Source of the DNA: Archaeoglobaceae archaeon
GTDB taxonomy: Archaea; Halobacteriota; Archaeoglobi; Archaeoglobales; Archaeoglobaceae
DNA length: 64,000 bases
Assembly (NCBI GenBank): GCA_027028145.1
Contig: JALVJV010000019.1
Span: 124,001-188,000, forward strand
Reading direction: 5' to 3'
Below, piece after piece: positions 1-64,000 of the stretch. Under the pieces are notes generated by a model, which was not told the origin of the DNA, made no database searches, and saw only the letters and a list, made by a program, of their open reading frames with translations. A program made the translations under genes and the position numbers. How positions within the stretch are numbered: the stretch's first letter is position 1; the number at the start of each line of letters is the position of its first letter.

Positions 1-1126
1 TTGCCGTGAAAATTCCGGCGATAATCGGAGTTAGAAATCCGGCAAGTATCGATGAAAGCAAAACGTTCGGATATATCTTCGATACGTAATAGGGAAGGTT
101 TAGAACGTCCACGTAAGCTGAGGTCATGCCTGCGGATATGTAGTAACCCGCAATAATGCCGGCGGAAGTTCCTATAAAACCTATAAGGATCGAATACATG
201 AGGTAATGAATTACCACGCTTCTCTTCGAGTAGCCCAAGGCTCTAAGAACGGCTATAATTCCGATCTGCTCCATAACGATCCTTGAAAGCAGAATGTAAA
301 TTGCCAAAACTGCAATAAAAAGAAGCAAACTCGGAAACGTTAATGCCATATGCCTGAATCCTTCGAGATCCATTCTGAGAAGCTTATAGCTCGGCTGATC
401 TTCCCTTTTGTAGAAGTTCTTCAATCCGTATGGCTCGAATATCTTTTTAACTTCGTTCAGAATCTCATCGATTCTGTCTTTATAGTATACGGTTAAATGG
501 ACTTCCGTGATCTTTCCCTTTAAGCCCGTTATTCTTTCCATCAGCCTGTAAGGGACGAAAATAATACCGAAATCCTTCGGAGAAGTTAAAATGTTTCTCC
601 TTTCCGCAATTAGAACATACTCCGGACTGTAAGCCGTTCCGGAAATTCTGAGGTTATATGTCTTTCCGTTAACTCTTACGTGAATGACTTCGCCGACGCT
701 TATCCCGTTGAGATCAGCAAACTTCTTCAAAATGAGAACCTCGTTGCGCTTCGGATAAACACCTTCGACCAAGTATATGCTGTCAACCTTCGAATTCTTC
801 TCCGGAATGGAAACAAGCTTCAGCTGTATTTCCCTCCCTTCTATCTCCATCGTCGCATATGCAGTCAACCTTCCGACAACTGCCTTTACTCCCGGAATAG
901 CCTTAACCTTCTTAAGCAGATCTATCGGAGCGGGATTGAATTCGACGCCAATATCTTCGAAGTTCGTCTGTGCGTAAAATTTTTTATATGTCGCTTCTAT
1001 ATTTAAATACGATGAATAGAGACCGCTGAACAGGGCTATTCCCAAAAAAACCAGAAAAGAGACTGCCAAAAACTGCCACTTCTGAGCCTTTAAATCCCTT
1101 AAGGCTTTTATAAAAAGCGTCTTCAT
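1..1126 (-). CDS. FtsX/MacB-type ABC transporter permease (3' part cut off)
   Basis: About 375 codons are open from an ATG at 1126 to the window edge with no stop, so the gene continues outside. Its ATG overlaps the TGA of the ATPase gene by four bases (ATGA), which implies translational coupling. The N-terminal membrane helix lies at about residues 17-38. A long extracytoplasmic region follows, of the kind found in MacB permeases, and then two further helices from about residue 265. Between these helices sits EQIGIIAVLRALGYSK, which matches the cytoplasmic coupling-loop motif of the FtsX family. With the adjacent ATPase it should form an exporter or mechanotransmission complex rather than an importer. 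No substrate can be read from the sequence. Confidence 0.88.
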   Translation of the reverse strand, partial: MKTLFIKALRDLKAQKWQFLAVSFLVFLGIALFSGLYSSYLNIEATYKKFYAQTNFEDIGVEFNPAPIDLLKKVKAIPGVKAVVGRLTAYATMEIEGREIQLKLVSIPEKNSKVDSIYLVEGVYPKRNEVLILKKFADLNGISVGEVIHVRVNGKTYNLRISGTAYSPEYVLIAERRNILTSPKDFGIIFVPYRLMERITGLKGKITEVHLTVYYKDRIDEILNEVKKIFEPYGLKNFYKREDQPSYKLLRMDLEGFRHMALTFPSLLLFIAVLAIYILLSRIVMEQIGIIAVLRALGYSKRSVVIHYLMYSILIGFIGTSAGIIAGYYISAGMTSAYVDVLNLPYYVSKIYPNVLLSSILAGFLTPIIAGIFTA

Positions 1127-1827
1127 CACCAGCTCAGCTCCTCGGGTTCCATTGGTTCGGGATTCTCTTCTACCCTCATAACCCGCCCGTCTCTGAAGTG
1201 AATTACCCGATCAGCCATCTTCGCGATTACCGCATTGTGCGTAACGAGGAGGAAAGTCCTACCCTCTTCCCGATTTATGTCTCTCATTACCTCGAGAACC
1301 TTTTTACCCGTTTCGAAGTCCAAATTCCCGGTCGGCTCGTCGCAAAGTATCAGATCTGGATTCTTAACCAGTGCCCTCGCGATGGCTATTCTCTGCTGCT
1401 CTCCACCGCTCATCTCTGTCGGCAAATGATCAGCTCTGTGCTTTAAGCCGACTACCTCCAAAACTTCGTCCACGTCCCTCGGATTGTCAACGAGTTCCGC
1501 GGAAAGCTGAACGTTCTCCCTTGCCGTTAGCGTCGGAATTAAATTGTAGAACTGAAATACGTAGCCTATATGCCTTCTCCGAAACATCGTAAGCTCCTTT
1601 TCGTTAAGCGATGATATCTCCATATCTCTGAAGAAAACCTTTCCTTTGGTTGGCTTATCGATTCCCCCGGCTATGTTCAGCATCGTCGTCTTCCCGCTTC
1701 CAGAAGGTCCGAGAACGACGACGAATTCTCCCTCCTCTATGCTGATATTAACTCCCCTCAAAGCTATTACATCGACCTTACCCATCTTGTATATCTTCCA
1801 TACGTTCTCAAACCTCAAGATCGTCAT
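1126..1827 (-). CDS. ABC transporter ATPase, LolD/MacB family
   Basis: The 233-residue protein is a complete nucleotide-binding subunit. Walker A is GPSGSGKT at residues 40-47, the signature is MSGGEQQ, and Walker B continues as LILCDEPTGNLD, the form typical of the LolD/MacB/FtsE group. It starts four bases inside the end of the secreted CARDB-like gene upstream and ends overlapping the permease start, so the TetR regulator, secreted protein, ATPase and permease are one operon. It should power the FtsX-like permease at the membrane. No substrate can be assigned. Confidence 0.95.
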   Translation of the reverse strand: MTILRFENVWKIYKMGKVDVIALRGVNISIEEGEFVVVLGPSGSGKTTMLNIAGGIDKPTKGKVFFRDMEISSLNEKELTMFRRRHIGYVFQFYNLIPTLTARENVQLSAELVDNPRDVDEVLEVVGLKHRADHLPTEMSGGEQQRIAIARALVKNPDLILCDEPTGNLDFETGKKVLEVMRDINREEGRTFLLVTHNAVIAKMADRVIHFRDGRVMRVEENPEPMEPEELSW

Positions 1828-3221
1828 GATTTCCTTCTAAATTTTAAGGCTAAACCGATTAAAATTATTAGAGCGACGAGGATAATCGGAGCATAGTTTT
1901 GCGATGGAAACACATAAAGGGTAAACTCTTGAGTAATCGTATGCCTCTGCAAAGTCGGATCGAGATAAGTTATAACGGCATCTATCCTGTATTCTCCCGG
2001 CTTTCCCGCTTTAAGCTCGAAAGTCGATGTAGCGGTATCGCCGCTCTCGAGTGTGCCTATGAAGTATGTGTTTCTGCCTTCAAACCCTTCCGGCAACTTC
2101 AGTTCGATTTTTACAGCCTTAGCAATTTCTTTTCCGCTATTTTCCACGGCTAAATTGAGTGTGAATGGCTTGTTTTCCTCCAACCTCTTCGGAATCGTAT
2201 ACACGCCAGCTATATCGATGTAGATCGGTTCCAACGGAAATACGAATACCGTTAGGTTTTCAATCCACTTCCCTTCATCCGAATATATTTCCACACCAAT
2301 CTTACGCTCGCCGCTGACGTTCCTCGCAACCTTCAACTCGAACTCCGCGAACTTCTCCACATCCCTTTTGATTTCGCCTAAGTAGGCTATGCTCTCACCG
2401 CTAAAACCTTCCGGCAGTTTAAGCTCAACTCTGACGTTTTTCGCCGAATACTCTCCGATATTTTCGATTCCAAGCTTTAGCGTGAAGTTAGTGTCGGGAT
2501 ATATCTTCGCCGGGATCGTCGTGAATTCCGAAATTGTCAGCTTCGGTTTGCCAGTAACAGATATGCTTAGTGGAATTTCAAAGCTGTATTGGTTCCCAAA
2601 TTCGTCTTTGCATTCTATACCGAGCTCAGCCTCATGCTCCCCAACCTTAACGTTTTCATCTGCGTATATAACAAATTTAAGGATTTTTATCTCGTTACTC
2701 TTCCAGATGGGGAAGAATCTGTTCGGATTCTTAGCTAAAAAACCGCTGAAGTTAACTTTAACATCCTCAGCGTTTCCACCCCTATTTACGACTTCAATCG
2801 TAACGTTTCCTCTCTTCCCCGGCTTAACGCTTCCTTCAACCCTTAGAATCTCGAAATGCGGTTTTTCAAAAACCATTATCGCATAAGTTCCCCTTACGTA
2901 TCCGCTTCTTGGAGTGCCGTTTATCAACTCCACATAACTGAGTCTAACCTCAAGCTTGTAAATTCCCGGTTTGTCAGCATATGCTTCGAACTCGGCTGAA
3001 GTTTTGCCGGTGAAATCTCCCAAGCTTACGCTTTTGCTCAGAAATCCGGAAATTACCAGATTTGCGTTCTGTATGGGATTCTGAGAAATCACATCAACTC
3101 TAATAACGAACTTTCCGGTAGTGGGCTTATCCGGAATCGTCTTAACGGACAACTCAACGGCATTAACCGTCTGAACGATCGCAACGATTATTACGGCAAC
3201 CAAAAGTATTCTAAACTTCAT
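1824..3221 (-). CDS. Secreted, membrane-anchored CARDB-like repeat protein of the ABC operon
   Basis: The 465 residues begin with a signal peptide (hydrophobic residues about 5-18) and end with one membrane helix followed by FRRKS, so the body lies outside the cell on a C-terminal anchor. The body consists of several beta-rich repeats of about 100 residues with the pattern P-G-x-R/N plus V-x-V-x-N-x-G (for example KPGKRGNVTIEVVNRGGN), as in CARDB/NEW3 adhesion-type domains. The start overlaps the end of the tetR gene by 11 bases and the end overlaps the ATPase start. Similar proteins accompany MacB-like ABC systems in archaea, so it is probably the outer partner of the permease. That role is inferred from context. 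Confidence 0.75.
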   Translation of the reverse strand: MKFRILLVAVIIVAIVQTVNAVELSVKTIPDKPTTGKFVIRVDVISQNPIQNANLVISGFLSKSVSLGDFTGKTSAEFEAYADKPGIYKLEVRLSYVELINGTPRSGYVRGTYAIMVFEKPHFEILRVEGSVKPGKRGNVTIEVVNRGGNAEDVKVNFSGFLAKNPNRFFPIWKSNEIKILKFVIYADENVKVGEHEAELGIECKDEFGNQYSFEIPLSISVTGKPKLTISEFTTIPAKIYPDTNFTLKLGIENIGEYSAKNVRVELKLPEGFSGESIAYLGEIKRDVEKFAEFELKVARNVSGERKIGVEIYSDEGKWIENLTVFVFPLEPIYIDIAGVYTIPKRLEENKPFTLNLAVENSGKEIAKAVKIELKLPEGFEGRNTYFIGTLESGDTATSTFELKAGKPGEYRIDAVITYLDPTLQRHTITQEFTLYVFPSQNYAPIILVALIILIGLALKFRRKS

Positions 3222-3717
3222 CCTTTAACCTCCTAAAAGCCTTCAAAATCAGTTCCTCATACTTCGAGAAATCTATAGGCATGTAGATAGAATACATGGC
3301 TAAACCGTCGAGAAATGCGAGCAACAAGATGGCGAGATCCTTGCAATTTCTATAACCTTCCTTCTCCAACAGATTCGCAATCTTTTCGAACGATCTCTGT
3401 CTCATCTCCTCTATGAACTTGGGATCGGTTTTGCTGAGATTGTCGAACAACGTGTAGATAAGTCTCGCAAGACCGGGATACTCCTTTGTAAGCTGTAATC
3501 TCCTTCTAATAGCGTTTTCCAAATTTCCATCCTTCCACGGCGAGAACCTCCGGATCGTGTAAAGCACGAGCTCCTTCTCCAAGTTGTTCTTATTCTTAAA
3601 GTAGTAGAAGATCGTGCTCTTAGAAACACCCGCCTCCTCCGCGACCTCATGAACGGTAGCTTTGGGGTTTCTTAAGTATACCCTCAAAGCCGCTTCGAGC
3701 AACTCCTCTTTCCCCAT
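3211..3717 (-). CDS. TetR/AcrR family transcriptional repressor
   Basis: The 168-residue protein has an N-terminal helix-turn-helix at residues about 15-50 (EVAEEAGVSKSTIFYYFKNK), which is the classic TetR recognition region. The C-terminal ligand-binding half is helical and divergent. It is the first gene of the ABC export operon and overlaps the secreted protein gene. A palindromic site 8 bases before its ATG suggests that it represses its own operon and responds to a ligand exported by the pump. The ligand is unknown. Confidence 0.9.
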   Translation of the reverse strand: MGKEELLEAALRVYLRNPKATVHEVAEEAGVSKSTIFYYFKNKNNLEKELVLYTIRRFSPWKDGNLENAIRRRLQLTKEYPGLARLIYTLFDNLSKTDPKFIEEMRQRSFEKIANLLEKEGYRNCKDLAILLLAFLDGLAMYSIYMPIDFSKYEELILKAFRRLKDEV

Positions 3718-3724
3718 CGTAAAC

Positions 3725-3738
3725 TGACTGGTCGGTCA
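3725..3738. promoter_or_regulatory. TetR-type operator at the ABC operon promoter
   Basis: TGACTGGTCGGTCA is an imperfect palindrome with matching ends TGAC and GTCA, ten of 14 positions symmetric. It lies 8-21 bases before the tetR ATG, where the transcription start of a leaderless archaeal gene would fall. It resembles GACCG/CGGTC-type TetR operators. It fits autorepression by the adjacent gene, but binding is inferred. Confidence 0.6.
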
Positions 3739-3818
3739 AACTATTAACATTTTTGGTGGCTTCTAACTTTACAAAAAACTTAAGTAATATAATTTTTATT
3801 TATTAATCGGTGGTGGCG

Positions 3819-4169
3819 ATGGTTAAGGCAATTATTTTGTGTTGCGACAACATCAGAGATAGGTTTTGCATCGGCTGTGAGAGGTGTTTAACCGCGGCGA
3901 GAGAAGGAAAGGGCGAGTTCGGTAGGTTCGACAAGGTGGACATCGTCGGAATCGTCAGCTGTGGTGGTTGCCCCGGTTTCGTTGTTCCGAAGCTGAAGCT
4001 GTTCAAAAAGTGGATCGAAGGCTTTGACGACTTCGACGTTGTGTTCATCGGAAACTGCATAAAGGCCGCCATCAACATGGGAGGTTGTCCGCTCGATTTG
4101 GATAAGATAGTGGAAAACGTTAAAAATCTGACCGGTAAGGATGTCGTAATAGGGACCCACCCATGGTAG
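3819..4169 (+). CDS. CGGC domain protein
   Basis: The protein is about 116 residues from the ATG at 3819; an upstream in-frame GTG at 3810 overlaps the GGTGG ribosome site and is less likely. Cysteines occur as LCCDN, FCIGCERC, SCGGCPGF and NCIKAAINMGGCPLD. The CGGC motif and the spacing of the later cysteines match the CGGC family, which is thought to bind metal or redox cofactors. The molecular function of that family is not known. The stop overlaps the start of the next gene by seven bases, so the two are probably co-translated. Confidence 0.8.
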   Translation: MVKAIILCCDNIRDRFCIGCERCLTAAREGKGEFGRFDKVDIVGIVSCGGCPGFVVPKLKLFKKWIEGFDDFDVVFIGNCIKAAINMGGCPLDLDKIVENVKNLTGKDVVIGTHPW

Positions 4170-4732
4170 CGCTCGACATAAATAAAAAGAAGAAGGATGT
4201 CCTCAAGGCTTGGCAAAAATATTTTTTAGATAGGTATCCCATTAAACCCCCAATCGAAATTACCAGCTATTTGGAGGAGTGCACGTCAAAAATCTTGGAT
4301 AAGCTTATCGAATTCTACAACGGCGGTAGCCTAAAGGGTGTTGAGGAGCCGTTGGATGAGCTGATGAGGTATTTGGCTTCCGACAGAAACCTCTCAGCCG
4401 GCGGTAGCATGGCTTCCATTTTTTATCTCAAAAAGATATTTTTAGATAAGTTTCCAAACATGAGCAAAGAGGAGTTCATAAAGCTGAATGAGGCGATAGA
4501 CGTTCTCATATGCAAGGCTTTCGACGCTTACATGGCTTCGAGAGAGAAGCTGTTCGAGTTGAAATACAAAGAGAAGGAGTATTGGCTCAGGATGGAGATG
4601 AAGGCTTACGAGTTCTGCATGAAGAGATGCCCTTACATTCAGAAGGCTAAGGAACTCGGTATAGAACCTTGGGATCTCCCGATGGAGGAGATAGATAAGA
4701 GGTTAGCCGAGAAGAGATCCGATGAGAAGTGA
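4163..4732 (+). CDS. RsbRD N-terminal-like helical protein
   Basis: The 189-residue all-helical protein resembles the globin-like N-terminal domain of RsbR-type stressosome co-antagonists. A stretch around residues 60-90 (DELMRYLASDRNLSAGGSMA and the following helix) matches the region that in RsbRD reads as LD-x-I-x-RIRAVQ-x-FSPSQ. There is no C-terminal STAS domain, so it is a stand-alone sensor-like domain. Such stand-alone proteins occur in sulfate reducers. Here it is coupled to the CGGC gene, which suggests a redox or energy sensing pair. The gene overlaps the convergent farnesyltransferase gene by 30 bases. Confidence 0.6.
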   Translation: MVALDINKKKKDVLKAWQKYFLDRYPIKPPIEITSYLEECTSKILDKLIEFYNGGSLKGVEEPLDELMRYLASDRNLSAGGSMASIFYLKKIFLDKFPNMSKEEFIKLNEAIDVLICKAFDAYMASREKLFELKYKEKEYWLRMEMKAYEFCMKRCPYIQKAKELGIEPWDLPMEEIDKRLAEKRSDEK

Positions 4733-5590
4733 GATGTAGACTATTCCGAGCATCATACTTGCAAGCTTATACATCCCTTTTGCTTCTTCTCTACTCGGCG
4801 ATTTGGCAAACCTTATCGCTTTACAGAGGAAGTAACCGGTTATAATCATCGAGATTACGAGATAAACGGGATTCAGATCGGCAACTATGTAGAGTGATGG
4901 TATGAGAAACATCATCAGAACGGTGCTGAGGACTATGGCCCAAGATGCCTTTTCCATTCCAACGACGAGCGGAAACATGGGTATTCTGGCGTTTCTGTAA
5001 TCGTCCTCGTAATGCATCGTTATATACCAAATGTGGGCGGGAATCCAAAGTAGAACTATGGTAGCCAAGATCAAACCGCCCAAAACGTCGGCACCCTTCA
5101 CGGCCACCCAACCGGCTAAAGCCGGCATAGCTCCCGCAAAACCTCCCAAGATTATCGAGTAGGGGCTCTTCCTCTTAAGCAGGATCGTGTAGATGATTAT
5201 GTCGAAAAACAGTCCAAGGAATAGAACGATCGCAAGATAGACGTTGACCAAGAAGCCCAAAACGAAGCCGAGCAAGAAGAGAGCCAAACCGTAAATCGCA
5301 CAACCCTTAGGACTGAGCCTTCCAGAAGGCACCGGACGGGATTTAGTTCTGCTCATGAGAGCATCTATATCGCTGTCGAGCCACATGTTCAAAGCTGTTG
5401 TCCCAGCTATTGCGAGTGCTGTCGCAACGCAGGTTATTACGAAATGGCTCAAATGGAGAACCTTGCCCGAAGCCACCAAATACGAGACTATGCAAGTTAC
5501 CATGAGAAGCATCGTCTGCTTCGGCTTTATGACCTCCACGAAGGATTTGGCATCCGGCACGAACGAAGATTGAAAACGAAGATAAATCAA
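4703..5590 (-). CDS. ctaB: Protoheme IX farnesyltransferase (heme O synthase)
   Basis: This 295-residue UbiA-superfamily membrane protein has about eight to nine helices. The first prenyl-diphosphate motif is NMWLDSDIDALM followed by SRTKSRPVPSG, and the second region is PAHIWYITMHYEDDYRNARI, both characteristic of CtaB/CyoE rather than MenA or UbiA. It converts protoheme to heme O. The most upstream ATG is at 5590; the start is not fixed by a clear ribosome site. The window shows no heme-copper oxidase gene, so the user of heme O must lie elsewhere. Siroheme-to-heme genes lie at 39.6-41.3 kb. Confidence 0.88.
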   Translation of the reverse strand: MIYLRFQSSFVPDAKSFVEVIKPKQTMLLMVTCIVSYLVASGKVLHLSHFVITCVATALAIAGTTALNMWLDSDIDALMSRTKSRPVPSGRLSPKGCAIYGLALFLLGFVLGFLVNVYLAIVLFLGLFFDIIIYTILLKRKSPYSIILGGFAGAMPALAGWVAVKGADVLGGLILATIVLLWIPAHIWYITMHYEDDYRNARIPMFPLVVGMEKASWAIVLSTVLMMFLIPSLYIVADLNPVYLVISMIITGYFLCKAIRFAKSPSREEAKGMYKLASMMLGIVYISLLIGSLLG

Positions 5591-5651
5591 CTTTTCGATT
5601 GTGTCGAATTCATTTTATTTATGCTATTTTTATTATAATTGTTTGGTAAAT

Positions 5652-6311
5652 TTAGATCCTCCTGCCCTTCACCCTCTCCATATCGAACTTGGCCTTCTCG
5701 CTGACGTGCATCACCGCAAGGGTTCCAGCCATGACGGGGTCGCTAACAACGAGATCCGAAACCTTCGGCACGCTTCCGAACATGTTGAGCGATATCACCG
5801 GAATCCCCTGCTTTCTTAATTTCTTGACCTCCTCAGCTATCTTACCACCCATTAAACCACCAGCCAAGACCAAAACCTCCGCCCTGTGTAGCCTTGCAAC
5901 AGCTCTAACAGCTTCAGCCAGCTCCTCCTCACCGACTATAGGCATGGTATCAACGCTGATCCTCTCACCCCTCAAGTTATGCCTGTCAGCTTCGCTTATA
6001 GCACCTAAAGCAACTTGTGAAACCAGAGCTCCGCCTCCGAAGATTAACACCCTCTTACCGAAAACCTTCTCGAACGGTTTTTCCTCTTCAGCTTCGATAA
6101 CCGTTTCGAGCTTTCTGATATCGTCGAGCATAGCTTCGAAATCCCCGCCTTCTATTTCCAAATAGATCAAAGCGTTTCCGGCATACTCCCCGTGCTTTAT
6201 TATGAAAGTCTGAGCGTATGTTATGTTCCCGTTGTGCTTTGCGATTATCGTCGTAACGTCCCTGAGCACTCCTATCTCGTTCCTCGCTATCACTTGAATT
6301 GCTCTCAGCAT
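5652..6311 (-). CDS. ACT domain regulator with DUF5612-type C-terminal domain
   Basis: The 219-residue protein has an N-terminal ACT domain (residues 1-75, beginning IQVIARNEIGVLRDVTTIIA), a fold that usually binds amino acids. The C-terminal domain contains GKRVLIFGGGALVSQVALGA and LVLAGGLMGGKIAEEVKKLR, typical of an archaeal family annotated as regulator of amino-acid metabolism. No DNA-binding motif is obvious, so how it regulates is unknown. It is transcribed divergently from the iron-sulfur carrier operon, and a 16-base palindrome lies between the two starts. Confidence 0.8.
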   Translation of the reverse strand: MLRAIQVIARNEIGVLRDVTTIIAKHNGNITYAQTFIIKHGEYAGNALIYLEIEGGDFEAMLDDIRKLETVIEAEEEKPFEKVFGKRVLIFGGGALVSQVALGAISEADRHNLRGERISVDTMPIVGEEELAEAVRAVARLHRAEVLVLAGGLMGGKIAEEVKKLRKQGIPVISLNMFGSVPKVSDLVVSDPVMAGTLAVMHVSEKAKFDMERVKGRRI

Positions 6312-6355
6312 AGCCTAAACCGTTCGACCTTTCAGAATTTTAAACTTATGCAGGC

Positions 6356-6380
6356 TTTAGGCTTGCCTAAAATTTAAATA
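6356..6380. promoter_or_regulatory. DtxR/IdeR/MntR-like palindrome joined to the TATA box of the Fe-S carrier operon
   Basis: TTTAGGCTTGCCTAAA at 6356-6371 is a perfect inverted repeat with 7-base arms and a 2-base centre. It is immediately followed by the TATA element TTTAAATA (6373-6380), which lies 24 bases before the ATG at 6404. The arms resemble the TTAGG/CCTAA half-sites of iron- or manganese-dependent DtxR-family repressors. The position would block TBP/TFB loading. No DtxR gene is seen in this window. Confidence 0.6.
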
Positions 6381-6403
6381 TCGCTCCAGCTAAATCGATT
6401 ACT

Positions 6404-6787
6404 ATGAAGATAGCCGTTTCTACGACGAACGGAGGACTTGACGACAAAGTTTCAGAGGTTTTCGGAAGGGCTGTAAGCTTTACGATAGTTGACGTGGAGA
6501 ACGGCGACATAAAATCAGTTGAAGTCGTTAGGAACGATTACGCTGTTAGAGGTGGAGGTGCCGGAATTGCGGTCTCGCAGTTCTTAGCCGATAAAGGCGT
6601 TGAGGTAGTTATAACGGGAAACGTCGGCCCGAATGCTTTATCCGTTCTAAATTCCGCCGGAATCAAAGTATACAGGGCTGGAGGGATGAAGGTCAGCGAG
6701 GCCATAGAGAAGTTCCTTAAGGGTGAGCTCGAGCCTATTTTGGTTCCGAGCGATCCGAAGTTTGGAAGACACAGGAGGTCGATATGA
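6404..6787 (+). CDS. NifX/NifB-type dinitrogenase Fe-Mo cofactor domain protein
   Basis: The 127-residue protein has the RNase H-like fold sequence of the NifX/NafY/NifB C-terminal family: KIAVSTTNGGLDDKVSEVFG at the N terminus, then the VITGNVGPNALSVLNSAGI segment. Proteins of this family bind Fe-S or Fe-Mo cluster precursors. No nitrogenase genes are visible, so it probably handles iron-sulfur clusters in general. It is the first gene of a four-gene operon, overlapping the next ATG by four bases. Confidence 0.88.
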   Translation: MKIAVSTTNGGLDDKVSEVFGRAVSFTIVDVENGDIKSVEVVRNDYAVRGGGAGIAVSQFLADKGVEVVITGNVGPNALSVLNSAGIKVYRAGGMKVSEAIEKFLKGELEPILVPSDPKFGRHRRSI

Positions 6788-7572
6788 GGATTGCCGTAGC
6801 TTCCGGCAAGGGAGGAACTGGCAAAACCACCATAGCGGTGAACTTGGCATACTTCAACAAGATAGATCTCTTCGATCTGGATGTTGAAGAGCCGAACGAT
6901 CGCATATTCTTTAAGGGAGAGGGCAGAGAGGAAATAGTTTGCAGAAAGGTTCCGAAGATCGACGAATCCAAATGCGACTACTGCGGGATCTGCAGAGATG
7001 TTTGTGAATACAACGCGATAGTCGTTTTAAAGGACAAGGCTTACACGTTTCCAGAGCTCTGTCACAGCTGTGGTGCGTGCTCTTACTTCTGCCCAAGGAA
7101 TGCGATTGAAGAAGTTGATAAGCCCATCGGCAAGATAGTAGAAGTTGAATCCGAGATAAAGCTAACATACGGCATATTGGAGATCGGTGAGGCTATGCCT
7201 ACTCCGTTGATGAGGGCAGTGAAGAGGAGGATGGGTAAAAAGGCTATAATCGACTGTCCCCCCGGAACATCATGCCCATTCGTTGAAAGCGTAATCGATG
7301 CTGATGTCTGCATCCTCGTCTGCGAGCCCACGCCTTTCAGCTATCACGATCTAAAGCTTGCGATGGATGTTATGAAGAAGCTTGATAAGAAGTTCGGAGT
7401 GGTAATAAACAAGCACGGATTGCCGTTTAGAATAGAAGACAAGATTCAGGCACCGATTATAGGCAAGATACCGTTCAGCAGGGAGATAGCGGAGAAGTAT
7501 TCCAAAGGAGAGCTTCTGTTCGATTATGGGGAGATGTTTAGGGAAATATACGACAGAGCGGTGTCTCTATGA
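6784..7572 (+). CDS. MinD/Mrp-family P-loop ATPase with inserted 2[4Fe-4S] ferredoxin domain (first copy)
   Basis: The 262-residue protein starts with the deviant Walker [11 protein letters not shown] (about residues 7-16). A ferredoxin insert follows at about residues 60-110 with KCDYCGICRDVCEYNA and LCHSCGACSYFCPRNA, each binding one [4Fe-4S] cluster. The second half carries DCPPGTSCP and the nucleotide-binding core. These proteins are related to Mrp/NBP35 cluster carriers. It overlaps both neighbours by four bases. A tandem second copy follows, suggesting a heterodimer. Confidence 0.9.
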   Translation: MRIAVASGKGGTGKTTIAVNLAYFNKIDLFDLDVEEPNDRIFFKGEGREEIVCRKVPKIDESKCDYCGICRDVCEYNAIVVLKDKAYTFPELCHSCGACSYFCPRNAIEEVDKPIGKIVEVESEIKLTYGILEIGEAMPTPLMRAVKRRMGKKAIIDCPPGTSCPFVESVIDADVCILVCEPTPFSYHDLKLAMDVMKKLDKKFGVVINKHGLPFRIEDKIQAPIIGKIPFSREIAEKYSKGELLFDYGEMFREIYDRAVSL

Positions 7573-8411
7573 AGCAGGTTACGGTTATAAGCGGTAAGGG
7601 CGGAGCGGGGAAGACGACGGTTACCGCGATGTTCGCAACCCTCGCAAATGCGGTCGTTGCGGATTGCGATGTCGATGCACCGAATCTGCACATACTACTC
7701 AAGCCGGAAGTTATCGAAACAATACCTTTCGAGGGAATGAAGAAGGCTAAGATAATCGAAGACAGATGCACCCGATGCGGGCTATGTGAAGAGTTGTGCA
7801 GGTTTGAGGCTATAAGAGATTTCGAGGTGGACGAAATAAGGTGCGAAGGTTGCGGATTCTGCTACCGCGCTTGTCCAGAGAAGGCTATCGAGATGGTGGC
7901 CGAGAAGAGGGGCGAGATATATATCACTAAAACGAAATTCTGCGATTTCGTTTACGCATTGCTTTATCCGGGAGAAGAGAATAGCGGTAAATTGGTTTCA
8001 GAAGTAAGAAACGTTGCAAAGAAGATAGCCGAAGAGAAAGGCATCGATCTGCTCGTATTGGACGGAGCCGCCGGAATCGGTTGTCCGGTCATAGCTTCGC
8101 TTGCCGGAGCGAATTTAGCATTGGTCGTTGCGGAACCTACGCTTTCGGGCTTGAACGATATGATCAGAGTGATCGAGCTCGCGAGGCACTTCAAAGTCGA
8201 GCCTCTGGTTGCGATAAACAAGTTCGATTTGAACTTGGATGTGACAGCCCAAATTGAGGAGTTCTGCAGAAGTAACAACATTGAAATAGTCGGAAGGATT
8301 CCGTTCGATGAGGACATTCCGAAGCAGATAGCCCAGCTCAAACTCCCGTTCGAAGGTAAGGCTGGCGAGGAGATAGTCAGAATTTGGAAGGCGATAGAGG
8401 GGTGGTTGTGA
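7569..8411 (+). CDS. MinD/Mrp-family P-loop ATPase with inserted 2[4Fe-4S] ferredoxin domain (second copy)
   Basis: This 280-residue paralogue of the preceding gene has Walker A SGKGGAGKTTV (about residues 8-18) and ferredoxin motifs RCTRCGLCEELCRFEA and RCEGCGFCYRACPEKA at about residues 65-115. LDGAAGIGCPV replaces the CPPGTSCP of the first copy. The start overlaps the upstream gene by four bases and the TGA overlaps the ATG of the next gene. Pairs like this, next to NifX-like and Mrp proteins, recur in anaerobic archaea and bacteria. A role in Fe-S cluster assembly or transfer is inferred. Confidence 0.9.
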   Translation: MKQVTVISGKGGAGKTTVTAMFATLANAVVADCDVDAPNLHILLKPEVIETIPFEGMKKAKIIEDRCTRCGLCEELCRFEAIRDFEVDEIRCEGCGFCYRACPEKAIEMVAEKRGEIYITKTKFCDFVYALLYPGEENSGKLVSEVRNVAKKIAEEKGIDLLVLDGAAGIGCPVIASLAGANLALVVAEPTLSGLNDMIRVIELARHFKVEPLVAINKFDLNLDVTAQIEEFCRSNNIEIVGRIPFDEDIPKQIAQLKLPFEGKAGEEIVRIWKAIEGWL

Positions 8412-9178
8412 TGATGAAGCAGAGGGTTACGGATGAGGACATCAAGAAGAGGCTTGAGAAGATAAAACACAAGATCGCGATAATGAGCGGAAAAGGTGGC
8501 GTCGGCAAAAGCACAGTAACCGCTTTGCTCGCCGTCCATTACGCTAAGAAGGGGCACACCGTTGGAATCTTCGATGCGGACTTCTTAGGGCCGAGCATTC
8601 CGAAGATATTCGGTGTTGAAGGGAAGAGACCCGTGCTGAGAGAGGAGGGAATAGAACCGGTTTACAGCGAGAGATACGGTATAAGGATCATGTCGATCCA
8701 GTTCTTCCTTCCGTCCAGAGAGAGTCCCGTGATATGGAGGGGACCGCTGATAGCCGGAGTCATGAGGGACTTCTTGGGCAGAACGGATTGGGGCGAATTG
8801 GATTATTTGCTCTTCGATCTCCCACCCGGAACCGGAGACGCTCCGCTTACGGTGTTGCAGGAGGTGAAGCCGGAAGGAGTCGTAGTCGTCACAGCTCCGC
8901 AAGATTTGACCGCTATGATAGTCGAGAAATCCATAAAGATGGCTGAGAGCTTGGAAACTGCTGTGATCGGGTTGGTAGAGAATCTGAGCTACTACGAGTG
9001 TCCCCAGTGCGGGCATAGGGAATACATCTTCGGAAAGGGGAAGGGAGGAGAGATATCGGCGAAGTATAGGATCCCATTCTTCGTTGAGATTCCTATAGAT
9101 CCGAATCTAACAAAACTTGCCGATTCCGGAAAGATCGAAGCGTATGACATCGACTACTTCGAGTTCTTCCCAATTTAA
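8411..9178 (+). CDS. Mrp/NBP35 (ApbC) family iron-sulfur cluster carrier ATPase
   Basis: From the ATG at 8411 the protein is about 255 residues. That start shares one base with the upstream stop and follows a GAGGGGTGG ribosome site; an upstream in-frame ATG at 8384 would overlap the previous gene by 28 bases. The Walker A is MSGKGGVGKSTV and the Mrp-specific CxxC is YECPQCGHRE, which holds a bridging cluster between two subunits. DLPPGTGDAPL is also diagnostic. It closes the NifX/MinD/MinD/Mrp operon. Confidence 0.93.
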   Translation: MMKQRVTDEDIKKRLEKIKHKIAIMSGKGGVGKSTVTALLAVHYAKKGHTVGIFDADFLGPSIPKIFGVEGKRPVLREEGIEPVYSERYGIRIMSIQFFLPSRESPVIWRGPLIAGVMRDFLGRTDWGELDYLLFDLPPGTGDAPLTVLQEVKPEGVVVVTAPQDLTAMIVEKSIKMAESLETAVIGLVENLSYYECPQCGHREYIFGKGKGGEISAKYRIPFFVEIPIDPNLTKLADSGKIEAYDIDYFEFFPI

Positions 9179-9245
9179 TATATTTTCAATTTTATAAAAG
9201 CAAAGTTAGTCCAATTCGGGTGTCAGTTCGAGGCTTGGGAGAAGA

Positions 9246-9776
9246 TTAGCGTATACCAAATAGGAAGAAGTGACATCTGTATGCATCTATCCTCTCAACC
9301 TTAAAGCACCTTTCGAGTAGCTTTGCCACGTATTCTTCATCAAGCCTATCCTCTTTCGGCGGACCGGAATCGCAATCCTTCCTCCAATCTATCACGGCAA
9401 CGCTGTCGGCATGCATGCAACACCAATCGATGTATTCTTCCCTGCAATCTATTTCATGCAACGAGTCGGCAAAGAGAACGAAGTCAGCTTTAAAATCGAT
9501 TTCGGGAGGTTTTTCGGAGATTATTATTCCGACGTTCTTCAAACCCTTCGACGCCAAGATCTTAGCCATTTCCAGATTTACTTCCACAGCATATACCTTT
9601 CTGAACATCCTCGCGAGGTGAACGGTAAAGTATCCGGTTCCGGCACCGATGTCGAACGCCACATCTCTCTTCGGCAACGTCTCAAGCCTCTTTATAAGAG
9701 GTTCGACGGGCAGAATGCTTTTCCTCCATTCGGATTCGAGGATATGCCAATGCTTCGGATCGAACCTGTGAGGCAT
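9246..9776 (-). CDS. Class I SAM-dependent methyltransferase
   Basis: The 176-residue protein has motif I AFDIGAGTGYFTVHLARMF (about residues 40-58) and the acidic residue closing beta-strand 2 in VYAVEVN, the standard SAM site. FVLFADSLHEID corresponds to motif IV. The size and sequence fit the small UbiE/Methyltransf_11 type. The substrate cannot be inferred, and the gene is monocistronic between convergent and divergent neighbours. Confidence 0.85.
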   Translation of the reverse strand: MPHRFDPKHWHILESEWRKSILPVEPLIKRLETLPKRDVAFDIGAGTGYFTVHLARMFRKVYAVEVNLEMAKILASKGLKNVGIIISEKPPEIDFKADFVLFADSLHEIDCREEYIDWCCMHADSVAVIDWRKDCDSGPPKEDRLDEEYVAKLLERCFKVERIDAYRCHFFLFGIR

Positions 9777-9824
9777 ACAGAATTTAGGTCGTCAAATTTA
9801 AATTTTTAGCGAGAAAATGGTATT

Positions 9825-10889
9825 ATGAAGCAATCCTTTAAGATTTGCAGGATATTCGGAATAGACGTCAGCGTTCACTTCAGCTTACTGTTCATCTTGG
9901 TCTTCCTAATCTACGTTCTCTATGCTACTCCACCTCCCTTCGGATTCGCGAATCTCAATGAGGTTCAGAGATTGATCCTATCCACGCTAACCGCCGTTCT
10001 TGTCTTCGTATGCATCCTGATCCACGAGTTATCTCATTCTCTCGTTGCTATGAGGTATGGAGCCAAAGTTAGGGGTATAGTTCTGTTCATATTCGGAGGA
10101 GTAGCTCTAATCGAAAACATACCGAGAGAGCCGAAGAAGGAATTTTTAATGGCTTTAGCAGGTCCTATGGCAAGTTTATCGATTGCTTTGATCTGCTTTT
10201 TTGCAATGCCTTTGCACAGACAGTTCTTCTTCTTGCTGGGATACTTCAACCTGATACTGGGTCTCTTCAACTTAATTCCTGCTTTTCCGATGGACGGCGG
10301 AAGGATTCTGAGAAGTCTCCTTGCGAGAAGGATGGGTTTCATCAGAGCGACGAAAGTTTCAGCCGAAGTTGGAAAGTTTTTAGCCGTATTGATGGCGATA
10401 TTCGGAATATTCGTAAGCTGGTGGCTGATATTAATTGCGCTGTTCGTATACATAGGAGCGAGCGAGGAGGAGAAGCTCGTAACGGTTGAAGGATTACTTT
10501 CGAGGTTCAAGGTTAGGGACATAATGACGCCGAATCCGATCTACGTAACTCCGGATACTAAAGTCAGGGACGTAATAGCTCTGATGCTTAAGCACAAGCA
10601 TCTCGGCTATCCGGTCGTTAAGGACAACCGGTTGGTCAGTTTGGTCACACTGAAGGATGTCATAAACGTCGATGGGGATGAGAGGGTTGAAAACGTGATG
10701 AGCAAGGATATCATTACGATATCTCCCGACGAGAACGCTTTCGAAGCTCTGAAGGTCATGAGCGAAAACAGAATCGGAAGACTGCCGGTAGTTGAGAACG
10801 GCAAGCTTGTAGGAATAGTTTCGAGGAGCGACATAGTTAGGGTTTTGGAGATCCTCGAAGCCTTAGAAGAGAGTCGTAGAACTTCTTGA
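9825..10889 (+). CDS. Site-2 protease (M50) with two CBS domains
   Basis: The 354-residue integral membrane metalloprotease has the zinc motif HELSH at residues 67-71 and the second motif NLIPAFPMDGGRIL near residues 145-160, whose Asp completes the zinc site. A pair of CBS domains follows (about residues 225-345; the first begins RDIMTPNPIYVTPDTKVRDV), which usually bind adenine nucleotides. It cleaves membrane-spanning substrates inside the bilayer. The last 53 bases overlap the convergent taw3-like gene. Confidence 0.92.
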   Translation: MKQSFKICRIFGIDVSVHFSLLFILVFLIYVLYATPPPFGFANLNEVQRLILSTLTAVLVFVCILIHELSHSLVAMRYGAKVRGIVLFIFGGVALIENIPREPKKEFLMALAGPMASLSIALICFFAMPLHRQFFFLLGYFNLILGLFNLIPAFPMDGGRILRSLLARRMGFIRATKVSAEVGKFLAVLMAIFGIFVSWWLILIALFVYIGASEEEKLVTVEGLLSRFKVRDIMTPNPIYVTPDTKVRDVIALMLKHKHLGYPVVKDNRLVSLVTLKDVINVDGDERVENVMSKDIITISPDENAFEALKVMSENRIGRLPVVENGKLVGIVSRSDIVRVLEILEALEESRRTS

Positions 10890-11415
10890 TCTTTTCCTTA
10901 CTCCTTTCGAGTTTTTTGTTTGCGAACTCGACCATAACCTTAAGACCTTCCATTCCAACGACAAGCCTACCGTTTACGGCTACCGGAGCCTCAAGCCTTT
11001 CGAGGGTGTTTACCTCCACAACGTAGTGTTTAAGCGAGATCAAACCGCTCCTTCTCAATCCCGAGTTGTTCGCTATTATCATGAGCTTCTCCGCATCTTC
11101 CAAATCTCTACAAGCTACATGGATGATGGGGGGAAACATTATAAGCCAAGTGGTCCGTTTTCCCAGCTTTACCGCATTCAAAACATCTTCAAAGCTGACT
11201 TTGCTGTGCCACTTGCCCAAGAATACCGATTCCACCTTGTCACCGAACTCCGGCATATCCATAACAGCTATCCTTCCAGAACAGCTCGAAAGCGTTACAA
11301 AGCAATCGAACGAGTTTATGAGATCGAGAAGTGGGATTATATCCTCGTCAACCTCTCCACGTTCCTTCGCTTTTAGATAACCTTCAAACTTCCTCTTCTT
11401 AAACTCGGACCACAC
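10837..11415 (-). CDS. taw3: tRNA wybutosine-synthesizing protein 3-like (Taw3) methyltransferase
   Basis: The 192-residue protein carries the family hallmark TLSSCSGRIAV at about residues 40-50 and the FPPIIHVACRDLEDAEKLM segment. Taw3/TYW3 methylates N4 of the wyosine intermediate at position 37 of tRNA-Phe. N-terminal WSEFKKRKFEGYLKA also fits archaeal members. The reading frame overlaps the convergent protease gene by 53 bases, one of the largest overlaps here. Confidence 0.88.
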   Translation of the reverse strand: MWSEFKKRKFEGYLKAKERGEVDEDIIPLLDLINSFDCFVTLSSCSGRIAVMDMPEFGDKVESVFLGKWHSKVSFEDVLNAVKLGKRTTWLIMFPPIIHVACRDLEDAEKLMIIANNSGLRRSGLISLKHYVVEVNTLERLEAPVAVNGRLVVGMEGLKVMVEFANKKLERSKEKIKKFYDSLLRLRGSPKP

Positions 11416-11455
11416 TTCAAAATCACCGAAAGGTTTTTATTTTGATTTTTGTCAA

Positions 11456-11492
11456 TGATTAATCAGGAAAATTTAACGATATTATATATCGT
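11456..11492. promoter_or_regulatory. Two palindromes in the cdhB-like promoter
   Basis: TGATTAATCA at 11456-11465 is a perfect 10-base palindrome. ACGATAT-TAT-ATATCGT at 11476-11492 is a perfect inverted repeat with 7-base arms whose centre is the only good TATA box before the gene. A regulator binding there would compete with TBP. The gene start is at 11555 with its own ribosome site GAGGAGGAGC, so the mRNA has a leader of roughly 45 bases. Confidence 0.45.
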
Positions 11493-11554
11493 AATTAGTA
11501 TTAAATTGTATGACTAATAAATAGCTCGGTGTTAAATTGAGAGGAGGAGCATGA

Positions 11555-12271
11555 ATGATCGAAACCGTATACTATATCCCAAAGCACGAGATATCCGACA
11601 AGCAATGCAGAGAGGGAATGGTCGTCGAACCTAAGGCTATTGCGGATTTGATAAGATCGGCGAGGAGACCGATTTTGATTACCGGCGGAAAATTGCTCGA
11701 AGACGAAAATCTGGTTCGTTATGCGGTCAAATTCCACAAAAAAGGTATTCCGATCGTTGCAACCGGAGCATCGAGCAAACCGTTGGTTGAGAACGGCGTA
11801 AAACCGATATTCGTTTCGAGAACGCTCCACTACTTGACGCAGTATATGTTGGACGAAGCTTGGAAGGGCTTCGATGGAAAGGGTGGATACGATTTAATTC
11901 TCTTCATGGGATTTACACCGGCTTACCTTTCGAGGATGCTTTCGGCATTGAAGCACTTCTCAAACATTGTTACGGTAAGCATAGACGAGTTCTACCAGCC
12001 GAACGCCAAGTTTAGTCTCACCGATTTCGCCTTAATAGTTAGAGATGATCTCTGCATCGGATGCGGAAACTGCGTTATAGTCTGCCCTTACAACGCGATA
12101 GAGTGCCAGTCCATAGTGAGAAACGGAAAAAGGCTTACGGTCGACGTGAGATTTTGCAAGGATTGTGAATACGTTTTCTGCGCGGATTCATGCCCATACG
12201 ATGCGATAGAGTTTAGGAAGGGCGGTGAGATTTACTACAAAGCGTTGGATGAGATCCTGAACAACCTATAG
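11555..12271 (+). CDS. CdhB-like (CODH/ACS epsilon subunit) fused to a 2[4Fe-4S] ferredoxin
   Basis: The N-terminal 165 residues match the epsilon subunit of archaeal acetyl-CoA decarbonylase/synthase (for example RPILITGGKLLEDENLVRYA and the YDLILFMGF strand). The C-terminal 70 residues form a ferredoxin: LCIGCGNCVIVCPYNA is a canonical cluster motif. The second motif, FCKDCEYVFCADSCPYDA, has two extra residues between its second and third Cys. CdhB normally ends before such a domain, and no cdhA, C, D or E lies nearby. Its role is therefore open; delivering electrons to or from a CO dehydrogenase is the simplest idea. Confidence 0.85.
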   Translation: MIETVYYIPKHEISDKQCREGMVVEPKAIADLIRSARRPILITGGKLLEDENLVRYAVKFHKKGIPIVATGASSKPLVENGVKPIFVSRTLHYLTQYMLDEAWKGFDGKGGYDLILFMGFTPAYLSRMLSALKHFSNIVTVSIDEFYQPNAKFSLTDFALIVRDDLCIGCGNCVIVCPYNAIECQSIVRNGKRLTVDVRFCKDCEYVFCADSCPYDAIEFRKGGEIYYKALDEILNNL

Positions 12272-13102
12272 ATCGCCGGCAATTCTCATTATCTCGTCCA
12301 ACAATCCCTCAGCCCATGCTCCGCTCTTATCTACCGCCGGCTTTATTTCGACCGTTTTGATCGGCTTAAGGAGGGTTGCAACTTCCTCGCTCGAAATCGA
12401 CCAAGGAGGCTTAAGGAGTATTTCAACGGCTTTTCTGTATCTCTCCCCGCTGTATATCGCGACTTTGGACGGAGCCACGAGTAAAACGATGTCGGCTTTC
12501 AGAGAGCTCCGAGTTGGAGCGGATGCGTTGTTGTAGGACTCTATAATCGTGAACTCGTGCTTCGACGATATCAACTCCACGCATTCATCAGCCAGCTCAC
12601 CTAAGTTCAGAAGGATGCTGTCGATGTCTTCGATCTCCTTGGGAGAGGGCTTGAGGGATTCGATAAGCTTCGAGGCTAAATTCCTCATTGCTTTAGTAAG
12701 CCTTCCTAAATTGTCCGAAACGTAGTAGTGGTTCGTATTATTCGGATTCGTTATTCTCAGCGCTATTATCTGCTCGTTCAGATTTAGTGCCGTGTAAAAG
12801 GTGCTCTGCCAATCGACCCTTTCCGGATCGGGTGGCATGTGCATAAAGACGACGGGGCTCTCAAGCTCTATCGGATCCCCGCTTTTCGCTTTGACGTGGA
12901 GTTTGTATATGTCCTCTCCTATGAGCTTCCCGAATTCCATGCTTCTCATTATGCTCGAGCAGTGATACCAACCGCTGAACGCCGTAATCGGCTTCGTTAC
13001 TCCCAAATCCATTCCTCTGCTCAAAGCTTCTGTAATAAGCGAGAGAGCCAAACTCGTCTTGCCCGAATCGAACGGAAGAAGTCCGACTATCAAAACCTTC
13101 AT
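12266..13102 (-). CDS. Archaeal P-loop ATPase of unknown function next to SRP54
   Basis: The 278-residue protein begins KVLIVGLLPFDSGKTSLALS, a Walker A-like loop reminiscent of dethiobiotin synthetase and cobyric acid synthase ATPases. Later features include FTIIESYNNAS and IVLLVAPSKVAIYSG. Archaeal relatives are annotated only as predicted ATPases. Its start abuts the stop of the SRP54 gene (shared base 13102), so the two form an operon. That hints at, but does not prove, a link to protein targeting. The end overlaps the convergent cdhB-like gene by six bases. Confidence 0.7.
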   Translation of the reverse strand: MKVLIVGLLPFDSGKTSLALSLITEALSRGMDLGVTKPITAFSGWYHCSSIMRSMEFGKLIGEDIYKLHVKAKSGDPIELESPVVFMHMPPDPERVDWQSTFYTALNLNEQIIALRITNPNNTNHYYVSDNLGRLTKAMRNLASKLIESLKPSPKEIEDIDSILLNLGELADECVELISSKHEFTIIESYNNASAPTRSSLKADIVLLVAPSKVAIYSGERYRKAVEILLKPPWSISSEEVATLLKPIKTVEIKPAVDKSGAWAEGLLDEIMRIAGDL

Positions 13103-14409
13103 CAGAACCCTAACTTAGGCAACTTAAACGGTAATCTACCCTTCTCAAGCTTCTTCATCTTCTTCATAACGTTCTTCATGGTCTTGTAGTATCTTAGCAG
13201 TTCCTTCACATCCTGCGGAGTCGTTCCGGAGCCTATCGCTATTCTCTTTATTCGTGAGGAGTCTATTATCTTCGGATTCAGCAACTCCTCTTCGGTCATC
13301 GAGTCCATGATAACCTTGAACTTCTTCATCTTCTCCTGAGTCATCTCCATGACGTTCTCGTCGACCTTCAAGCTTAAACCGAACGGAAGGAGCTCGAATA
13401 TCTTGCTGATCGGACCCATCTTCTGCATGGCTTCGATCTGCTTGTAGATGTCTTTCAAAGTGAAAGTTCCCTTCAAGAACGCTTCAGGATCGAGTTCCTC
13501 TTCCCTCGTAACCCTCTCGATCTTCTCGAGCAGAGCCTTTATGTCTCCCATTCCAAGCAGTCGGGATACGAATCCAGCCGGATCGAACCGCTCGAAGTCC
13601 TCAACCTTCTCTCCCGTTCCTATGAATGCTATCGGTATTCCGATCTCCCTCGCCGCAGAAAGGGCTCCTCCTCCCTTAGCCGTTCCGTCGAACTTGGTTA
13701 TGATTATGCCGTCTATACCGATAGCCTCATGGAAAGCCTTAGCCTGCTTGCTCGCCAACTGACCGATAGCCGCATCGAGCACGAGGAGCTTGTAATCGGG
13801 ATTGGCTACCTTAGCAATTTCGATCATCTCATCTATGAGCTCCTTCTCAAGAGCGTGCCTTCCGGCTGTATCTATTACGATCATGTCGTAATCCCTAAGC
13901 TTTTGCAGAGCGTTTCTTACTATTGCGACCGCATCTTTAGTCTCCTTCTCTCCATAGAACGCTATCTTGTAAGCTTCAGCCAACTGCTTCAGCTGTTCGT
14001 AAGCGGCCGGACGCCAAGTGTCTGCGCAAACGACGGCAGTTCTTAAACCTTTATCTTTGAAGTATTTAGCCAGCTTTGCGGTAGTTGTGGTTTTACCGCT
14101 TCCCTGCAGTCCGACGAGCATTATCTTCGACTTCTTCAGCGGAATTTCGAGCCCTTCACCGATTCCACGCATCAGCTCTTCATAAACGATCTTAATTATG
14201 TGCTCCCTCGGATTCAGTCCGTGTATTATCTCTTCACTCAACGCCCTCTTCTTTATGGCATCGGTGATCTCCTTAACGTGCCTAACGTTAACGTCAGCTT
14301 TAATCAAAGCCCTTTGAATATCCCTAACTATTTCCTCAACGAACTTCTTATCGATCGTGGATGATCGCGTGATCTTTTTGATTACATCCTTCAGAGCTTC
14401 CAACGCCAT
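13102..14409 (-). CDS. srp54: Signal recognition particle 54 kDa GTPase
   Basis: The 435-residue protein has the SRP GTPase motifs GLQGSGKTTTTAKLA, DTAGRH and TKFDGTAKGGGAL. It ends with the methionine-rich M domain that binds 7S RNA and signal peptides (for example IEAMQKMGPISKIFELLPFG). The length matches archaeal SRP54 of about 440-450. It acts in co-translational targeting to the Sec translocon. The 7S RNA gene is not in this window. Confidence 0.98.
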   Translation of the reverse strand: MALEALKDVIKKITRSSTIDKKFVEEIVRDIQRALIKADVNVRHVKEITDAIKKRALSEEIIHGLNPREHIIKIVYEELMRGIGEGLEIPLKKSKIMLVGLQGSGKTTTTAKLAKYFKDKGLRTAVVCADTWRPAAYEQLKQLAEAYKIAFYGEKETKDAVAIVRNALQKLRDYDMIVIDTAGRHALEKELIDEMIEIAKVANPDYKLLVLDAAIGQLASKQAKAFHEAIGIDGIIITKFDGTAKGGGALSAAREIGIPIAFIGTGEKVEDFERFDPAGFVSRLLGMGDIKALLEKIERVTREEELDPEAFLKGTFTLKDIYKQIEAMQKMGPISKIFELLPFGLSLKVDENVMEMTQEKMKKFKVIMDSMTEEELLNPKIIDSSRIKRIAIGSGTTPQDVKELLRYYKTMKNVMKKMKKLEKGRLPFKLPKLGF

Positions 14410-14482
14410 ACGCTTAGAGTTCCGTTAGCAAAGATATAACTATTGCGGAAAGTCATAAATAGTTTTATACGTAAAAGCGGAT

Positions 14483-15142
14483 ATGGAGTATAAAATAGTG
14501 TGCAAGCCGAGTTACAGCCTACTCGAGTTGAAGCTTAAGGATGGGGAGGAGGTTTTGGCGGAAGCCGGTGCGATGGTTTACATGAAAAACGTCGAACTCA
14601 AGACGGAAGTTAAAGGGGGAATATTCGGTGGACTTAAGAGGGCTTTGCTTGGGGGAGAAACCTTCTTCGTAAATCGATTCGTCGCGAGGGGAGAAGGATT
14701 ACTCGGGTTAGCTCCCAAGTATAACGGGGACATAATCCGTATTCCGGTTAACGGTAGACTGTTCGCCCAAAGTGGAGCGTTCTTAGCTTCCACACCCGAA
14801 ATCGAGATGGACACCAAATGGGGAGGTGCGAGGACATTCTTCGCCGGAGAAGGATTGTTTTTGCTGAAGCTTGAAGGTAACGGGGATGTCTTCCTAGCTT
14901 CCTTCGGCGGAATAGAGGAGCTTGAGGTTGATGGTAGTCTTATCGTAGATACCGGACATATCGTTGCCTTCGAAGACGGCTTGGATTTCGAAGTCAGAAG
15001 GGTCGGCGGACTGAAGGCGACTTTGCTGAGCGGAGAAGGACTCGTAGCTGAATTCAGAGGAAGAGGAAAGGTTTGGATTCAGACGAGGTCGATAGGGGAA
15101 TACATCGGCTGGATAGCCTCGCTGTTGCCTAAGAGGGACTGA
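14483..15142 (+). CDS. AIM24/TIGR00266 family protein
   Basis: The 219-residue beta-rich protein has the family pattern EVLAEAGAMVYMKNVELKTE, followed by GGIFGGLKRALLGGETFFVN and AFASFGGIEELEV-like segments. The family is widespread (TIGR00266, AIM24 in mitochondria) and folds as a trimeric beta-barrel. Its biochemical function is unknown. A TATA box (GTTTTATAC) lies about 20 bases before the ATG, so the mRNA is near leaderless. Confidence 0.85.
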   Translation: MEYKIVCKPSYSLLELKLKDGEEVLAEAGAMVYMKNVELKTEVKGGIFGGLKRALLGGETFFVNRFVARGEGLLGLAPKYNGDIIRIPVNGRLFAQSGAFLASTPEIEMDTKWGGARTFFAGEGLFLLKLEGNGDVFLASFGGIEELEVDGSLIVDTGHIVAFEDGLDFEVRRVGGLKATLLSGEGLVAEFRGRGKVWIQTRSIGEYIGWIASLLPKRD

Positions 15143-15602
15143 TCCTCTTAACCATCCTCTGCCACCTGCCCCAAACGTCCTTCTCTTCGAATCCGAATTT
15201 TTTATAGAACCTCTTCGCTTTGACGTTTCCTACGCCAACCCAAAGTTCTGCAATCCTTCTTCCCCTCTCCTTTGCGTAATCCAAAGCTCTCAGCAGAAGG
15301 ATCGAGCCTATCCCCTTCCCCTGCCAATTCGGATGGACGAATATCTCGTGTATCTCCCCGACTTCCTCATTTTCAAAAAAGCTGAGCCAATTGGCATCGC
15401 ATGCGACGAAGCCGACGGGTTTTTCATCAACTTCGGCGACAAAAAAGCCGTCTTTATCTCTGTTCATCAACCATCTGAAATACGATTTAATTTCTCTGGT
15501 CTTAGTGTAGGCGTATTCCTCAAGTCCTTCGTAAGCCTTCTTGTAGATCTCAACGAAAGCGTCCAAATCGTCGCTCGTTACGTTTCTGATCTTGAGTTGC
15601 AC
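15129..15602 (-). CDS. GNAT family N-acetyltransferase
   Basis: The 157-residue protein shows the acetyl-CoA loop HPNWQGKGIGSILLLRALDY (R/Q-x-x-G-x-G/A) and the C-terminal NVKAKRFYKKFGFEEK motif of GNAT enzymes. The N-terminal half resembles RimI-like members, but the acceptor cannot be named. It overlaps the convergent AIM24 gene by 14 bases. Confidence 0.88.
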   Translation of the reverse strand: MQLKIRNVTSDDLDAFVEIYKKAYEGLEEYAYTKTREIKSYFRWLMNRDKDGFFVAEVDEKPVGFVACDANWLSFFENEEVGEIHEIFVHPNWQGKGIGSILLLRALDYAKERGRRIAELWVGVGNVKAKRFYKKFGFEEKDVWGRWQRMVKRISPS

Positions 15603-15642
15603 ACAGATACATTTTTATTCTCGTTTTTAAAATTTGACGATA

Positions 15643-16632
15643 ATGGATGTCCTCGAACTGCTGAGAAATCTCGTGGAAATCCCGTCACCCTCAGGCAAGG
15701 AGGACAAGCTCATCGATTATCTTACGAACTTGCTTAACGAAATGGGATACGATCCCATTTTGACGGAGAAGGAAGGTATCAAGAATATCGTGCTGAATCC
15801 TTCCGCGGAAGTTTGGGTTATCACACACCTCGATACCGTTCCGATAAAAAGGGGTTTCAGCTTCGACGGAACATACGCTTACGGAACGGGAGTGTGCGAC
15901 ACGAAGGGTAGCATTACGGCAATTCTCTTAGCCTTGGATGAGATCGAAGAGCTCAGATTCGGAGTAGCTTTGCTGTCCGATGAGGAGGAGGGGGGAAAGG
16001 GATCGAAGGTTTTCGTCGAATCCTTTGAGCCAAAGAAGGCGGTGGTCATGGAACCGACATCGCTCAAGATAGCGAAGATCCACTACGGATCGCTCGAAAT
16101 CTTAGCTGAATTCAGGGGAATTTCAGCCCACGGTTCGATGCCGGAATTCGGAAAGAATGCGATAGATTTAGCAGTAGATGCCGTTTTGAGGCTTAGGGAA
16201 TCGATTAAAAAACCCGTGAAGTTTTTCGTTCAGGAGATAGCAGGCGGAGGAGACGAATACGCCATTCCGGACAGATGCTCTCTTAGAATCGACTTCGTAT
16301 TCCCTCCTAAAATATCTCTTTCCGAATTGAAGGAGTTCGTGTTCGGAATTTTGGGAGATGCAGATGTTAGAATAGTCGAGGAGGACGAGGGATTCGTCAG
16401 CGATGACGTTGCTTCTTTGCTCGAAGAAGCTGTAAGGATGGCTGGACTTAAAGCGGAATACGGTGAGATGCCATCTTGGACGGATGCGATAAACCTCAAG
16501 AAGGCGGGATGGGACGTAGTAGTCTTCGGACCGGGAGAGCTTTGCTACTGCCACACGGAAAGGGAGAGAATAGCAATCGATGAGATAGTTAAAGCAAAGG
16601 ACGTTCTGATAGCATTAAACGATTTGATTTAA
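15643..16632 (+). CDS. lysK: [LysW]-lysine/ornithine hydrolase, M20 peptidase family
   Basis: From the ATG at 15643 the protein is about 329 residues; an in-frame TTG nine bases earlier is possible. Metal ligands of M20 enzymes are visible in THLDTVPI, GTGVCDTKGS, DEEEGGKGS and the terminal CYCHTERERI. MEPTSLKIAKIHYGSLEI fits the LysK/ArgE subgroup that releases lysine or ornithine from the LysW carrier in archaea. argC lies at 33.5 kb, but other pathway genes are not here. Specificity between lysine and ornithine is not resolved. Confidence 0.82.
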   Translation: MDVLELLRNLVEIPSPSGKEDKLIDYLTNLLNEMGYDPILTEKEGIKNIVLNPSAEVWVITHLDTVPIKRGFSFDGTYAYGTGVCDTKGSITAILLALDEIEELRFGVALLSDEEEGGKGSKVFVESFEPKKAVVMEPTSLKIAKIHYGSLEILAEFRGISAHGSMPEFGKNAIDLAVDAVLRLRESIKKPVKFFVQEIAGGGDEYAIPDRCSLRIDFVFPPKISLSELKEFVFGILGDADVRIVEEDEGFVSDDVASLLEEAVRMAGLKAEYGEMPSWTDAINLKKAGWDVVVFGPGELCYCHTERERIAIDEIVKAKDVLIALNDLI

Positions 16633-17261
16633 ACCCTTTTTATCTTGAACTCGCACAGTTCGAAGCCCAATCCCCAGCATTTCGTTTCCTCAACCCTAAC
16701 GTTTTCACGCAAAGATTTCGCCAGAAAACCCGCTATAAATCCCTCATCGAACTTGCAGTATGGATAACCCACATTTGGTAGTCCGCTACAGAAGTAGCAG
16801 TTCTCAACGACGAACTCCGTTCTTGAAGAACTTACGCTACCAAGCCTCAACTTCTCCCAAAGGTTGGCTAAATCATCCAACGTCGAACCTTCCTCGCTCA
16901 AAGCGTAGCCGACTTCGAATCCTATCCTCTTGAAGAGGTAGGGCGAAGTTTTAAGCAGTGCGTATCCCAAAATCCTCACGACGTTTCTGAACAGCTCACC
17001 TCTATCCCTCCGCTCTATCGACTCCTTTACGGACTTCACGATCTGCCTCCCCACCTCTCCATTGGGGATCGATACGGTATAATATTTTTTTATAAAATTT
17101 TTGATTCTTTCTTCCCTCGCAACCTTAACCAAACCCTCCCTGAGAAGAGAGTCGATGTGATGCGATACCGTCGCCTTTGAAAGGTTAAGTTCTTTAGATA
17201 GCTCGGATACGGTCATCTCCCTTTCTGAAAGCAATTCCAATATTCTGAGCTTCGAGACCAT
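16629..17261 (-). CDS. ArsR-type HTH regulator with V4R sensor domain
   Basis: The N-terminal 75 residues are a winged helix (MTVSELSKELNLSKATVSHH). The C-terminal half is a V4R (4-vinyl reductase-like) small-molecule domain with conserved cysteines in NCYFCSGLPN, YPYCKFDEGF, ETKCWGLGFELCEF. V4R domains bind hydrocarbons or metals. The gene is divergent from cooS, 112 bases apart, and an inverted repeat sits at the cooS promoter. It is therefore the best candidate regulator of CO dehydrogenase. The C terminus overlaps lysK by four bases. Confidence 0.82.
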   Translation of the reverse strand: MVSKLRILELLSEREMTVSELSKELNLSKATVSHHIDSLLREGLVKVAREERIKNFIKKYYTVSIPNGEVGRQIVKSVKESIERRDRGELFRNVVRILGYALLKTSPYLFKRIGFEVGYALSEEGSTLDDLANLWEKLRLGSVSSSRTEFVVENCYFCSGLPNVGYPYCKFDEGFIAGFLAKSLRENVRVEETKCWGLGFELCEFKIKRV

Positions 17262-17324
17262 TAAATGTAATCAAACCGGTTAGAATATAATAATTTCGGT
17301 TGACATTTTTCCAACTATATCGAA

Positions 17325-17357
17325 AAGTTTAAAATCTGTTAGATGATCTTCTAACAG
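17325..17357. promoter_or_regulatory. cooS promoter with a perfect inverted repeat
   Basis: The TATA-like stretch AAGTTTAAAA covers 17325-17334. Directly after it comes CTGTTAGA (17336-17343), six bases TGATCT, then TCTAACAG (17350-17357), a perfect inverted repeat with 8-base arms. Its place over the presumed transcription start, next to a divergent one-component regulator, is typical of an archaeal repressor operator. The ribosome site GGGGGTGA follows at 17362-17369. Confidence 0.65.
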
Positions 17358-17373
17358 TAGCGGGGGTGAAAGG

Positions 17374-19185
17374 TTGGAGGTAGCGAATCCCGACTTCAGG
17401 GAGTTAGTTGAGATAGCGAAGGGTAAGGGCTTGGATACACCGCACACAAGGTTTGAAAAGCAACAGCCGAAGTGCAAATTCGGAAAGAGCGGAGTTTGTT
17501 GTAGCATGTGTTCGGAAGGGCCCTGCAGAATTACGGAAAAGTCGCCATACGGAGTTTGCGGACTAAATGCGGATCAGATAGTCGCGAAGAACTTTCTGAG
17601 GAGGGTTGCCGCCGGAACAGCCTGCTACATCCACGTTTGCGAAAACACCGCGAGGGCTTTGGCTTACGCTGAGGTTAAGGATGAAAGGAAGCTGAGGGAA
17701 GTCTGCGAAACGCTTGGAATAGAGCCAAATGCGGTTGCGTTGAGTGAGTTCGTTCTGAACGATATATACAAGCCGAGATGGGAAGAGAGCGAGATAGTCC
17801 GGAAGCTTGCGCCGGAGAAGAGGTTGGAAGTCTACAGAAGGCTCGGCATACTGCCGGGAGGAGCTAAGGCTGAAATCGTCGACGCGTTGGTTAAGACCTC
17901 AACGAACCTCAATGCGAACGTCGTAGATATGCTTCTCCACGTTCTTAGGCTCGGGCTGACCGTTGGCTACGTTGCTTTGAGGATGAACGTCTGGATGAAC
18001 GACGCAATATTTGGAACGCCGAGCATAGAAACGCTCGAAAGTGGTGTGGGTGCGATAGATCCAAATTACGTCAACATAATGACGACCGGACATCAGAGCG
18101 CTTTGCAGAAGGCCGTGATAGAGGTGGCTTCGAGCGAAAAGATGCAGAAACTTGCGAGGGATGTCGGTGCTAAGGGGGTTAGAGTGATAGGAGCGACGTG
18201 CGTCGGGCAGGATCTACAGAGCAGATGGAATGCCCTGAAGGGCACGTGCTTCATCGGACAGTGCGCGAACAACTTCGGAACAGAACCTTTGGTAGCGAGC
18301 GGTTTGATAGATGCGGTGGTTTCGGAATTCAACTGCACTTTCCCCGGCTTGACGAGGATAGCGAAATCCGAAGGGGTTAAGCTGATAGCGATAGACGACG
18401 TGGCGCTTTTGGAAGGTGCCGAACTCGTAAGCTGGTCGCCCGAAAAGGCTAAGGAAGTTGCCGAGAGGGTTGTGGAGCTCGCGATAGATTCCTTTAAGGA
18501 GAGAAGCAGAGCCGAAAGGAGAGGAACCACTAAGAAGGCGACAGTAGGATTTACGGAAGAATTCGTTAGGGAGAATGCGGACAAGATCCTCGAAGTCATA
18601 GCCGAAGGAAAGATAAAGGGAGTTGCGGCCGTTGTGGGATGTTCAAATCTCACGAGCGGTGGGCACGACGTCCTAATCAGAGATCTGACAAAGGAACTGC
18701 TTAGGAGAGATATACTCGTCTGGTCCGCCGGATGCTCGTCTTACGCCTTGCAGTCCTTGGGCTTCATGAGTGAAGAGGGATTCGAACATGCGGGAGATGG
18801 GATTAGAGAGGTCTGCGGTGAACTTGGATTGCCTCCGGTCTGGGACTTCGGAATGTGCATGAGCATAGCGAGGATCGAGCTTTCGGCTGAATACATCGCA
18901 GAAAGGCTCGGAGTTGATTTGCCGGATTTGCCGGTCGTCGTATCGGCACCGCAATGGCTTGAAGAACAGGCTTTGGGAGACGGGGCGTTTGCACTTAGTT
19001 GCGGATTCCTACTGCATGTATATCCAGATCCGTTCGTAAAGGGTTCGAAGCTCGTAACAAGGATACTCACGGAAGAACTGCCGAGCTTAACCGGCGGTAG
19101 GCTGTTCGTTGAGAGGGATGCGGTCAAAATTGCGGATGTTATGGAGAGGCACATAGAGGAGAAGAGGAAGAAATTGGGTTTATAG
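17374..19185 (+). CDS. cooS: Ni-dependent carbon monoxide dehydrogenase catalytic subunit
   Basis: The 603-residue enzyme starts at a TTG with ribosome site GGGGGTGA. The N-terminal cysteines CKFGKSGVCCSMCSEGPC form the B and D clusters. The NiFe C-cluster ligands are visible as TGHQSALQ (His), GATCVGQD, FIGQCANN, VVGCSNLTSGG, SAGCSSYALQ and FGMCMSIAR. It interconverts CO and CO2 with release of electrons. It stands alone: no cooF, hydrogenase or CODH/ACS subunits flank it, and cydAA' begins 70 bases downstream. Monomeric clustering and length fit the bacterial-type CooS found in Archaeoglobus. Confidence 0.97.
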   Translation: MEVANPDFRELVEIAKGKGLDTPHTRFEKQQPKCKFGKSGVCCSMCSEGPCRITEKSPYGVCGLNADQIVAKNFLRRVAAGTACYIHVCENTARALAYAEVKDERKLREVCETLGIEPNAVALSEFVLNDIYKPRWEESEIVRKLAPEKRLEVYRRLGILPGGAKAEIVDALVKTSTNLNANVVDMLLHVLRLGLTVGYVALRMNVWMNDAIFGTPSIETLESGVGAIDPNYVNIMTTGHQSALQKAVIEVASSEKMQKLARDVGAKGVRVIGATCVGQDLQSRWNALKGTCFIGQCANNFGTEPLVASGLIDAVVSEFNCTFPGLTRIAKSEGVKLIAIDDVALLEGAELVSWSPEKAKEVAERVVELAIDSFKERSRAERRGTTKKATVGFTEEFVRENADKILEVIAEGKIKGVAAVVGCSNLTSGGHDVLIRDLTKELLRRDILVWSAGCSSYALQSLGFMSEEGFEHAGDGIREVCGELGLPPVWDFGMCMSIARIELSAEYIAERLGVDLPDLPVVVSAPQWLEEQALGDGAFALSCGFLLHVYPDPFVKGSKLVTRILTEELPSLTGGRLFVERDAVKIADVMERHIEEKRKKLGL

Positions 19186-19193
19186 TCAGCAAA

Positions 19194-19224
19194 ATATTTA
19201 TATTGTCATCATACGTATTATGAT
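19194..19224. promoter_or_regulatory. cydA promoter with an ATCATA-N5-TATGAT inverted repeat
   Basis: A TATA-like stretch (ATATTTATATTG, 19194-19205) lies between cooS and cydA. Close after it, ATCATA (19208-19213) and TATGAT (19219-19224) are inverted around CGTAT, covering the expected transcription start. The ribosome site GGTGGTGG precedes the ATG at 19256. A regulator of the oxygen reductase could bind here, but none is identified. Confidence 0.45.
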
Positions 19225-19255
19225 AATGACTTCCATATTTTTTGGTGGTGGTTAG

Positions 19256-20761
19256 ATGGACTGGGCGAGCTATCCGGCCTTCGGTGATAGGGTTCTCTCG
19301 ATGATAGGCATCGAAATCCACTGGCTGATACTCCAATACGTCTTAGGGCTTCCTTTAATGGCCGTAATAGCGGAGATTATATGGCTGAAAACTAAGAATG
19401 AGAAATGGCTCAAGATTTCGAGAACCCTCGCAAAGGGTTTCGTAATGGTCTTTGCCGTCGGTGCGGCGATGGGGACAGCGTCGGAATTCGGCTTAGTCCT
19501 GCTTTGGCCCAATTTAACTGAAGCCGCCGGTAAATACATATTCTTCCCCCTCTACGCCGAGGTCTTCGCATTCCTAATGGAAGTCATATTCGTTTACATG
19601 TTCTACTACGCTTGGAAGAAGCTACCGGCTAAAGCGCATATAATCGTGGGTATCCTCGCCATAACCGGCGCTTGGTTCTCCGCAACGATGATCGTTAGCG
19701 TAAACAGCTACATGCAGGCTCCCACCGGAATATTGATCGGGGATTACGGGCACGGATATCCCAAGCTAACTCTGTTCGTTCCGAACGACATCGTCTCAGC
19801 TTTGAACGTCAAAGCGTTGCAAAACGCTGGAATGGACGTTCTCGGGAAGACCAAAGACAGCGTGATCGTAGCTCTACCGTGTTCGATAGTCAGGCAAATC
19901 GTTTCGGACGCCTTCAGCGGTAAGATCATTAGGGATAGCGTTCTATACGGTTTTCTAACCGCTCAGGCTAAGGAAAAACTGGCAAACGTTCCCGTTAAGG
20001 TCGTTCTCGATGCAATAATGTGGAACACCGTAAAGCACTTCGGAGTTTACACAATCACATTCCAGTCTCCGGTATTCGAGGCTTCGGTTTTACACGCCAT
20101 TATGGCTGGAATAACCGTTTCGGCTTTCACGGCACTCGCGTTCTACGCTTATTCGGCGTATAGGAGGAATAAGGATGTCGCAAAGCTTGGATTCAAGTAT
20201 TCGCTGGCGTTTGCAACCATCGCTATAATCCTGCAGGGTTTGGTGACGGGACACGAGATGGGCGTTGCCGTTGCGGAGTGGAACAGGGAGAAGTTCGCGG
20301 CGATACTCGAAGGATCACCGAAGTTCTTAAAGTCCATCGAGCTGTTATTAGCTTACGGGAATCCGAACGCAAAATACGTCGAATATTCGGAGATTCCAAA
20401 CGCTCTGAGACCGCCGACGATAATTCACACGCTTTACTACTTAAAGATCGGCTTAGCCGTGGCTTTGGCTGTAACCGCTCTGGTTCTTGTTTATATAGTG
20501 TTCATCAAAAAGAAGGAGCCGTATTCACCCTACCTGCTTGCGCTACCGGTTGTGGCACAGGTTGTAAGCTTTCTGGGATGGGCCGTTAGAGAAATAGGAA
20601 GAAAGCCATGGACGATATACGGAATAATGGACGTCCGAACCGCACATACGATGAATCCACCAGATACCGTTACAGCTGGACTCATCGCCCTATACTTCGT
20701 TGTTCTGCTTGTAGCGTTGGGTTACGGAATTTACAGATTCCTCTGGAGGTGTGAGGGATGA
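19256..20761 (+). CDS. cydA: Cytochrome bd-type oxygen reductase, CydA subunit
   Basis: The 501-residue protein has about nine to ten membrane helices. His in GIEIHWLILQ (residue 22) fits the high-spin heme ligand. PLYAEVFAFLMEVIF carries the two Glu of the proton path, VLHAIMAG the low-spin heme His, and GWAVREIGRKPW the conserved Glu and GRxPW motif. The position matching the E. coli low-spin heme Met (FRIMVGLG) reads YYLKIGLA by eye, so that Met seems absent. The ATGA overlap with the next gene indicates an operon. The enzyme would reduce O2 at the membrane, likely for oxygen defence in an anaerobe. Confidence 0.9.
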   Translation: MDWASYPAFGDRVLSMIGIEIHWLILQYVLGLPLMAVIAEIIWLKTKNEKWLKISRTLAKGFVMVFAVGAAMGTASEFGLVLLWPNLTEAAGKYIFFPLYAEVFAFLMEVIFVYMFYYAWKKLPAKAHIIVGILAITGAWFSATMIVSVNSYMQAPTGILIGDYGHGYPKLTLFVPNDIVSALNVKALQNAGMDVLGKTKDSVIVALPCSIVRQIVSDAFSGKIIRDSVLYGFLTAQAKEKLANVPVKVVLDAIMWNTVKHFGVYTITFQSPVFEASVLHAIMAGITVSAFTALAFYAYSAYRRNKDVAKLGFKYSLAFATIAIILQGLVTGHEMGVAVAEWNREKFAAILEGSPKFLKSIELLLAYGNPNAKYVEYSEIPNALRPPTIIHTLYYLKIGLAVALAVTALVLVYIVFIKKKEPYSPYLLALPVVAQVVSFLGWAVREIGRKPWTIYGIMDVRTAHTMNPPDTVTAGLIALYFVVLLVALGYGIYRFLWRCEG

Positions 20762-21879
20762 TTCTGGAGTTTTTAGCCGTAACTCTGGGTCTGCACGTTA
20801 TGCTCGTCAACCTGGGCATCGGACTCTCGGCTGTGATACCGTTCATGAAGAGGAAGGGCGAAAGGGAGGGCGACGAATATCTCTTGAAAACGTCGAGAAA
20901 CCTCATGAAGTTCTACGCCTCAGCATACGCGCTTGCCGGCGTATTCGGAACGGCATTCACGGTTTTCCTGCTGAGCTACTACCCATCCTTCATAGGCTTG
21001 GCTGGAAATCTGATGTTCGTCCCGTTCGGATTATCGATACTGCTGATAGCCCTACACTTCCTATCGTTAACCCTATACTGGTATGGATGGGACAAGTTCA
21101 AGCAGGAGACTCACTTCGCGATAGGACTGGTCATGATGTCTTCGGCGATACTGATACCGCTGGGATTCAGAGCGGTGTTCGGATTTCTGAACGTTCCGAT
21201 GGGGCTTGAATTGCAACCGAAGCTACATCTAAACGTCCTGAAGGCTTTGACGAATCCGACTTTCTTGGCTCTATACCCCAAATCCATACTTGCCTCCCTA
21301 TCAGCTACTTTCTTGGTTCTTGCTTCGGTGTTCGCCTACAAATACACGAAGGGCGACGAGAGGGCATACGAGTTGGCTGAGAAATTCGCGAAGCTGGGAT
21401 TGATAGCTCTAACGCTTACGGCGGTGTTGGGCATCGCCTACGCTGAAACACTGAATCTCTATGCAAACTACAAGTTCTCAAATGCGTTCGGATCTCTTCT
21501 GGGGATAAGGGCTGAATACGACCTAAGCTGGATCTTGGCGATAAAAATGACGCTGATCGCAATTCAGTTCGCCGCATTGGGAATCTTCCTGCTCAGAAAG
21601 AACTTCAGAGCTTTAATTCCTGCGGGTTTCTTGGCTTTGGCTGGGGTTTTCCTCGGAGAAATGCTGAACGCATTCAGTCAGTATCCCTACCTGATCGCCG
21701 AGGTTTCGGTTATACCGGAAAACGTCAGAGTGGCGCTGGCGGACGTTATAAATCTGGCGAAGCCGAATCCGCTTACAACCATGGAAAGCCTGTATCTGCT
21801 AACGCTGGCGTTTTTAATTCCGCTTCTGATTTCGTCGGTCTTGTTAGTGTATTTGGTTGTCAAGCCGGAGAGCTCTTAA
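20758..21879 (+). CDS. CydA' - second CydA-like subunit replacing CydB
   Basis: The 373-residue membrane protein is not a CydB. Its first 120 residues follow the CydA pattern (LGLHVMLVNLGIGLSAVIPF with a His, then GVFGTAFTVFLLSYYPSFIG). It lacks the GRxPW motif, and hydrophobic residues stand where CydA has the paired Glu. This matches the CydAA' arrangement described for archaeal members of the bd superfamily, in which a degenerate CydA copy is the partner. It overlaps cydA by four bases. Confidence 0.82.
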   Translation: MILEFLAVTLGLHVMLVNLGIGLSAVIPFMKRKGEREGDEYLLKTSRNLMKFYASAYALAGVFGTAFTVFLLSYYPSFIGLAGNLMFVPFGLSILLIALHFLSLTLYWYGWDKFKQETHFAIGLVMMSSAILIPLGFRAVFGFLNVPMGLELQPKLHLNVLKALTNPTFLALYPKSILASLSATFLVLASVFAYKYTKGDERAYELAEKFAKLGLIALTLTAVLGIAYAETLNLYANYKFSNAFGSLLGIRAEYDLSWILAIKMTLIAIQFAALGIFLLRKNFRALIPAGFLALAGVFLGEMLNAFSQYPYLIAEVSVIPENVRVALADVINLAKPNPLTTMESLYLLTLAFLIPLLISSVLLVYLVVKPESS

Positions 21880-21887
21880 TATTTAAA

Positions 21888-21904
21888 ATTTTTATAAATT
21901 TTTT
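21888..21904 (+). terminator. T-tract termination region after cydAA'
   Basis: Two runs of T (five at about 21889-21893 and six at about 21899-21904) follow the cydA' stop without any stem, which is the usual form of an archaeal terminator. A small hairpin, TGATCC-TTC-GGATCA, follows at 21915-21929 before the tRNA. Confidence 0.4.
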
Positions 21905-21953
21905 AAACTTGAATTGATCCTTCGGATCAGTAGTTAAAATGCAAAAGAAGTTA

Positions 21954-22024
21954 AGCCAGGGCCCGGATTCGAACCGGGGTCAGGGGATCTGCAGTCCCCC
22001 GCATAGCCCCTCTGCCACCCTGGC
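21954..22024 (-). tRNA. tRNA-Cys (anticodon GCA)
   Basis: The 71-base cloverleaf pairs acceptor GCCAGGG with CCCTGGC. It has a 3-bp D stem (GCA/TGC), anticodon stem GGGGA/TCCCC with loop CTGCAGA (anticodon GCA), a 4-base variable region and T stem CCCGG/CCGGG around TTCGAAT. The discriminator is U73, as expected for Cys. No intron and no encoded CCA are present. A TATA box (CTTATATATC on this strand) lies about 26 bases upstream near 22046-22056. Confidence 0.97.
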
Positions 22025-22147
22025 TTAATCGATACGTATAGCAAGTGATATATAAGGGTTGTGGAAAGCTCCGAATGAGATGAGAATTTTATATAAATCT
22101 ACCTCCACTCGAAGCCACAAATAGAAAAGCTTATATTTATCTTATCC

Positions 22148-22159
22148 TTATCATGATAA
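22148..22159. promoter_or_regulatory. TTATCATGATAA palindrome upstream of the UPF0058 gene
   Basis: TTATCATGATAA is a perfect 12-base palindrome just downstream of a TATA-like CTTATATTTATC (22127-22138). A second TATA-like TTTTATATAAATC sits at about 22089-22101. The gene starts only at 22282, so a leader of over 100 bases, or an unseen small transcript, is implied. No RNA structure was recognised in the 22025-22281 gap. Confidence 0.35.
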
Positions 22160-22281
22160 TAGTAATCTTAAACTTGTTATTATATTAATGCGTATGTATG
22201 ACACTGTATGTAATCAAATTTTTCAAGCAATAAATTTTTTTAGTGATTCGTCGACAGTCTAACTGCATACGGGTGATAGAC

Positions 22282-22548
22282 ATGCACAAGGAGGAGATCG
22301 TGCTTTTGCATTTGGCGTTATTTCACGTAAAGAGATTATTCGAGGATGCTGGCATTGCAAATGGACACTTCAAGCAGTATGACGAACTCGGCGTGCAACC
22401 GGTGCATATACATAAGAGCAAAGCGGATCATAAAAAAGCAATAATGCTGTTGTGTAAAGGTATTTCGGAGATATTCAAGGAGAGTCCGCCGGAAGATATT
22501 TTGAAGAACCCGAAGATTCAGGAACTGCTTGAGTCTATTGCCCCTTGA
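22282..22548 (+). CDS. UPF0058 family protein
   Basis: From the ATG at 22282 (HKEEIVLLHLALFHVKRLFE) the protein is 88 residues; an in-frame GTG at 22243 adds 13 residues unlike the family and is less likely. The helical sequence with LGVQPVHIHKSKADHKKAI matches archaeal UPF0058, whose function is unknown. It overlaps the convergent rimI-like gene by 14 bases. Confidence 0.8.
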   Translation: MHKEEIVLLHLALFHVKRLFEDAGIANGHFKQYDELGVQPVHIHKSKADHKKAIMLLCKGISEIFKESPPEDILKNPKIQELLESIAP

Positions 22549-22972
22549 GGTCTAAAGCCATTAGATAGGCGTCTTCACCATCGTTGTAGTAGTTTGGGAT
22601 CACATCGATGATCTTAAATCCATTTTTTTTATACAGTCTTTGAGCTACAACGTTTGAAACCCTGACCTCAAGCAGTATCCTTTCCTTTCCCCTCTGCCTA
22701 CATCTTTCTATTGCCGCCTTGAGCAGTTTACTTCCGATTCCCTTCCCCCTAAACTCCCTCTTTACGGCGAAGGATATTATCTTAGCCTCCCTGCCGTAGT
22801 CAACCAGTGCTATGTATCCCACAACCGTTCCGCCCAGATCGGCTACTATCAGATCGCTCCCAAATGTTACGTAAATGTATGCATCGTAGACGGGATTTCT
22901 ATCTCCGAATGCTTCCGCATCTATCGCAACTATGTCCTTAAAATCCCTAACCTCGTAATCCCTAATCACCAC
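22535..22972 (-). CDS. rimI: RimI-like protein N-acetyltransferase
   Basis: The GTG at 22972 gives about 145 residues, the usual length of archaeal RimI/Ard1. The frame stays open upstream but would run through the divergent promoter. Acetyl-CoA loop: KREFRGKGIGSKLLKAAI. Substrate-side motif: EVRVSNVVAQRLYKKNGF, followed by IPNYYNDGEDAYLMALDL, diagnostic for RimI. It acetylates protein N termini or ribosomal proteins. Confidence 0.85.
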   Translation of the reverse strand: MVIRDYEVRDFKDIVAIDAEAFGDRNPVYDAYIYVTFGSDLIVADLGGTVVGYIALVDYGREAKIISFAVKREFRGKGIGSKLLKAAIERCRQRGKERILLEVRVSNVVAQRLYKKNGFKIIDVIPNYYNDGEDAYLMALDLKGQ

Positions 22973-23014
22973 CGATAACACAAAACGTATTTGACTTCGA
23001 TTATTTAAGACATT

Positions 23015-23401
23015 ATGCTTTGCGACGTCATCGTGGAATTCATAGCCAAGAGATACGAAGGTAAACTCGTCGAAGTCGGAATCGGTAACTACCACTGCGT
23101 AGCTAAGAAGCTGTCGGATATGGGGTTCAAAATCGTCGCAACCGACTTTAGAGCGATAAGTGATTTGCCGGACGAAGTGGAATTCCACGTCGATGACGTA
23201 ATGGATCCGAATCTTGAGATATACGAGGGGGCGAGCCTGATCTATTCCATCAGACCTCCGCTTGAACTCTATCCATACATAGTATCCGTAGCCAAAGCGG
23301 TGAAAGCCGACTGCCTAATTCGACCCTTCGGCAACGAATTCGCAATTAATGGCAAGCTGGTAAACTACAAGGGCGAAAGATTTTACGTCTGGTTTAAATA
23401 G
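23015..23401 (+). CDS. UPF0146 family protein
   Basis: The 128-residue protein has a Rossmann-like start (LVEVGIGNYHCVAKKLSDMG, then IVATDFRAI) and DVMDPNLEIYEGASLIYSIR. This is the archaeal UPF0146 family, which looks like a reduced SAM-methyltransferase fold. No activity is known. Its promoter lies in the 42 bases separating it from rimI, and its end overlaps the convergent transporter gene by 19 bases. Confidence 0.85.
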   Translation: MLCDVIVEFIAKRYEGKLVEVGIGNYHCVAKKLSDMGFKIVATDFRAISDLPDEVEFHVDDVMDPNLEIYEGASLIYSIRPPLELYPYIVSVAKAVKADCLIRPFGNEFAINGKLVNYKGERFYVWFK

Positions 23402-24384
23402 TAGTTGTAAACCGCAGTGATCAATCCGGCGATCATCGGGGCTACGAAGAATCCAGCGACTCCTCCAACTACGGCACCTCCGATGAACGCAAGCATTAGG
23501 ACGAGGGGGTGAATCTTTGAAGTGTATCCTACGAAATATGGACGAACTATTATTTCGGGTATTATGTATAAAAACACGACTCCAAGAGTCAAAAACCAAA
23601 TTGCGGTAGTGACGCTCTTTGTGGCTAAATAAAAAGCAACCGGCAGTATGATCATCCATTCCGCGAATATCGGAATCAAAGCGGCTAAGAACATCAATCC
23701 GGAGAGGAGGGGTGTAAGGGGGATGTTGAAGAGCATGAAGTATGGTATGCTCGCAAATCCGATCATCATCGCAACCATGAAGTTCCCGAACCACAATCCC
23801 AAGAAGGTCTCGTCGATCTCCTTGACGAATTTGCCGAACTCTTCCCTTCGATCTTCCGGCAAAAGCTTTAAAGTGTTCTCGATGAACCTATCACCATCCA
23901 CTAAAGCGTAGTAGCAGACTATCGCGGATATTACGAAGTTCATGAGAAACATTACGAACTTCTTAGTTACATCGAACGCCGAAAGTTCGAATCTGCTCTT
24001 TATGAGGGCTATCAAGCTCGGAACATACTCCAAAATTTTTTTGATGTATGCATCGCTGATCCCGGCATCCTTCAGCATCTTCACGATGTTGGCTTCGAGC
24101 TCGTTCTGATGTGTGAGTATGTATATGGCTTGATTTATTCCTTGAAATATTCCGTAGAACATGAGGAAGAATATCGGAACTATTATTACGAGAGTTGCGA
24201 CGGCTGAGGATAGCAATCTGCCGATCTTCTTCTCCAATCTCTTTTTAATCGGCTTGGCTACGTATGAGAAAACTACGCCCATCACTATTCCGTCCAAAAG
24301 GGGTAGGAAGAAGTAGAACGTGAGCGCAACGATGATGATGACCGCTACAACGAGAGCGATAGCCCACTTTGTTTCGTCGTTCAA
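23383..24384 (-). CDS. AI-2E family transporter
   Basis: The 333-residue protein has about seven to eight membrane helices in the AI-2E/PerM pattern: an N-terminal pair of helices with VMGVVFSYVAKPIKKRLEKK, a central soluble segment (residues about 85-140), and glycine-rich C-terminal helices (IGGAVVGGVAGFFVAPMIAG). Family members export small molecules or ions; the AI-2 role applies to few of them. The 41 bases upstream separate it from minD on the same strand, so they may be co-transcribed. Confidence 0.85.
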   Translation of the reverse strand: MNDETKWAIALVVAVIIIVALTFYFFLPLLDGIVMGVVFSYVAKPIKKRLEKKIGRLLSSAVATLVIIVPIFFLMFYGIFQGINQAIYILTHQNELEANIVKMLKDAGISDAYIKKILEYVPSLIALIKSRFELSAFDVTKKFVMFLMNFVISAIVCYYALVDGDRFIENTLKLLPEDRREEFGKFVKEIDETFLGLWFGNFMVAMMIGFASIPYFMLFNIPLTPLLSGLMFLAALIPIFAEWMIILPVAFYLATKSVTTAIWFLTLGVVFLYIIPEIIVRPYFVGYTSKIHPLVLMLAFIGGAVVGGVAGFFVAPMIAGLITAVYNYYLNQT

Positions 24385-24425
24385 ACCGTTCCCCCCTAAA
24401 ATTTTGAATACAACGGCTTAAATCT

Positions 24426-25184
24426 TTACTTCTTGAGGAAGCTGAAAAATCCCTTCTTCTTTTCTTCGATCTTCGCTTCAACACCAGCGATCTTCGCCGC
24501 AAGCTCCCTTATAGCCTTGGATGCGGGGCAGTCCGGGGATCTTAGCACAACCGGCTGTCCGAAGGAGACCGACTTCTTCACTTCCGGATCCTCTGGAATG
24601 ACAGCTAAAACCTCTCCACCCAGTATCTTTTCTATCTCCTTTCTGTCCATTTCAAAACCGCTCTTCGTCCATCTGTTCACGACTATTCCCGTCAGCTGGG
24701 TCTTCAGTTTTTCCGCGATTATCTTCGTTTTCAGAGCGTCTGTAACTGAGGATATGTCCGGATTCACTACGAGCAACAGTTCTTCAGCCGACTCCAAACC
24801 GACGAGCGTTATCTTGCTCAAACCGGACGGACAATCGATCAACACGAACTCGGTTTTGTCCATTAACTGGGCTACGACATCCTTAACTAAGTCAGGATCG
24901 GCAGATTTAAGCCTGTCGAAGCTTAAACCGGCTGGAATGACCTTAACACCGCCTGGCCCTGTATATATAGCATCCTCAACCTTCGCCTCTCCGGCCAAAA
25001 CATCCTGCAATGTGGTTGGCATGCCCTCCATACCCAAAACGAGCTCCAAGTTAGCCATGGCAAGATCTATATCGATGAGAGTAACGTCTTTACCCAATTC
25101 GGCAAGAGCTACACCCAAATTAGCGGTGACAACCGTCTTACCGGTTCCGCCCTTGCCGGATGCGACGGCGATAACTCTCGTCAT
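24426..25184 (-). CDS. minD: MinD-type ATPase with membrane-targeting tail
   Basis: The 252-residue protein has the deviant Walker [17 protein letters not shown] (about residues 9-24), ECD-like [14 protein letters not shown] and [11 protein letters not shown]. The last residues, [13 protein letters not shown], form a basic amphipathic helix like the membrane-targeting sequence of MinD. Archaea lack MinC/MinE, and MinD proteins there position other cell-surface or chemosensory structures. It differs from the three Mrp/ferredoxin-MinD proteins at 6.8-9.2 kb in having no iron-sulfur motifs. Confidence 0.88.
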
Positions 25185-25235
25185 TGTTACTCTGCCTAAG
25201 AAATAATTATATTTAAATTTTAGCGATTTTTATCC

Positions 25236-26255
25236 GTGAGACTTAGGGATGTCTTCGTTAGACTGCTGAGGAGATGGGGAATTGAGTCTATCTCCACTAA
25301 CATCGACAGAATAATCGAAAGCGACGACGTCCTTCAGATGATGTCCGTATGGGTAGCGAACGGTAAGGCTAACGTTTGCAGAGGACACAAGGGATTGGCT
25401 TTCGACCTGAACGGCAACAAGATCGATGCTAAGGCTCAGGCTTTCGTCGGGAGATGCGATGATGCGATATTCGGAAGGGAAGAGCTTTTGAACGAAGCCG
25501 AGAATGAATTTTTCCCCTATATAGTCGTAGATTGCTCGTTCTTCGAGAAGCACATTGAAAAGGAGAGGAGGAAACTTCTGCTTCAGATTTCGCAAACCCT
25601 CGGTGTTATAAGGAGATACATGTGGGATGAAAGGCTCGTCGTTACTGCTTTGGATTGTGGAGTTGGGGTTTACTACCCTTCAACTGCCGAATTCATAAAG
25701 GATAAGGGGATCGAAGACGTCATACTGCTCGATCCGTTCGGTGAGGAGGTATTCGAGGGGCAAAGGGCTGATTGCTACATAATAGGCGGGATAGTCGATA
25801 AGGTCGGAAACAAGACCGGCTGGACTTCGAAGATAGGAGAGATGCTTAGAAGTGAAGGGATAGAGTTCAGATCCGTGAGGATACTGCTCAGGGGGGATGT
25901 AGTGGGAGTTCCCGACAGGATAAACACGATAGCCGAGATCGTTCTTAGGGTCGTGCTCGATGGAGAGGATGTGGAATCTGCCATAAGGAGCGTTCAGAGC
26001 AGACTCGTTGCGAGATGGAGGCTTAGGAAGGAACTGCCGAAACGCACGATTCGAATAGACGTAAACGGTAAACCCTCCAGAGTTGTTAGGAAATCCGAAT
26101 TCGAAAAGTTCGACTGGCTGAATTTGGAAAGGAGGGACTTCTACGAAGTCTGCTCCGAACTTGGCTATTTGGTCATCGATGATTCGAAGCTTGAGGAAAT
26201 TGTTAAAAACGCGGAATGGGATGAGAAGAAGGGGAGGTTCGTCGTAAATGTTTAG
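25236..26255 (+). CDS. Trm10-type SPOUT tRNA (m1G9/m1A9) methyltransferase
   Basis: The 339-residue protein starts at a GTG shortly after a TATA box (TATTTAAATT near 25209-25218). The C-terminal SPOUT domain holds VILLDPFGEEVF, CYIIGGIVDKVGNKTGWTSK and LRGDVVGVPDRINTI, matching archaeal Trm10 homologues that methylate N1 of purine 9 in tRNA. The N-terminal 120 residues are an archaeal extension. It overlaps hisA by eight bases. Confidence 0.85.
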   Translation: MRLRDVFVRLLRRWGIESISTNIDRIIESDDVLQMMSVWVANGKANVCRGHKGLAFDLNGNKIDAKAQAFVGRCDDAIFGREELLNEAENEFFPYIVVDCSFFEKHIEKERRKLLLQISQTLGVIRRYMWDERLVVTALDCGVGVYYPSTAEFIKDKGIEDVILLDPFGEEVFEGQRADCYIIGGIVDKVGNKTGWTSKIGEMLRSEGIEFRSVRILLRGDVVGVPDRINTIAEIVLRVVLDGEDVESAIRSVQSRLVARWRLRKELPKRTIRIDVNGKPSRVVRKSEFEKFDWLNLERRDFYEVCSELGYLVIDDSKLEEIVKNAEWDEKKGRFVVNV

Positions 26256-26964
26256 GGTTATTCCAGCGGTGGATCTGAAGGGAGGTAAGGTCGTCAGGCT
26301 TAGACAGGGGAGAGAGAACGAAGTTACGATTCAGCTTGAGAATCCGGTTAAAGTAGCTGAGATGTGGATTGAAAAGGGTGCGAGAGTTTTGCACGTAATC
26401 GATTTGGACGGAGCTTTTAAGGGAAGGTTGAGGCACGAAGATGTGATACTGGAAATCAGAAGGAGAATAAAAGCGGAGATGCAGGTTGGAGGAGGTATTA
26501 GGAGCGTAGAAACCGCAAAGCGGTTGCTCGATGAAGGGATAGATAGGGTCATCCTCGGAACGATTGCGATAAGGAACGTTGAAGATGTAAAGAGTTTGGC
26601 TGAGGAGTATCCGAAGAGGGTTATGATAGCCGTGGATGCGAGGAAGGATAAGGTCGTAGTTGAAGGTTGGAAGAAGTCGACGGAATTTTCTCCACTTCAG
26701 ATCGCGAAGCTATACGAAGATCGCGAAGTTTCGCTTTTATATACAAACGTCGATGTTGAAGGGCTCGTATCCGGAATAGTGCTTGAGAAGATAAGGGATT
26801 TGGTCGAGAAAACCGATCTGCCGGTTTACGTTGCAGGAGGGATTGCTACGAGGGATGACGTTGCGAAGGTTAAGGAAACCGGAGCAGTCGGAGTCGTAAT
26901 AGGCTCTGCACTCTACTTAGGAAAGTTGAAGCTTGAGGATATTTTGGATCTGGAGGAGGATTGA
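26248..26964 (+). CDS. hisA: ProFAR isomerase (histidine biosynthesis)
   Basis: The 238-residue TIM barrel has the catalytic Asp in IPAVDLKGGKVVRLRQG, LHVIDLDGAFKG, and the phosphate sites VGGGIRS and VAGGIATRDD. The second catalytic Asp lies in NVDVEG. It isomerises the fourth intermediate of histidine synthesis. hisB follows with one base between. A divergent HisA-like paralogue is encoded at 32782-33459. Confidence 0.97.
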   Translation: MFRVIPAVDLKGGKVVRLRQGRENEVTIQLENPVKVAEMWIEKGARVLHVIDLDGAFKGRLRHEDVILEIRRRIKAEMQVGGGIRSVETAKRLLDEGIDRVILGTIAIRNVEDVKSLAEEYPKRVMIAVDARKDKVVVEGWKKSTEFSPLQIAKLYEDREVSLLYTNVDVEGLVSGIVLEKIRDLVEKTDLPVYVAGGIATRDDVAKVKETGAVGVVIGSALYLGKLKLEDILDLEED

Positions 26965-26965
26965 G

Positions 26966-27541
26966 ATGCTGGTAAAGAGAAAAGCCATAGTTAGAAGGAA
27001 AACCGAGGAGGTGGACGTTACCGTTCTCATCGATTTGGACGAATCCGGTGCAAAGATCGGCACGGGCATTCCGTTCTTCGATCACATGCTAAGGAGCTTC
27101 GCAAAGTATTCGGATGTAAGGCTTGAGATCGAAGCTAAGGGGGATTTGGACATTGATGAACATCACACCATTGAGGATGTCGCAATCGCTATGGGCATAG
27201 CTGTTAGAAGGGCTTTGGGTGATAAAGTCGGAATAACGAGGTTCGGGGATGCGATAGTTCCGATGGACGACGCCCTTGCAATCTGTGCAGTTGACATAAG
27301 CGGGAGGGGATACTTCAATTTCGATGGCAAAATTGATGATTCTGGAATCAAATTCGAGAACTTCGTCCACTTCTTCGACACCCTATGCAAAAACGCCGGA
27401 ATGAACGTTCACCTATCGGTTAAGGGCTTCAACTCTCACCACATGATGGAAGCCTGCTTCAAAGCTTTCGGAATAGCTTTCGGCAAAGCTGTAAGGATTT
27501 CGGGCAAGGGGATAAGGAGTGTAAAGGGCGTGCTCGATTAG
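26966..27541 (+). CDS. hisB: Imidazoleglycerol-phosphate dehydratase
   Basis: The ATG at 26966 follows a GGAGGA ribosome site and gives 191 residues, the standard single-domain IGPD length. Manganese-binding motifs are visible: FFDHMLRSFAKYSD, DEHHTIEDVAIAMG, HFFDTLC and NSHHMMEACFKAFG. It catalyses the dehydration step after HisF/HisH. It is co-transcribed with hisA. Confidence 0.97.
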   Translation: MLVKRKAIVRRKTEEVDVTVLIDLDESGAKIGTGIPFFDHMLRSFAKYSDVRLEIEAKGDLDIDEHHTIEDVAIAMGIAVRRALGDKVGITRFGDAIVPMDDALAICAVDISGRGYFNFDGKIDDSGIKFENFVHFFDTLCKNAGMNVHLSVKGFNSHHMMEACFKAFGIAFGKAVRISGKGIRSVKGVLD

Positions 27542-28095
27542 ATCTTTTGCAGTATGAGTCTAAAGTATCCTACGAACGGTATCCTGAACTTCGCAACGCC
27601 TATGATCCAAGAAACTTTAACGGGCTGGATTCTCATTCCGTTAGGTAACTCAGCGAGTTGATCGGGAATGGGATTGTGATCGCCCTGAGTTATGTAGCCG
27701 GAGCTTTTCGCAACAACATTTGACAGTATGAGTTTGCCCGTTTTGTGATCCAAAATCGGAATTCTGTCCCCCTTATTCACCCATGCTATTACTCGGTGAA
27801 TTATAGGGGTTATTCTTTTGTCGCCGTTCGGATAGTATACTATTACGTCGCCATAGTCTCCGAACATCTTGTAGCCCTTTTGCTTCCCTTCAACCCATGT
27901 TACTATCTTCGTCCTGCTCGGACTTACGAGTATGACAACATCGCCTATGTGTAGATGCGGCTCCATGCTTCCCGATTGCACTGCAACCATGAAAGGCCAA
28001 GTTCCGGTTAGAGCAATGCCCACTCCGATTATTATCGCTACGGTAAGCAGTGTCGTGATTACATCCTTCGCTATAGCTTTAAAATCGATGTCCAT
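27538..28095 (-). CDS. Signal peptidase I, archaeal Sec11 type
   Basis: The ATG at 28095 gives 185 residues; a TTG 54 bases upstream is open in frame but less likely. One N-terminal membrane helix precedes the catalytic Ser in VQSGSMEPHLHIGDVV. The conserved His is in IIHRVIAW and the Asp in TQGDHNPIPD, i.e. the Ser-His-Asp arrangement of ER/archaeal signal peptidases rather than the bacterial Ser-Lys dyad. It removes signal peptides at the outer membrane face. Overlaps hisB by four bases. Confidence 0.93.
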   Translation of the reverse strand: MDIDFKAIAKDVITTLLTVAIIIGVGIALTGTWPFMVAVQSGSMEPHLHIGDVVILVSPSRTKIVTWVEGKQKGYKMFGDYGDVIVYYPNGDKRITPIIHRVIAWVNKGDRIPILDHKTGKLILSNVVAKSSGYITQGDHNPIPDQLAELPNGMRIQPVKVSWIIGVAKFRIPFVGYFRLILQKI

Positions 28096-28213
28096 GCAAG
28101 GAGCTAACACCGACGTAATTAAAACGTTTGTGCCGATAATTGGAGCCAAGGCTATTTGGATTTAAACAATATTTTTTGTTTTTAAGAAATTCGAAAAACA
28201 AAATTAGAAAAAA

Positions 28214-29794
28214 TTATTTTTTATAAATAATATTCAAATCTATCTTATCTATGTTCTGTTCAAGATTTGTAAGATAATTTTCAATTGCTTTAACGAGTAT
28301 CTCTGCACGTTTCTTTAAGAAGGTATTATATCTACTAACTTTGAACAGATCCTGATCAAGAGGTATGAGATGTCTCTTCAGATCTTCATCTGATACATTC
28401 AACTCTTGTAAGTATTGGTAAGGTTCTTTGTCTCCAATTTTCTTATTTGTTGTGGAGCTAATGATTATACAATTTGGTAGCAAATCAGCTTTTTCGGTTG
28501 TGTATTTTCTAAGCAATTTTTTGGGGAAAAAGTGATGTTTTTCCATGTTATTATCTGTTACTTTAAGATCCCTTTCAACGAAATCTCGTGCATCTGTTTT
28601 GAAGTATAAAATTTTCAGAAGTGTTGATAGTCTACTTCTAAACGAGTTACCTATTATTTCCTCAGTAGACGGAGATGATAAACCTTTACATAATTCATCT
28701 ATTGCACTAGAAAGATACTCAGACCTTTCAATTTTTTCAAGATCTGACATAGCAGGACCATACCCACCATAGGCTCCTGCAACTCTGAGTATGAACCATT
28801 TAAATACGAATGGTAGTCTATCTTTAAAGTCTACACCAAACTTGTGGTATAATCGACATAATATTATAAATGGCTTAGGATCTCCTAAATCCTTAGGTGT
28901 AATTCCGAATTGCTCCTTAATGTCTCTAAAAACTTCACGTATTATAGTTTTAGTTTTACCCCAAGTCTCTTTGATTTCGCTTGGCTTTTTTCTTAAAATA
29001 GATTCAAGTCTAGGATCTTTTGGTTCAGCTATAGCAGAAAATATTTGAAGTATTCCAGATTTGTATTTTTCGGCTTCAGTTATGTATCCCTCCCCAATTA
29101 GGTCATTAATAAATCTGTCAAAATCATTTTTGAATCCACTCCATGCAAATCCAACAAGTCTTGTTATTATGACATCAGATATTTTTACTTCAACACCACC
29201 TCTATTTATTCTCTCAAATATTTCAGTTACATGCGCAAAATCACTAAAATGTTCAGGAATGATATAACATTGAACTTCATACCACTCTATTTTTGTTTTT
29301 AGATTAAAAAATAAATCTGCCAAGCGATCTTTATTTATATTCCACTTAAAACTATACTCCTCTGCTAATTTTATTAGAGAATCACCTCCTGCTAAAATTT
29401 TTGTAATTGGACAAAGTTTATCAATATTTTTAGCAGTTATTTGATCAAACATGATCTCATTATTTTCAATATATACACCAATGTTACATCTTCTTTTTAT
29501 TTCTTTCCATAGCGATTTACTCTTGGCATCTTTACTATACCATTTGGGTGTTTTGTCAAATATAAGACACATAGATGTTATTCTCTGCAAACCATCTACA
29601 ATATACTTGACATTTTCATTGGGTCTCCTCCAGAAAATAAGCATTCCAATTGGGTATCCTTTGTATATGCTATCAACAAACTCCGCTACTCGCTTGGCAT
29701 TCCAAACAAATGCTCGTTGAAATTCGGGAGTTTCTATTATACCATTTTCAGCGTCGTTAACTAATTCGAAAACCTTTTTGTTTTCATATGCCAT
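28214..29794 (-). CDS. DUF262 (ParB-like) protein with C-terminal HNH-like domain
   Basis: The 526-residue protein begins like GmrS/DUF262 proteins: TPEFQRAFVWNAKRVAEFVD, then FWRRP and YIVDGLQRITSMCLIF (the DGQQR-type nucleotide motif). Near residue 425 MEKHHFFPKKLLRK with downstream Asn residues looks like the DUF1524/HNH nuclease end. Such GmrSD-like proteins can restrict modified phage DNA. The gene is markedly richer in A+T than its neighbours and full of AAA/ATA/AGA codons, and it sits 1.8 kb from a CRISPR array. Recent acquisition and a defence role are inferred. Confidence 0.8.
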   Translation of the reverse strand: MAYENKKVFELVNDAENGIIETPEFQRAFVWNAKRVAEFVDSIYKGYPIGMLIFWRRPNENVKYIVDGLQRITSMCLIFDKTPKWYSKDAKSKSLWKEIKRRCNIGVYIENNEIMFDQITAKNIDKLCPITKILAGGDSLIKLAEEYSFKWNINKDRLADLFFNLKTKIEWYEVQCYIIPEHFSDFAHVTEIFERINRGGVEVKISDVIITRLVGFAWSGFKNDFDRFINDLIGEGYITEAEKYKSGILQIFSAIAEPKDPRLESILRKKPSEIKETWGKTKTIIREVFRDIKEQFGITPKDLGDPKPFIILCRLYHKFGVDFKDRLPFVFKWFILRVAGAYGGYGPAMSDLEKIERSEYLSSAIDELCKGLSSPSTEEIIGNSFRSRLSTLLKILYFKTDARDFVERDLKVTDNNMEKHHFFPKKLLRKYTTEKADLLPNCIIISSTTNKKIGDKEPYQYLQELNVSDEDLKRHLIPLDQDLFKVSRYNTFLKKRAEILVKAIENYLTNLEQNIDKIDLNIIYKK

Positions 29795-29994
29795 AACATT
29801 GTTGGGATACCATTTTTCAAAATAAAAGTGTTTTGCTTTAGTAACTAACTACATTATACCAAATTTATCTATCCCGATTTGATTTTTGAATATCACTAAA
29901 ACTTAAAGTTAAGCTTATAGGTGATGTAGCAATTCTATTTTTCCGATCATAGGATAACCGAAAGCGTTAAGGTTACGAAGCCGATGTATGGTAT

Positions 29995-31461
29995 ATGCAC
30001 CAAGGAATCGACAACAAGCTCATCGTTGCCAAATTTGCAATGCACGGTTACAATATCCATCCTTCAGCCGTAGAACTCCTTAAAAAGAACGTGAATCCTC
30101 AGAACATCGATTTCGTAATCTCTCACATCTGTAAACTTGTTAACAGTTTTATAATTACTCCCGATGATATAGTTTCCGTTCTTGACACGATCAAGGAGTT
30201 CGAAAAGAAGGTCAAAGGTAAAGAAGTAGAACAGAAATCCAAGACTAAAGTTGAGCAAGTATACAAGCACAGCGAAGGGATCAAGATAAGGGACATAACC
30301 GGCAGATCTTCGTGTGAGGGGAGTATAGAAGATTTCGTAGCCTACTTCAATTCAAGGTTCGAGAAGCTATCAAAAATTTTGAGGAAGAGGATAAGACCCA
30401 CCCCAATTTCGGCGTTGCACAGGCTTAACGGAGAGCAGGTTGAGGTTGTGGGAATCGTCAATTCCGTCAGGGAAACTCAAAACAACTCGGCAATTATCGA
30501 GCTTGAGGATAAGACGGGCGTAGTAAACGTTATAGCTACGGATAAACTTAAAGATCAGGCTTTGGAGCTTTTGGGGGATGAGGTGATCGGAGTTATAGGA
30601 ACGGTAAGGGGGAGAAACATAATAGCTGATAGAATAATATTTCCGGATGTTCCGATGAAGGATAGAGCCAAGTTCGATTTCGGAGTCGTTTTCATATCCG
30701 ACACTCACTTCGGAAGCAAGGAATTCCTTCAGAAGGAGTGGAACATGTTCATCAACTGGTTGAACGGGGAGTGCGAAGAAAAAAAGGTTGCCAAATTGGC
30801 TGAGAAGGTAAGATACGTAATCATCGCCGGAGATATAGTCGATGGTGTTGGAATATATCCCGATCAGGAGAAGGATTTAGCCATCTTAGACATCTACAAG
30901 CAGTATGAATTTGCCGCTGAGCAGTTAGATAAGATCCCGAAGGATATCAAGATAATACTTTCTGTGGGCAACCACGACGCGATAAGACAAGCGGAACCTC
31001 AGCCAGCCTTGCCGAAAGAGTATCGCGATCTATTCTCCAAAAACGTCATACACGTCGGAAATCCGGCTTACGTTGAGTTAGACGGCTTGAAGGTTCTCAT
31101 ATATCACGGCAGAAGCCTGGATGATATAATCACGAGAATCCCGAGGTTGAGCTACGATAGACCTCACGAAGCCATGATTGAACTCCTGAAGAGAAGACAT
31201 CTCTCGCCGAGATATGGTGAGAGATCACCGATAGCTCCGGAAAAGGAAGATTTACTCGTAATAGACGAAGTTCCGGATATCCTGCACTGCGGACACGTTC
31301 ACACTTACAGTGTTGGAGTTTATAGGGGTGTAATTCTAATAAATTCGAGCACGTGGCAGTCTCAAACGGAGTTCCAGAAGAAGGTCAACCTAAATCCGAT
31401 GCCGGGAAACGTGGCGGTTTACTACAACGGAGGCATCGCGAGGTTGAGATTTTGCAACTAA
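29995..31461 (+). CDS. polB: DNA polymerase D small subunit (DP1), 3'-5' exonuclease
   Basis: The 488-residue protein has an N-terminal helical domain, an OB fold around residues 145-215 (EVVGIVNSVRETQNNSAIIE) and a calcineurin-like phosphoesterase domain. Metal-site motifs are FISDTHFGSKEF, IAGDIVDGVG, VGNHDAIRQ, IYHGRSLDD and HCGHVHTYSVG, all intact, so the proofreading nuclease should be active. It pairs with the DP2 subunit, which is not in this window. Euryarchaeal replication enzyme. Confidence 0.96.
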   Translation: MHQGIDNKLIVAKFAMHGYNIHPSAVELLKKNVNPQNIDFVISHICKLVNSFIITPDDIVSVLDTIKEFEKKVKGKEVEQKSKTKVEQVYKHSEGIKIRDITGRSSCEGSIEDFVAYFNSRFEKLSKILRKRIRPTPISALHRLNGEQVEVVGIVNSVRETQNNSAIIELEDKTGVVNVIATDKLKDQALELLGDEVIGVIGTVRGRNIIADRIIFPDVPMKDRAKFDFGVVFISDTHFGSKEFLQKEWNMFINWLNGECEEKKVAKLAEKVRYVIIAGDIVDGVGIYPDQEKDLAILDIYKQYEFAAEQLDKIPKDIKIILSVGNHDAIRQAEPQPALPKEYRDLFSKNVIHVGNPAYVELDGLKVLIYHGRSLDDIITRIPRLSYDRPHEAMIELLKRRHLSPRYGERSPIAPEKEDLLVIDEVPDILHCGHVHTYSVGVYRGVILINSSTWQSQTEFQKKVNLNPMPGNVAVYYNGGIARLRFCN

Positions 31462-31555
31462 AAAATTCAAAAGCGCATCGGCTATAAGTTTCGAGCTGAG
31501 ATCATCGCACGACAAACATGATTTACTACGTTCTAAAAGCCTTATACGATCCAAC

Positions 31556-32400
31556 CTTTCAATCCTATATTAGTCTGATTTAAACCTTGAGCAATTCCTT
31601 CACGGCACTCCAGACTTTCCGTTCTTTCAATCCTATATTAGTCTGATTTAAACATAACCTTCGTAGGAACAAACCATCCACCTTGCACTCTCCTTTCAAT
31701 CCTATATTAGTCTGATTTAAACCATTTAAATCAGCCTCAGCAGTCTGAACAGCCTCTCGACTTTCAATCCTATATTAGTCTGATTTAAACTCAAGTTCTA
31801 TATCCTTTTTTGCCTTTTTCTTTTTCTTCTTTCAATCCTATATTAGTCTGATTTAAACTGATAGGAGGAAATAACCTTTTTGGAATCCGTGTATTCCTTT
31901 CAATCCTATATTAGTCTGATTTAAACCCGATCAAATAAGTCATATTCAGTTCAAAAAGACGTTTCTTTCAATCCTATTTTAGTCTGATTTAAACTTTTGA
32001 CTACTAAAATTCGTGATTGTCATCAAGTTAAACTTTCAATCCTATTTTAGTCTGATTTAAACTTTTCATTACCGTTCGAAGAAATGTGCTTGTATTCTCT
32101 TTCAATCCTATTTTAGTCTGATTTAAACACATTCGTTGCATAGCCAAATTCTTCGGAACTTCCTTCCTTTCAATCCTATTTTAGTCTGATTTAAACGGTA
32201 ACATTTCAGCAACTTCGCAAGAATTAACTATTGTCTTTCAATCCTATTTTAGTCTGATTTAAACATAGCTTTATCACGATTGAGCTTGATGCCATTTGGA
32301 ATCTTTCAATCCTATTTTAGTCTGATTTAAACCCAATAAGACCAGATTTAAGCAATTTAAATATAAAATACTTTCAATCCTATTTTAGTCTGATTTAAAC
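31556..32400 (-). CRISPR. CRISPR array, 13 repeats and 12 spacers, no adjacent cas genes
   Basis: Thirty-base repeats begin CTTTCAATCC and end TGATTTAAAC on the plus strand. They start at 31556, 31624, 31693, 31761, 31829, 31897, 31965, 32033, 32099, 32167, 32235, 32303 and 32371. Spacers are 38 bases, except the second (39) and eighth (36). Read on the minus strand the repeat ends ATTGAAAG, the usual archaeal crRNA 5' handle, so transcription is probably right to left with the leader beyond 32400. The first six repeats have TATATTAG in the middle and the last seven TATTTTAG. The repeat resembles those I recall from A. fulgidus and Pyrococcus. No cas gene lies in the window. Confidence 0.98.
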
Positions 32401-32781
32401 TATGTATGATTTAGGGGGTATTTACAGATATAAACTTTTCTGAATTAGTGTTTGATTTAAATACGTTCTGACGACATCGATAATGCATATCGTTTATAAC
32501 CTTACCCGATTTTTATCTTTCCGATTTCTTCCAATTTAATCTAATATCGTTCACATAATCGAAAATCTAATCAATTTCGTCGAGAATAAACTTCAGAATA
32601 ATTATCTCATACCTCCAATAACCAAAATAACTAAACCTAAATTACAAGTTTAATCTATAAAACTCAGAAATCTTAAGATCCCCGACCCTCTCTTACGCCT
32701 TAGATTAAACTTTAAACCGCTCCAAACTCCGAAATATCCGTTTAAAACCGACAAGGCAAGCTTTCTCGTGTAATCTGGAAG
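32401..32781 (-). promoter_or_regulatory. Putative CRISPR leader (AT-rich, no gene)
   Basis: This 381-base gap between the last repeat and the HisA-like gene is A+T-rich and has no credible reading frame. By repeat polarity it is the leader side of the array. Close to the array, 32433-32462 ends TTTGATTTAAAT and loosely resembles a repeat, which may be a decayed repeat or chance. The remainder shows no recognised structure. Confidence 0.55.
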
Positions 32782-33459
32782 CTAAATGTAGCCCTTTCTT
32801 ACGACCTCCAAACCTATCGAACCGTTGTGAACAGCCGTAGCTATCAGGACACCTCTGCATCCGATCTCCTTAAGCCTACGAAGATCTTCGATAGATCCAA
32901 CACCTCCACCAGCAAAAACCGGATTTTCCGACAGATCGACAGCCTTTTCGATCGTTTTCAGATCCAAAGAGCAACTGCCGACTCTGTCGAGAGTGAGAAC
33001 TATTAAGCCGAGTAAACTAAAGGTGTTTAGGTATTCAATCAGGCTATCGAATTCTAATCTGCGATTTGAAAGCAATCGACCGTCTTTGATGTCCAAGCTC
33101 ACGAATACAGGAATTCGAACTTCTTCAAGCTGAGCCATATCGAAAGTTTCCGTTCCCAACACTGGCGTGAATCTCAAGCCGTTAAGCTCTTCCGGGCTCT
33201 TAAATCCGCAATCTGCAATAAGATGCTTAACCTTACTCGCAAGGGTCTCAATCGTTCTCGTATTGTTACCTCTCCCCGTAATTCTGTCCAGATCCGCAAC
33301 GTAGAGAAACTTCGGCTTCACGACTTCAACAACGCCAATCGGATCGTCGACACCTACCACTTTACTAAATCTGCTGATGGGGTAGTAGTTCTTTCTCTCA
33401 CCCCTGAAGGCTCTAACCACCTCGCCGTTCAATATGTCGATGACGAAGTAGATCTGCAT
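32782..33459 (-). CDS. HisA/HisF-family TIM barrel paralogue
   Basis: The 225-residue protein looks like a shortened HisA: FVIDILNGEVVRAFRGER at the start, FLYVADLDRITG, then FVSLDIKDGRLL and VFAGGGVGSIEDLRRLKEIG. It keeps the two phosphate-binding loops and the two Asp positions but differs strongly from the true hisA at 26.2 kb. Similar second HisA-like proteins occur in methanogens and Archaeoglobus, and their reaction is not established to my knowledge. It diverges from argC with 48 bases between starts. Confidence 0.8.
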   Translation of the reverse strand: MQIYFVIDILNGEVVRAFRGERKNYYPISRFSKVVGVDDPIGVVEVVKPKFLYVADLDRITGRGNNTRTIETLASKVKHLIADCGFKSPEELNGLRFTPVLGTETFDMAQLEEVRIPVFVSLDIKDGRLLSNRRLEFDSLIEYLNTFSLLGLIVLTLDRVGSCSLDLKTIEKAVDLSENPVFAGGGVGSIEDLRRLKEIGCRGVLIATAVHNGSIGLEVVRKGYI

Positions 33460-33507
33460 ATCAAAAGCTATTGGAACGGTTTTATAGCGGTTGCCAGACG
33501 TTGTTAT

Positions 33508-34506
33508 ATGAAGGTTGGCATAATAGGTGCGAGCGGTTACACCGGCTCGGAGCTTCTAAGACTACTCGCCCTGCATCCGAAAGCCGAAGTAGTTGCCGCT
33601 ACATCGAGACAATTAGCCGGAGAACCGATCTGGAAGCTTCACAGGTTCCTTAAGGGATTCTACGATTTGAAGTTCGTCGAGCCGGATCTGAAGAATCTGG
33701 ATGAATGCGATGTTGTCTTCACAGCCGTCCCGCATGGAGAAGCTATGAGATACGTGCCACAGCTCTTGGAAGTCGGAATTAAGGTTGTAGACTTATCGGC
33801 GGATTACAGACTCGACAAAGAAACTTACGAAAAGGTTTACGGCAAAAAGCACGAAGGGTATAGGGATGCCGTTTACGGGTTGACTGAACTGCATAGGGAT
33901 GAGATAGCCAAAGCCGATCTGGTTGCGAATCCCGGTTGCTATCCTACCGGGGCGATCTTAGCCGTTGCGCCAATTGCCGAGAACGCTGAAATAATAGTGT
34001 TCGATGCGAAGAGCGGAATAAGCGGGGCTGGGGCGAAGCCGACGGAGTTCACGCATTATCCAAATCTGCACGAAGCTATAGTTCCTTATAAGGTTACCAA
34101 CCACCGACATTACTGGGAGATGGTTCGGGAGTTGAGCAGGTTCAACCCCGAGGTAAGGGTATCTTTCACCCCTCAGGTGTTTCCGGGTTCGAGGGGGATT
34201 CTGACGAACGCCCACGTATTCATGAACGATGTTCCGTCGAGAGATGAGCTTTACGAAATATACGAGAGATTTTATAGGGACTGCTACTTCGTAAGATTGC
34301 AAGATGAGATCAGGTTGAGCTGGGTTAGGGGAAGCAACTTCTGCGATATAGCGATATTCGTGGACGAGCAGAACGGCAGAGTAGTCGTATCCTCAGCCAT
34401 CGACAACTTGGTGAAGGGTGCGAGCGGTCAGGCCATTCAGAACATGAACGTCATGTTCGGATTAGATGAAAAGACCGGCTTGGAATTTCCGCCGTTGTTC
34501 CCTTAA
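33508..34506 (+). CDS. argC: N-acetyl-gamma-glutamyl-phosphate (or LysW-aminoadipyl-phosphate) reductase
   Basis: The ATG at 33508 (KVGIIGASGYTGSELLRLL) gives 332 residues, and a TTTATAG TATA box lies about 25 bases before it. The frame is open upstream, but only because it runs antisense through the HisA-like gene. The NADP loop GASGYTG, the catalytic Cys in ANPGCYPTGAIL and the SGAGAKPTEF and HRHYWEM segments are intact. It acts in arginine and possibly lysine synthesis; lysK at 15.6 kb would serve the same route. Confidence 0.93.
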   Translation: MKVGIIGASGYTGSELLRLLALHPKAEVVAATSRQLAGEPIWKLHRFLKGFYDLKFVEPDLKNLDECDVVFTAVPHGEAMRYVPQLLEVGIKVVDLSADYRLDKETYEKVYGKKHEGYRDAVYGLTELHRDEIAKADLVANPGCYPTGAILAVAPIAENAEIIVFDAKSGISGAGAKPTEFTHYPNLHEAIVPYKVTNHRHYWEMVRELSRFNPEVRVSFTPQVFPGSRGILTNAHVFMNDVPSRDELYEIYERFYRDCYFVRLQDEIRLSWVRGSNFCDIAIFVDEQNGRVVVSSAIDNLVKGASGQAIQNMNVMFGLDEKTGLEFPPLFP

Positions 34507-34578
34507 CCTTGATTTATTTTACAATTTAAATTAATTATAGTATTATAATTTAAATGGTTAAGAAGTTTCCAACATGCA

Positions 34579-34771
34579 TTACGCTTCGAGGATCAGATCA
34601 AACTCTTTTACCATTGAACGGTAGAATTCTCTCGTCCTCTTATCGACATCTCGCACCTTTTCGGCCCAATAATGCTGATTATCTTTTTTTGTCTTCAAAT
34701 CGACGTCGATTCAATCAACTCGGGCAATTCGGATTCGTGAAACTCTACCTCTTGAGAATGTCTTTCTTCAT
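34579..34771 (-). pseudogene. Decayed small gene, frameshifted
   Basis: Reading the minus strand, an ATG at 34771 gives MKKDILKR and stops. A second frame then continues as EVEFHESELPELIES and stops. A third continues as YWAEKVRDVDKRTREFYRSM to a TAA at 34579-34581. The three pieces together look like one charged protein of about 64 residues broken by two frame changes. The family is not recognised. The remaining bases of the 34507-34873 gap hold its promoter. A short functional peptide from the TTG before KTKKDNQHYW is an alternative. Confidence 0.4.
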
Positions 34772-34774
34772 GTG

Positions 34775-34823
34775 ATCATATAGGGAACTGAATTATTTAA
34801 ATTTTGGTATCATATGGGGAACC
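34775..34823 (-). promoter_or_regulatory. Direct repeats flanking the TATA box of the decayed gene
   Basis: ATCATATAGGGAACT (34775-34789) and ATCATATGGGGAACC (34809-34823) are direct repeats, 13 of 15 bases alike, 34 bases apart. Between them lies TTATTTAAATTTT (34793-34805), a TATA box for minus-strand transcription. The spacing is a little over three helical turns. It looks like a dimer- or tetramer-bound operator at a self-regulated gene. Confidence 0.45.
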
Positions 34824-34873
34824 AAAAAAACCATTACCTTAAATATATTTAATAAAAATATAAAATTATCTTA

Positions 34874-35449
34874 TCAGAGTTTCTCAACGATCTTCTTGAA
34901 GTTTTCTTCGACCCTCCTCTTAACTTCGTCGTAGAGGCTGTTGCCGTGAGAATCGATCGCAACGATGCAGGGACCAAACCTCTCTACCTCGAAAACCCAT
35001 ACCGCTTCCGGCATCCCTAAATCGAGCCAGTGAACGTCTTTAACCCTCTTTATCGCATTTACAGCCAAAGCTCCGGCTCCGCCGGTATATGCTAAATAAA
35101 CACCCTTCCCCTTTATCTCTTCGCTTACGTCCATTCCCCCCTTTCCTACTATCACTATCGAATCTACGTAATTCAGAAGCTCCTTCGTTGCTCTGTTCAT
35201 CCTCGCGGAAGTCGTGGGGCCGGCTGAAATTACCTTCCAACCTTCGCTTACCTTTTGAACGAGGGGACCGCAGTGGTATATCACGGCGTTGTTGAAGCTA
35301 ATCGGTAATTCTTTCCCGCTTTTGATGAACTCCAAAGCTCTCATGTGGGCTTTGTCCCTTGCCGTGATCATCTCTCCGCTTATGTAAACGATGTTTCCAA
35401 CTCTGAGCTTTCGAATGACATCTTGCGAAACGGGTGTTACGATCTCCAT
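34874..35449 (-). CDS. fumB: Class I fumarate hydratase, beta subunit
   Basis: The 191-residue protein has the Fe-S hydro-lyase C-terminal motifs [35 protein letters not shown] and GKGGM. In archaea the class I fumarase/tartrate dehydratase is split into two genes, and the alpha gene lies immediately upstream with four bases between. It interconverts fumarate and malate. Tartrate dehydratase is a less likely alternative. Confidence 0.92.
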
Positions 35450-35453
35450 AAAA

Positions 35454-36275
35454 TCACCTCAGAACGGCTGAAGCCCTTCTGTTAGCCCAACACTGGATGT
35501 TCACGGCAACGGGCAGAGATGCGGTGTGGCAGTGTCCGTATTCGATTAGGACAGCTAAAGCGGTAATCTTCCCGCCCAACCCCATCGCTCCTATTCCAAG
35601 TTCGTTTACAGCGTTTAGTATTTCGAGTTCGAATTCGTTCATATCGTTCACGTTCCTAAGCAGAGCCTTCTTCGCAAGCTTCGCACAGCCATCAAACGTT
35701 GATCCGATTCCAACACCAACGAATATCGGCGGACAAGGTTTACCGCCAGCATTTTTAACGACTTCAACCACGAAGCGCTTGATCTTATCGACTTCGCTCG
35801 GCAACATCATCTTCAAAGCCGAGCAGTTCTCGCTTCCAGCCCCTTTCGGCATAACCGTGATCTTAAGCTCGTCTCCATCAACGAGATCTACGTTTATCTC
35901 CGGCATGTGCATTCCGATGTTGTTTCCCGTATTCTCCCTCGTAATCGGATGGACGGCATTCGGACGGAGGGGAACTTCCTTAGTCGCTCTCACAACCCCC
36001 TCTTTGATAGCCTCAACGAGATCGAAATCCAAGCAGAGCTCCTTTCCTAGTTCTACGAACACGATGGGCAATCCGGTATCCTGACACATCGGAATCCTCT
36101 TGGCTTTCGCTATCTCGACGTTCTTTAGGATTGCTTCCAAATTCATCTTAGCTATCTCGTTTTCCTCCACTTCGTAAGCTCTCCTCAGAGCTTGAATTAC
36201 GTCGTCGCTCAACTCCGTTTCTGCCTTTTTGAAAAGCTCCACAACGGTCTCAACGACTTCATCGTAAGTTGGCAT
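35454..36275 (-). CDS. fumA: Class I fumarate hydratase, alpha subunit
   Basis: The 273-residue protein carries the [4Fe-4S] catalytic part: [39 protein letters not shown] and [20 protein letters not shown] provide the three cluster cysteines. It forms the active enzyme with the following beta subunit. Length and order are standard for archaea. Confidence 0.93.
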
Positions 36276-36328
36276 GCTCGCTCATATGCTCAAGGACTTT
36301 TGAATCCTTCTGATTAAGCTCCGATTTC

Positions 36329-36859
36329 CTACGCTTGGGAAATCAGAACCTCGGAAACCTTCTTCGCCAATCTGTCGAAGGCGTAACCGACTACGAAAGA
36401 TATGGCTATCAGGACAACCGCCGTGAACGGAGACAAACTTACCCCCTTAAAGAACACGAAGGCGAACCAGTTTATGAGAACGCAGGAAACTATACCGAAT
36501 CCACCGTTCAAAACTTCTGTTAGAAATCCCATCGCTAAGAAGGATAGGAATCCGAAGATTCCGAAGTAGTAGGGGGTTGTTACTCCATACCAAGGCTCGC
36601 TTATCAGTAGAAATGAGACGGTCAGGGCTGATACGATCACACCCCTCCACTTACCGAATACCTCTTTGGCGAGCGAAATCCAGAATACGTAAATCACACC
36701 ACCGAACAGAGCAAGTCCCAAGCATGGAGCTTCGATACCCAAAACCTTCCTAACGCTACCGCTCGGAATTAGATACGAAAGCATGTAGCCTAAGAAGGCA
36801 AGGGAGATTATTCCGACGAGTTCGTAGATCTCACCATGGGCATCTCTTGCAGACTTCAT
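36329..36859 (-). CDS. Membrane protein of the MCAP/radical SAM operon
   Basis: The 176-residue protein has about five or six hydrophobic helices (first at residues 13-32, last at about 143-160) and few charged residues between them. I recognise no family. Its start lies inside the last 29 bases of the radical SAM gene, so translation is coupled and it is the fourth gene of the operon. A role in export, immunity or as membrane platform for the peptides is inferred from position only. ECF-type substrate-binding membrane subunits have a similar size, but no motif supports that. Confidence 0.7.
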   Translation of the reverse strand: MKSARDAHGEIYELVGIISLAFLGYMLSYLIPSGSVRKVLGIEAPCLGLALFGGVIYVFWISLAKEVFGKWRGVIVSALTVSFLLISEPWYGVTTPYYFGIFGFLSFLAMGFLTEVLNGGFGIVSCVLINWFAFVFFKGVSLSPFTAVVLIAISFVVGYAFDRLAKKVSEVLISQA

Positions 36860-37619
36860 CCCTCCTCATCCCTTTCATGAACATCAAATGCTCCTCAAAG
36901 CTCAGAGCTTTGTAGAACCTTCCCATCTCGTATTGGAAGCAACACGGACTCGCTCTTAAGTCGTATCCCAAGAATATACATGATAGAACGACCGCACAAG
37001 GTCTCGTTTGCTTCGGCGGTGTGTAAACCTTTATTCCGAACTCCTTGCCGATTTCCTTGGCAACCTTGCAAGCCTTTTTAACATCGCTTTTGGAAAGGGG
37101 CTTTAGCTTTTCGTTGTGCATGTAGAACAGCTTGTGAAGAACGACATCTATCCCGTTCTCGCCGGCGAATCTTACTATTTCCTTTACGTCCTCCAAGTTC
37201 CACGGCAGAATCGTTATATCTATGTAAGTTTCAATTCCGTCGTTTAAACGGACGAACTTCCTTATATTCTCAAAGACCTTCTCCTTACCCTTCACCGTGT
37301 AGATTCCAAAGGCTATCGAATCCAATTCGCTTTTCAGGAGTTCGTCCATCCTCTCCTCCAAAAGAGTCCCGTTGGTTATCAGGCTCGTCTTTACCCCCTT
37401 CTCGCTTGCGATGTTTATCATCTCGAAAAGCTTCGGATGTAGAAACGGCTCCCCCCATCCGTGAAACGAGACCTCTTTAAACTTCTCTAAGGGTATTTTT
37501 AGAAAGTCCTCCATCGATATGTAGCCTACTTCTCTCGAACTCGTCGATCTCATGCAGATAAAACAGTTCTGATTGCAGTCGTTCGTGACCTCCAATTGGA
37601 GAATTTTGGGTCTTAACAT
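36831..37619 (-). CDS. Radical SAM enzyme with C-terminal auxiliary cysteines
   Basis: The 262-residue protein has the radical SAM cluster motif CNQNCFIC (Cys15, Cys19, Cys22), then HGWGEPFLHPKLF (the GxGEP-like SAM site) and SLITNGTLL. The C-terminal quarter holds Cys208, Cys214, Cys226, Cys227, Cys257 and Cys260, a short SPASM/twitch-like set for one auxiliary Fe-S cluster. Many SPASM enzymes modify ribosomally made peptides. Two tiny MCAP peptides are encoded immediately upstream (six bases away) and a membrane protein overlaps downstream. Peptide modification is inferred. Confidence 0.88.
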   Translation of the reverse strand: MLRPKILQLEVTNDCNQNCFICMRSTSSREVGYISMEDFLKIPLEKFKEVSFHGWGEPFLHPKLFEMINIASEKGVKTSLITNGTLLEERMDELLKSELDSIAFGIYTVKGKEKVFENIRKFVRLNDGIETYIDITILPWNLEDVKEIVRFAGENGIDVVLHKLFYMHNEKLKPLSKSDVKKACKVAKEIGKEFGIKVYTPPKQTRPCAVVLSCIFLGYDLRASPCCFQYEMGRFYKALSFEEHLMFMKGMRRDEVCKRCPW

Positions 37620-37625
37620 AAAAAA

Positions 37626-37772
37626 TTAGAAGAATTTTGCGATTTTCACTATCTTATAGCCGACGAAGGCGAGTATTGTAACGGCGGCTAAGACTTGGTT
37701 CAGCATTAGGCTCGTCGCAAATGCCAGCGAGCTAACGCTTCCTCCAACCGTTGCGGAAATTGGGGCGCACAT
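37626..37772 (-). CDS. MCAP peptide 2 (48-residue small membrane peptide)
   Basis: The ATG at 37772 follows a GAGGTGA ribosome site and comes one base after the stop of the upstream peptide gene. The product starts MCAPISATVGGSVSSLAF, has one membrane helix (about residues 24-40) and ends YKIVKIAKFF, a basic tail. The first six residues match the upstream peptide (MCAPVS). The positive C terminus predicts N-terminus-outside topology, exposing Cys2. It lies six bases before the radical SAM gene. I know of no described family. Confidence 0.72.
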   Translation of the reverse strand: MCAPISATVGGSVSSLAFATSLMLNQVLAAVTILAFVGYKIVKIAKFF

Positions 37773-37773
37773 C

Positions 37774-37911
37774 TCACTCACCTCTTGCAAATGCTCCCTT
37801 CAAAACCAAAGCGACACCAGAGATTCCCGTTATCAAAGCCAAGACCAAGGCGGGTAGTATTCCTGCGAGAGACAACGTTGGTGCCATGGAAACGGATACC
37901 GGTGCACACAT
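37774..37911 (-). CDS. MCAP peptide 1 (45-residue small membrane peptide)
   Basis: From the ATG at 37911 the product starts MCAPVSVSMAPTLSLAG, has a hydrophobic helix at about residues 16-37 and ends LKGAFARGE. The frame is open 31 codons further upstream, but a strong TATA box 27 bases before this ATG and the shared MCAP start with the next gene fix it. It is the first gene of a four-gene operon (peptide, peptide, radical SAM, membrane protein). The conserved N terminus rather than a conserved core is unusual for a modified-peptide precursor. Confidence 0.68.
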   Translation of the reverse strand: MCAPVSVSMAPTLSLAGILPALVLALITGISGVALVLKGAFARGE

Positions 37912-37929
37912 GAAGTTTGATTCAACGGG

Positions 37930-37945
37930 AAAGTATATAAAATTT
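37930..37945 (-). promoter_or_regulatory. TATA promoter of the MCAP operon
   Basis: On the minus strand AAATTTTATATACTTT is a strong TATA box centred about 27 bases before the ATG at 37911, so the transcript is leaderless or nearly so. There is no second good promoter before the radical SAM gene, which supports a single operon. The 37912-38127 gap otherwise holds only A+T-rich sequence. Confidence 0.6.
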
Positions 37946-38127
37946 GCTGATAGCCTTAGTAACATCGGAATACAAGTTGACGTTATTTTTGAAAATAATA
38001 GCATTACTCATAGTATCGGTATTAAAAAATTTAAAAAATTGTTCGGAAATACGGTTCGAAATGCTAAAAAATTGTGAAATTATCGTTTAATTTGCTACGA
38101 TATTACCCTTCTGATGCTACGCTCGTG

Positions 38128-39477
38128 CTAGTGGGATAGAATCCACACGACCTCCGGCATCTCTATTACCTGCTTGTTCTTCAACTTTTCAATCATGTTA
38201 TCTACGAGTCCGCCGATGAACTCGTTCCATCCCTTGAGGTTGGGATCGCTGTTCAGCTCATTCCTGAGCTTTTCTGCATACTTCAGCGCGGAATTGAAGT
38301 CGCCGGTCTGCGAGTATATGCTTGCGAGGGATAGGTGAGCTAGTATGTAGTAATTCCTGTGGGCTACCTCTCTCTTAGTCTGCTTGGGATGTTCGACTAT
38401 CCACTTGAGATCCGATATCGATTTGTTCAAATAGTCCGTGTTGTTCGTGTATTTGTAGAGCATGTAGTATGCTAATGCCCTTTCATACATCGAAATTGGA
38501 ACCGTTACGGCATCTTCTGGATGCTTCATCGCTTCGTCACACGTCTTCACGTCGTCCATCAGATACTTCACAGCCTTGTCCTTGTCTCCCTTTTCGTAGC
38601 TGATCATAGCAAGGACTCTGTAGGCTTCACCCAAATACGCGGATTCGGGGAATCTTTCTATTATGTCCTTTGCGTATTGGGCGGCTTCGTCCTTCTTACC
38701 CAACAGGTAAGCTGAAATCATCGCGGGAGCCAAACCCAAGTCCGAATCCCATCCGTATTTCTTTGCATGCTCCAAGTATTCCTGTGAAACCTTGTAAGCT
38801 GAGTTTATCTTGCCCAATTCGAGTTCGACCCAAGCGAGGTGTTCGTAGGCTGTATCGATTCCCGGATCCGGATAAACTTCTATCGCCTTCTTGTAATACT
38901 CCTCGGCCTTCTTAACTTCTGCCATCGCCAAATACGTTCTCGCCAAGTTTGTGTAGAGAGCCGAAACACCCTCCTTACCCAAGAACTTTTCAACCTCTTT
39001 GATGTGCTTCAAAGCGTAGAGGTAGTGCGGCAGAACGTATTTCTCTCTGTTCACGTAACCGCAGTAGTAAAGGAAGTTTACGTCTCCTAAAGCCTGCTCG
39101 GCTATGGGCTTATACTTCGGAAACTTCTCCTCAAGTTCTTTCAGGTATTTTACGGCCATCTCATACTTCTTCTGCATCTCCGGATGACCGGCTTGGATGA
39201 AGTTTTCTCCGGGTAACTTGTAGTATCTGTGGAACTGATTCTCGTTCCCGTAAGCCAAAGCTAAATCGTAGTAAATGACGGGATTGTTTGGATCAAGCTT
39301 CAGAGCCTTGTTGAAGTAGTCTATTGCCTTGTCGTAGTTTCCGTCGTTCATAGCCTTAACTCCCTGCTGGATGTAGTCATACACAAGTTTCTCCTTGTTC
39401 CACGTATTGTATGCGTATACACCTGATATTATACAAACTATTAAGAGAATTACGCCTATTGCCATATACTTTTTCAT
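38128..39477 (-). CDS. Membrane-anchored TPR protein
   Basis: The 449-residue protein has an N-terminal membrane anchor (residues about 5-24) and then about eight to ten tetratricopeptide repeats. Clear examples are GNYDKAIDYFNKALKLDPNN near residue 50 and AEEYYKKAIEVYPDPG in the middle. TPR arrays are protein-binding scaffolds; here the array would face the outside or, if the anchor is inverted, the cytoplasm. Partners are not evident. Its 3' end is 216 bases upstream of the MCAP operon on the same strand. Confidence 0.85.
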   Translation of the reverse strand: MKKYMAIGVILLIVCIISGVYAYNTWNKEKLVYDYIQQGVKAMNDGNYDKAIDYFNKALKLDPNNPVIYYDLALAYGNENQFHRYYKLPGENFIQAGHPEMQKKYEMAVKYLKELEEKFPKYKPIAEQALGDVNFLYYCGYVNREKYVLPHYLYALKHIKEVEKFLGKEGVSALYTNLARTYLAMAEVKKAEEYYKKAIEVYPDPGIDTAYEHLAWVELELGKINSAYKVSQEYLEHAKKYGWDSDLGLAPAMISAYLLGKKDEAAQYAKDIIERFPESAYLGEAYRVLAMISYEKGDKDKAVKYLMDDVKTCDEAMKHPEDAVTVPISMYERALAYYMLYKYTNNTDYLNKSISDLKWIVEHPKQTKREVAHRNYYILAHLSLASIYSQTGDFNSALKYAEKLRNELNSDPNLKGWNEFIGGLVDNMIEKLKNKQVIEMPEVVWILSH

Positions 39478-39618
39478 AACTTTCGTGGATGTCGGTATGA
39501 TACTTAAAAATTACGCTAACCGTCAGTTGATTTAATTAAGGATGTCCGAACATCTGCGAATACGATTTTATGTGTTTCAAACGGTTTATCAACGATGTCG
39601 TGATAACGGTGTAGCGAG

Positions 39619-40593
39619 TTATAATTTTGGATTTAAATTTTTAATACTATACAAAGTTAAAATTTCTACACCGTATTGCCTCTCTACCTCTCTTCTCACG
39701 GCTTCTATCTTGTCCCTCGCATCGGCGTGAACCATAAAGTATATCGGGAACTTCCAGCTTTCGGGCACTTCCCTCTCAACCAAATGGGTTATCTGCGGAA
39801 AATCGTTTACCAGCTTCAGAGCCAATTTTTCGGCTTCCTCGGGCTCGATCCGAATCATATTCATACCGTTCTCCCCGAATCCTATTTTGCTCTCCCTCAA
39901 AACTCCGCTGAAGTCCCTAACGACTCCCTTCTCGATTAGCTCCGCTATCAGATCGACCAACTCGGATACCTTATAGCCGTATCTCTCCGCGATCTCCTTG
40001 AACGGTTTCTCCTCTATCGGCAATTTCCTCTCGAGTTCGAAAAGCATCTTCGCCGGAATTCCAAGCTCCTCAACCTTCGGAACTTCGTCCCTTTCCAATC
40101 CCTTTTCGCTCCACGAGATGCCTTTGAACAGATCGTATTTCACGTCCATCTTGTAAACCCTCTTGCTCGGCAGGAATAGGTAGTCCTCAACTCCGCATCT
40201 CCTTGCAATCTCTTCAACCTTATTCAGCAGTTCTTCCTTATCCCTGCCCTTGAACGTGAACCAAATCTTGTATCTCTCATGATCCCTCAGAAAGTTGTGC
40301 TTCAAACTCATGCTGTCGATAGATTCGTTGATAATTTTTGCAATCTTCGGAACTTCGTCATCTCTGCAGGCGAAAGCTACGAGAACTGCCTTTCCTATCC
40401 GCTTGAAAGCTTTGTAGTTAAGATTCGCCCCAATTCGTTTGATGATACCCTTTTGCTTGAACTCCCTGAGCTTAGCCATTACATCCTCAGCTTTTAAACC
40501 CAAATTCTCGGCTAAATCAACGAATGGTTGCTCGGTCAGCGGAAGCTCGTATTGAACACCCATAAGAATGCGTTTCTCCGAATCGCTGAACAT
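39619..40593 (-). CDS. ahbAB: Fused siroheme decarboxylase AhbA-AhbB
   Basis: The 324-residue protein contains two successive AsnC/Lrp-like modules. Module one (about 1-165) has GIIKRIGANLNYKAFKRIGK and ends near FKGISWSEKGL, as in AhbA/NirD-type proteins. Module two (about 175-324) has the winged helix FKEIAERYGYKVSELVDLIA, GVVRDFSGVL and the ESWKFPIYFMVHA strand. The two subunits that normally form a heterodimer are thus joined. The enzyme turns siroheme into didecarboxysiroheme in the archaeal heme route. The SirC-like gene lies nine bases upstream, supporting the call. Confidence 0.88.
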   Translation of the reverse strand: MFSDSEKRILMGVQYELPLTEQPFVDLAENLGLKAEDVMAKLREFKQKGIIKRIGANLNYKAFKRIGKAVLVAFACRDDEVPKIAKIINESIDSMSLKHNFLRDHERYKIWFTFKGRDKEELLNKVEEIARRCGVEDYLFLPSKRVYKMDVKYDLFKGISWSEKGLERDEVPKVEELGIPAKMLFELERKLPIEEKPFKEIAERYGYKVSELVDLIAELIEKGVVRDFSGVLRESKIGFGENGMNMIRIEPEEAEKLALKLVNDFPQITHLVEREVPESWKFPIYFMVHADARDKIEAVRREVERQYGVEILTLYSIKNLNPKL

Positions 40594-40601
40594 GAAACCA
40601 C

Positions 40602-41303
40602 CTAAAACCGAATTTTTACCAAGCTCTCATCTATCTTCCTCTTTCCGGAAACATACTCCTCAACGAGCTTCTCCGCCAAATTCTGAGCTTCATCTACCTT
40701 TCCTTCTTTAACGAGCCTCCTGAATTCTTTATCCGCACTTATGACGAAATATAGCTTCATCCTAAGCTGAACTGGAACGTTGTGGGACTTCATAAACCTC
40801 TTGAGGTGTTCCATAGCCTTTAGGAAGTATATGGTCTCTTCGTCCTCTTCGAGCAATCTCCTAAAAGCTTCTTTGACCTTCCTCGCAACTATTCCGCTCT
40901 TTCCTTCGGTGGTTACCGCAAACCTTATTCCTTCGAATTCGTCTTCGAACGGAACAACTACCTCGGTTCTCTCCGCATCGTTCGCCAAGTTTACGAGGGT
41001 TTTGTGCTTCTTGGCGATCTTCCAAACGATGTCGTTTACCTTAAGGCTCGGAATTGCCACAACTACGAGATCGCTGTCCGAGATAAGGTTTTCCAGTAGC
41101 TCCTCGTCGAACGCGTCTCCTTCGATAAGCTCGACCTTACCCTCTTTCGCCAATTTTCTTAGCTCTTCGCTAAATTCCAAGCTCAGAACCCTAACCTTCG
41201 CCCCCGCTTCCAAGAACTTCTTAGCTCTAACTGTTCCGACACCTCCACCACCGATTACAAGGACTTTCTTATCTTCGAATTCTATGTAGAGGGGAATTCT
41301 CAT
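40602..41303 (-). CDS. sirC: Precorrin-2 dehydrogenase / sirohydrochlorin ferrochelatase-like
   Basis: The 233-residue protein has the NAD loop VLVIGGGGVGTVRAKKFLEA, VRVLSLEFSEEL and NLANDAERTEVVVPF, as in the CysG N-terminal domain, Met8p and SirC. It oxidises precorrin-2 to sirohydrochlorin; ferrochelatase activity is possible but not visible. It precedes ahbAB in an operon, so the pair covers precorrin-2 to didecarboxysiroheme. Confidence 0.9.
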   Translation of the reverse strand: MRIPLYIEFEDKKVLVIGGGGVGTVRAKKFLEAGAKVRVLSLEFSEELRKLAKEGKVELIEGDAFDEELLENLISDSDLVVVAIPSLKVNDIVWKIAKKHKTLVNLANDAERTEVVVPFEDEFEGIRFAVTTEGKSGIVARKVKEAFRRLLEEDEETIYFLKAMEHLKRFMKSHNVPVQLRMKLYFVISADKEFRRLVKEGKVDEAQNLAEKLVEEYVSGKRKIDESLVKIRF

Positions 41304-41347
41304 TTTAACGGATAAGGCTAAAATGATTTAAAATACTATCGAGTTCC

Positions 41348-42073
41348 ATGGATTCGATAATCGAAATCTCATCGAGAGTGGGGTTTAAGCGTCCGGAGGA
41401 GATAGTAAAAACTCTCAGAATCGGCAACGTTAAATGCGATGTTGACGTTGATAGTATCATTGATTCCCCCGTTCTTCCTCCCCTCTCATACAACGACGAC
41501 TGCATGAGGTTTATTACTCTGCTGAGATACTGGAAAGGGAAGTATGTTGCTAAGGAGTGTGCCAAAGCGTATAGAAGGGTTATCAGAAGGAGTTTGAAGG
41601 AGAGGGAAGAGTTTTGGTGGAGTCTGCAGGAGTTGCTCTACAGGGCTAAAGCCGATGTGAGAATAATCAGAAGATACTTCAGAAGACTGAAAAGGAACTA
41701 TCGAAGAATTATGAAATCGAGAAAAAAGATTGAAGAAGTAACGGCGGCGTGGATTCTTCCGCCATACGTAGAACTCTTTTCAGGTTTGCTTCCTCCAAGA
41801 GCCGCGATTAGAGTCGTAAAATTCGCCATAGATTCGCTAATTCAAAAGTCGGATTACTTCGCGAGGTTCAACGTTTCTGTCTTCGATCTGATATTTAGGC
41901 TGTTCGAGGGATTGTATAAGCTTGCTTTAACGGATTTACTTCCGATGGATAAGTTCAGAACGATGATCGACTTTGTGAGGTTTTACATCGGAATGGTCGA
42001 GATGACTTTAGTATGTGGCGAGAATTCTGTCGATCCACCTTTTGATCTCACCTTTGGGAAGAACTCCGATTAA
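41348..42073 (+). CDS. Unknown Arg/Lys-rich helical protein
   Basis: I do not recognise this 241-residue protein. Its centre (about residues 80-130) is very basic (for example YFRRLKRNYRRIMKSRKKIE) and predicted helical. The C-terminal half is amphipathic to hydrophobic (ELFSGLLPPRAAIRVVKFAI). It has no signal peptide and no catalytic motif. The start is 45 bases from the divergent sirC start. Its last 66 bases overlap the convergent thioredoxin gene, which makes the frame constrained there. RNA or membrane binding are possible guesses. Confidence 0.6.
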   Translation: MDSIIEISSRVGFKRPEEIVKTLRIGNVKCDVDVDSIIDSPVLPPLSYNDDCMRFITLLRYWKGKYVAKECAKAYRRVIRRSLKEREEFWWSLQELLYRAKADVRIIRRYFRRLKRNYRRIMKSRKKIEEVTAAWILPPYVELFSGLLPPRAAIRVVKFAIDSLIQKSDYFARFNVSVFDLIFRLFEGLYKLALTDLLPMDKFRTMIDFVRFYIGMVEMTLVCGENSVDPPFDLTFGKNSD

Positions 42074-42394
42074 CGCATCGACGGGCTTGCCTTTTTTGAA
42101 GAATATCAGCGTAGGAATAGCCGAAATACCGTAGTTTATCGCAATATCTCTTGCTTCGTCAACGTTCAGCTTGGCAAATACGACCTTTCCGGTGTATTCC
42201 TTCGCGAGTTCGTCGATAATCGGTGCGAGAATTTTGCAGGGCCCACACCACTCAGCCCAAAAGTCTACGACCACATTTTCGTTGCTGTTAATAACCTCCT
42301 CGAAGTTGCTGTTATCGACCTTTATCGGCTTGATCATCTTTTTCATCAACTCCTCCATCTTTTTCCTTCTTATCTCCTCAATGTCATCCATCAT
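42008..42394 (-). CDS. trxA: Thioredoxin
   Basis: The 128-residue protein has the active site WAEWCGPCKILAPI and cis-Pro loop ISAIPTLIFF. An N-terminal extension of about 25 charged residues (MDDIEEIRRKKMEELMKKM) precedes the fold. It is a cytoplasmic disulfide reductase, probably served by the thioredoxin reductase at 51.6 kb. Its 3' end overlaps the convergent unknown gene by 66 bases. Confidence 0.95.
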   Translation of the reverse strand: MMDDIEEIRRKKMEELMKKMIKPIKVDNSNFEEVINSNENVVVDFWAEWCGPCKILAPIIDELAKEYTGKVVFAKLNVDEARDIAINYGISAIPTLIFFKKGKPVDALIGVLPKGEIKRWIDRILATY

Positions 42395-42440
42395 TAAAAA
42401 TTTTCACGATACCCTTTTAGGTATTTCGATTGTTAACAAC

Positions 42441-42454
42441 GACTTTATAAAGTC
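42441..42454 (+). promoter_or_regulatory. Palindromic TATA box of rnhB
   Basis: GACTTTATAAAGTC is a perfect 14-base palindrome with the TATA box at its centre, 20-33 bases before the rnhB ATG. Its symmetry would allow transcription in both directions; the divergent thioredoxin gene starts at 42394, 47 bases to the left. Confidence 0.5.
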
Positions 42455-42473
42455 CGTTGCAGAATTACTTCAA

Positions 42474-43097
42474 ATGAAGGTGGTCGGAATAGACGAGGCT
42501 GGGAAGGGTCCGGTTATAGGTCCGATGATCGTTTGCGGTGTTTTGTGCGAAGAGTCGGACTTGCCAAAATTGGAGCGATTGGGTGTCAAAGATTCTAAGA
42601 AGCTAAAGCCGGAAAAAAGAAGAGAATTGGCGAAGGAGATTAAAAAACTTTGCAAGATCTGTCTGATCAGGGTGACTCCGGAGGAGATAGACAAATCGGA
42701 TAACATAAACGATCTGCTTAGGGAATGCTACATCAAGATCATAGAAAAGCTCGATCCGGATTTGGTAATCGTCGATAGTCCGGATGTTAAACCGGAAAGA
42801 CTAAAGGAGTTTTTGGAGCGAATGACTGGCAAAGAAGTTATATCGAAGCATAAAGCCGATGAGGATTTCGTCGTGGTTGCGGCGGCTTCGATCGTTGCCA
42901 AAGTTGAAAGAGATGCGGAAATCGATAGACTAAAGCGGGAATACGGTGATTTCGGTAGCGGATACGCAAGCGATCCAAAGACGATCAAATTTTTGGAGGA
43001 GCGGATCAAAAGCGGGAAGATCCCGCCCATCGTCAGGAGGAGATGGAAAACAGTCGAGAGGCTGAGTCAACATTCGCTTGACGATTTTGTTTCCTGA
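42474..43097 (+). CDS. rnhB: Ribonuclease HII
   Basis: The ATG at 42474 begins KVVGIDEAGKGPVIGPMIV and gives 207 residues, the archaeal RNase HII length. A longer frame runs antisense through thioredoxin and is not the start. Catalytic acidic residues are the D-E of GIDEAG, the Asp in LVIVDSPDV and the Asp in ASIVAKVERDAEI. It removes ribonucleotides and RNA primers from DNA. Confidence 0.95.
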   Translation: MKVVGIDEAGKGPVIGPMIVCGVLCEESDLPKLERLGVKDSKKLKPEKRRELAKEIKKLCKICLIRVTPEEIDKSDNINDLLRECYIKIIEKLDPDLVIVDSPDVKPERLKEFLERMTGKEVISKHKADEDFVVVAAASIVAKVERDAEIDRLKREYGDFGSGYASDPKTIKFLEERIKSGKIPPIVRRRWKTVERLSQHSLDDFVS

Positions 43098-43153
43098 TGC
43101 CTTGTGGGTATCCAACGGAAGAGTTATAAATTCAGAGTATCAACATCTTCACG

Positions 43154-43228
43154 GGACCCGTAGCCTAGCTTGGATAGGGCGTGGGCCTCCTAAGCCCAAG
43201 GTCGCGGGTTCAAATCCCGCCGGGTCCG
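43154..43228 (+). tRNA. tRNA-Arg (anticodon CCU)
   Basis: Acceptor GGACCCG pairs with CGGGTCC, followed by discriminator G. The anticodon stem GGGCC... reads GTGGG-CCTCCTAAG-CCCA with loop centre CCT (anticodon CCU, AGG codon). The T arm is GCGGG-TTCAAAT-CCCGC. The length is 75 bases, with no intron and no encoded CCA. A TATA box (GTTATAAATT) lies about 25 bases upstream near 43123-43132. Confidence 0.96.
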
Positions 43229-43315
43229 CTACTTCTAACACCTTTATCTCGAAAAATACCGATAGATCGCCGATTTTTCGCTCGGCTGACTCCGTCGGAT
43301 CTACCCGTATTCGGC

Positions 43316-43486
43316 TTATTTCTCGTCCTTTTTGATCGCCTTTTTTATTTCCAAATCCCAACTTCTTCTTACGTATTCCCTACCCAACGATTTTCTGTAA
43401 TTCGCTCTAAGCTGAGCGTTTGCGAGCTCTTCAAGTAACTTTTCAAGCTGTTCATCCTCATCGACATCCTCATCTCTGTTGGGCAT
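43316..43486 (-). CDS. Small charged protein, 56 residues
   Basis: An ATG at 43486 opens a 56-codon frame whose product starts MPNRDEDVDEDEQLEKLLEE and ends DLEIKKAIKKDEK. The acidic N terminus and basic C terminus, heptad-like leucines and clean codon use suggest a real helical protein. No family is recognised. It lies between tRNA-Arg and the permease gene; 13 bases separate it from the downstream permease stop on the same strand. Confidence 0.6.
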   Translation of the reverse strand: MPNRDEDVDEDEQLEKLLEELANAQLRANYRKSLGREYVRRSWDLEIKKAIKKDEK

Positions 43487-43499
43487 AGATCACAATAAA

Positions 43500-45146
43500 T
43501 CATGTATATTTATCTACTTTGCGGTTGTGTTCCGATGAGTCACTCGCTAAAAGTTTGTAATGCTTTGCACGTCGAAGTATCTCATCTTTCATCCGTTTTT
43601 CCGCGAAGTGGATGTCAACCGAGTGATGGGGGGTAAGCTTTGCCTTCTCCTTGATCTTCATCTTAACCTGCTTCTCCACATCTTTCGCCGGAGGGTTTTC
43701 CGTAAGAACGAGCAGATCGACATCATGAGCCTTGCTGATCTCTCCTCGGGCAATGCTACCGACTAAATACACCTCGGCATCTTTAAAAGAGTCCAAGATG
43801 CATTCGACAACGTCGTCGATCCACGTATGCCAGTTTTTCAGATTTTCTTCCCTCTTTCTCAGTCTCGAATCTAAATACTCTTCAATCCTTCTACCCGTGA
43901 TAGACCTATAGGATGCTTCGATTAAGAACGACGCAACAATCAGACAGAGAAAGACCATCAGGTTTCTCACATCGGTTTCTGCCATCCTGTATGTTAGTAT
44001 GGCGAGAGCCACAAAGGTTAGGACGGCACCTACAGCCGGAATGACCGGATTAATTTTGAGATTATCACGAAGCTTCAGCGCTGCGATGTTCACGAAGAGA
44101 AATATCAGAAGAAATCCTCCGCTACCCGCAGTCGATATGGATACGAGGCTCGCGGTGTTAGCGAATATTAGAGAAAGGATGCTAATGACGAGCAACCCTT
44201 CGTAAGCCTGCTTCCATAGCGGCTTCTCCACAGCTTCGGGAAGTTGTCCGTATTTCGCCACCATGTAGCTTGCCCTCGCAGTTCCGTAAAGCGTTGCGTT
44301 TATCGCTGAACTCGTTGACGCAAGAGCGGCGAACGTTATGAGCCAGAAACCGGCTTCGCCCAACGAAGGCTTCGCGGCAACGGCTAAAGCGTAATCCCTC
44401 GCCTTGATTATCACATCGTAAGGTAGATTTCCGACCGTAACGAATGCTACCATCACGTAAACGGCTATAACGAGCAGAACGGAAGCGTAGAACGCTTTAG
44501 GCAGAATCGAGGGATCTTCGATGTCGCTTCCGGTATTCGCTATAAGCTCGAAACCCTCGTAGGCGAGGAATATTATCATCCCGCCCGCAACGATGCTTAT
44601 TGGATCAGCCCAGTTCGACGGTGAAAGTCTGCTTAAATCAACGAAAGCCATGCCTGCTCCTGCAACGATCAGCAGAATAGCCAACTTAAATGCCACGAGC
44701 AGATCTTCCGTTTTACCGCTTATGACTGCACCTAATGCGTTTATCAAGGTGAACACGACGATAACGAACGTTATCATCAGGTGTTTTGCAAGTGTATGGT
44801 TAATAGGGAAAAGATTCGCTCCGTAGCTACCGAATGCGTAGGCGTATAGGGATATCATGACGATGTAACTTGCCAAAAGCAATACGTTTAGCGTGCCGGA
44901 AAGCAGTCCGGTTCCGTATGCTTTAACTATGAACTCTATCGTTCCCCCCTCGCTCGGATACCTCACTGATAATCTGGCGTATGAATAGGCTGTCGCCAGT
45001 GCTATAAGTCCCGCTAAAAGGAAGGCAATAGGGGCGGCACTTTTGGATAGCTGGATGCTCAAACCCAAAACCGCAAAGATGCCGCCGCCGATCATTCCTC
45101 CGACGCCTATGCTGAAAGCCTCCCAGAAGCCGATCTTTTTCCTCAT
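43500..45146 (-). CDS. APC-type amino-acid permease fused to a nucleotidyltransferase domain
   Basis: Residues 1-405 form a twelve-helix APC-superfamily transporter (start GFWEAFSIGVGGMIGGGIFA, with FLAYEGFELIANTGSDIEDP in the middle). After a linker of about 45 residues, residues 457-548 are a minimal nucleotidyltransferase: VGSIARGEISKAHDVDLLVL gives Gly463-Ser464 and Asp475/Asp477, and VDIHF gives the third Asp, 511. All three metal-binding Asp are present, so this domain could be active (MNT/KNTase type). A transporter that might nucleotidylate itself or a partner is unusual. No frameshift or internal start separates the parts. Confidence 0.88.
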   Translation of the reverse strand: MRKKIGFWEAFSIGVGGMIGGGIFAVLGLSIQLSKSAAPIAFLLAGLIALATAYSYARLSVRYPSEGGTIEFIVKAYGTGLLSGTLNVLLLASYIVMISLYAYAFGSYGANLFPINHTLAKHLMITFVIVVFTLINALGAVISGKTEDLLVAFKLAILLIVAGAGMAFVDLSRLSPSNWADPISIVAGGMIIFLAYEGFELIANTGSDIEDPSILPKAFYASVLLVIAVYVMVAFVTVGNLPYDVIIKARDYALAVAAKPSLGEAGFWLITFAALASTSSAINATLYGTARASYMVAKYGQLPEAVEKPLWKQAYEGLLVISILSLIFANTASLVSISTAGSGGFLLIFLFVNIAALKLRDNLKINPVIPAVGAVLTFVALAILTYRMAETDVRNLMVFLCLIVASFLIEASYRSITGRRIEEYLDSRLRKREENLKNWHTWIDDVVECILDSFKDAEVYLVGSIARGEISKAHDVDLLVLTENPPAKDVEKQVKMKIKEKAKLTPHHSVDIHFAEKRMKDEILRRAKHYKLLASDSSEHNRKVDKYT

Positions 45147-45170
45147 ACTATAGTCGATATTTTCAAAAGT

Positions 45171-45269
45171 TTATTTGAATTTACTGAAGGTCTTTAATAG
45201 TGAGGATATACCGAGAAGGGTTAGAGCGAATGCGGTTATCCGAATTGGCAGAGCGATTAGATACCTCAC
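45171..45269 (-). CDS. Possible 32-residue membrane peptide, coupled to the gene before it
   Basis: A GTG at 45269 overlaps the TGA of the 70-residue gene (GTGA) and opens 32 codons, RYLIALPIRITAFALTLL and then a basic end KTFSKFK. The single hydrophobic helix with basic tail and the stop-start overlap suggest translation by re-initiation. Evidence is limited to this arrangement. Confidence 0.35.
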   Translation of the reverse strand: MRYLIALPIRITAFALTLLGISSLLKTFSKFK

Positions 45270-45478
45270 CGTATATATATAGGCGAAAGAGCAGTTAGAG
45301 TTGGTATAAGTAGCGAGCCGAGAAGACCAACTACACCCGCGGATCCTATCAGAGCGAAACCCTTTGCTTTCGTTTTAAAGTAAGCTAAAAACCAAGTTGC
45401 AATCAATACAATCGAACACACCAGCGAGCATATTAGAACGGCGGTCTTCAGTAGGTGGAGTGTTTGAGTAATGTGCAT
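45266..45478 (-). CDS. Small two-helix membrane protein, 70 residues
   Basis: The product begins MHITQTLHLLKTAVLICSLV. It has two hydrophobic helices (about 13-34 and 42-62) joined by the basic loop YFKTKAKG, so both ends would face outward. A TATA-like TTTTAAAAATAAAG lies about 20 bases before the ATG. It resembles holin-like or toxin-like small membrane proteins only in general form. No family is recognised. The rest of the 45147-45599 gap contains no other gene. Confidence 0.5.
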   Translation of the reverse strand: MHITQTLHLLKTAVLICSLVCSIVLIATWFLAYFKTKAKGFALIGSAGVVGLLGSLLIPTLTALSPIYIR

Positions 45479-45599
45479 AAGCTAACGTTTGCACCTTTAT
45501 TTTTAAAATTTTTCTTGAAGTATGAAGGTGACTCGGTATGTAACCTAACACGCTGAGAAAAAAATACTCATCGCGAAATCTGTTCGAGATAAAATAAAT

Positions 45600-46208
45600 T
45601 TAAAGCTCAGCCTCGAAGTCTTCGACGCTGTATGGGAAGTCAGTAACGCCTCTGTTCCTCAAGACCTCTCTCGCGAGCAACCAGTAAACCAAAGCCAAAG
45701 CCTTCCTACCCTTGTTGTTCGTCGGAATTACGAGATCTATGTTCGATGCGGAGTTGTTCGAATCGCATAGAGCCACGACGGGAATACCGACGTCCGTAGC
45801 CTCTTCAACAGCCTGCCTGTCTATAGCCGGATCGGTTACAAGCACGACGTCGGGTTCTCTGTATTCCTTCAGCATCGGATTTGTCAGCGTTCCGGGAACG
45901 AACCTGCCGATTACGTAATCCGCTCCCACGGCTTTTGCGAACATCATAACCGGTTTCTGTCCATACTGCCTTGCCGCTACTGCTAAGATCTTGCTCGGCT
46001 CGAATCTCGCCAAGAACTTACCGGCTATCCTTATCCTCTCATCCAACTGCCTTATATCGAGCACGTAGAGTCCGTCGGGTCTTACCTTGTAGATGAACTT
46101 CTTCATGTCCCCCGTTTTGATCTGAGTCCCTATGTGAACTCCCGCGGCTAAATACTCATCCGGCGGAATTAGATACTCGTATTCCTCCTTTACCTTCGCC
46201 TCCATCAC
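45600..46208 (-). CDS. rps2: 30S ribosomal protein S2
   Basis: The 202-residue archaeal S2 has [20 protein letters not shown] at the start and [37 protein letters not shown] later, all family hallmarks. It overlaps the enolase gene by four bases, the conserved archaeal enolase-S2 order. It is part of the small ribosomal subunit body. Confidence 0.98.
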
Positions 46209-47413
46209 ATCACCCGCACCATTTTTGGTGAATCCATCTCATCTTCAATCCTAATCAACTCGTTGAGCTTGGCGATCCTTTCGCCACCAACTACACCGGT
46301 CTTTATTAATGTTGCGTTGAATGCTACACTTAAATGTGCTATCGTTTCATCTTCAGTCTCGCCACTTCTATGAGACACAACGACTTTATAACCGTTGTCC
46401 TTGGAAAGCTTAACCGCCTTGAAGGTATCCGTCAGTGTTCCGATCTGATTCGGTTTTATTAGCACCGTGTTGGCCGCTCCGATCTCTATACCTCTCTGAA
46501 TCCTCTTTATGTTCGTTACGAAGATATCATCTCCACATATCATGCACTTGTTACCGATCTGCTTAGTCAGTTCGGCGAAACCTTCGAAGTCGTTCTCGTG
46601 GAAAGGATCTTCTACGTATATTATTCCATACTTATCTACAAGCTCAGCAACGTAAGAGATCTGCTCCTCCGTCGTCAGCTTCTTATCCTTGTAAACGTAA
46701 CGTTCTCCGTTCCAAAGTTCGGTTGCGGCGAAATCGATCCCAATCCTTACCTCCACACCGGTTTCGTCCTTAACCCTCGCTACAGCTTCGCTCAAAATTT
46801 CGAAAGCCTGTTCATCGGTTATCTGAGCCGCCCAAGCTCCCTCATCACCTTTGGCTGCGAAAATCCCTTTTTCTCTGAATATCTTCTTCAGAGTTTTGTG
46901 AACCAGAGCGTTCGTTCTTTGAGCTTCGAAGAAGCTCTTCGCTCCGACTGGAATAACCAAGAACTCCTGAATGCTCGTCGAACCGGGTGCGTGAACACCC
47001 CCACCAATTACGTTTCCAAGCGGATACGGGATCTCCTTCGCAAATACCCCGCCGGCGTATTCGTAGAGCGGAATCCCCAAGAGGTTCGAAGCCGCTTTCG
47101 CGCAAGCTAAGCTTGCGGTAATTGCGAAGTTTCCGCCGATGTTCGAGAAGTTTTCGGTTCCGTCGATCTCCCTAAGTTTTTCGTCTATGCTGACCTGATC
47201 GAAGACGGACATCCCAACCAATGCCTTCGAAACCTTCTCCTCTATCTCCTCGTATCTGTAAGGATCGACAACAACAGCTTCTTCACTTCCAGTAGAAGCT
47301 CCGCTCGGAGCTATTGCCTTACCGACAGCATCTCCGGCAAAAACTTCGCATTCGACGGTTTCGTTCCCCCTGCTATCAAAAACGATCCTGTATCTGACAT
47401 CTTCTATAATCAA
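46205..47413 (-). CDS. eno: Enolase
   Basis: The 402-residue protein carries [13 protein letters not shown], the metal site [13 protein letters not shown] with GDDIFVTN, and the catalytic Lys region [17 protein letters not shown] followed by [17 protein letters not shown]. It is slightly shorter than the usual 415-430, but no motif is missing. It interconverts 2-phosphoglycerate and phosphoenolpyruvate, and is co-transcribed with rps2. Confidence 0.97.
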
Positions 47414-47457
47414 AATACCACCCCCTCCTAAATTCGGCGGGAGAATAGATAAGTTTT

Positions 47458-48207
47458 TTGTCTTTCCGGCGGATTTCTGTTGTGGATGAAAGGGTTAGGG
47501 GATGGGTGAAAGGATTCGTCAGAGGAGATCTGTGGAGGAGACCATTGGTCGGATTTTGCGATGCCGAAGAGGTTGAAGCATTGCGCAGAATAGTTTCTCC
47601 GAACCACCTGATGCCGGATGAAGTCCTGAATTCTGCAAAGTCTGTGATCGTCTACTTCGTCCCCTTCTCCCGAAAGGTGGTTGAAAGCAACGTTGGAGGA
47701 TATTTTTCTTCGAAACTTTGGGCTTACGCTTACGTCAAGACGAACGAGCTTATAGTTAGGTTAAACGAATACCTCGCAAGGAAGCTTGAGATTTTCGGCT
47801 TCAAATCCGCTGTTTTACCTCCAACGCACAACTTCGACGAAGTTAGGCTGATCAGCGATTGGTCTCACAAGCACATAGCGTATTTAGCCGGATTGGGAAC
47901 CTTCGGAGTTCACTCACTGATAATAACCGAAAAGGGTTGTTGCGGAAGGCTTGGAAGTATAATAACTCAAGCGGAATTCGAATACGGTGAGCCGTTGGAT
48001 GAGGAACTCTGCCTGCACAAACGCGGTGCGGAGTGTTTGAAATGCGTGGAGAACTGCAAGTTTGGAGCTCTAACTTGGAACGGACTCGATAAGAGGAGAT
48101 GCTACGAAATTTTGCTGAAAAATGACAGGTATCACTCGGATTTACCGCTTACGGATGTTTGCGGAAAATGCTGTTGCGGTGTGCCTTGCGATTTGCGAGC
48201 ACCATAA
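47458..48207 (+). CDS. Epoxyqueuosine reductase-like (QueG/COG1600) iron-sulfur protein
   Basis: The TTG at 47458 gives 249 residues; a GTG at 47482 is an alternative start. The central region (SAKSVIVYFVPFSRKVVES and WSHKHIAYLAGLGTFGVHSL) fits the cobalamin-binding half of QueG relatives. C-terminal cysteines follow (ECLKCVENCKFGAL and CGKCCCGVPC). It is shorter than true QueG (about 350) and archaea do not use queuosine, so the substrate must differ. Members in anaerobes are often linked to reductive dehalogenase-like chemistry. Confidence 0.75.
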   Translation: MSFRRISVVDERVRGWVKGFVRGDLWRRPLVGFCDAEEVEALRRIVSPNHLMPDEVLNSAKSVIVYFVPFSRKVVESNVGGYFSSKLWAYAYVKTNELIVRLNEYLARKLEIFGFKSAVLPPTHNFDEVRLISDWSHKHIAYLAGLGTFGVHSLIITEKGCCGRLGSIITQAEFEYGEPLDEELCLHKRGAECLKCVENCKFGALTWNGLDKRRCYEILLKNDRYHSDLPLTDVCGKCCCGVPCDLRAP

Positions 48208-48214
48208 GCTGTAA

Positions 48215-48437
48215 GAGTATGCCCGGTAGCTAACGCGGTCTCTCATCGGAAGCATACGCTCACTCGAGACCGCTGACCCTACCGGGGATTGTGCCATGTC
48301 GGGGTTGCCCCGGATTCATCGACGGCATATACCTAACTCCTCCGGGGACCAATCGACATGGCTCTGTAGCCCCAAGATCGCAGGAGGCTTCATCGAGTGC
48401 GGAGCACACTCCACCCCCTCCCCGACTTGGGGCTATT
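48215..48437 (-). ncRNA. Three-hairpin H/ACA guide RNA (Afu-46-like)
   Basis: Three successive hairpins on the minus strand share one plan. Hairpin 1 (48434-48368): lower stem AGCCCCAAG/CTTGGGGCT followed by ACA. Hairpin 2 (48361-48294): CCATGTCG/CGACATGG followed by CACA. Hairpin 3 (48286-48222): CCCGGTAG/CTACCGGG followed by CATA. Each has a bulge, an upper stem (for example CCCCGG/CCGGGG, GCGGTCTC/GAGACCGC) and a CGATGA element fitting an L7Ae kink-turn or K-loop. In hairpins 2 and 3 the upper stem ends 14-15 bases before the ACA box, as H/ACA guides require. A TATA box ends about 20 bases upstream. The targets are rRNA uridines to be isomerised; which ones is not derived here. Confidence 0.88.
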
Positions 48438-48453
48438 GATGTCGATCGCAGTA

Positions 48454-48465
48454 GTTTATATAAAC
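48454..48465 (-). promoter_or_regulatory. TATA box of the H/ACA RNA gene
   Basis: GTTTATATAAAC is a perfect palindromic TATA box. It is centred about 25 bases before the first paired base of hairpin 1 on the minus strand, so transcription should begin almost exactly at the RNA 5' end. Confidence 0.75.
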
Positions 48466-48476
48466 TTTGTAGAACT

Positions 48477-49301
48477 TCAAACTTTCGGATGACCCTCCAG
48501 ATCTTCTATGTGTTTTGCTCCCTCTTTGCTGTGGCACTCCCAACAAACCATTTTGCCTCTCGTGTTCTGAAGTGTGCTTTCCTTACAGTGGCAACCTCTA
48601 CATGTCATCGTTCTCTTATCGAGGGAGTATTTCGGAACAAAACTTCCGTCGTATACGGAGTTGATTAGCTCCGTTAGTTTTTTGGCAACGTCGGCGGTTA
48701 ATCTGCCGCATCTTTCAGCTCTTTCGGCGGAGAACGCCTTGTATCCGCTCGCCTTGCACCAATTACTTACGGATACGTGACACAATGGTGAGTTGGCAAC
48801 GGACTTGGGGAAGGGATTGAGGTCGGCCTTTACCGGTTTCTTGGGTATGTAGTTAGGTAACTCGGAATACTCATACCATGCGTAGAGTTCGTTTATAACT
48901 TTGTCAGCCTCCTTTTCGGGAAGCACGAGGTATGTTGCCATGGCGGCGCCGTTTAAAGCTCCGCAAAGGGTTGCCCAGCCAACCACACCACCCTTTCCGT
49001 AGATCGCCAACTCGGTCGGAAAAACGGTATATGGGTAACCTACCTTTTCCGCCAAGGATTTAACGACCGCGTTGAAGACTCCATACATGCAGTGGTGTTT
49101 CATGTAACTTTCGTATGCCAGATCCGCAACCTTATCCGGATCGAGTTTCTTATACGGCCAAGGAAGACTTGAGAACATTTCTTCTTTTGGCGTCGGAGTT
49201 ACCATCGCCGTTTGATTTCTTCCCGAACAACCGAGTCCCACAGCGGCTACGGCTAAGGCTCCAACCATTCCGAGAAAACCTCTTCTGGTTATTACCGCCA
49301 T
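48477..49301 (-). CDS. Tat-exported split-Soret/C_GCAxxG_C_C-type dihaem cytochrome
   Basis: The 274-residue protein starts with a twin-arginine signal (TRRGFLGMVGAL) ending in a lipobox-like VGLGC at residues 21-25, so it is probably lipid-anchored outside the cell. The body carries WATLCGALNGAAM (the C-GCAxxG-type motif) and SPLCHVSVSNWCKASG. Near the C terminus there are two CxxCH heme sites, CRGCH and CWECH. This fits split-Soret cytochromes of sulfate reducers, which hold two hemes per subunit and take part in periplasmic electron transfer. It is a single gene with an A+T-rich promoter region upstream. Confidence 0.85.
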   Translation of the reverse strand: MAVITRRGFLGMVGALAVAAVGLGCSGRNQTAMVTPTPKEEMFSSLPWPYKKLDPDKVADLAYESYMKHHCMYGVFNAVVKSLAEKVGYPYTVFPTELAIYGKGGVVGWATLCGALNGAAMATYLVLPEKEADKVINELYAWYEYSELPNYIPKKPVKADLNPFPKSVANSPLCHVSVSNWCKASGYKAFSAERAERCGRLTADVAKKLTELINSVYDGSFVPKYSLDKRTMTCRGCHCKESTLQNTRGKMVCWECHSKEGAKHIEDLEGHPKV

Positions 49302-49678
49302 GATACATTAATACGGATACAAATATATATCCTTTACTATTTGATCCGGTTATAATGGTTATGATGGAGTATTCGATCGATTTTTAATTCGTAACACCAT
49401 ATTTGCCTCATCAACACCAAGCGCTGAAAAATCTTAAACAAATATTTAATATATTTTTTAAAAAGTAAACAAACTAAACCCTATGTTGTTATCTTTATAG
49501 ATTTTAATTAAAATAAATAATAAATAAGTTCGAAAACAAAAATTCCGATTCTGCAAATATTATCACTCAATTTATAAATATTATTTATATAATTAAATTG
49601 CATAAATTTTTTTGTTAAAGTATTTGTATAATCATCACTACTGAAAGTTTTATTAATTGTTATTTTGGATAATCATGT
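49302..49678. other. Gene-free A+T-rich intergenic region
   Basis: These 377 bases separate the divergent cytochrome and FilR1-like regulator genes. They hold several TATA-like stretches (for example GGATATATATTTG near the cytochrome start and TTTATATAATT near 49590), but no reading frame over 20 codons that looks coding and no RNA structure I recognise. The length is unusual for this compact genome, so complex regulation is possible. Confidence 0.5.
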
Positions 49679-50491
49679 ATGGATACGCATCTCAAATCGA
49701 TTTTGCGGGAGTTAGGGTTACCTAACAGGTTTGAAATTTTGCAACTCCTTTCCTGTCAACCGGCATCTTTAGCTCACATCCATAGGATTACCAACATGTC
49801 GGTTTCGGGAGTTTCGAGAGTAGTTAATACACTCGTAAGTTTGGGTTTAATCGATAAGACGGATGATTGCGGTTACTGTATAACCGGAATAGGAAGGCTG
49901 ATATTGGACATAATAAGAGAGTTGGATAAGATACTCGTATTTAAAGATGAGTTGATCGATACTCACGAGTTTATGGAAGTGGTCCCACCGGAATTTAAAC
50001 TTGGACTGGCGAACCTTACGAAGGCTGAAGTCGAATACGATATCTACGTTGCAATTAAAAGGGCTGTAGACGAAGTTTCGAATGCCAAAAGCTGGTGCAA
50101 ATGTATCTGCAGGGTGATGGAGTGTAGCATATTCAGGATACTCGTAAGGAATTACCTTAGGGGCGTTAAGGATAAGATGATTTCCTCAACGGACACCCTC
50201 AAGGATAGAATCGAGTTGCTGATTCAAGCGGCTAAAGCGGAAAAGTTATCCGAAGAAGAGATTAAAAAAATTGAAGACAACATCGAAATAAGGGTTTTGG
50301 ATCTTCCATTTCAGTTGGGCATAGTGGACGGAAAAATAGCGTTTTTTCAAATATTGAAGCCCGACAGAGTTTCACCGGCTTTCATATCAACCGACAGGGA
50401 GTTCGTAGATTGGACGAACAGGTTGTTCGATTACTTCTGGAATATGGCGAAACCCGTCAGGATTCCGTTTGAAAAGGCTTTAGAGGATTAA
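49679..50491 (+). CDS. FilR1-type archaeal transcriptional regulator
   Basis: The 270-residue protein has an N-terminal winged helix (LGLPNRFEILQLLSCQPASL then ISVSGVSRVVNTL-like recognition helix). Its C-terminal domain fits PF08350 (FilR1 middle/DUF1724), with PPEFKLGLANLTKAEVEYDI and LDLPFQLGIVDGKIAFFQIL. The central segment SWCKCICRVMECSIF adds four cysteines, which might bind metal. It faces the cytochrome gene across a long A+T-rich gap and may regulate it. Confidence 0.75.
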   Translation: MDTHLKSILRELGLPNRFEILQLLSCQPASLAHIHRITNMSVSGVSRVVNTLVSLGLIDKTDDCGYCITGIGRLILDIIRELDKILVFKDELIDTHEFMEVVPPEFKLGLANLTKAEVEYDIYVAIKRAVDEVSNAKSWCKCICRVMECSIFRILVRNYLRGVKDKMISSTDTLKDRIELLIQAAKAEKLSEEEIKKIEDNIEIRVLDLPFQLGIVDGKIAFFQILKPDRVSPAFISTDREFVDWTNRLFDYFWNMAKPVRIPFEKALED

Positions 50492-51529
50492 GCCGTAAAG
50501 CAACCTCTTGCGATTGATTACCTTATTAAAAACTTCCTCTTCCCTTTTTGCGGATGCGAGGATCGAAATTACGGGTTCCCCCTTCTCGATGGTTTCGCCG
50601 GCATTTGGTATATCCGCGAAGAACGGATTTCCGGTTAAATCGAAATTAAAGCTTATTTTTCGGTCGGCGAACAGAATGGTTCTGCAAGCGAATCTCTTTG
50701 GCTTCGGAATATCGAAGTTTACACCTTCGCAAGCTTTAACGTGCAGGTTGAATAAGTTGACGTCGTAGCTCCATTCGATGGAATCGAGAGAGCCTTGAAA
50801 CCTCGGATTCAATTCGAGAACGTAAGGCTTATCTGAAAGGACGAAGTCAACTCCGATCGAGCCTACGACATCGAAAATCTCCGCAACTTCGACAGCCGTT
50901 TTAATCAGCGAAGTTCTTCGATCTTCCGTAAGAATTAGGGGTGTGAGATTTCCGCAATAAACGAAATCGTTTGCGTTCATCTCTTTCCATCCTACGAGAA
51001 TTCTATTTATCGCTATCGGCTCTATTTTGCCGCGATCCGTTGCGATCAAAGAGACGGAGCACGGTATTCCCTCGACGTATCTTTGACATAGGTAGCCTTG
51101 GGGTGGATCTGCCGTATGATCAACGAGTCGAATTCCCAATCCACCTCCGCCCTTTATCGGCTTCAGAATGCAAGGTGGATCGTCCGCTAATTCTGGAAAC
51201 GGAATTCCAGCCTTTTCAAGTGTTTTGTAGAACTTCAGCTTGTTCGTAATGCCCTTTGCAACCTTCGGATCAGTTCCCAGCACTTCCGATTTAACCGGCA
51301 GATCTTCACATCCCGAAGTCAAAACGACTAATGCGTTCAAATTTTCCGCAATCTCGTCCACGATCTCAGCGAGTCGTTTTTCTTTAACGTTATCTATCTT
51401 CTTCACCTTCGCGTATAGCTTTAGATCGGCATCCGCATACTTCGTAATTGCGGTTACATCCCATCCAGCCTTTCTCGCCGATTCGGCAACGTTTCTAACG
51501 TTGTGTCCTACGATTACAATTCTCCGCAC
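50480..51529 (-). CDS. ATP-grasp enzyme, archaeal COG2232 type
   Basis: The GTG at 51529 follows GGGGGTGAT and gives 349 residues; the frame is open 20 codons upstream. It starts RRIVIVGHNVRNVAESARKA. ATP-grasp residues are in ILKPIKGGGGLGIRLV, LCQRYVEGIPCSVSLIATD and VGSIGVDFVLSDKPYVLELN-PRFQG. The family ligates a carboxylate to an amine; archaeal members are annotated only as predicted ATP-utilising enzymes. It overlaps the regulator gene by 12 bases. Confidence 0.8.
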   Translation of the reverse strand: MRRIVIVGHNVRNVAESARKAGWDVTAITKYADADLKLYAKVKKIDNVKEKRLAEIVDEIAENLNALVVLTSGCEDLPVKSEVLGTDPKVAKGITNKLKFYKTLEKAGIPFPELADDPPCILKPIKGGGGLGIRLVDHTADPPQGYLCQRYVEGIPCSVSLIATDRGKIEPIAINRILVGWKEMNANDFVYCGNLTPLILTEDRRTSLIKTAVEVAEIFDVVGSIGVDFVLSDKPYVLELNPRFQGSLDSIEWSYDVNLFNLHVKACEGVNFDIPKPKRFACRTILFADRKISFNFDLTGNPFFADIPNAGETIEKGEPVISILASAKREEEVFNKVINRKRLLYGLIL

Positions 51530-51595
51530 AATCACCCCCGCATGAACGCTTCTTTGAAGGAAGTGTTTCAACTGATTTGAGTATTTCAAAGTGAT

Positions 51596-52519
51596 TTACT
51601 TGTTAGCACCGAAACGGTTCGTTATGTATTCGTAGGCGGAATGAGCGGCAACCGCACCGTCCCCGCATGCGGTAATTACCTGCTTCAAAGGATTATCGCA
51701 ACAATCTCCGGCGGCGAATACGCCATCTACGTTCGTAGCCTGACGTTTATCGACCTTTATGTAGCCATAGGAGTCCATCTCAACCCCCAACTTTGATGCT
51801 ATCTCGGTTTGAGGCTGAATTCCGATTGCAATGAAAACCCCATCGACTTCCATCTCCTTCGTTTCGCCGGTTTTAACGTTCCTGATGATTATCCTCTCAA
51901 CCTTGCCTTTCCCTTCTATTTTTTCAACGACCGAATCCCAAATAACGGGGATATTCCTATCGAAGAACTGCTTTTGGAGAGCTTGATCCGCTCTGAATTT
52001 GTCCCTCCTATGGATAACTACGACGTCACAGCCCAGATCTTTGAGGTATATGGCATCTGCTAACGCTGTGTTTCCGCCTCCAACGACGGCAACCTTCTTT
52101 CCCTTGAAGAAGAACCCATCGCAAACTGCGCAGTAGCTCACACCTCTCCCAACGAACTCCTTTTCTCCCTCTATTCCAAGCTCTCTGTGCTTCCCACCGG
52201 TTGCGATTATTACGGCTTTGGCCTTATATTCCCCCGAATCCGTCTTTATCACGAATAGATCTCCATCTCTACCGACATCTTCTACCTTTTCGAGTTTATG
52301 CTCCGCTCCGAACTTAGTAGCTTGATCCTTCATCTTCGAAATCAGATCCAAGCCCGTGCCTTCGTAACCGGGGTAGTTTTCTATGAAAGGTGCTATCGCA
52401 AGCTGAGAAATTCGGGACGGATCTTCGAAAACGACAGTCTTTAATCCGTATCTCGCAGAATAGATCGCGGCGGTGAGTCCAGCGGGTCCGGCTCCGATTA
52501 TTGCGACGTCGAACTCCAT
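51596..52519 (-). CDS. trxB: Thioredoxin reductase
   Basis: The 307-residue flavoprotein has the FAD loop IIGAGPAGLTAAIYSARYGL, the redox pair CAVCDG at about residues 132-137, the NAD(P)H loop VAVVGGGNTALADAIYL and the C-terminal GVFAAGDCCDNPLKQVITA. It reduces thioredoxin, for which a gene lies at 42.0 kb. The length is standard. Confidence 0.95.
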   Translation of the reverse strand: MEFDVAIIGAGPAGLTAAIYSARYGLKTVVFEDPSRISQLAIAPFIENYPGYEGTGLDLISKMKDQATKFGAEHKLEKVEDVGRDGDLFVIKTDSGEYKAKAVIIATGGKHRELGIEGEKEFVGRGVSYCAVCDGFFFKGKKVAVVGGGNTALADAIYLKDLGCDVVVIHRRDKFRADQALQKQFFDRNIPVIWDSVVEKIEGKGKVERIIIRNVKTGETKEMEVDGVFIAIGIQPQTEIASKLGVEMDSYGYIKVDKRQATNVDGVFAAGDCCDNPLKQVITACGDGAVAAHSAYEYITNRFGANK

Positions 52520-52564
52520 GATTGTATAACGGAAACGAAAACAAATATAGTTTGCTAAAACTGG

Positions 52565-53056
52565 TCAGATCTCGGCAAAAGCGATTAGGAGTTCGAGCAA
52601 TCTCGTCCTCTTTCCGTTCGGATTCACGAGCTTATATAAAACGAAGTCTTCCAAGTATTTACTGCATTCGATTCCCTTGCACGCAGAATAGAAATCCTTG
52701 CAATCCTTCAGCCTCTCGATGATCTTGAACGCATCCCTGCCAATCAATTCGTTGAAGTAACTCTTCAGCCATCCTTTGTCGATTCTTCGGACGAAATGCT
52801 CTCCGTCTTTGGTGAGCTTATAATAGGTGTGGTGCTTCCTAACCTCGAAAGCCTTCTTGAACTTAGCTTTACTCCGCTTTATCGCTGAACCGGAATCTCT
52901 CTCGACTAAACCAGCCTTGATGAGATCTTCTATGCACGAGTTGATCAGATCGAGATCGACGCAACTCATCTTCGCCATCATCTTCGCGTAATCGACCTTA
53001 GCTTTTTTTAGATGAAGAAGGATGTAGAGGTGAATCGGCGTTAAATCATTAGGCAT
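52565..53056 (-). CDS. DUF2250-type archaeal HTH protein
   Basis: The 163-residue protein opens with a winged helix (LTPIHLYILLHLKKAKVDYA and the INSCIEDLIKAGLVERD helix). TYYKLTKDGEHFVRRI matches the beta wing, and a helical C terminus follows. It resembles archaeal DUF2250 proteins, presumed transcription regulators with unknown targets. It diverges from the DUF2095 gene. Confidence 0.72.
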   Translation of the reverse strand: MPNDLTPIHLYILLHLKKAKVDYAKMMAKMSCVDLDLINSCIEDLIKAGLVERDSGSAIKRSKAKFKKAFEVRKHHTYYKLTKDGEHFVRRIDKGWLKSYFNELIGRDAFKIIERLKDCKDFYSACKGIECSKYLEDFVLYKLVNPNGKRTRLLELLIAFAEI

Positions 53057-53093
53057 ATTAAGAGGTTCTTCGAATCTTTTTAAGGTGTTCGCG

Positions 53094-53360
53094 ATGTTGG
53101 ACTGGGACGTCGAGAGGTTTAGGAAGATGTTCCCGAACCTCTACTACGAACTTCAGGGGTCAAGGCTTCCGACCGTGCTTGATCATTTAGAGATTTGCAA
53201 AAACGAGGAGGAGGCTCTGGAGGTCATAGAGTTCTTCGAAAGGAAGGGTGAGATCACCAAGGAATACGCAAACTTCCTCAAGAAAAATATAAAGCAACTC
53301 AGCTACCTCTTCGGAACGAGGAAGAGAGGAGACTACGCGAGGAGGGGTTTGATTGATTGA
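53094..53360 (+). CDS. DUF2095 family protein
   Basis: From the ATG at 53094 (LDWDVERFRKMFPNLYYELQ) it has 88 residues; a GTG nine bases earlier is also in frame. It is an all-helical archaeal protein of unknown function with TVLDHLEICKNEEEALEVIE. It overlaps the GTPase gene by eight bases, and this gene pair may be conserved. Confidence 0.75.
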   Translation: MLDWDVERFRKMFPNLYYELQGSRLPTVLDHLEICKNEEEALEVIEFFERKGEITKEYANFLKKNIKQLSYLFGTRKRGDYARRGLID

Positions 53361-54522
53361 AATCGGATTGGCTGGAAAGCCCAATGCCGGAAAATCGACG
53401 TTCTTCAAAGCGGCGACGCTCGTGGATGTTGCAATAGCCAACTATCCGTTTACAACGATAGAGCCGAACGTGGGAGTTGCGCACGTCAGGGTTAAATGCG
53501 TTTGCAGAGAACTCGGAGTTGAATGCGGTAAGTGCATAGACGGCTGGAGGTTCATTCCGATCAAGCTGATCGACGTTGCCGGGCTTGTGCCGGAAGCTCA
53601 CAAGGGAAGGGGTTTGGGAAACGAATTTCTCGACAACTTAAGGCAGGCTGAGGCGATAATCCACGTCGTCGACGCTTCCGGCTCAACGGATGAGGAGGGA
53701 AACGAGATCGGAATAGGAGAGCACGATCCGGTTGAGGATGTTAAGTTTCTTTACAAGGAGCTGGACATGTGGCTCTTCGGAATCCTGAAAAGGAACTGGG
53801 ACAAGATAGCGAGGAGGATTCACTTGGAAAAGAGGGATCCGGTTAAGTTCATAACCGAGCAGTTAGCTGGCTTGGGATTTAAGGAGTGGCATGTCAGGGA
53901 GGCTCTGCGCGAGATAGGCAAGGGAGTTCACGAGTTCGACGAGGAGGATCTTCTGAAGTTCGCAGTCGAGCTGAGAAAGAGGAGGATGAAGATGATTATA
54001 GCGGCTAACAAAGCCGATAAAGCGCCGGAGGAGTTGCTGAGGAGACTCATGAGCTTGGATGAGATCGTAATCCCGACTTCCGCTGTTTTCGAATTAACTT
54101 TGAGAACCGCCGCTAAGAACGGATACATCAGGTATCTGCCGGGGGATGAGGACTTCGAAATTCTGAAGCCTTTGAATGAGAAGCAGAGAAAGGCTTTGGA
54201 GATGATAAGAGATTTCATGAAGAGGTTCGGAGGAACCGGTGTTCAGAAGGCTATAAACACGATAGTCTTCGACGTTTTGGGATACATAGTAGTTTATCCC
54301 GTTGAGGATGAGAACAAGTTCACGGATACGAAGGGAAACGTCTTGCCGGATGCCATGCTCGTCAAGAAGGGAACAACTGCACGACAGCTTGCATACATGA
54401 TCCACACCGAAATAGGTGACAATTTCATATACGCGGTCGATGCGAAGAGGAAGATGAGGATAAGCGAGGATTACGAGCTGAAGCACAACGATGTCATAAA
54501 GATAGTATCCGCCGCTAAGTAG
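53353..54522 (+). CDS. YchF/OLA1-related Obg-family GTPase with TGS domain
   Basis: The TTG at 53353 gives 389 residues with P-loop AGKPNAGKSTFFKAAT, switch region NYPFTTIEPNVG, and DVAGLVPEAHKGRGLGNEFL. NKAD is the base-recognition motif, and the C-terminal TGS domain includes DAMLVKKGTTARQLAYMIH. In YchF/OLA1 the base motif is changed toward ATP, but here it reads NKAD, favouring GTP. It is likely ribosome-associated. An upstream overlap with the DUF2095 gene suggests an operon. Confidence 0.9.
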   Translation: MIEIGLAGKPNAGKSTFFKAATLVDVAIANYPFTTIEPNVGVAHVRVKCVCRELGVECGKCIDGWRFIPIKLIDVAGLVPEAHKGRGLGNEFLDNLRQAEAIIHVVDASGSTDEEGNEIGIGEHDPVEDVKFLYKELDMWLFGILKRNWDKIARRIHLEKRDPVKFITEQLAGLGFKEWHVREALREIGKGVHEFDEEDLLKFAVELRKRRMKMIIAANKADKAPEELLRRLMSLDEIVIPTSAVFELTLRTAAKNGYIRYLPGDEDFEILKPLNEKQRKALEMIRDFMKRFGGTGVQKAINTIVFDVLGYIVVYPVEDENKFTDTKGNVLPDAMLVKKGTTARQLAYMIHTEIGDNFIYAVDAKRKMRISEDYELKHNDVIKIVSAAK

Positions 54523-54625
54523 CTAGAAGAGGTCGAGCGTTTGCAACTGCCAGTGTGTGCTCCACTTGCTTGGCACGAAAGAAGAAATAGAAGGACTTAT
54601 ATCCATATTCATTCGAAGGAGGCTT

Positions 54626-55456
54626 ATGAGGGTCATCGCCGGAACTTCCTCACCTCTTCTCGCAAAGAGAATAGCAGAATGCTTGAATGCGAGATTAGCA
54701 AAGACCACGTTTAAGAGATTCCCGGACGGGGAGTTATACGTAAGAATCGAAGATGTCGATGAGGAAGCCGTAGTGGTTCAGAGCATAAACTCGAACGACG
54801 ATCTCGTCGCTTTGATGTTCATGTTCGATGCGCTTGAAGATGCAGAGATCGTAGCTGTCATTCCGTATATGGGCTATGCGAGGCAGGATAAGAAGTTCAA
54901 CGAAGGAGAGGCGATAAGCATCAGGGCTGTTGCGAGGCTCATAGAAAGTTACGCGAGCAAGGTTGTTACTGTAAACATACACAGCAGGGATGCGGCAGGC
55001 TACTTCAAGAAGCTGATAGAGGTAGATGCTATGCCGATAATCGGAAGGTATTACGCCGGAAGGGATGTTGTTATGGTTTCTCCGGATTTGGGTTCTTACA
55101 AGAGGGTTAAGGTTTGTGCGGAGCATGCTGGATGTGAATTCGACTACTTGGAGAAGGTCCGAATTAACGCCGAAACAGTTGAGATCAAGCCGAAGAGTTT
55201 GGATGTTAAGGGGAGGGATGTCGTCATAGTCGACGATATCATATCGACTGGCGGAACGATGATAGAAGCTACGAAGATGTTGCTGAATGCCGGAGCGAAA
55301 AGCGTGGAATGTGCCTGCGTTCATGCCGTTCTGGCTGGGAACGCATTAAATAGGCTTTATTCAGCCGGCGTTAAAAGGGTTGTGGCAACGGATACGATAG
55401 AGAAAGCTGTAAGCGTAATCAGTGTTGCCGAAAGCATAGCGAGTGTGCTGAGATAA
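54626..55456 (+). CDS. prs: Ribose-phosphate pyrophosphokinase
   Basis: The ATG at 54626 follows GAAGGAGG and gives 276 residues, typical of short archaeal PRPP synthetases. Motifs: FPDGELYVRIEDVDEEAVVV, PYMGYARQDKKFNEGEAISI, VSPDLGSYKRV and the PRPP loop DVVIVDDIISTGGTMIEA. It supplies PRPP for histidine (hisA/hisB in this window) and nucleotide synthesis. Confidence 0.96.
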   Translation: MRVIAGTSSPLLAKRIAECLNARLAKTTFKRFPDGELYVRIEDVDEEAVVVQSINSNDDLVALMFMFDALEDAEIVAVIPYMGYARQDKKFNEGEAISIRAVARLIESYASKVVTVNIHSRDAAGYFKKLIEVDAMPIIGRYYAGRDVVMVSPDLGSYKRVKVCAEHAGCEFDYLEKVRINAETVEIKPKSLDVKGRDVVIVDDIISTGGTMIEATKMLLNAGAKSVECACVHAVLAGNALNRLYSAGVKRVVATDTIEKAVSVISVAESIASVLR

Positions 55457-55489
55457 CTTTTTATAATGTAAAATCGTGATAGTTACTCG

Positions 55490-56059
55490 ATGCTGAGTAT
55501 AGGCAAGTGTAAGTTGGTTGAGGTCTTGGAACTCGTGGGAAAGGGAAAGATCGGTGACGCTTTGAAGGTTGCGGAAAACATAGAGGACGAGCTTTGGCGT
55601 TCCGTTGCTTTCGCGAAGATGGTGGACTTGTTGGTCGATGCTCCGGAGGAAGCTTTAAGGGTTGCGAAGAACATCACCAACAGCTACTGGCGCTCTCAAG
55701 CCCTTTATAAGGTTGCTTGGGGGTTTGTGAATTCCGGAGATCCGGAAAAAGCCTTAAAGATCGCGGAAAGGTTGACGCATCCCTACTGGCGTTCCGTAAC
55801 GTTGGTTGAGGTTGCGAAAGGTTTTATCAAATTGGGCAACAAAGAAACGGCGTTAGAAATTCTGAACATCGCACTGAAGGTTGCCGAAAGTATAGAGGAC
55901 GACAGATGGAAGGCGGTGGCGTTGGTTAGGGTTGCGGAAGGATTCGCGGAATTGGGGTTAGATGGAAAAGCTTTAGAAATAGCGGAGAAGGTGAACTTTG
56001 AGGGATGGAAGAGGAGGATAACTTCGGAGGTCAGATCACGTAAACGTCTCCGTTCTTAG
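55490..56059 (+). CDS. Trp-Arg helical repeat protein
   Basis: The 189-residue protein is built from about five repeats of roughly 33-38 residues. Each is a TPR/SEL1-like helix pair with a conserved W-R/K: ENIEDELWRSVAFAKM, NITNSYWRSQALYKVAWGF, RLTHPYWRSVTLVEVAKGF, SIEDDRWKAVALVRVAEGF and VNFEGWKRRITSE. It has no signal peptide, so it is probably a cytoplasmic scaffold. I do not recognise a named family. Its 3' end overlaps the convergent beta-CASP RNase gene by 29 bases. Confidence 0.72.
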   Translation: MLSIGKCKLVEVLELVGKGKIGDALKVAENIEDELWRSVAFAKMVDLLVDAPEEALRVAKNITNSYWRSQALYKVAWGFVNSGDPEKALKIAERLTHPYWRSVTLVEVAKGFIKLGNKETALEILNIALKVAESIEDDRWKAVALVRVAEGFAELGLDGKALEIAEKVNFEGWKRRITSEVRSRKRLRS

Positions 56060-57254
56060 GAGCGTAAGCTTCAACTCCCAACTCCTCCCTTATCCAGTTC
56101 GCAAAGCCTTCGGTGTCTTCTCCGTGCACTGCGAAAACGATCTCCGCTCCTCTGTCGACCACCTTTCTGACGAGCTCCTTCAGCTGTCTGTCGTCAGCAT
56201 GTGCTGAGAAGTCGAACTGCTCCACACCCATCTTAAGCTTAACCACCCTGTTACCGAGGTTTATTATTCCCTCGTCGAGAGCCATCCTACCGTTCGTCCC
56301 CTCGACCTGATAACCGGTAAGCAGTATCTTTGATTTCTCGTCGTTGTAGAGCCTTGAGATGTAGAACAATGCAGGTCCGCCGTTAAGCATTCCCGCTGTG
56401 GTTACTATCACGCAGGGCTCTCTGAGAAGGTCTTCTCTCTTACCCCTCTCCACTGGAATTGCGTTCTTCAAGGCCCTCCTCAAAGCCTTGGCACTCTTTA
56501 TGTAGTCTGGGTATCTCTCCAATATGCTCGCAACCTCTCTACCCATACCGTCGACGTATGGAGTTATGCCGTATCTTTCGAGGATCATCAAAACCTCCTG
56601 AGTTCTTCCAACGGCGAAAGCCGGAATTATGACATGCCCCTTGTTGTCGAGGGTTTCGAGTATCGACTCAACGAATGCCCTCTCAAGCTCCTTCCTATCC
56701 GGATGCTCTACGCCGAAGTAGGTGCTCTCAACTATCAGAATGTCGGTTTCGGGATAATCGGTGTAAGCAGGTTCGAGCAACCTCGTTTCCTCAAGCTTGA
56801 TGTCTCCGGTGTAGAGGATGCTTACGTCCTTCGTCATGTGAACGCTCGCACTTCCCGGAATGTGTCCGGCGTTGAAGAAAGTTATCTCCCAGCCGTTAAC
56901 GTAGAACGGCTCTTCGTAGTCCACTTCCTCCGTATTGCTTTCGAACTGCCTGAACTGTCTCATCGTGTAAGGAGGATTGCGCATGATGTTTATCGAGTCC
57001 TTAAGAAGTAGAATCGAGAGTTCGAGGGTTGGGGGTGTCATGTAAACCTTCGGATCGTAATCCATTAGATTCGGTGCAACGCCGACGTGATCGAGATGCC
57101 CGTGGGTGATTATGACAGAGTGTGGCATAAGTCCGTTTAACGGAAATTCCGGTGGATCGGATGGCTTAAGCCCGTAATCGAGCATGATGCCATCTACCAT
57201 TATTGCTGATCTTCCTACTTCCCTGCAACCTCCGAGGAACTGTATCGTGGTCAT
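56031..57254 (-). CDS. Metallo-beta-lactamase/beta-CASP ribonuclease (aCPSF2-like)
   Basis: The 407-residue protein has the MBL zinc motif HGHLDHVG, FNAGHIPGSASVHM, YTGDIKLEE, then the beta-CASP part with PAFAVGRTQEVLM and the terminal FDFSAHADDRQL. It has no N-terminal KH domains, which separates it from aCPSF1, so it fits the shorter aCPSF2/archaeal RNase J class. It processes RNA ends. Confidence 0.9.
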   Translation of the reverse strand: MTTIQFLGGCREVGRSAIMVDGIMLDYGLKPSDPPEFPLNGLMPHSVIITHGHLDHVGVAPNLMDYDPKVYMTPPTLELSILLLKDSINIMRNPPYTMRQFRQFESNTEEVDYEEPFYVNGWEITFFNAGHIPGSASVHMTKDVSILYTGDIKLEETRLLEPAYTDYPETDILIVESTYFGVEHPDRKELERAFVESILETLDNKGHVIIPAFAVGRTQEVLMILERYGITPYVDGMGREVASILERYPDYIKSAKALRRALKNAIPVERGKREDLLREPCVIVTTAGMLNGGPALFYISRLYNDEKSKILLTGYQVEGTNGRMALDEGIINLGNRVVKLKMGVEQFDFSAHADDRQLKELVRKVVDRGAEIVFAVHGEDTEGFANWIREELGVEAYAPKNGDVYVI

Positions 57255-57322
57255 TCTTACGGAGGTCTCGATTTCGAAATATATAAATTTCGCCGACTTT
57301 TAAAGACAGAAATTTATAAAAG

Positions 57323-59941
57323 TTAAATTTCGACGATGACGACCGCATTTTCTGTTTCTAGAACCTCCACTCCCTCCCCTCCCAAGACCTTCTCCACCTC
57401 AACGTCGAACCATTCGCTCTTAAGCTCGATCTTTTCTCCGTCGACATCTATCTCAATTTTTCCGCTCTCAACGAACTTGAGCTTCTCCTCGTTCGAAAGC
57501 TTGCTAACGGCATTGACGATCGCCTTGACTTTATCCTTAAACATCGGGCCTAAGATGTTAAACTTCGGCTTCAGAGCCTTCACTCTAACCTCTATCGTCG
57601 GCATCTCCTTCAGAAGCTCTACTTCCGCATTCAGCGCTCCGGCTATGTCTCTCGTATCGATTTCTATTGGAGCGAAAATCATAACCTTCTTAAGCGGAGC
57701 GTTCAAAGGCAAGCCCTTGTCGTGCTTCATCCTTCTAACGACCGAAACAATCTCCTTTATCAGTTCTCCTCTCTTTTCAGCCTCCTCATCTATCAACCTC
57801 TCATCAGCTTCCGGATAGCTCTGCAGATGGACGCTCTCTACTTTCTCGCCGATTCCTTCGTGAAGCCTCTGCCAGCATTCCTCAGCTAAGAACGGAGTGA
57901 ACGGGGCGAGCAACCTCGTTAGGACGTTCATCACCGTGTAGAGAACGAATCTTGCGGGCTTCTTCTCATCCTCACTCCCGGCGTAAAGCCTGTTCTTCAC
58001 TATCTCCAAGTAGTTGTCCGCGTATTCATACCAAGTGAAGCTCCTGATCGCCTTCAGTGCTTCCGCAAATCTGTAGTTCTCCATGTGCTCGTCAACCTCC
58101 TTAACGAGTTTCATAAGCTTCGAAAGTATCCATCTGTCCGCATCTCTGAGCAGTTTTGCATCCTCATCGCTCGGTTTCTCCTTCAAATGAAGCAGAGTGA
58201 ACCTAAGAATGCTCCAGAACTTCTGCTGGAATCTTGAAGCCGCAACGATCTCCTTCCAACTGAAGGCGACGTCATCTCCAACCACACCGCTCGCCGCCCA
58301 CTGCCTCAAAGCATCGGCTCCATACTTCTCTATGACCTCATGAGGCTCCACTATGTTCCCCAAGCTCTTACTCATCTTTCTGCCATCCTCTCCAAGCACC
58401 ATCCCGTTTATTACGATCTCCTTCCAAGGTATATCCCCAACCAAAGCGAGCGATCTCAGAATGGTGTAGAACGCCCAAGTTCTGATTATGTCATGCCCCT
58501 GAGGTCTGAGGCTCGTCGGGTAATCTTCCTTTCTCCATTCATCTGGCCAGCCGGTGATGGCGAGCGGTGTGATAGATGAATCCATCCACGTATCTAAAAC
58601 GTCCGTTTCTCCTTCGAATTCAGTGCTTCCGCACTTAGGGCAAGGTTCCTTAGGCTTATCCTTCGTCGGATCCACCGGGAGCCATTCCTCCTTTGCAACT
58701 ACAATCGCTCCGCACCTCTTGCAATACCAAACAGGAATCGGAGTTGCGAAGATCCTCTGCCTGCTTATAACCCAGTCCCACTCCATTCCCTCAACCCAGC
58801 TTTCCAGACGGGAAAGCATGTGCTCCGGAACCCACTTGATTTGCCTTGCGGCCTTTAGGATCTTATCTTTCTCAACCTTCACAAACCACTGGTCTTCGAC
58901 GATTATCTCCACGGGCGTCTTGCACCTCCAACAAACTCCTACGTTCTGCTCTATCTCCTCCTGCTTTATCAGCCTCCCCTCTTCAGCCAAATCCCTGAGA
59001 ATAGCCTCTCTCGCCTCCAAAGTCGTCAAGCCGGCGTATTTTCCGGCTTTTTCGTTCAATCTTCCGTCCTTATTTAAAATAGCTCTTAGCTGTAGATTGT
59101 GCTTCTTCCACCACTTAACATCCTGCTTGTCTCCGAATGTGCAGATCATTACGATTCCCGTTCCGAATTCGGGATCGACGTCTTCATCGGCTATTATCTC
59201 AACCTCGTAATCGGTTGTCGGCACCTTAACCTTCTTGCCTATCAGATGTTTGTAGCGCTCATCTTCAGGATGAACCGCTATCGCAACACATGCTGGGATG
59301 AGTTCGGGACGGGTTGTCGCGATTATAACCGAGTTATCTCCATCTCCGAATCGGATGTAGTTTAGCTTCGTCTTACCCTTCTTGTATTCGATCTCTGCAA
59401 GAGCTATCGTGGTCTGGCATCTCGGACAGAAAACCACGGGATGGTAACCCTTGTATATCAACCCCTTGTTGAACATCCTTACGAAGGAAATCTGTGTCTT
59501 GCGGTAATACTCGGGATACATCGTTATGTATTCCTTGCTCCAGTCTATAGAGAAGCCGAGCCTCTTCATCGTCTGCTTCATCCTCTCTATGTTCCCCTTC
59601 GTGAACTCAACGCACAGTCTTCGAAACTCTTCCCTCGGAATGTCGTTCTTGCTTATGCCGTGTATCTCCTCCACTTTGACTTCGGTCGGCAATCCGTGAC
59701 AATCCCAGCCCTGAGGGAACATGACTTCGTAACCCTTCATCCTCTTGTATCTCGCTATGAAGTCGATGTAGCACCAGTTCAGGGTGTTTCCGATGTGGAA
59801 AGAACCGGTTGGATACGGGGGAGGGGTATCGATTATGTAGTGAGGCTTCTTTGAGTTCCAGTCAAAGTAATACATATCGTCCTTCCAAAGCTTAACCCAC
59901 TTCTCTTCAACCTCCTGAGCCTTATACTCCTTCTCGATCAT
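57323..59941 (-). CDS. valS: Valyl-tRNA synthetase
   Basis: The 872-residue class I synthetase has the HIGH-type motif [16 protein letters not shown], the KMSKS loop [11 protein letters not shown], and the editing-domain [13 protein letters not shown]. The zinc-like cysteines in [10 protein letters not shown] and CPKCGSTEF and [15 protein letters not shown] support ValS. It charges tRNA-Val. The archaeal length is normal. Confidence 0.97.
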
Positions 59942-59979
59942 AGGCTTAAGCTGAGCTGTTTTGTTAAAATACTTATTCG

Positions 59980-60702
59980 TTACTTCACGTAATTCCTCAA
60001 AGTTCCGATATTCTCTATCTCAACTTCAACGATGTCTCCGTGCTTAAGCTCGCCAACACCGGCTGGGGTGCCGGTGGCTATTACGTCTCCCCTCTTCAGG
60101 GTCATGATCGACGATACGAACTCGATCAGCGTCGGGATGTTGAATATTAAATTCGAAGTCGTCGAACTCTGAACGACTTTGCCGTTGACCCTCGTCTGAA
60201 TTCTCAAGTTCGATGCGTCTTTGAAGCATGCAACGTAGGGGCCGATTGGCGCGAAGGTATCGAAGGATTTAGCACGAGTCCACTGTCCGTCCTTCTTCTG
60301 CAAATCCCTTGCGGTTACGTCGTTGAAGCATGTGTATCCGAGGATGTATTCGAGCGCATCTTCGCGAGAAACGTTTTTGCATCTCTTCGCCATTACAACC
60401 GCAAGCTCACCTTCGTAATCAACCCTCTTGGACTGCCTCGGTAATTCTATGAAATCTTCATGCCCTATCACAGCCGAAGGAGGTTTGAGAAATATTATCG
60501 GCTCCTCCGGCAGTTCCATGTTCAACTCCTTAGCGTGATCTGTGTAGTTCAGACCTATGCAGATTATCTTTTCCGGCTTAACAGGAGGTAGAAATCTGAC
60601 GTTCTCGAACCTCAAACCTTCAAAATCGATTATGCCGTTTTCGATCTCAAAATAGCCTTCAAGTATCTCCCCGTGCACAACGAATCTTCCGTAGGCGAGC
60701 AT
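59980..60702 (-). CDS. Fumarylacetoacetate hydrolase family protein
   Basis: The 240-residue protein has [29 protein letters not shown], the metal-binding [18 protein letters not shown] and [20 protein letters not shown]. The family includes acylpyruvases, oxaloacetate decarboxylases/tautomerases and hydratases. No pathway neighbours help to choose among these. It diverges from the thioesterase gene. Confidence 0.9.
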
Positions 60703-60764
60703 GGAGGGTGGAGGGTGGGGAAGGATATAACAATTTCTAAAAACCCATAATTCGAGCTTGAGTC

Positions 60765-61142
60765 ATGGAGATACTGAACGATAGGTTTAGGATTTTCTTG
60801 GATGCAAAGGTGCTCGAATTCAAGCCGGGATTTGCGAGGGTTGAGGGAATAGTTAGGGAGGAGTTCACGAACTTCCACGGTTTTTGCCACGGAGGATATC
60901 TGATCTCGCTCGCGGACTTCGCTTTGGGATTGGCCGCGAATTCAGACGGAGTAAAGAGATTTGCGGTTTCGATAAGCATGGACTTTCTAACGCCGGCATT
61001 CGTCGGAGACGTGCTTGTTGCCGAGGCTAAGGTAGTTAAGGCTGGAAAGAGGATCTCTTTCTACGAGATGGTGATTTTAAGAGGGAACGACGTCATAGCA
61101 AAAGGGAGAGCAATAGTATATTCAAGAGAAAATAAAAAATAA
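60765..61142 (+). CDS. PaaI-type hotdog thioesterase
   Basis: The 125-residue single hotdog domain has the PaaI pattern NFHGFCHGGYLISLADFALG (HGG-x-D active-site region) and VSISMDFLTPAFVGDVLVAE. It probably hydrolyses acyl-CoA thioesters; the substrate is unknown. It shares a promoter region of about 60 bases with the divergent FAH gene, and ends two bases from the convergent ftsZ stop. Confidence 0.9.
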   Translation: MEILNDRFRIFLDAKVLEFKPGFARVEGIVREEFTNFHGFCHGGYLISLADFALGLAANSDGVKRFAVSISMDFLTPAFVGDVLVAEAKVVKAGKRISFYEMVILRGNDVIAKGRAIVYSRENKK

Positions 61143-61143
61143 A

Positions 61144-62238
61144 TTATCTAATCCTGTCGATTCCGAACTTCCTTCTTATATTTTCTACAGTTTCATTTTT
61201 CTGTGGGATTTCTCCATCCGGCTCGTATCTCGAAAGTAGATTCGGAGACTTAACGCCGGTCATTATAGCCATGACCCTTACCATGCCCTCCAATTCGTCC
61301 TCTATCCTCGCTCCCCATATCACGTTCGCATTTACGTCGATTTCAAAAGTTAGCTCTCTAACGATTTCTTCAGCCTCTTTAATAGTCAGATCGTTTCCTC
61401 CCGAAATGTGGATGAGCGCACCCCTTGCACCTCTGAAATCGACTTCGAGCAACGGATGATTGAGGCAGTCCCTTACGACATCCTTAGCTTTGGATTGCGA
61501 TTTCGATTCTCCAACCAACATCACAGCCACTCCGCCGTTTTCCATCACAGCCTTAACATCCGCGAAGTCTATGTTCATCAGAGACGGGCGGGTGATCGTA
61601 TCCGTAATTCCCCTTATGGTTTCTGCTATTAACTGATCCATAACGCTGAAAGCCTGCTCTATTGGAAGATTGGGCACGTATTCGAGTAGCTTGTTGTTGT
61701 CCAAAACTACGACGGTATCGGAATACTTCCTAAGCTCTTCCAAACCTTCGGCGGCCTTCCTCAACCTTGCCCTCTCAACTAAGAAGGGCATGTTAGCCAT
61801 GCTTATTACTATGGCCCCCTGTTGCTTCGCAACTTCAGCGATAACCGGAGCCGCTCCTGTTCCGGTTCCTCCGCCCATTCCGGCGCATATGAAGACCATG
61901 TTTGCATCAGCTAAAAGTTGCTCGAAAACACCTCTCGCCATCTCAGCCGCTTTTCTGCCTATATCCGGATAACCTCCAGCCCCCAAACCGCGGGTGATAC
62001 TCCTTCCGATTAAAACCTTCTTATCCGCCTTTGTTATCAATAGATGTTGCTTGTCCGTGTTTACGGCAACAGTTAACACACCGTTAACACCTATGTTCTT
62101 CAACCTCGTTATCGTATTGTTTCCCGAACCACCAACACCAACGACAACTATCTTCGGTAGCTCAAAATCCTTAACAGCCTTTTCCTCCAACTTCTCCTTC
62201 TGATAATACTCCTGCGCCTTAACAACGAAAGATTTCAT
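61144..62238 (-). CDS. ftsZ: Cell division protein FtsZ
   Basis: The second ATG, 62238, lies seven bases after AGGAGG, whereas the first (62244) is too close, so 364 residues are preferred. GTP-binding motifs: [15 protein letters not shown], the tubulin signature [15 protein letters not shown], and T7-loop [15 protein letters not shown]. The N-terminal extension (about 28 residues) and ending [11 protein letters not shown]-like tail are usual for archaeal FtsZ. It forms the division ring. The RHH gene 11 bases upstream makes an operon. Confidence 0.97.
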
Positions 62239-62249
62239 AACCATTCCTC

Positions 62250-62423
62250 CTAAATATACGGACGCATATTCTGTTGCTTCTCGATGAGCTTAGCCTTCTC
62301 AGCCAAAAGCTTACGAATGGCATCCCTAATAGCTTCGCTGACAGAGGCGTATTCTCCCATCTGAACAAGAGCCTCCAACATCTCGTAGTGCTGATCTGTA
62401 AGCCTGATCGAGATCTTTCTCAT
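62250..62423 (-). CDS. Ribbon-helix-helix regulator, CdrS-like, upstream of ftsZ
   Basis: The ATG at 62423 opens 57 codons: [20 protein letters not shown], then [20 protein letters not shown], a textbook RHH/CopG fold in which the first strand reads DNA. Haloarchaea have a cdrS (RHH)-ftsZ2 operon in which CdrS controls cell-division genes; position and size match here. A perfect inverted repeat lies in the promoter. The ftsZ ribosome site AGGAGG overlaps the end of this gene. Confidence 0.88.
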
Positions 62424-62497
62424 TTCGGCTCACCTAAACATGCTGTCTTACATGCGGGTGTCCGCTGACATCCGTATGTGGTCAGTTCATGGTTCAT

Positions 62498-62542
62498 TTG
62501 TCCGACATTGTCGGACAATAGTCCGACTCCATAATATATAAG
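62498..62542 (-). promoter_or_regulatory. RHH-ftsZ operon promoter with operator
   Basis: TTGTCCGACA (62498-62507), one base, then TGTCGGACAA (62509-62518) form a perfect inverted repeat with 10-base arms. A third half-site GTCCGAC lies at 62521-62527. On the minus strand the TATA box CTTATATATTAT is at 62531-62542, so the expected start (about 62508) falls in the repeat. A leader of about 85 bases precedes the RHH gene. The rest of the 62424-62707 gap shows no gene. Confidence 0.65.
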
Positions 62543-62707
62543 CATTTTGGTTTCAGTATTATATGGGCTCATAAAAGATGAAACCGAAAATACTACAAAA
62601 ACAAAAATGGATATAAAAGGAGATTCGAAACTAAACGGTTCTATAAAATCTTTCGAGGAAAAAATAAGTCTGAATAAATATTATCTTGCTATTTTATAAA
62701 TTGACAT

Positions 62708-63004
62708 CTAATTATTGTTATTGTGATCATGCGGTAAGTCCCAGTCCTTGCTTGGATCTCCTTTAACGTATTTTTCGATCAATCTGTCCTCAAGATCCAA
62801 GTCAAACAGATTCGCTAAGCTCAAAACCATGAAGAGCACATCTACGAGTTCTTCTTTGATGTTCGGTATCTCACGCTTGCGAACAGCTTCTGCGAGCTCC
62901 CCAACCTCTTCGAATAGAACGGCGAGTAGGAAGAGTTCTCCCGATTTGGAATCGATCTCGTAGTATTTCTCCCTAATTATCCTCTGAATTTCTCGCAATT
63001 CCAT
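62708..63004 (-). CDS. MazG-like nucleotide pyrophosphohydrolase
   Basis: From the ATG at 63004 (MELREIQRIIREKYYEID) it has 98 residues. The metal-binding pattern EEVGELAEAVRK followed by EELVDVLFMVLSLANL is that of MazG/dUTPase-like all-alpha pyrophosphohydrolases (E-x-x-E...E-x-x-D). It would hydrolyse NTPs to NMPs, cleaning the nucleotide pool. The end HDHNNNN is low complexity. It diverges from the TrkA-N/DHH gene. Confidence 0.88.
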   Translation of the reverse strand: MELREIQRIIREKYYEIDSKSGELFLLAVLFEEVGELAEAVRKREIPNIKEELVDVLFMVLSLANLFDLDLEDRLIEKYVKGDPSKDWDLPHDHNNNN

Positions 63005-63057
63005 AGATAAACTCGGACGGTTAGATTTAAATATCATTTCCGTTCTTTAGGTTTGGG

Positions 63058-64000
63058 ATGGCTGAAGAGATTCCCGAAGGTAAGTTCACACACGAATACG
63101 TCGTAATCGGTTGCGGTGGAACCGGATTTAGTGTTGTTAGGGAGCTCGTAAGAAGAGGTAAAAAGGTTTTAGCCGTGGATGTCTCAAAAGAAAGGGTCGA
63201 GATCCTTAGGGATGAGAATTACGATGCCATAGTTGGAGATGCGAGGGATGAAACCCTCTACGAAAACTTGGACTTCGACAGGGTTTCGGTAATATTGCTA
63301 CTCACATCGGATGTCGAGGTGAACAGGGATGCGATAGAGATCATAAGAAGATACAGCAAAGAGGTGTTCATAATTGCAAGGGCTCCGAGTCCTAAGCTTA
63401 AAGAAGAACTTGAGCACGCCGGAGCGGATTTCGTCGTCGTTCCATCGGAAGCTATGAAGAACGCCGTAATAGATGCTCTAAAGAGAATAGATTCCTTCAG
63501 AAAGATCAAGAAGTTTAGAAAAGTTTTAGAAAGCGTGAAGGGAGGCAAATTGGGAATTTTTACGCATGACAATCCTGATCCGGATGCGATCTCATCCGCA
63601 TTCGCTTTGAGGGAAATAGCCAAGAGGTTCGGAGTCGATGCGGACATAATATACTACGGTGAGATTCTGCATCAGGAAAATAGGGCTATGGTCAATCTGC
63701 TCGAAATTCCACTGCTTAGGGGTGATGAGGTCGATCTCTCGCAATACTCCAAGTTCGCGCTCGTAGATTGTTCGGCTCCGGGTGTTAACAACTCGATTCC
63801 CAAGGATATAAAGATAAGCATAGTGATAGATCATCATCCGGCTGAGAACGTTGAGGCTGAATACGTTGATATCAGAACGGACGTCGGAGCGGCGGCGACT
63901 ATAATGACTGAATATCTGAGGGAGCTCAAAATAGTTCCGAGCAGGATCCTCGCAACGGCTTTGTTCTTCGGAATAAAGAGCGAAACCGACGAGTTCAAGA
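63058..64000 (+). CDS. TrkA-N (RCK) domain fused to DHH phosphoesterase (3' part cut off)
   Basis: The frame is open from the ATG at 63058 to the window end (314 codons). Residues about 12-130 are an RCK/TrkA-N Rossmann domain (VVIGCGGTGFSVVRELVRRG, GDARDETLYENL). A DHH phosphoesterase follows: IFTHDNPDPDAISSAFALRE, ALVDCSAPG and VIDHHPAENV. Archaeal proteins of this layout are thought to hydrolyse small nucleotides, with RCK as the ligand sensor. c-di-AMP or nanoRNA substrates are possible. Confidence 0.9.
   Translation, partial: MAEEIPEGKFTHEYVVIGCGGTGFSVVRELVRRGKKVLAVDVSKERVEILRDENYDAIVGDARDETLYENLDFDRVSVILLLTSDVEVNRDAIEIIRRYSKEVFIIARAPSPKLKEELEHAGADFVVVPSEAMKNAVIDALKRIDSFRKIKKFRKVLESVKGGKLGIFTHDNPDPDAISSAFALREIAKRFGVDADIIYYGEILHQENRAMVNLLEIPLLRGDEVDLSQYSKFALVDCSAPGVNNSIPKDIKISIVIDHHPAENVEAEYVDIRTDVGAAATIMTEYLRELKIVPSRILATALFFGIKSETDEFK

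Follow-up and report, generated by a model that had tools for sequence, protein, structure and literature searches.

A conserved cassette of small Met-Cys-x-Pro peptides, a radical SAM enzyme, and a predicted S-component-like membrane protein in archaea and bacteria

The MCAP operon and its peptides

The window analyzed here, a stretch of 64,000 nucleotides from an Archaeoglobaceae archaeon (contig JALVJV010000019.1), carries a compact cassette on its reverse strand (Table 1). Two tandem genes for peptides that begin with MCAP are separated by a single base, and six bases separate the second of them from the gene for a radical SAM (rSAM) enzyme, the 3' end of which overlaps the gene for a membrane protein by 29 nt. 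A TATA element, TTTTATATA, ends ∼22 to 24 nt 5' of MCAP1, and because of this distance the MCAP1 transcript is probably leaderless or nearly so. A preliminary description of the locus, which was made from the sequence alone, had reported the two tandem genes of 45 and 48 codons, their spacing, the TATA box, the radical SAM enzyme, and the overlapping membrane protein; all of these held, and the TATA element was also present in four relatives. A siroheme synthase-like gene and a fused AhbA-AhbB gene lie on the 5' side of the cassette, and fumarase-like genes lie on the 3' side. In the fused gene (window positions 39619-40593, minus strand), both siroheme decarboxylase subunits are encoded in one frame, and both matched their NCBIfam equivalogs above the cut-off.

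Table 1. Positions of the cassette features in the window and of longer proteins that carry a related N terminus at other loci
Feature	Position	Strand	Remarks
MCAP1, 45-codon peptide gene	37774..37911	-	MCAPVSVSMAPTLSLAGILPALVLALITGISGVALVLKGAFARGE; MCAPVS N terminus; dN/dS, hydropathy
MCAP2, 48-codon paralogue of MCAP1	37626..37772	-	MCAPISATVGGSVSSLAFATSLMLNQVLAAVTILAFVGYKIVKIAKFF; MCAPIS N terminus, hydrophobic helix
Radical SAM enzyme gene, putatively twitch type, 262 aa	36831..37619	-	
Six-helix membrane protein gene, 176 aa	36329..36859	-	ECF S-component fold (predicted)
Membrane-anchored TPR protein gene, 449 aa	38128..39477	-	Recurring partner
TATA-like promoter element 5' of MCAP1	37930..37948	-	AAATTTTATATACTTT; kept in four relatives
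MCVPIS-TPR proteins	L112:6809-7993; L095:3786 onward		
MCGP[IV]VYPPVITS proteins	L166:4542-6161; L167:3036-4766		Beside rSAM gene

When the window was compared with related genomes by the Nei-Gojobori method, considering only comparisons with unsaturated dS, dN/dS was 0.02-0.18 for MCAP1 and 0-0.16 for MCAP2. Both are therefore translated genes under strong purifying selection, and the synonymous-substitution bias by which the preliminary description had proposed to check the two frames was strong in each.

Hydropathy analysis placed one hydrophobic helix at about residues 18-36 of MCAP1, the C terminus of which contains K38 and R43, and the helix of MCAP2 is followed by a tail with K40, K43, and K46. 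Among 87 distinct peptides (45-76 aa; median, 53) recovered from the loci described below, conservation was confined to residues 1-9, with a variable remainder that includes the membrane helix. The N-terminal motif is best described as Met-Cys-x-Pro-(V/I)-(S/A/T)-(V); position 7, which was not imposed by the search pattern, was Val in 74 of the 87. There is no organization into a leader followed by a core, so that this criterion for a ribosomally synthesized and posttranslationally modified peptide (RiPP) is not met, and the preliminary claim that the N terminus is the conserved part held. In almost all of the 87 peptides there is nearly no charge in the first 20 residues and a net positive charge in the last 15, for which the positive-inside rule predicts an N-out/C-in orientation, an inference from sequence only. 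The peptides matched no known family in Pfam or NCBIfam, and the plasmid collection yielded no match.

Two variations were observed among the peptides. An extra Cys pair (such as GCTGIC) was present in 16 of 18 bacterial peptides versus 0 of 75 archaeal peptides (loci L079, L082, L088, L097-L103, L107, and L109). In Archaeoglobaceae and Thermoproteota, a second peptide type beginning MCTPVYVTVK is encoded by genes that run opposite to the MCAP-rSAM operon (L059:7504-7656, minus strand; L065:7492-7635, minus strand; L093; L061; and relatives).

Distribution and genomic neighbors of the cassette

When 84,980 GTDB species were scanned with the alignment of the rSAM enzyme, 70 loci were recovered. 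One of them, L113, belongs to the isolate Methanoculleus chikugoensis and encodes a peptide of the MCIP type. The archaeal loci were from Archaeoglobales, Methanococci, Methanosarcinales, Methanophagales (ANME-1), Thermoproteota, Thermoplasmata, Altiarchaeota, Bathyarchaeota, Hecatellales, and Hadesarchaea, and the bacterial loci were from Desulfobacterota/deltaproteobacteria, Chloroflexota, Bacillota, Actinomycetota, and Latescibacterota. These names are the labels of metagenome-assembled genomes, and misbinning is probable for some of them; one and the same sequence appears under two names as L053 and L054. Identical or similar cassettes at L053, L054, and L056 are labeled Micrarchaeota, Baldrarchaeota, and Archaeoglobi and are likely to represent misbinned contigs.

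An MC-x-P frame of 40-80 aa on the same strand, no more than 700 nt upstream of the rSAM gene, was found at 61 of the 70 loci, versus an expectation of 0.0098 per stretch from the identical search of remote regions of the same contigs. This linkage, together with the low dN/dS, rejects the possibility that the MCAP frames are chance open reading frames. The nine exceptions comprise two loci with MC-x-P copies downstream of the rSAM gene (L067 and L073), two with variant motifs (MCTA at L077 and MCTT at L106), two in which the motif is fused to a TPR protein (L095 and L112), one on a contig that stops shortly after the rSAM gene (L066), and two remote rSAM homologues (L114 and L115). The ANME-1 loci L067 and L073 also contain repeated, alternating pairs of TPR and peptide genes.

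Within the order, an rSAM orthologue with 41-100% identity was detected in 11 of 57 genomes, with an MCAP frame just upstream in all 11. Ten of the 57 genomes, all of them rSAM carriers, also encode the membrane protein, and the contig of the eleventh rSAM genome ends at that point. Within the phylum, the peptide profile (A3) matched 35 of 393 genomes, including all 32 with the rSAM gene (E < 1e-60), and both peptide and rSAM were absent from 358 (Fisher p = 6e-44, ignoring phylogeny). Two of the three genomes with a peptide match and no rSAM (G160 and G314) are fragmented assemblies with a credible peptide, and the match in the third (G029) is a spurious 313-aa frame. The profile search also showed that there can be up to seven peptides per rSAM gene in one genome. 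Thus, the genes for the peptide, the rSAM enzyme, and the S-component-like membrane protein are conserved as a linked unit and inherited together, and there is little doubt that the conserved system is real. MC-x-P frames, which the preliminary description had expected as MCAP frames beside orthologous rSAM genes, were present there in nearly every related genome and far beyond Archaeoglobales.

In the rSAM tree, the 16 bacterial sequences formed one group (support, 99/98) beside ANME-1-type sequences, with a midpoint root only. If the root lies elsewhere, it is possible that this group reflects a single transfer between partners in the same sediments.

The MCxP N terminus also occurs on other proteins (Table 1). 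TPR proteins in two Clostridia start with MCVPIS and appear soluble, without a membrane helix, and neither locus showed a separate peptide gene in the vicinity of the rSAM gene. In another archaeal family of the same phylum, proteins of 539 and 576 aa that start with MCGP[IV]VYPP adjoin the rSAM gene in a complete genome, and their start codon is fixed by a stop codon immediately 5'. These proteins look Ig-like by eye, have no obvious signal peptide, and are preceded by an abutting P-loop-like gene. Retention of the motif on the TPR and the 539-576 aa proteins supports the MCxP N terminus as a recognized unit. The preliminary description had predicted that Cys2 faces outside; this fits the positive-inside prediction for the peptides but cannot be general, because neither a signal nor a helix is obvious at the N terminus of the TPR fusions or the MCGP protein.

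The groups of neighboring genes that recurred over the 70 loci encode the membrane protein (49/70), FmdE-domain proteins, which are mostly exported (38/70), TPR proteins (27/70), ABC ATPases (13/70), and DUF4198 proteins (6/70). Near neighbors include DUF4198, ABC-3, TonB, CbiM, FecCD, FUR, and ExbB, none of which appeared in the top list of the far-neighbor control. In two ANME-1 loci (L084 and L076), CfbC-like, CfbA, and CfbB genes precede the cassette and a DUF4198-CbiM-NikL-like-CbiQ-CbiO series follows it, with CfbE thereafter in L076; CfbA, CfbB, and the CfbE of L076 each scored above the NCBIfam cut-off where scanned. HypC-HypA genes are directly upstream of the cassette at L050, with HypB close by, and CbiM, CbiQ, and ABC ATPase genes are directly downstream at L048. 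CbiQ/CbiO-type genes adjoin the cassette only at L048, L076, and L084. Bacterial loci also contain TonB receptors, ExbB, Fur, and ZnuABC, and Zn-type and Fe-type transport genes occur at L095, L112, and L109.

The association with nickel/cobalt genes is strong at L084/L076, L050, and L048 and absent from most loci. The nickel link consequently rests on few independent events, because metal genes occur at a minority of loci and L084 and L076 are close relatives. The neighborhood in the window consists of siroheme/heme genes and fumarase, not nickel genes. A metal role, which was absent from the preliminary description, has good support at a few loci and no general proof.

No exported FmdE-domain partner was detected in the window genome at the search threshold used, which rejects the FmdE-domain protein as a core component there, and of the genomes of the order that carry the cassette, about half lack FmdE. 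No protease and no dedicated peptide exporter recur beside the cassette. In one Archaeoglobaceae genome (G041; L176/L177), an exported FmdE-domain gene is broken by stops and the MCAP cassette is intact.

The radical SAM enzyme and the membrane protein

The SAM-cluster motif CX3CX2C (C15, C19, and C22) was conserved in 55 of 55 rSAM homologues, as were C208, C226, and C257, and C260 was conserved in 54 of 55. C214 and C227 were not conserved; the claim of six C-terminal auxiliary-type cysteines therefore held only in part, for four of them. The spacing C208-x17-C226...C257-x2-C260 aligns with the four ligands of BtrN, in which four cysteines ligate the cluster and which performs a two-electron oxidation (PMC9012708, PMC6231123). 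The alignment suggests a twitch-type enzyme in which these four residues ligate a single auxiliary cluster, although the cluster itself has not been observed. This refines the earlier suggestion of a SPASM-type enzyme. A full SPASM enzyme with two auxiliary clusters was rejected, as there are only four conserved C-terminal cysteines versus the seven-Cys motif, and there was no match to the SPASM model of Pfam.

The rSAM domain begins at residue 6 of the 262 aa, no other domain was found, and there is no space for an N-terminal extension the size of a RiPP recognition element (RRE), an element that is common but not universal in rSAM-dependent RiPP systems. The AlphaFold2 (AF2) model (pLDDT 96) was closest in Foldseek searches to BlsE, SkfB, SuiB, and PqqE, and its structural neighbors include the RiPP maturases SkfB, SuiB, PqqE, CteB, and EpeE. 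The best PDB matches of the twitch profile were anSME and BtrN. BtrN is of similar length; however, it oxidizes a small aminocyclitol, and its sequence match to the cassette enzyme is weak and limited to short regions. The closest NCBIfam family was TIGR04317 (tungsten cofactor oxidoreductase rSAM maturase), which matched over most of the rSAM length with scores (88-127 bits across six members) far below its cut-off of 380, and the cassette enzyme is shorter. Known tetrapyrrole rSAM families also scored far below cut-off, with AhbD at most ∼64 bits of 500. The chemistry of the enzyme cannot be predicted from its twitch type, because the authors of the SkfB study noted that twitch or SPASM type does not track function.

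The AF2 model of the membrane protein (37 sequences; pLDDT 92) has six long helices, and its best meaningful matches in the PDB were the ECF S components YkoE (5edl; probability 1.00, TM 0.63) and ThiT (3rlb; probability 0.99, TM 0.59), with weak Foldseek E-values (0.17-0.3). The preliminary assignment of a membrane protein thus held and is refined to a predicted ECF S-component fold. Sequence searches of Pfam and NCBIfam assigned the protein to no known family. None of its Cys, His, or Met residues is invariant, and Trp residues are conserved. An apparent second motif, the SA..V.G N terminus of the archaeal membrane proteins, was rejected because it overprints the conserved rSAM C terminus EVCKRCPW.

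Proposed function, alternatives, and relation to known systems

The linkage of peptide and rSAM genes supports the preliminary proposal that the peptides are the rSAM substrate, which remains an inference: it is likely, and no modified peptide has been seen. Given that they are the substrate, modification at the MCxP N terminus is the probable outcome, although its chemistry too is inferred. In the proposed mechanism, the twitch-type enzyme would act, an inference with good support, on the MCxP N terminus before it leaves the cytoplasm, and the reaction is probably a two-electron oxidation or a cross-link in which Cys2 takes part. This reaction is proposed because an auxiliary cluster of the BtrN kind, with all its ligands in place, would be an electron acceptor rather than a substrate holder. 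The peptide would then insert N-out/C-in, with moderate support, and present its modified Cys-containing N terminus outside as a metal hook. The mature peptide may bind nickel, cobalt, or a similar metal and serve the S-component-like protein as CbiN serves CbiM, and FmdE-domain and TPR proteins would act outside the cytoplasm, as binding and scaffold partners.

The evidence for a role in metal handling, an inference, is evenly balanced, and the more specific assignment to nickel or cobalt must be considered tentative, with doubt slightly outweighing support. There are no biochemical data, and the full scheme of a matured, membrane-anchored Ni/Co-type metal hook serving an S-component partner falls a little short of being probable. 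The membrane protein has conserved tryptophans that would suit an organic ligand, and these, as well as its lack of any invariant Cys, His, or Met, count against a metal role.

One alternative is that the MCxP N terminus is the precursor of a small diffusible molecule, a redox cofactor or metallophore, in the way that PQQ derives from PqqA and mycofactocin from MftA; the rSAM enzyme would form the molecule, a protease would release it, and the S-component-like protein would import or sense it. An S-component fold with conserved tryptophans suits an organic ligand, the enzyme is structurally akin to PqqE, and there can be several peptide copies per genome. However, no protease recurs in the neighborhood, nearly all members retain the helix and basic tail, and TPR and 539-576 aa proteins carry the motif as well, the last two points indicating a modified protein rather than a released fragment. 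This alternative seems unlikely.

It also seems unlikely that the rSAM enzyme acts on a tetrapyrrole or other small substrate (F430 or a siroheme or heme derivative) with the MCxP peptide as an accessory membrane subunit. The cassette adjoins F430 genes in ANME-1 and siroheme synthase-like and siroheme decarboxylase genes in the window, and the methylthiotransferase first proposed for 17(2)-methylthio-F430 acts on tRNA (PMC10702137), leaving that step unassigned. However, the enzyme scores far below cut-off against known tetrapyrrole rSAM families, the cassette is widespread at loci without F430 genes, and up to seven peptides per rSAM gene fits a substrate better than a subunit.

A third possibility is that the peptides belong, as small membrane subunits, to a larger respiratory or transport complex and that the rSAM enzyme acts on another partner, such as the FmdE-domain protein. 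FmdE-domain proteins do occur at 38 of the 70 loci, and single-helix subunits are common in membrane complexes, but peptide and rSAM persist where FmdE is absent (the window genome and about half of the carriers in the order) or broken (G041), so that this reading is doubtful as well. Least likely of all is that Cys2 becomes formylglycine, a conversion that anaerobic sulfatase-maturating enzymes carry out at C-x-P-x-R, giving an aldehyde-bearing membrane peptide: the Cys-x-Pro core and the twitch-profile matches to anSME and BtrN favor it, but there is no Arg two residues after the Pro and no second auxiliary cluster, and Asp277 of anSME (the residue after Cys276, which is the catalytic Asp) aligns with position 227, which is Cys, Val, Thr, or Pro, a missing Asp that weakens anSME-type chemistry.

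Like the cassette, RiPP systems such as SkfB/SkfA, PqqE/PqqA, and MftC/MftA have a small ribosomal peptide encoded beside a twitch/SPASM-type rSAM enzyme. The cassette differs from these in its conserved N terminus in place of a leader and variable core, its C-terminal membrane helix, its lack of an RRE-sized domain, recurrent protease, or dedicated exporter, and the transferability of its motif to other proteins. The CbiMN/NikMN Ni-Co ECF transporters likewise combine an S-component fold with a small membrane partner, CbiN serving CbiM (PMC7689651), and CbiM adjoins the cassette at three loci. However, no sequence relation was found between the cassette membrane protein and CbiM, the cassette has an rSAM enzyme, and CbiN has two helices versus one in the MCxP peptide.

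The N terminus of CbiM/NikM (MHIP) is a metal site. In NiSOD (HCDLPC), nickel is bound through His1, Cys2, and Cys6 (PMC5722923), and the N-terminal Cys2 of HypC (MCLAIP) coordinates metal. NiSOD and HypC thus share with MCxP a Cys2 near a Pro at the N terminus; in contrast, they are soluble, have no rSAM enzyme, and are not homologous to the peptides. The NiSOD, HypC, and NikM sites are functional analogies only and do not imply membership.

The preliminary description knew of no system like this one, and none was found: no Pfam or NCBIfam family describes the cassette, and neither such a cassette nor a combination of FmdE, radical SAM, and TPR proteins was found in the open-access PMC full text searched. 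Pairs of rSAM enzymes and peptides are already known; the inverted layout, transferable N-terminal tag, S-component partner, and missing family model make the cassette a distant case.

A bolder form of the metal-hook reading, which is no more than possible, is that the rSAM enzyme recognizes a transferable N-terminal Met-Cys-x-Pro tag and rebuilds it into a nickel-binding group, displayed on single-helix membrane peptides, TPR proteins, or other proteins beside an S-component-like partner, in an undescribed system that spans both domains. If the pairing is functional, there is a class of rSAM substrates whose recognition depends on an N-terminal tag instead of a leader peptide. This class would extend over many archaeal and several bacterial lineages from anoxic sediments and vents, ANME-1 and sulfate reducers among them. 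The cassette would offer a testable entry to nickel acquisition and handling, and ANME-1 need much nickel for methyl-coenzyme M reductase. It also illustrates how a conserved system can be marked by two very small genes that Pfam and NCBIfam miss.

A DsbD_2-type membrane protein encoded near the cassette at two loci (L109:15575-16246 and L096:14969-15733) contains an internal CAPVVS that resembles MCAPVS, possibly by chance.

Follow-up and report, generated by a model that had tools for sequence, protein, structure and literature searches.

Control over the amount of division tubulin in archaea is largely open, and the present locus raises the question of whether a short ribbon-helix-helix (RHH) gene standing before ftsZ could regulate both itself and ftsZ through a repetitive element in front of the two. 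The window, that is the whole stretch of 64 000 nt analysed, belongs to an Archaeoglobaceae genome of 24 contigs and 1.52 Mb. CdrS, the cdrS–ftsZ2 operon and the wide conservation of this operon are already published (PMC7439475).

On the minus strand the TATA-like element CTTATATAT (62534–62542) is followed by three short boxes, by 76 nt of predicted 5′ leader (62424–62499), which separate the array from the RHH start codon, by the RHH gene (62250–62423) and by ftsZ (61144–62244). The first ATG of ftsZ (62244) lies 5 nt past the RHH stop codon and the second (62238) lies 11 nt past it; a GGAGGA at 62245–62250 is better spaced for the second than for the first, and ATG 62238 is the likely start. 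With this ATG, the statement of an earlier sequence-only reading that a 57-residue RHH gene lies 11 bases before ftsZ is confirmed. The FtsZ protein is of the FtsZ2 type (TIGR00065, 427.5 bits) and is 57–61% identical to the FtsZ adjoining cdrS in 14 haloarchaea, compared with 44–48% for the 15 other FtsZ matches of the same genomes. FtsZ of the Archaeoglobaceae MAG WAKM01000023.1, among the nearest named relatives, is 99% identical to it.

The RHH protein was matched to Pfam RHH_1 with 33.6 bits (cut-off 20.5). Its best NCBIfam match was the model for haloarchaeal CdrS (NF058555) with 38.2 bits, under the cut-off of 100; since the model name (TransRegCdrSHalo) suggests a haloarchaeal scope, the protein is termed CdrS-type here and not haloarchaeal CdrS. 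Like CdrS, it is a single-domain RHH protein of about 60 residues (57), and the corresponding gene is directly upstream of ftsZ2 at 48/48 loci of the family and at 54/54 other loci. Helices were predicted by AlphaFold at residues 10–21 and 28–56, the beta ribbon being absent from this monomer model, and the nearest solved folds identified by Foldseek were the RHH domains of ParD and NikR (best E value 0.022, none below 0.001).

The element had been read as a perfect 10-1-10 inverted repeat accompanied by a third half-site. As letters, both parts are present in the window: TTGTCCGACA (62498–62507), T (62508) and TGTCGGACAA (62509–62518), with an additional GTCCGAC beside them at 62521–62527. 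GTCCGAC and GTCGGAC are mutual reverse complements and each is symmetric about its centre base, so that the repeating unit is the box, and the element is a tandem array of three self-symmetric GTC-S-GAC boxes with spacings of 11 and 10 bp. On the coding strand, box 1 (GTCGGAC, 62521–62527) lies between the TATA-like element and the predicted start of transcription, box 2 (GTCCGAC, 62510–62516) lies at this start, 11 bp from box 1, and box 3 (GTCGGAC, 62500–62506) falls within the leader, at a spacing of 10 bp relative to box 2. The position of CTTATATAT predicts transcription to start near 62512, inside box 2, and the three boxes cover about −15 to +13 relative to this point, which bears out the claim that an operator-like element lies over the predicted transcription start.

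GTCCGAC occurs six times in the window compared with 6.87 expected, i.e. at chance level, and TTGTCCGACA with one mismatch gave 28 matches in the whole genome compared with 39 for the reversed pattern. As single TTGTCCGACA-like sites are not enriched, a wider regulon is not claimed for this genome. Exact short-spaced box pairs were found in it at the RHH–ftsZ locus only, and the search for direct GTCCGAC–GTCCGAC pairs gave no match in the whole genome because the centre base of the boxes differs. The chance-level count of single 7-mers could be taken to mean that the array arose by chance or, some genomes of the family being close relatives, is kept by shared ancestry and has no function; the comparison of loci bears directly on this.

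The family set comprised 55 Archaeoglobaceae genomes, 52 with any RHH match, and 48 loci were retained at an E value below 1e-10. At all 48, ftsZ directly follows the RHH gene or slightly overlaps it, the RHH protein carries Lys3, Ser5 and Arg7 (K3, S5, R7), and at least one exact GTCSGAC is found within 180 nt upstream of the RHH gene; the proposed check of conservation in other Archaeoglobales thus came out in favour of the element. The exact pattern GTCNGAC-n3–4-GTCNGAC gave 17 matches in 10/55 genomes, all at RHH–ftsZ (reversed pattern, 12), and the stricter pattern with S at the centre was found in nine of the 55 genomes (control, four). At 47/47 examinable loci a TATA-like 8-mer (at least 7/8 positions) precedes the first exact box by no more than 90 nt; L032 was omitted, its contig ending at this point. 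That box begins 14–15 nt past the start of the TATA-like 8-mer in 33/47 loci and 25–30 nt past it in the remaining 14. As in multi-box RHH operators, the repeated short sites keep a constant pitch and overlap the promoter, as placed by the TATA-like match, of the operon that encodes the putative regulator.

Conservation resides in the spacing of the boxes. Box scores past the first box, averaged over 13 genera, peaked at +11, +21, +32, +43 and +54. At a period of 10.7 bp the score was 3.21 (3.10 with other rounding), and 300 dinucleotide shuffles gave a mean of 2.05 (s.d. 0.085, maximum 2.32); turns 3–6 alone scored 2.89 compared with 2.09 after shuffling (maximum 2.41). This period was picked after the peak profile had been seen, yet in a scan over periods 6–16 it came out best. 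Among the individual genera, g6 and g7 showed no significant phased array past the first box, and g2 and g4 were borderline (0.05 of shuffles). These data also bear on the unit first proposed, a single operator made up of the 10-1-10 inverted repeat, beside which the third half-site would be incidental. The repeat is indeed perfect in the window, but across the family the inversion is not kept and the helical spacing is: 33/41 spacings between exact boxes are 10, 11 or 21 bp, L006 and L008 carry two direct rather than inverted GTCGGAC boxes, and the centre base of the first box varies inside one genus (L003, L005). With 72/75 spacings in the other non-haloarchaeal loci at multiples of 11 bp, a single inverted repeat is very unlikely to be the operator, and this part of the earlier reading is not supported.

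Outside the family, 275/390 genomes of the phylum were matched by the RHH profile at 1e-6 and 115 were not. From these RHH matches 40 non-haloarchaeal and 14 haloarchaeal loci were picked by hand over families, the boxes playing no part in the choice; ftsZ was downstream on the same strand in 54/54. The 200 nt upstream regions of the 40 non-haloarchaeal loci (13 families) contained 91 exact GTCNGAC boxes compared with a shuffle mean of 1.48 (maximum 5), with at least one box at 40/40 loci and at least two at 32/40, and the next 200 nt upstream (−400 to −200) contained none. Spacings within a locus were exact multiples of 11 bp in 72/75 cases and 12 bp in the other three. TATA-like 8-mers stood upstream of the first box in 38/40 loci, and a better one downstream of it was found in none of the 40. 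When the exact boxes were masked, the 11 bp phase was still the top one (the masked signal in Archaeoglobaceae was weaker), and uninterrupted chains of box-like units (at least 4/6 matches) numbered up to nine with a median of four, a count made without shuffle control. The excess of boxes over shuffles, an empty adjacent control region and a phased spacing shared by 13 families in which the absolute positions differ leave an origin by chance or shared ancestry, with no function, next to impossible.

The box consensus across the non-haloarchaeal loci is TGTCNGACA. In RHH proteins in general, strand residues 3, 5 and 7 face the DNA. The centre of the box follows residue 3, which is expected to be in such a position here: it is C/G in 77/83 boxes where the RHH protein of the family has Lys3 and A/T in 77/87 boxes where it has Arg3, a correlation that may represent a single evolutionary event. 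Exact pairs in the 40 genomes were at cdrS–ftsZ in 11/15 cases, and the remaining four do not exceed the reversed control (18). Beyond the phylum, the loci L113, L120 and L121 of Bathyarchaeota/Thermoproteota MAGs have an RHH-like gene before ftsZ and no GTCNGAC in the preceding 300 nt, and the Micrarchaeota FtsZ loci fetched gave no match to the RHH profile at 1e-4. Archaeoglobaceae boxes mostly follow a pitch of 10/11 bp, so that two turns take 21 bp, whereas the other non-haloarchaeal loci (L160–L199 and L203) have 11 bp and two turns take 22 bp; hyperthermophiles may in this way be adapted to the twist of their DNA. In L180, from an f22 genome, a perfect 16 + 16 bp inverted repeat was recognized by eye over two array positions upstream of RHH–ftsZ.

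We consider it probable that the array is an autoregulatory CdrS–FtsZ2 operator, where CdrS dimers occupy consecutive boxes along a single DNA face and thereby repress the operon that encodes them. Each TGTCNGACA box, palindromic in itself, would accommodate a single CdrS (RHH) dimer. Since the boxes recur every 10–11 bp, i.e. once per helical turn, dimers would align on one DNA face and could bind cooperatively, and since the boxes of the window lie at about −15 to +13, filled boxes would block the loading of RNA polymerase; CdrS and FtsZ would in this way be kept at a set level. In other lineages the array extends deeper into the leader, with up to nine box-like units. The binding of the boxes by CdrS in Archaeoglobales, its cooperativity and its direction (repression) are deduced from sequence, and at the window locus the dimers, stacked along one side of the helix, would be expected to exert negative autoregulation.

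Alternatively, the element could act as RNA, the ftsZ leader forming a hairpin or an attenuator. Leader hairpins were found in g2, g10 and g13, where 14 sequences were aligned [L024–L029, L031 and L032 (g13), L040–L044 (g2) and L030 (g10); L038 and L046, two of the ten g13 loci, are outside this alignment], and compensatory changes, with both sides altered, were seen in 7/16 pairs. Mean folding z scores were −3.75 for g2 and −3.23 for g13, and post-transcriptional control of cdrS–ftsZ2 has been suggested in Hbt. salinarum (PMC8303175). However, the covariation term, at −0.28, is small, as many as 5/14 sequences break some of the pairs, g4, g5, g6 and g9 fold unremarkably on average and no Rfam match was obtained up to E = 1 in 62200–62720. 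Moreover, a first box 14–15 nt past the start of the TATA-like element should mostly precede the start of transcription, and helical phasing and self-palindromic boxes are features of DNA. An RNA element in place of an operator is accordingly very unlikely; the leader hairpin may be a second, clade-specific layer. Located at roughly −77 to −40 relative to the RHH start, it is built partly from phased boxes, and L003, from the same genus as the window, has a 13 bp stem.

The tie of the box to CdrS itself was made through orthologous promoters and position in the 14 haloarchaea. ChIP-seq in H. volcanii located 18 CdrS sites, among them ftsZ1 (−50) and dacZ (−47) relative to the transcription start; the ftsZ1 site is upstream of the promoter, and ftsZ1 was moderately down when cdrS–ftsZ2 was silenced (PMC8406309). 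Box pairs were sought up to 110 nt upstream of the start codons of ftsZ1 and dacZ, which were chosen by hand, a third FtsZ match (L243) being excluded from the ftsZ1 count. GTCNGAC pairs at 11 bp were found before ftsZ1 in 13/14 genomes with at most two mismatches, at −63 to −87 (shuffle mean 0.1), and in 11/14 with at most one (shuffle mean 0.0); the corresponding numbers for dacZ were 6/14, at −49 to −73 (shuffle mean 0.12), and 4/14 (shuffle mean 0.0). It was the search for GTAAGAC-type boxes before these genes that led to GTCNGAC there: in the 900 nt before 29 ftsZ1/dacZ matches, a single GTAAGAC was seen in each of L237 and L253 and a single GTATGAC in L242. The suggested search for further box pairs thus gave a divided result, with none elsewhere in the window's genome or family and a positive outcome at haloarchaeal ftsZ1.

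Genome-wide, the 14 haloarchaea contain 35 exact pairs compared with one for the reversed pattern. Each pair was assigned to the open frame closest to it, with a Pfam check of ten proteins. Four pairs adjoin ftsZ1, three adjoin bactofilin-like genes (Pfam identified two of these, and L316 was assigned by likeness), two adjoin the cyclohydrolase gene Mch (L279 from Pfam, L278 from likeness), two adjoin DUF5789 genes and one lies 203 nt from a CetZ gene; the rest have other neighbours, several of them no clear gene. The pairs beside bactofilin-like, CetZ, Mch and DUF5789 genes are L276, L282, L316, L281, L278, L279, L275 and L302. Judged by these neighbours, the exact pairs mark a candidate cytoskeletal regulon.

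The haloarchaeal cdrS promoters themselves have a different arrangement. GTAAGAC and GTCTTAC were each found within 400 nt upstream of cdrS in 14/14 loci, paired 3–5 bp apart in 12/14, and each arm is one base away from GTCNGAC. These promoters score as an 11 bp GTCNGAC pair in 11/14 cases at two mismatches and in 0/14 at one or fewer, so that a test at two mismatches fails to separate cdrS from ftsZ1 and a test at one separates them (0/14 compared with 11/14). One exact GTCNGAC is present within 200 nt of cdrS in L204 and L210, and several haloarchaeal loci have one further upstream. In L200–L214 (not L203), GTAAGAC-N4-GTCTTAC was seen in the cdrS–ftsZ2 promoters at −128 to −20 of cdrS, often with an extra GTAAGAC and GTCTTAC just before the cdrS start codon. 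The cdrS promoter is absent from the H. volcanii CdrS table as given in PMC8406309, which counts against self-binding by CdrS, and in Hbt. salinarum the one site reported as reproducible for CdrL, a different RHH protein, is the cdrS–ftsZ2 promoter region (PMC7439475). An unfiltered scan placed a CdrL-like RHH gene within 1500 nt upstream of cdrS in 11/14 halophiles (E < 0.01) and found none in that interval in the other three. We infer that GTAAGAC–GTCTTAC is a variant of the ancestral box pair and is now a candidate CdrL operator, to which CdrS may bind as well.

The same observations could mean that the boxes in general serve as sites for a factor other than CdrS, be it a second RHH protein or some further regulator, with cdrS merely a regulated gene: the haloarchaeal element bound by CdrL is a close variant of the box pair, and another RHH-like match (G000:C15:10638) is present in the window's genome. 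CdrL is, however, described from Halobacteria alone (PMC7439475), a near-exact GTCNGAC pair stands at orthologues of the CdrS ChIP targets ftsZ1 and dacZ, and an RHH gene and ftsZ adjoin the element at 88/88 non-haloarchaeal loci examined. Another factor is therefore unlikely, and the autoregulatory CdrS operator is retained as the preferred reading.

Boxes at cdrS–ftsZ lie downstream of the TATA-like element and over or after the predicted start, which is a repressing position, whereas the ftsZ1 pair of the haloarchaea, 63–87 nt before the start codon and corresponding to a site upstream of the promoter in H. volcanii, is in an activating position. Against repression at the operon itself, CdrS has been described as an activator of ftsZ2 in Hbt. 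salinarum. One protein may be repressor and activator according to site. We tentatively extend this to an evolutionary scheme, although the balance is somewhat against it: an ancestral self-limiting division switch shared by the whole phylum, in which a graded CdrS filament reads the level of CdrS as the number of filled boxes and sets the dosage of FtsZ, and in which the gain of CdrL by the ancestor of the halophiles, with the change of the array to GTAAGAC/GTCTTAC, freed CdrS for a broader cytoskeletal regulon of ftsZ1, cetZ and bactofilin genes. With a conserved box at one-turn pitch linked to ChIP targets, the site, the binding mode and the evolutionary rewiring become testable, and such tests are feasible in cultured methanogens and in genetically tractable haloarchaea.

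The literature searched, with most subscription papers and preprints outside it, gave no published description of the box or array and no CdrS operator outside halophiles; the accessible part of a recent review (PMC7617429) makes no mention of either box or array. The window shares with the haloarchaeal CdrS–FtsZ2 system of Hbt. salinarum and Hfx. volcanii a short RHH gene directly before ftsZ2, and in haloarchaea the promoters orthologous to the CdrS ChIP targets ftsZ1 and dacZ contain the GTCNGAC pair; unlike the haloarchaeal cdrS promoters, with GTAAGAC–GTCTTAC in the region bound by CdrL, it has a GTCSGAC array over the predicted start. The met boxes of MetJ are self-palindromic and in tandem, as are the boxes of the window, but have a pitch of 8 bp, and dimers on the Arc operator sit about 11 bp apart on one face, a similar spacing, at two sites; both regulators come from other organisms and have other targets. 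Omega (ParB) of plasmid pSM19035 places RHH dimers on 7–10 consecutive 7 bp boxes at parS, which overlap promoters including that of its own gene (PMC9499535); its boxes are non-palindromic at a pitch of 7 bp, whereas those of the window are palindromic at 10–11 bp. Among RHH regulators of archaea and their viruses, SvtR represses its own promoter and may polymerize along DNA (PMC5569661) and SegB of Sulfolobales has sites before its own operon (PMC12284271). SvtR, AvtR and SegB resemble CdrS in this origin and differ in their motifs, and the descriptions of them compared here, as far as available, mention no array of several boxes in helical phase that is conserved across a phylum. Multi-box RHH operators are thus already known; what is new is a palindromic box at one-turn pitch that is conserved across a phylum at a division operon.
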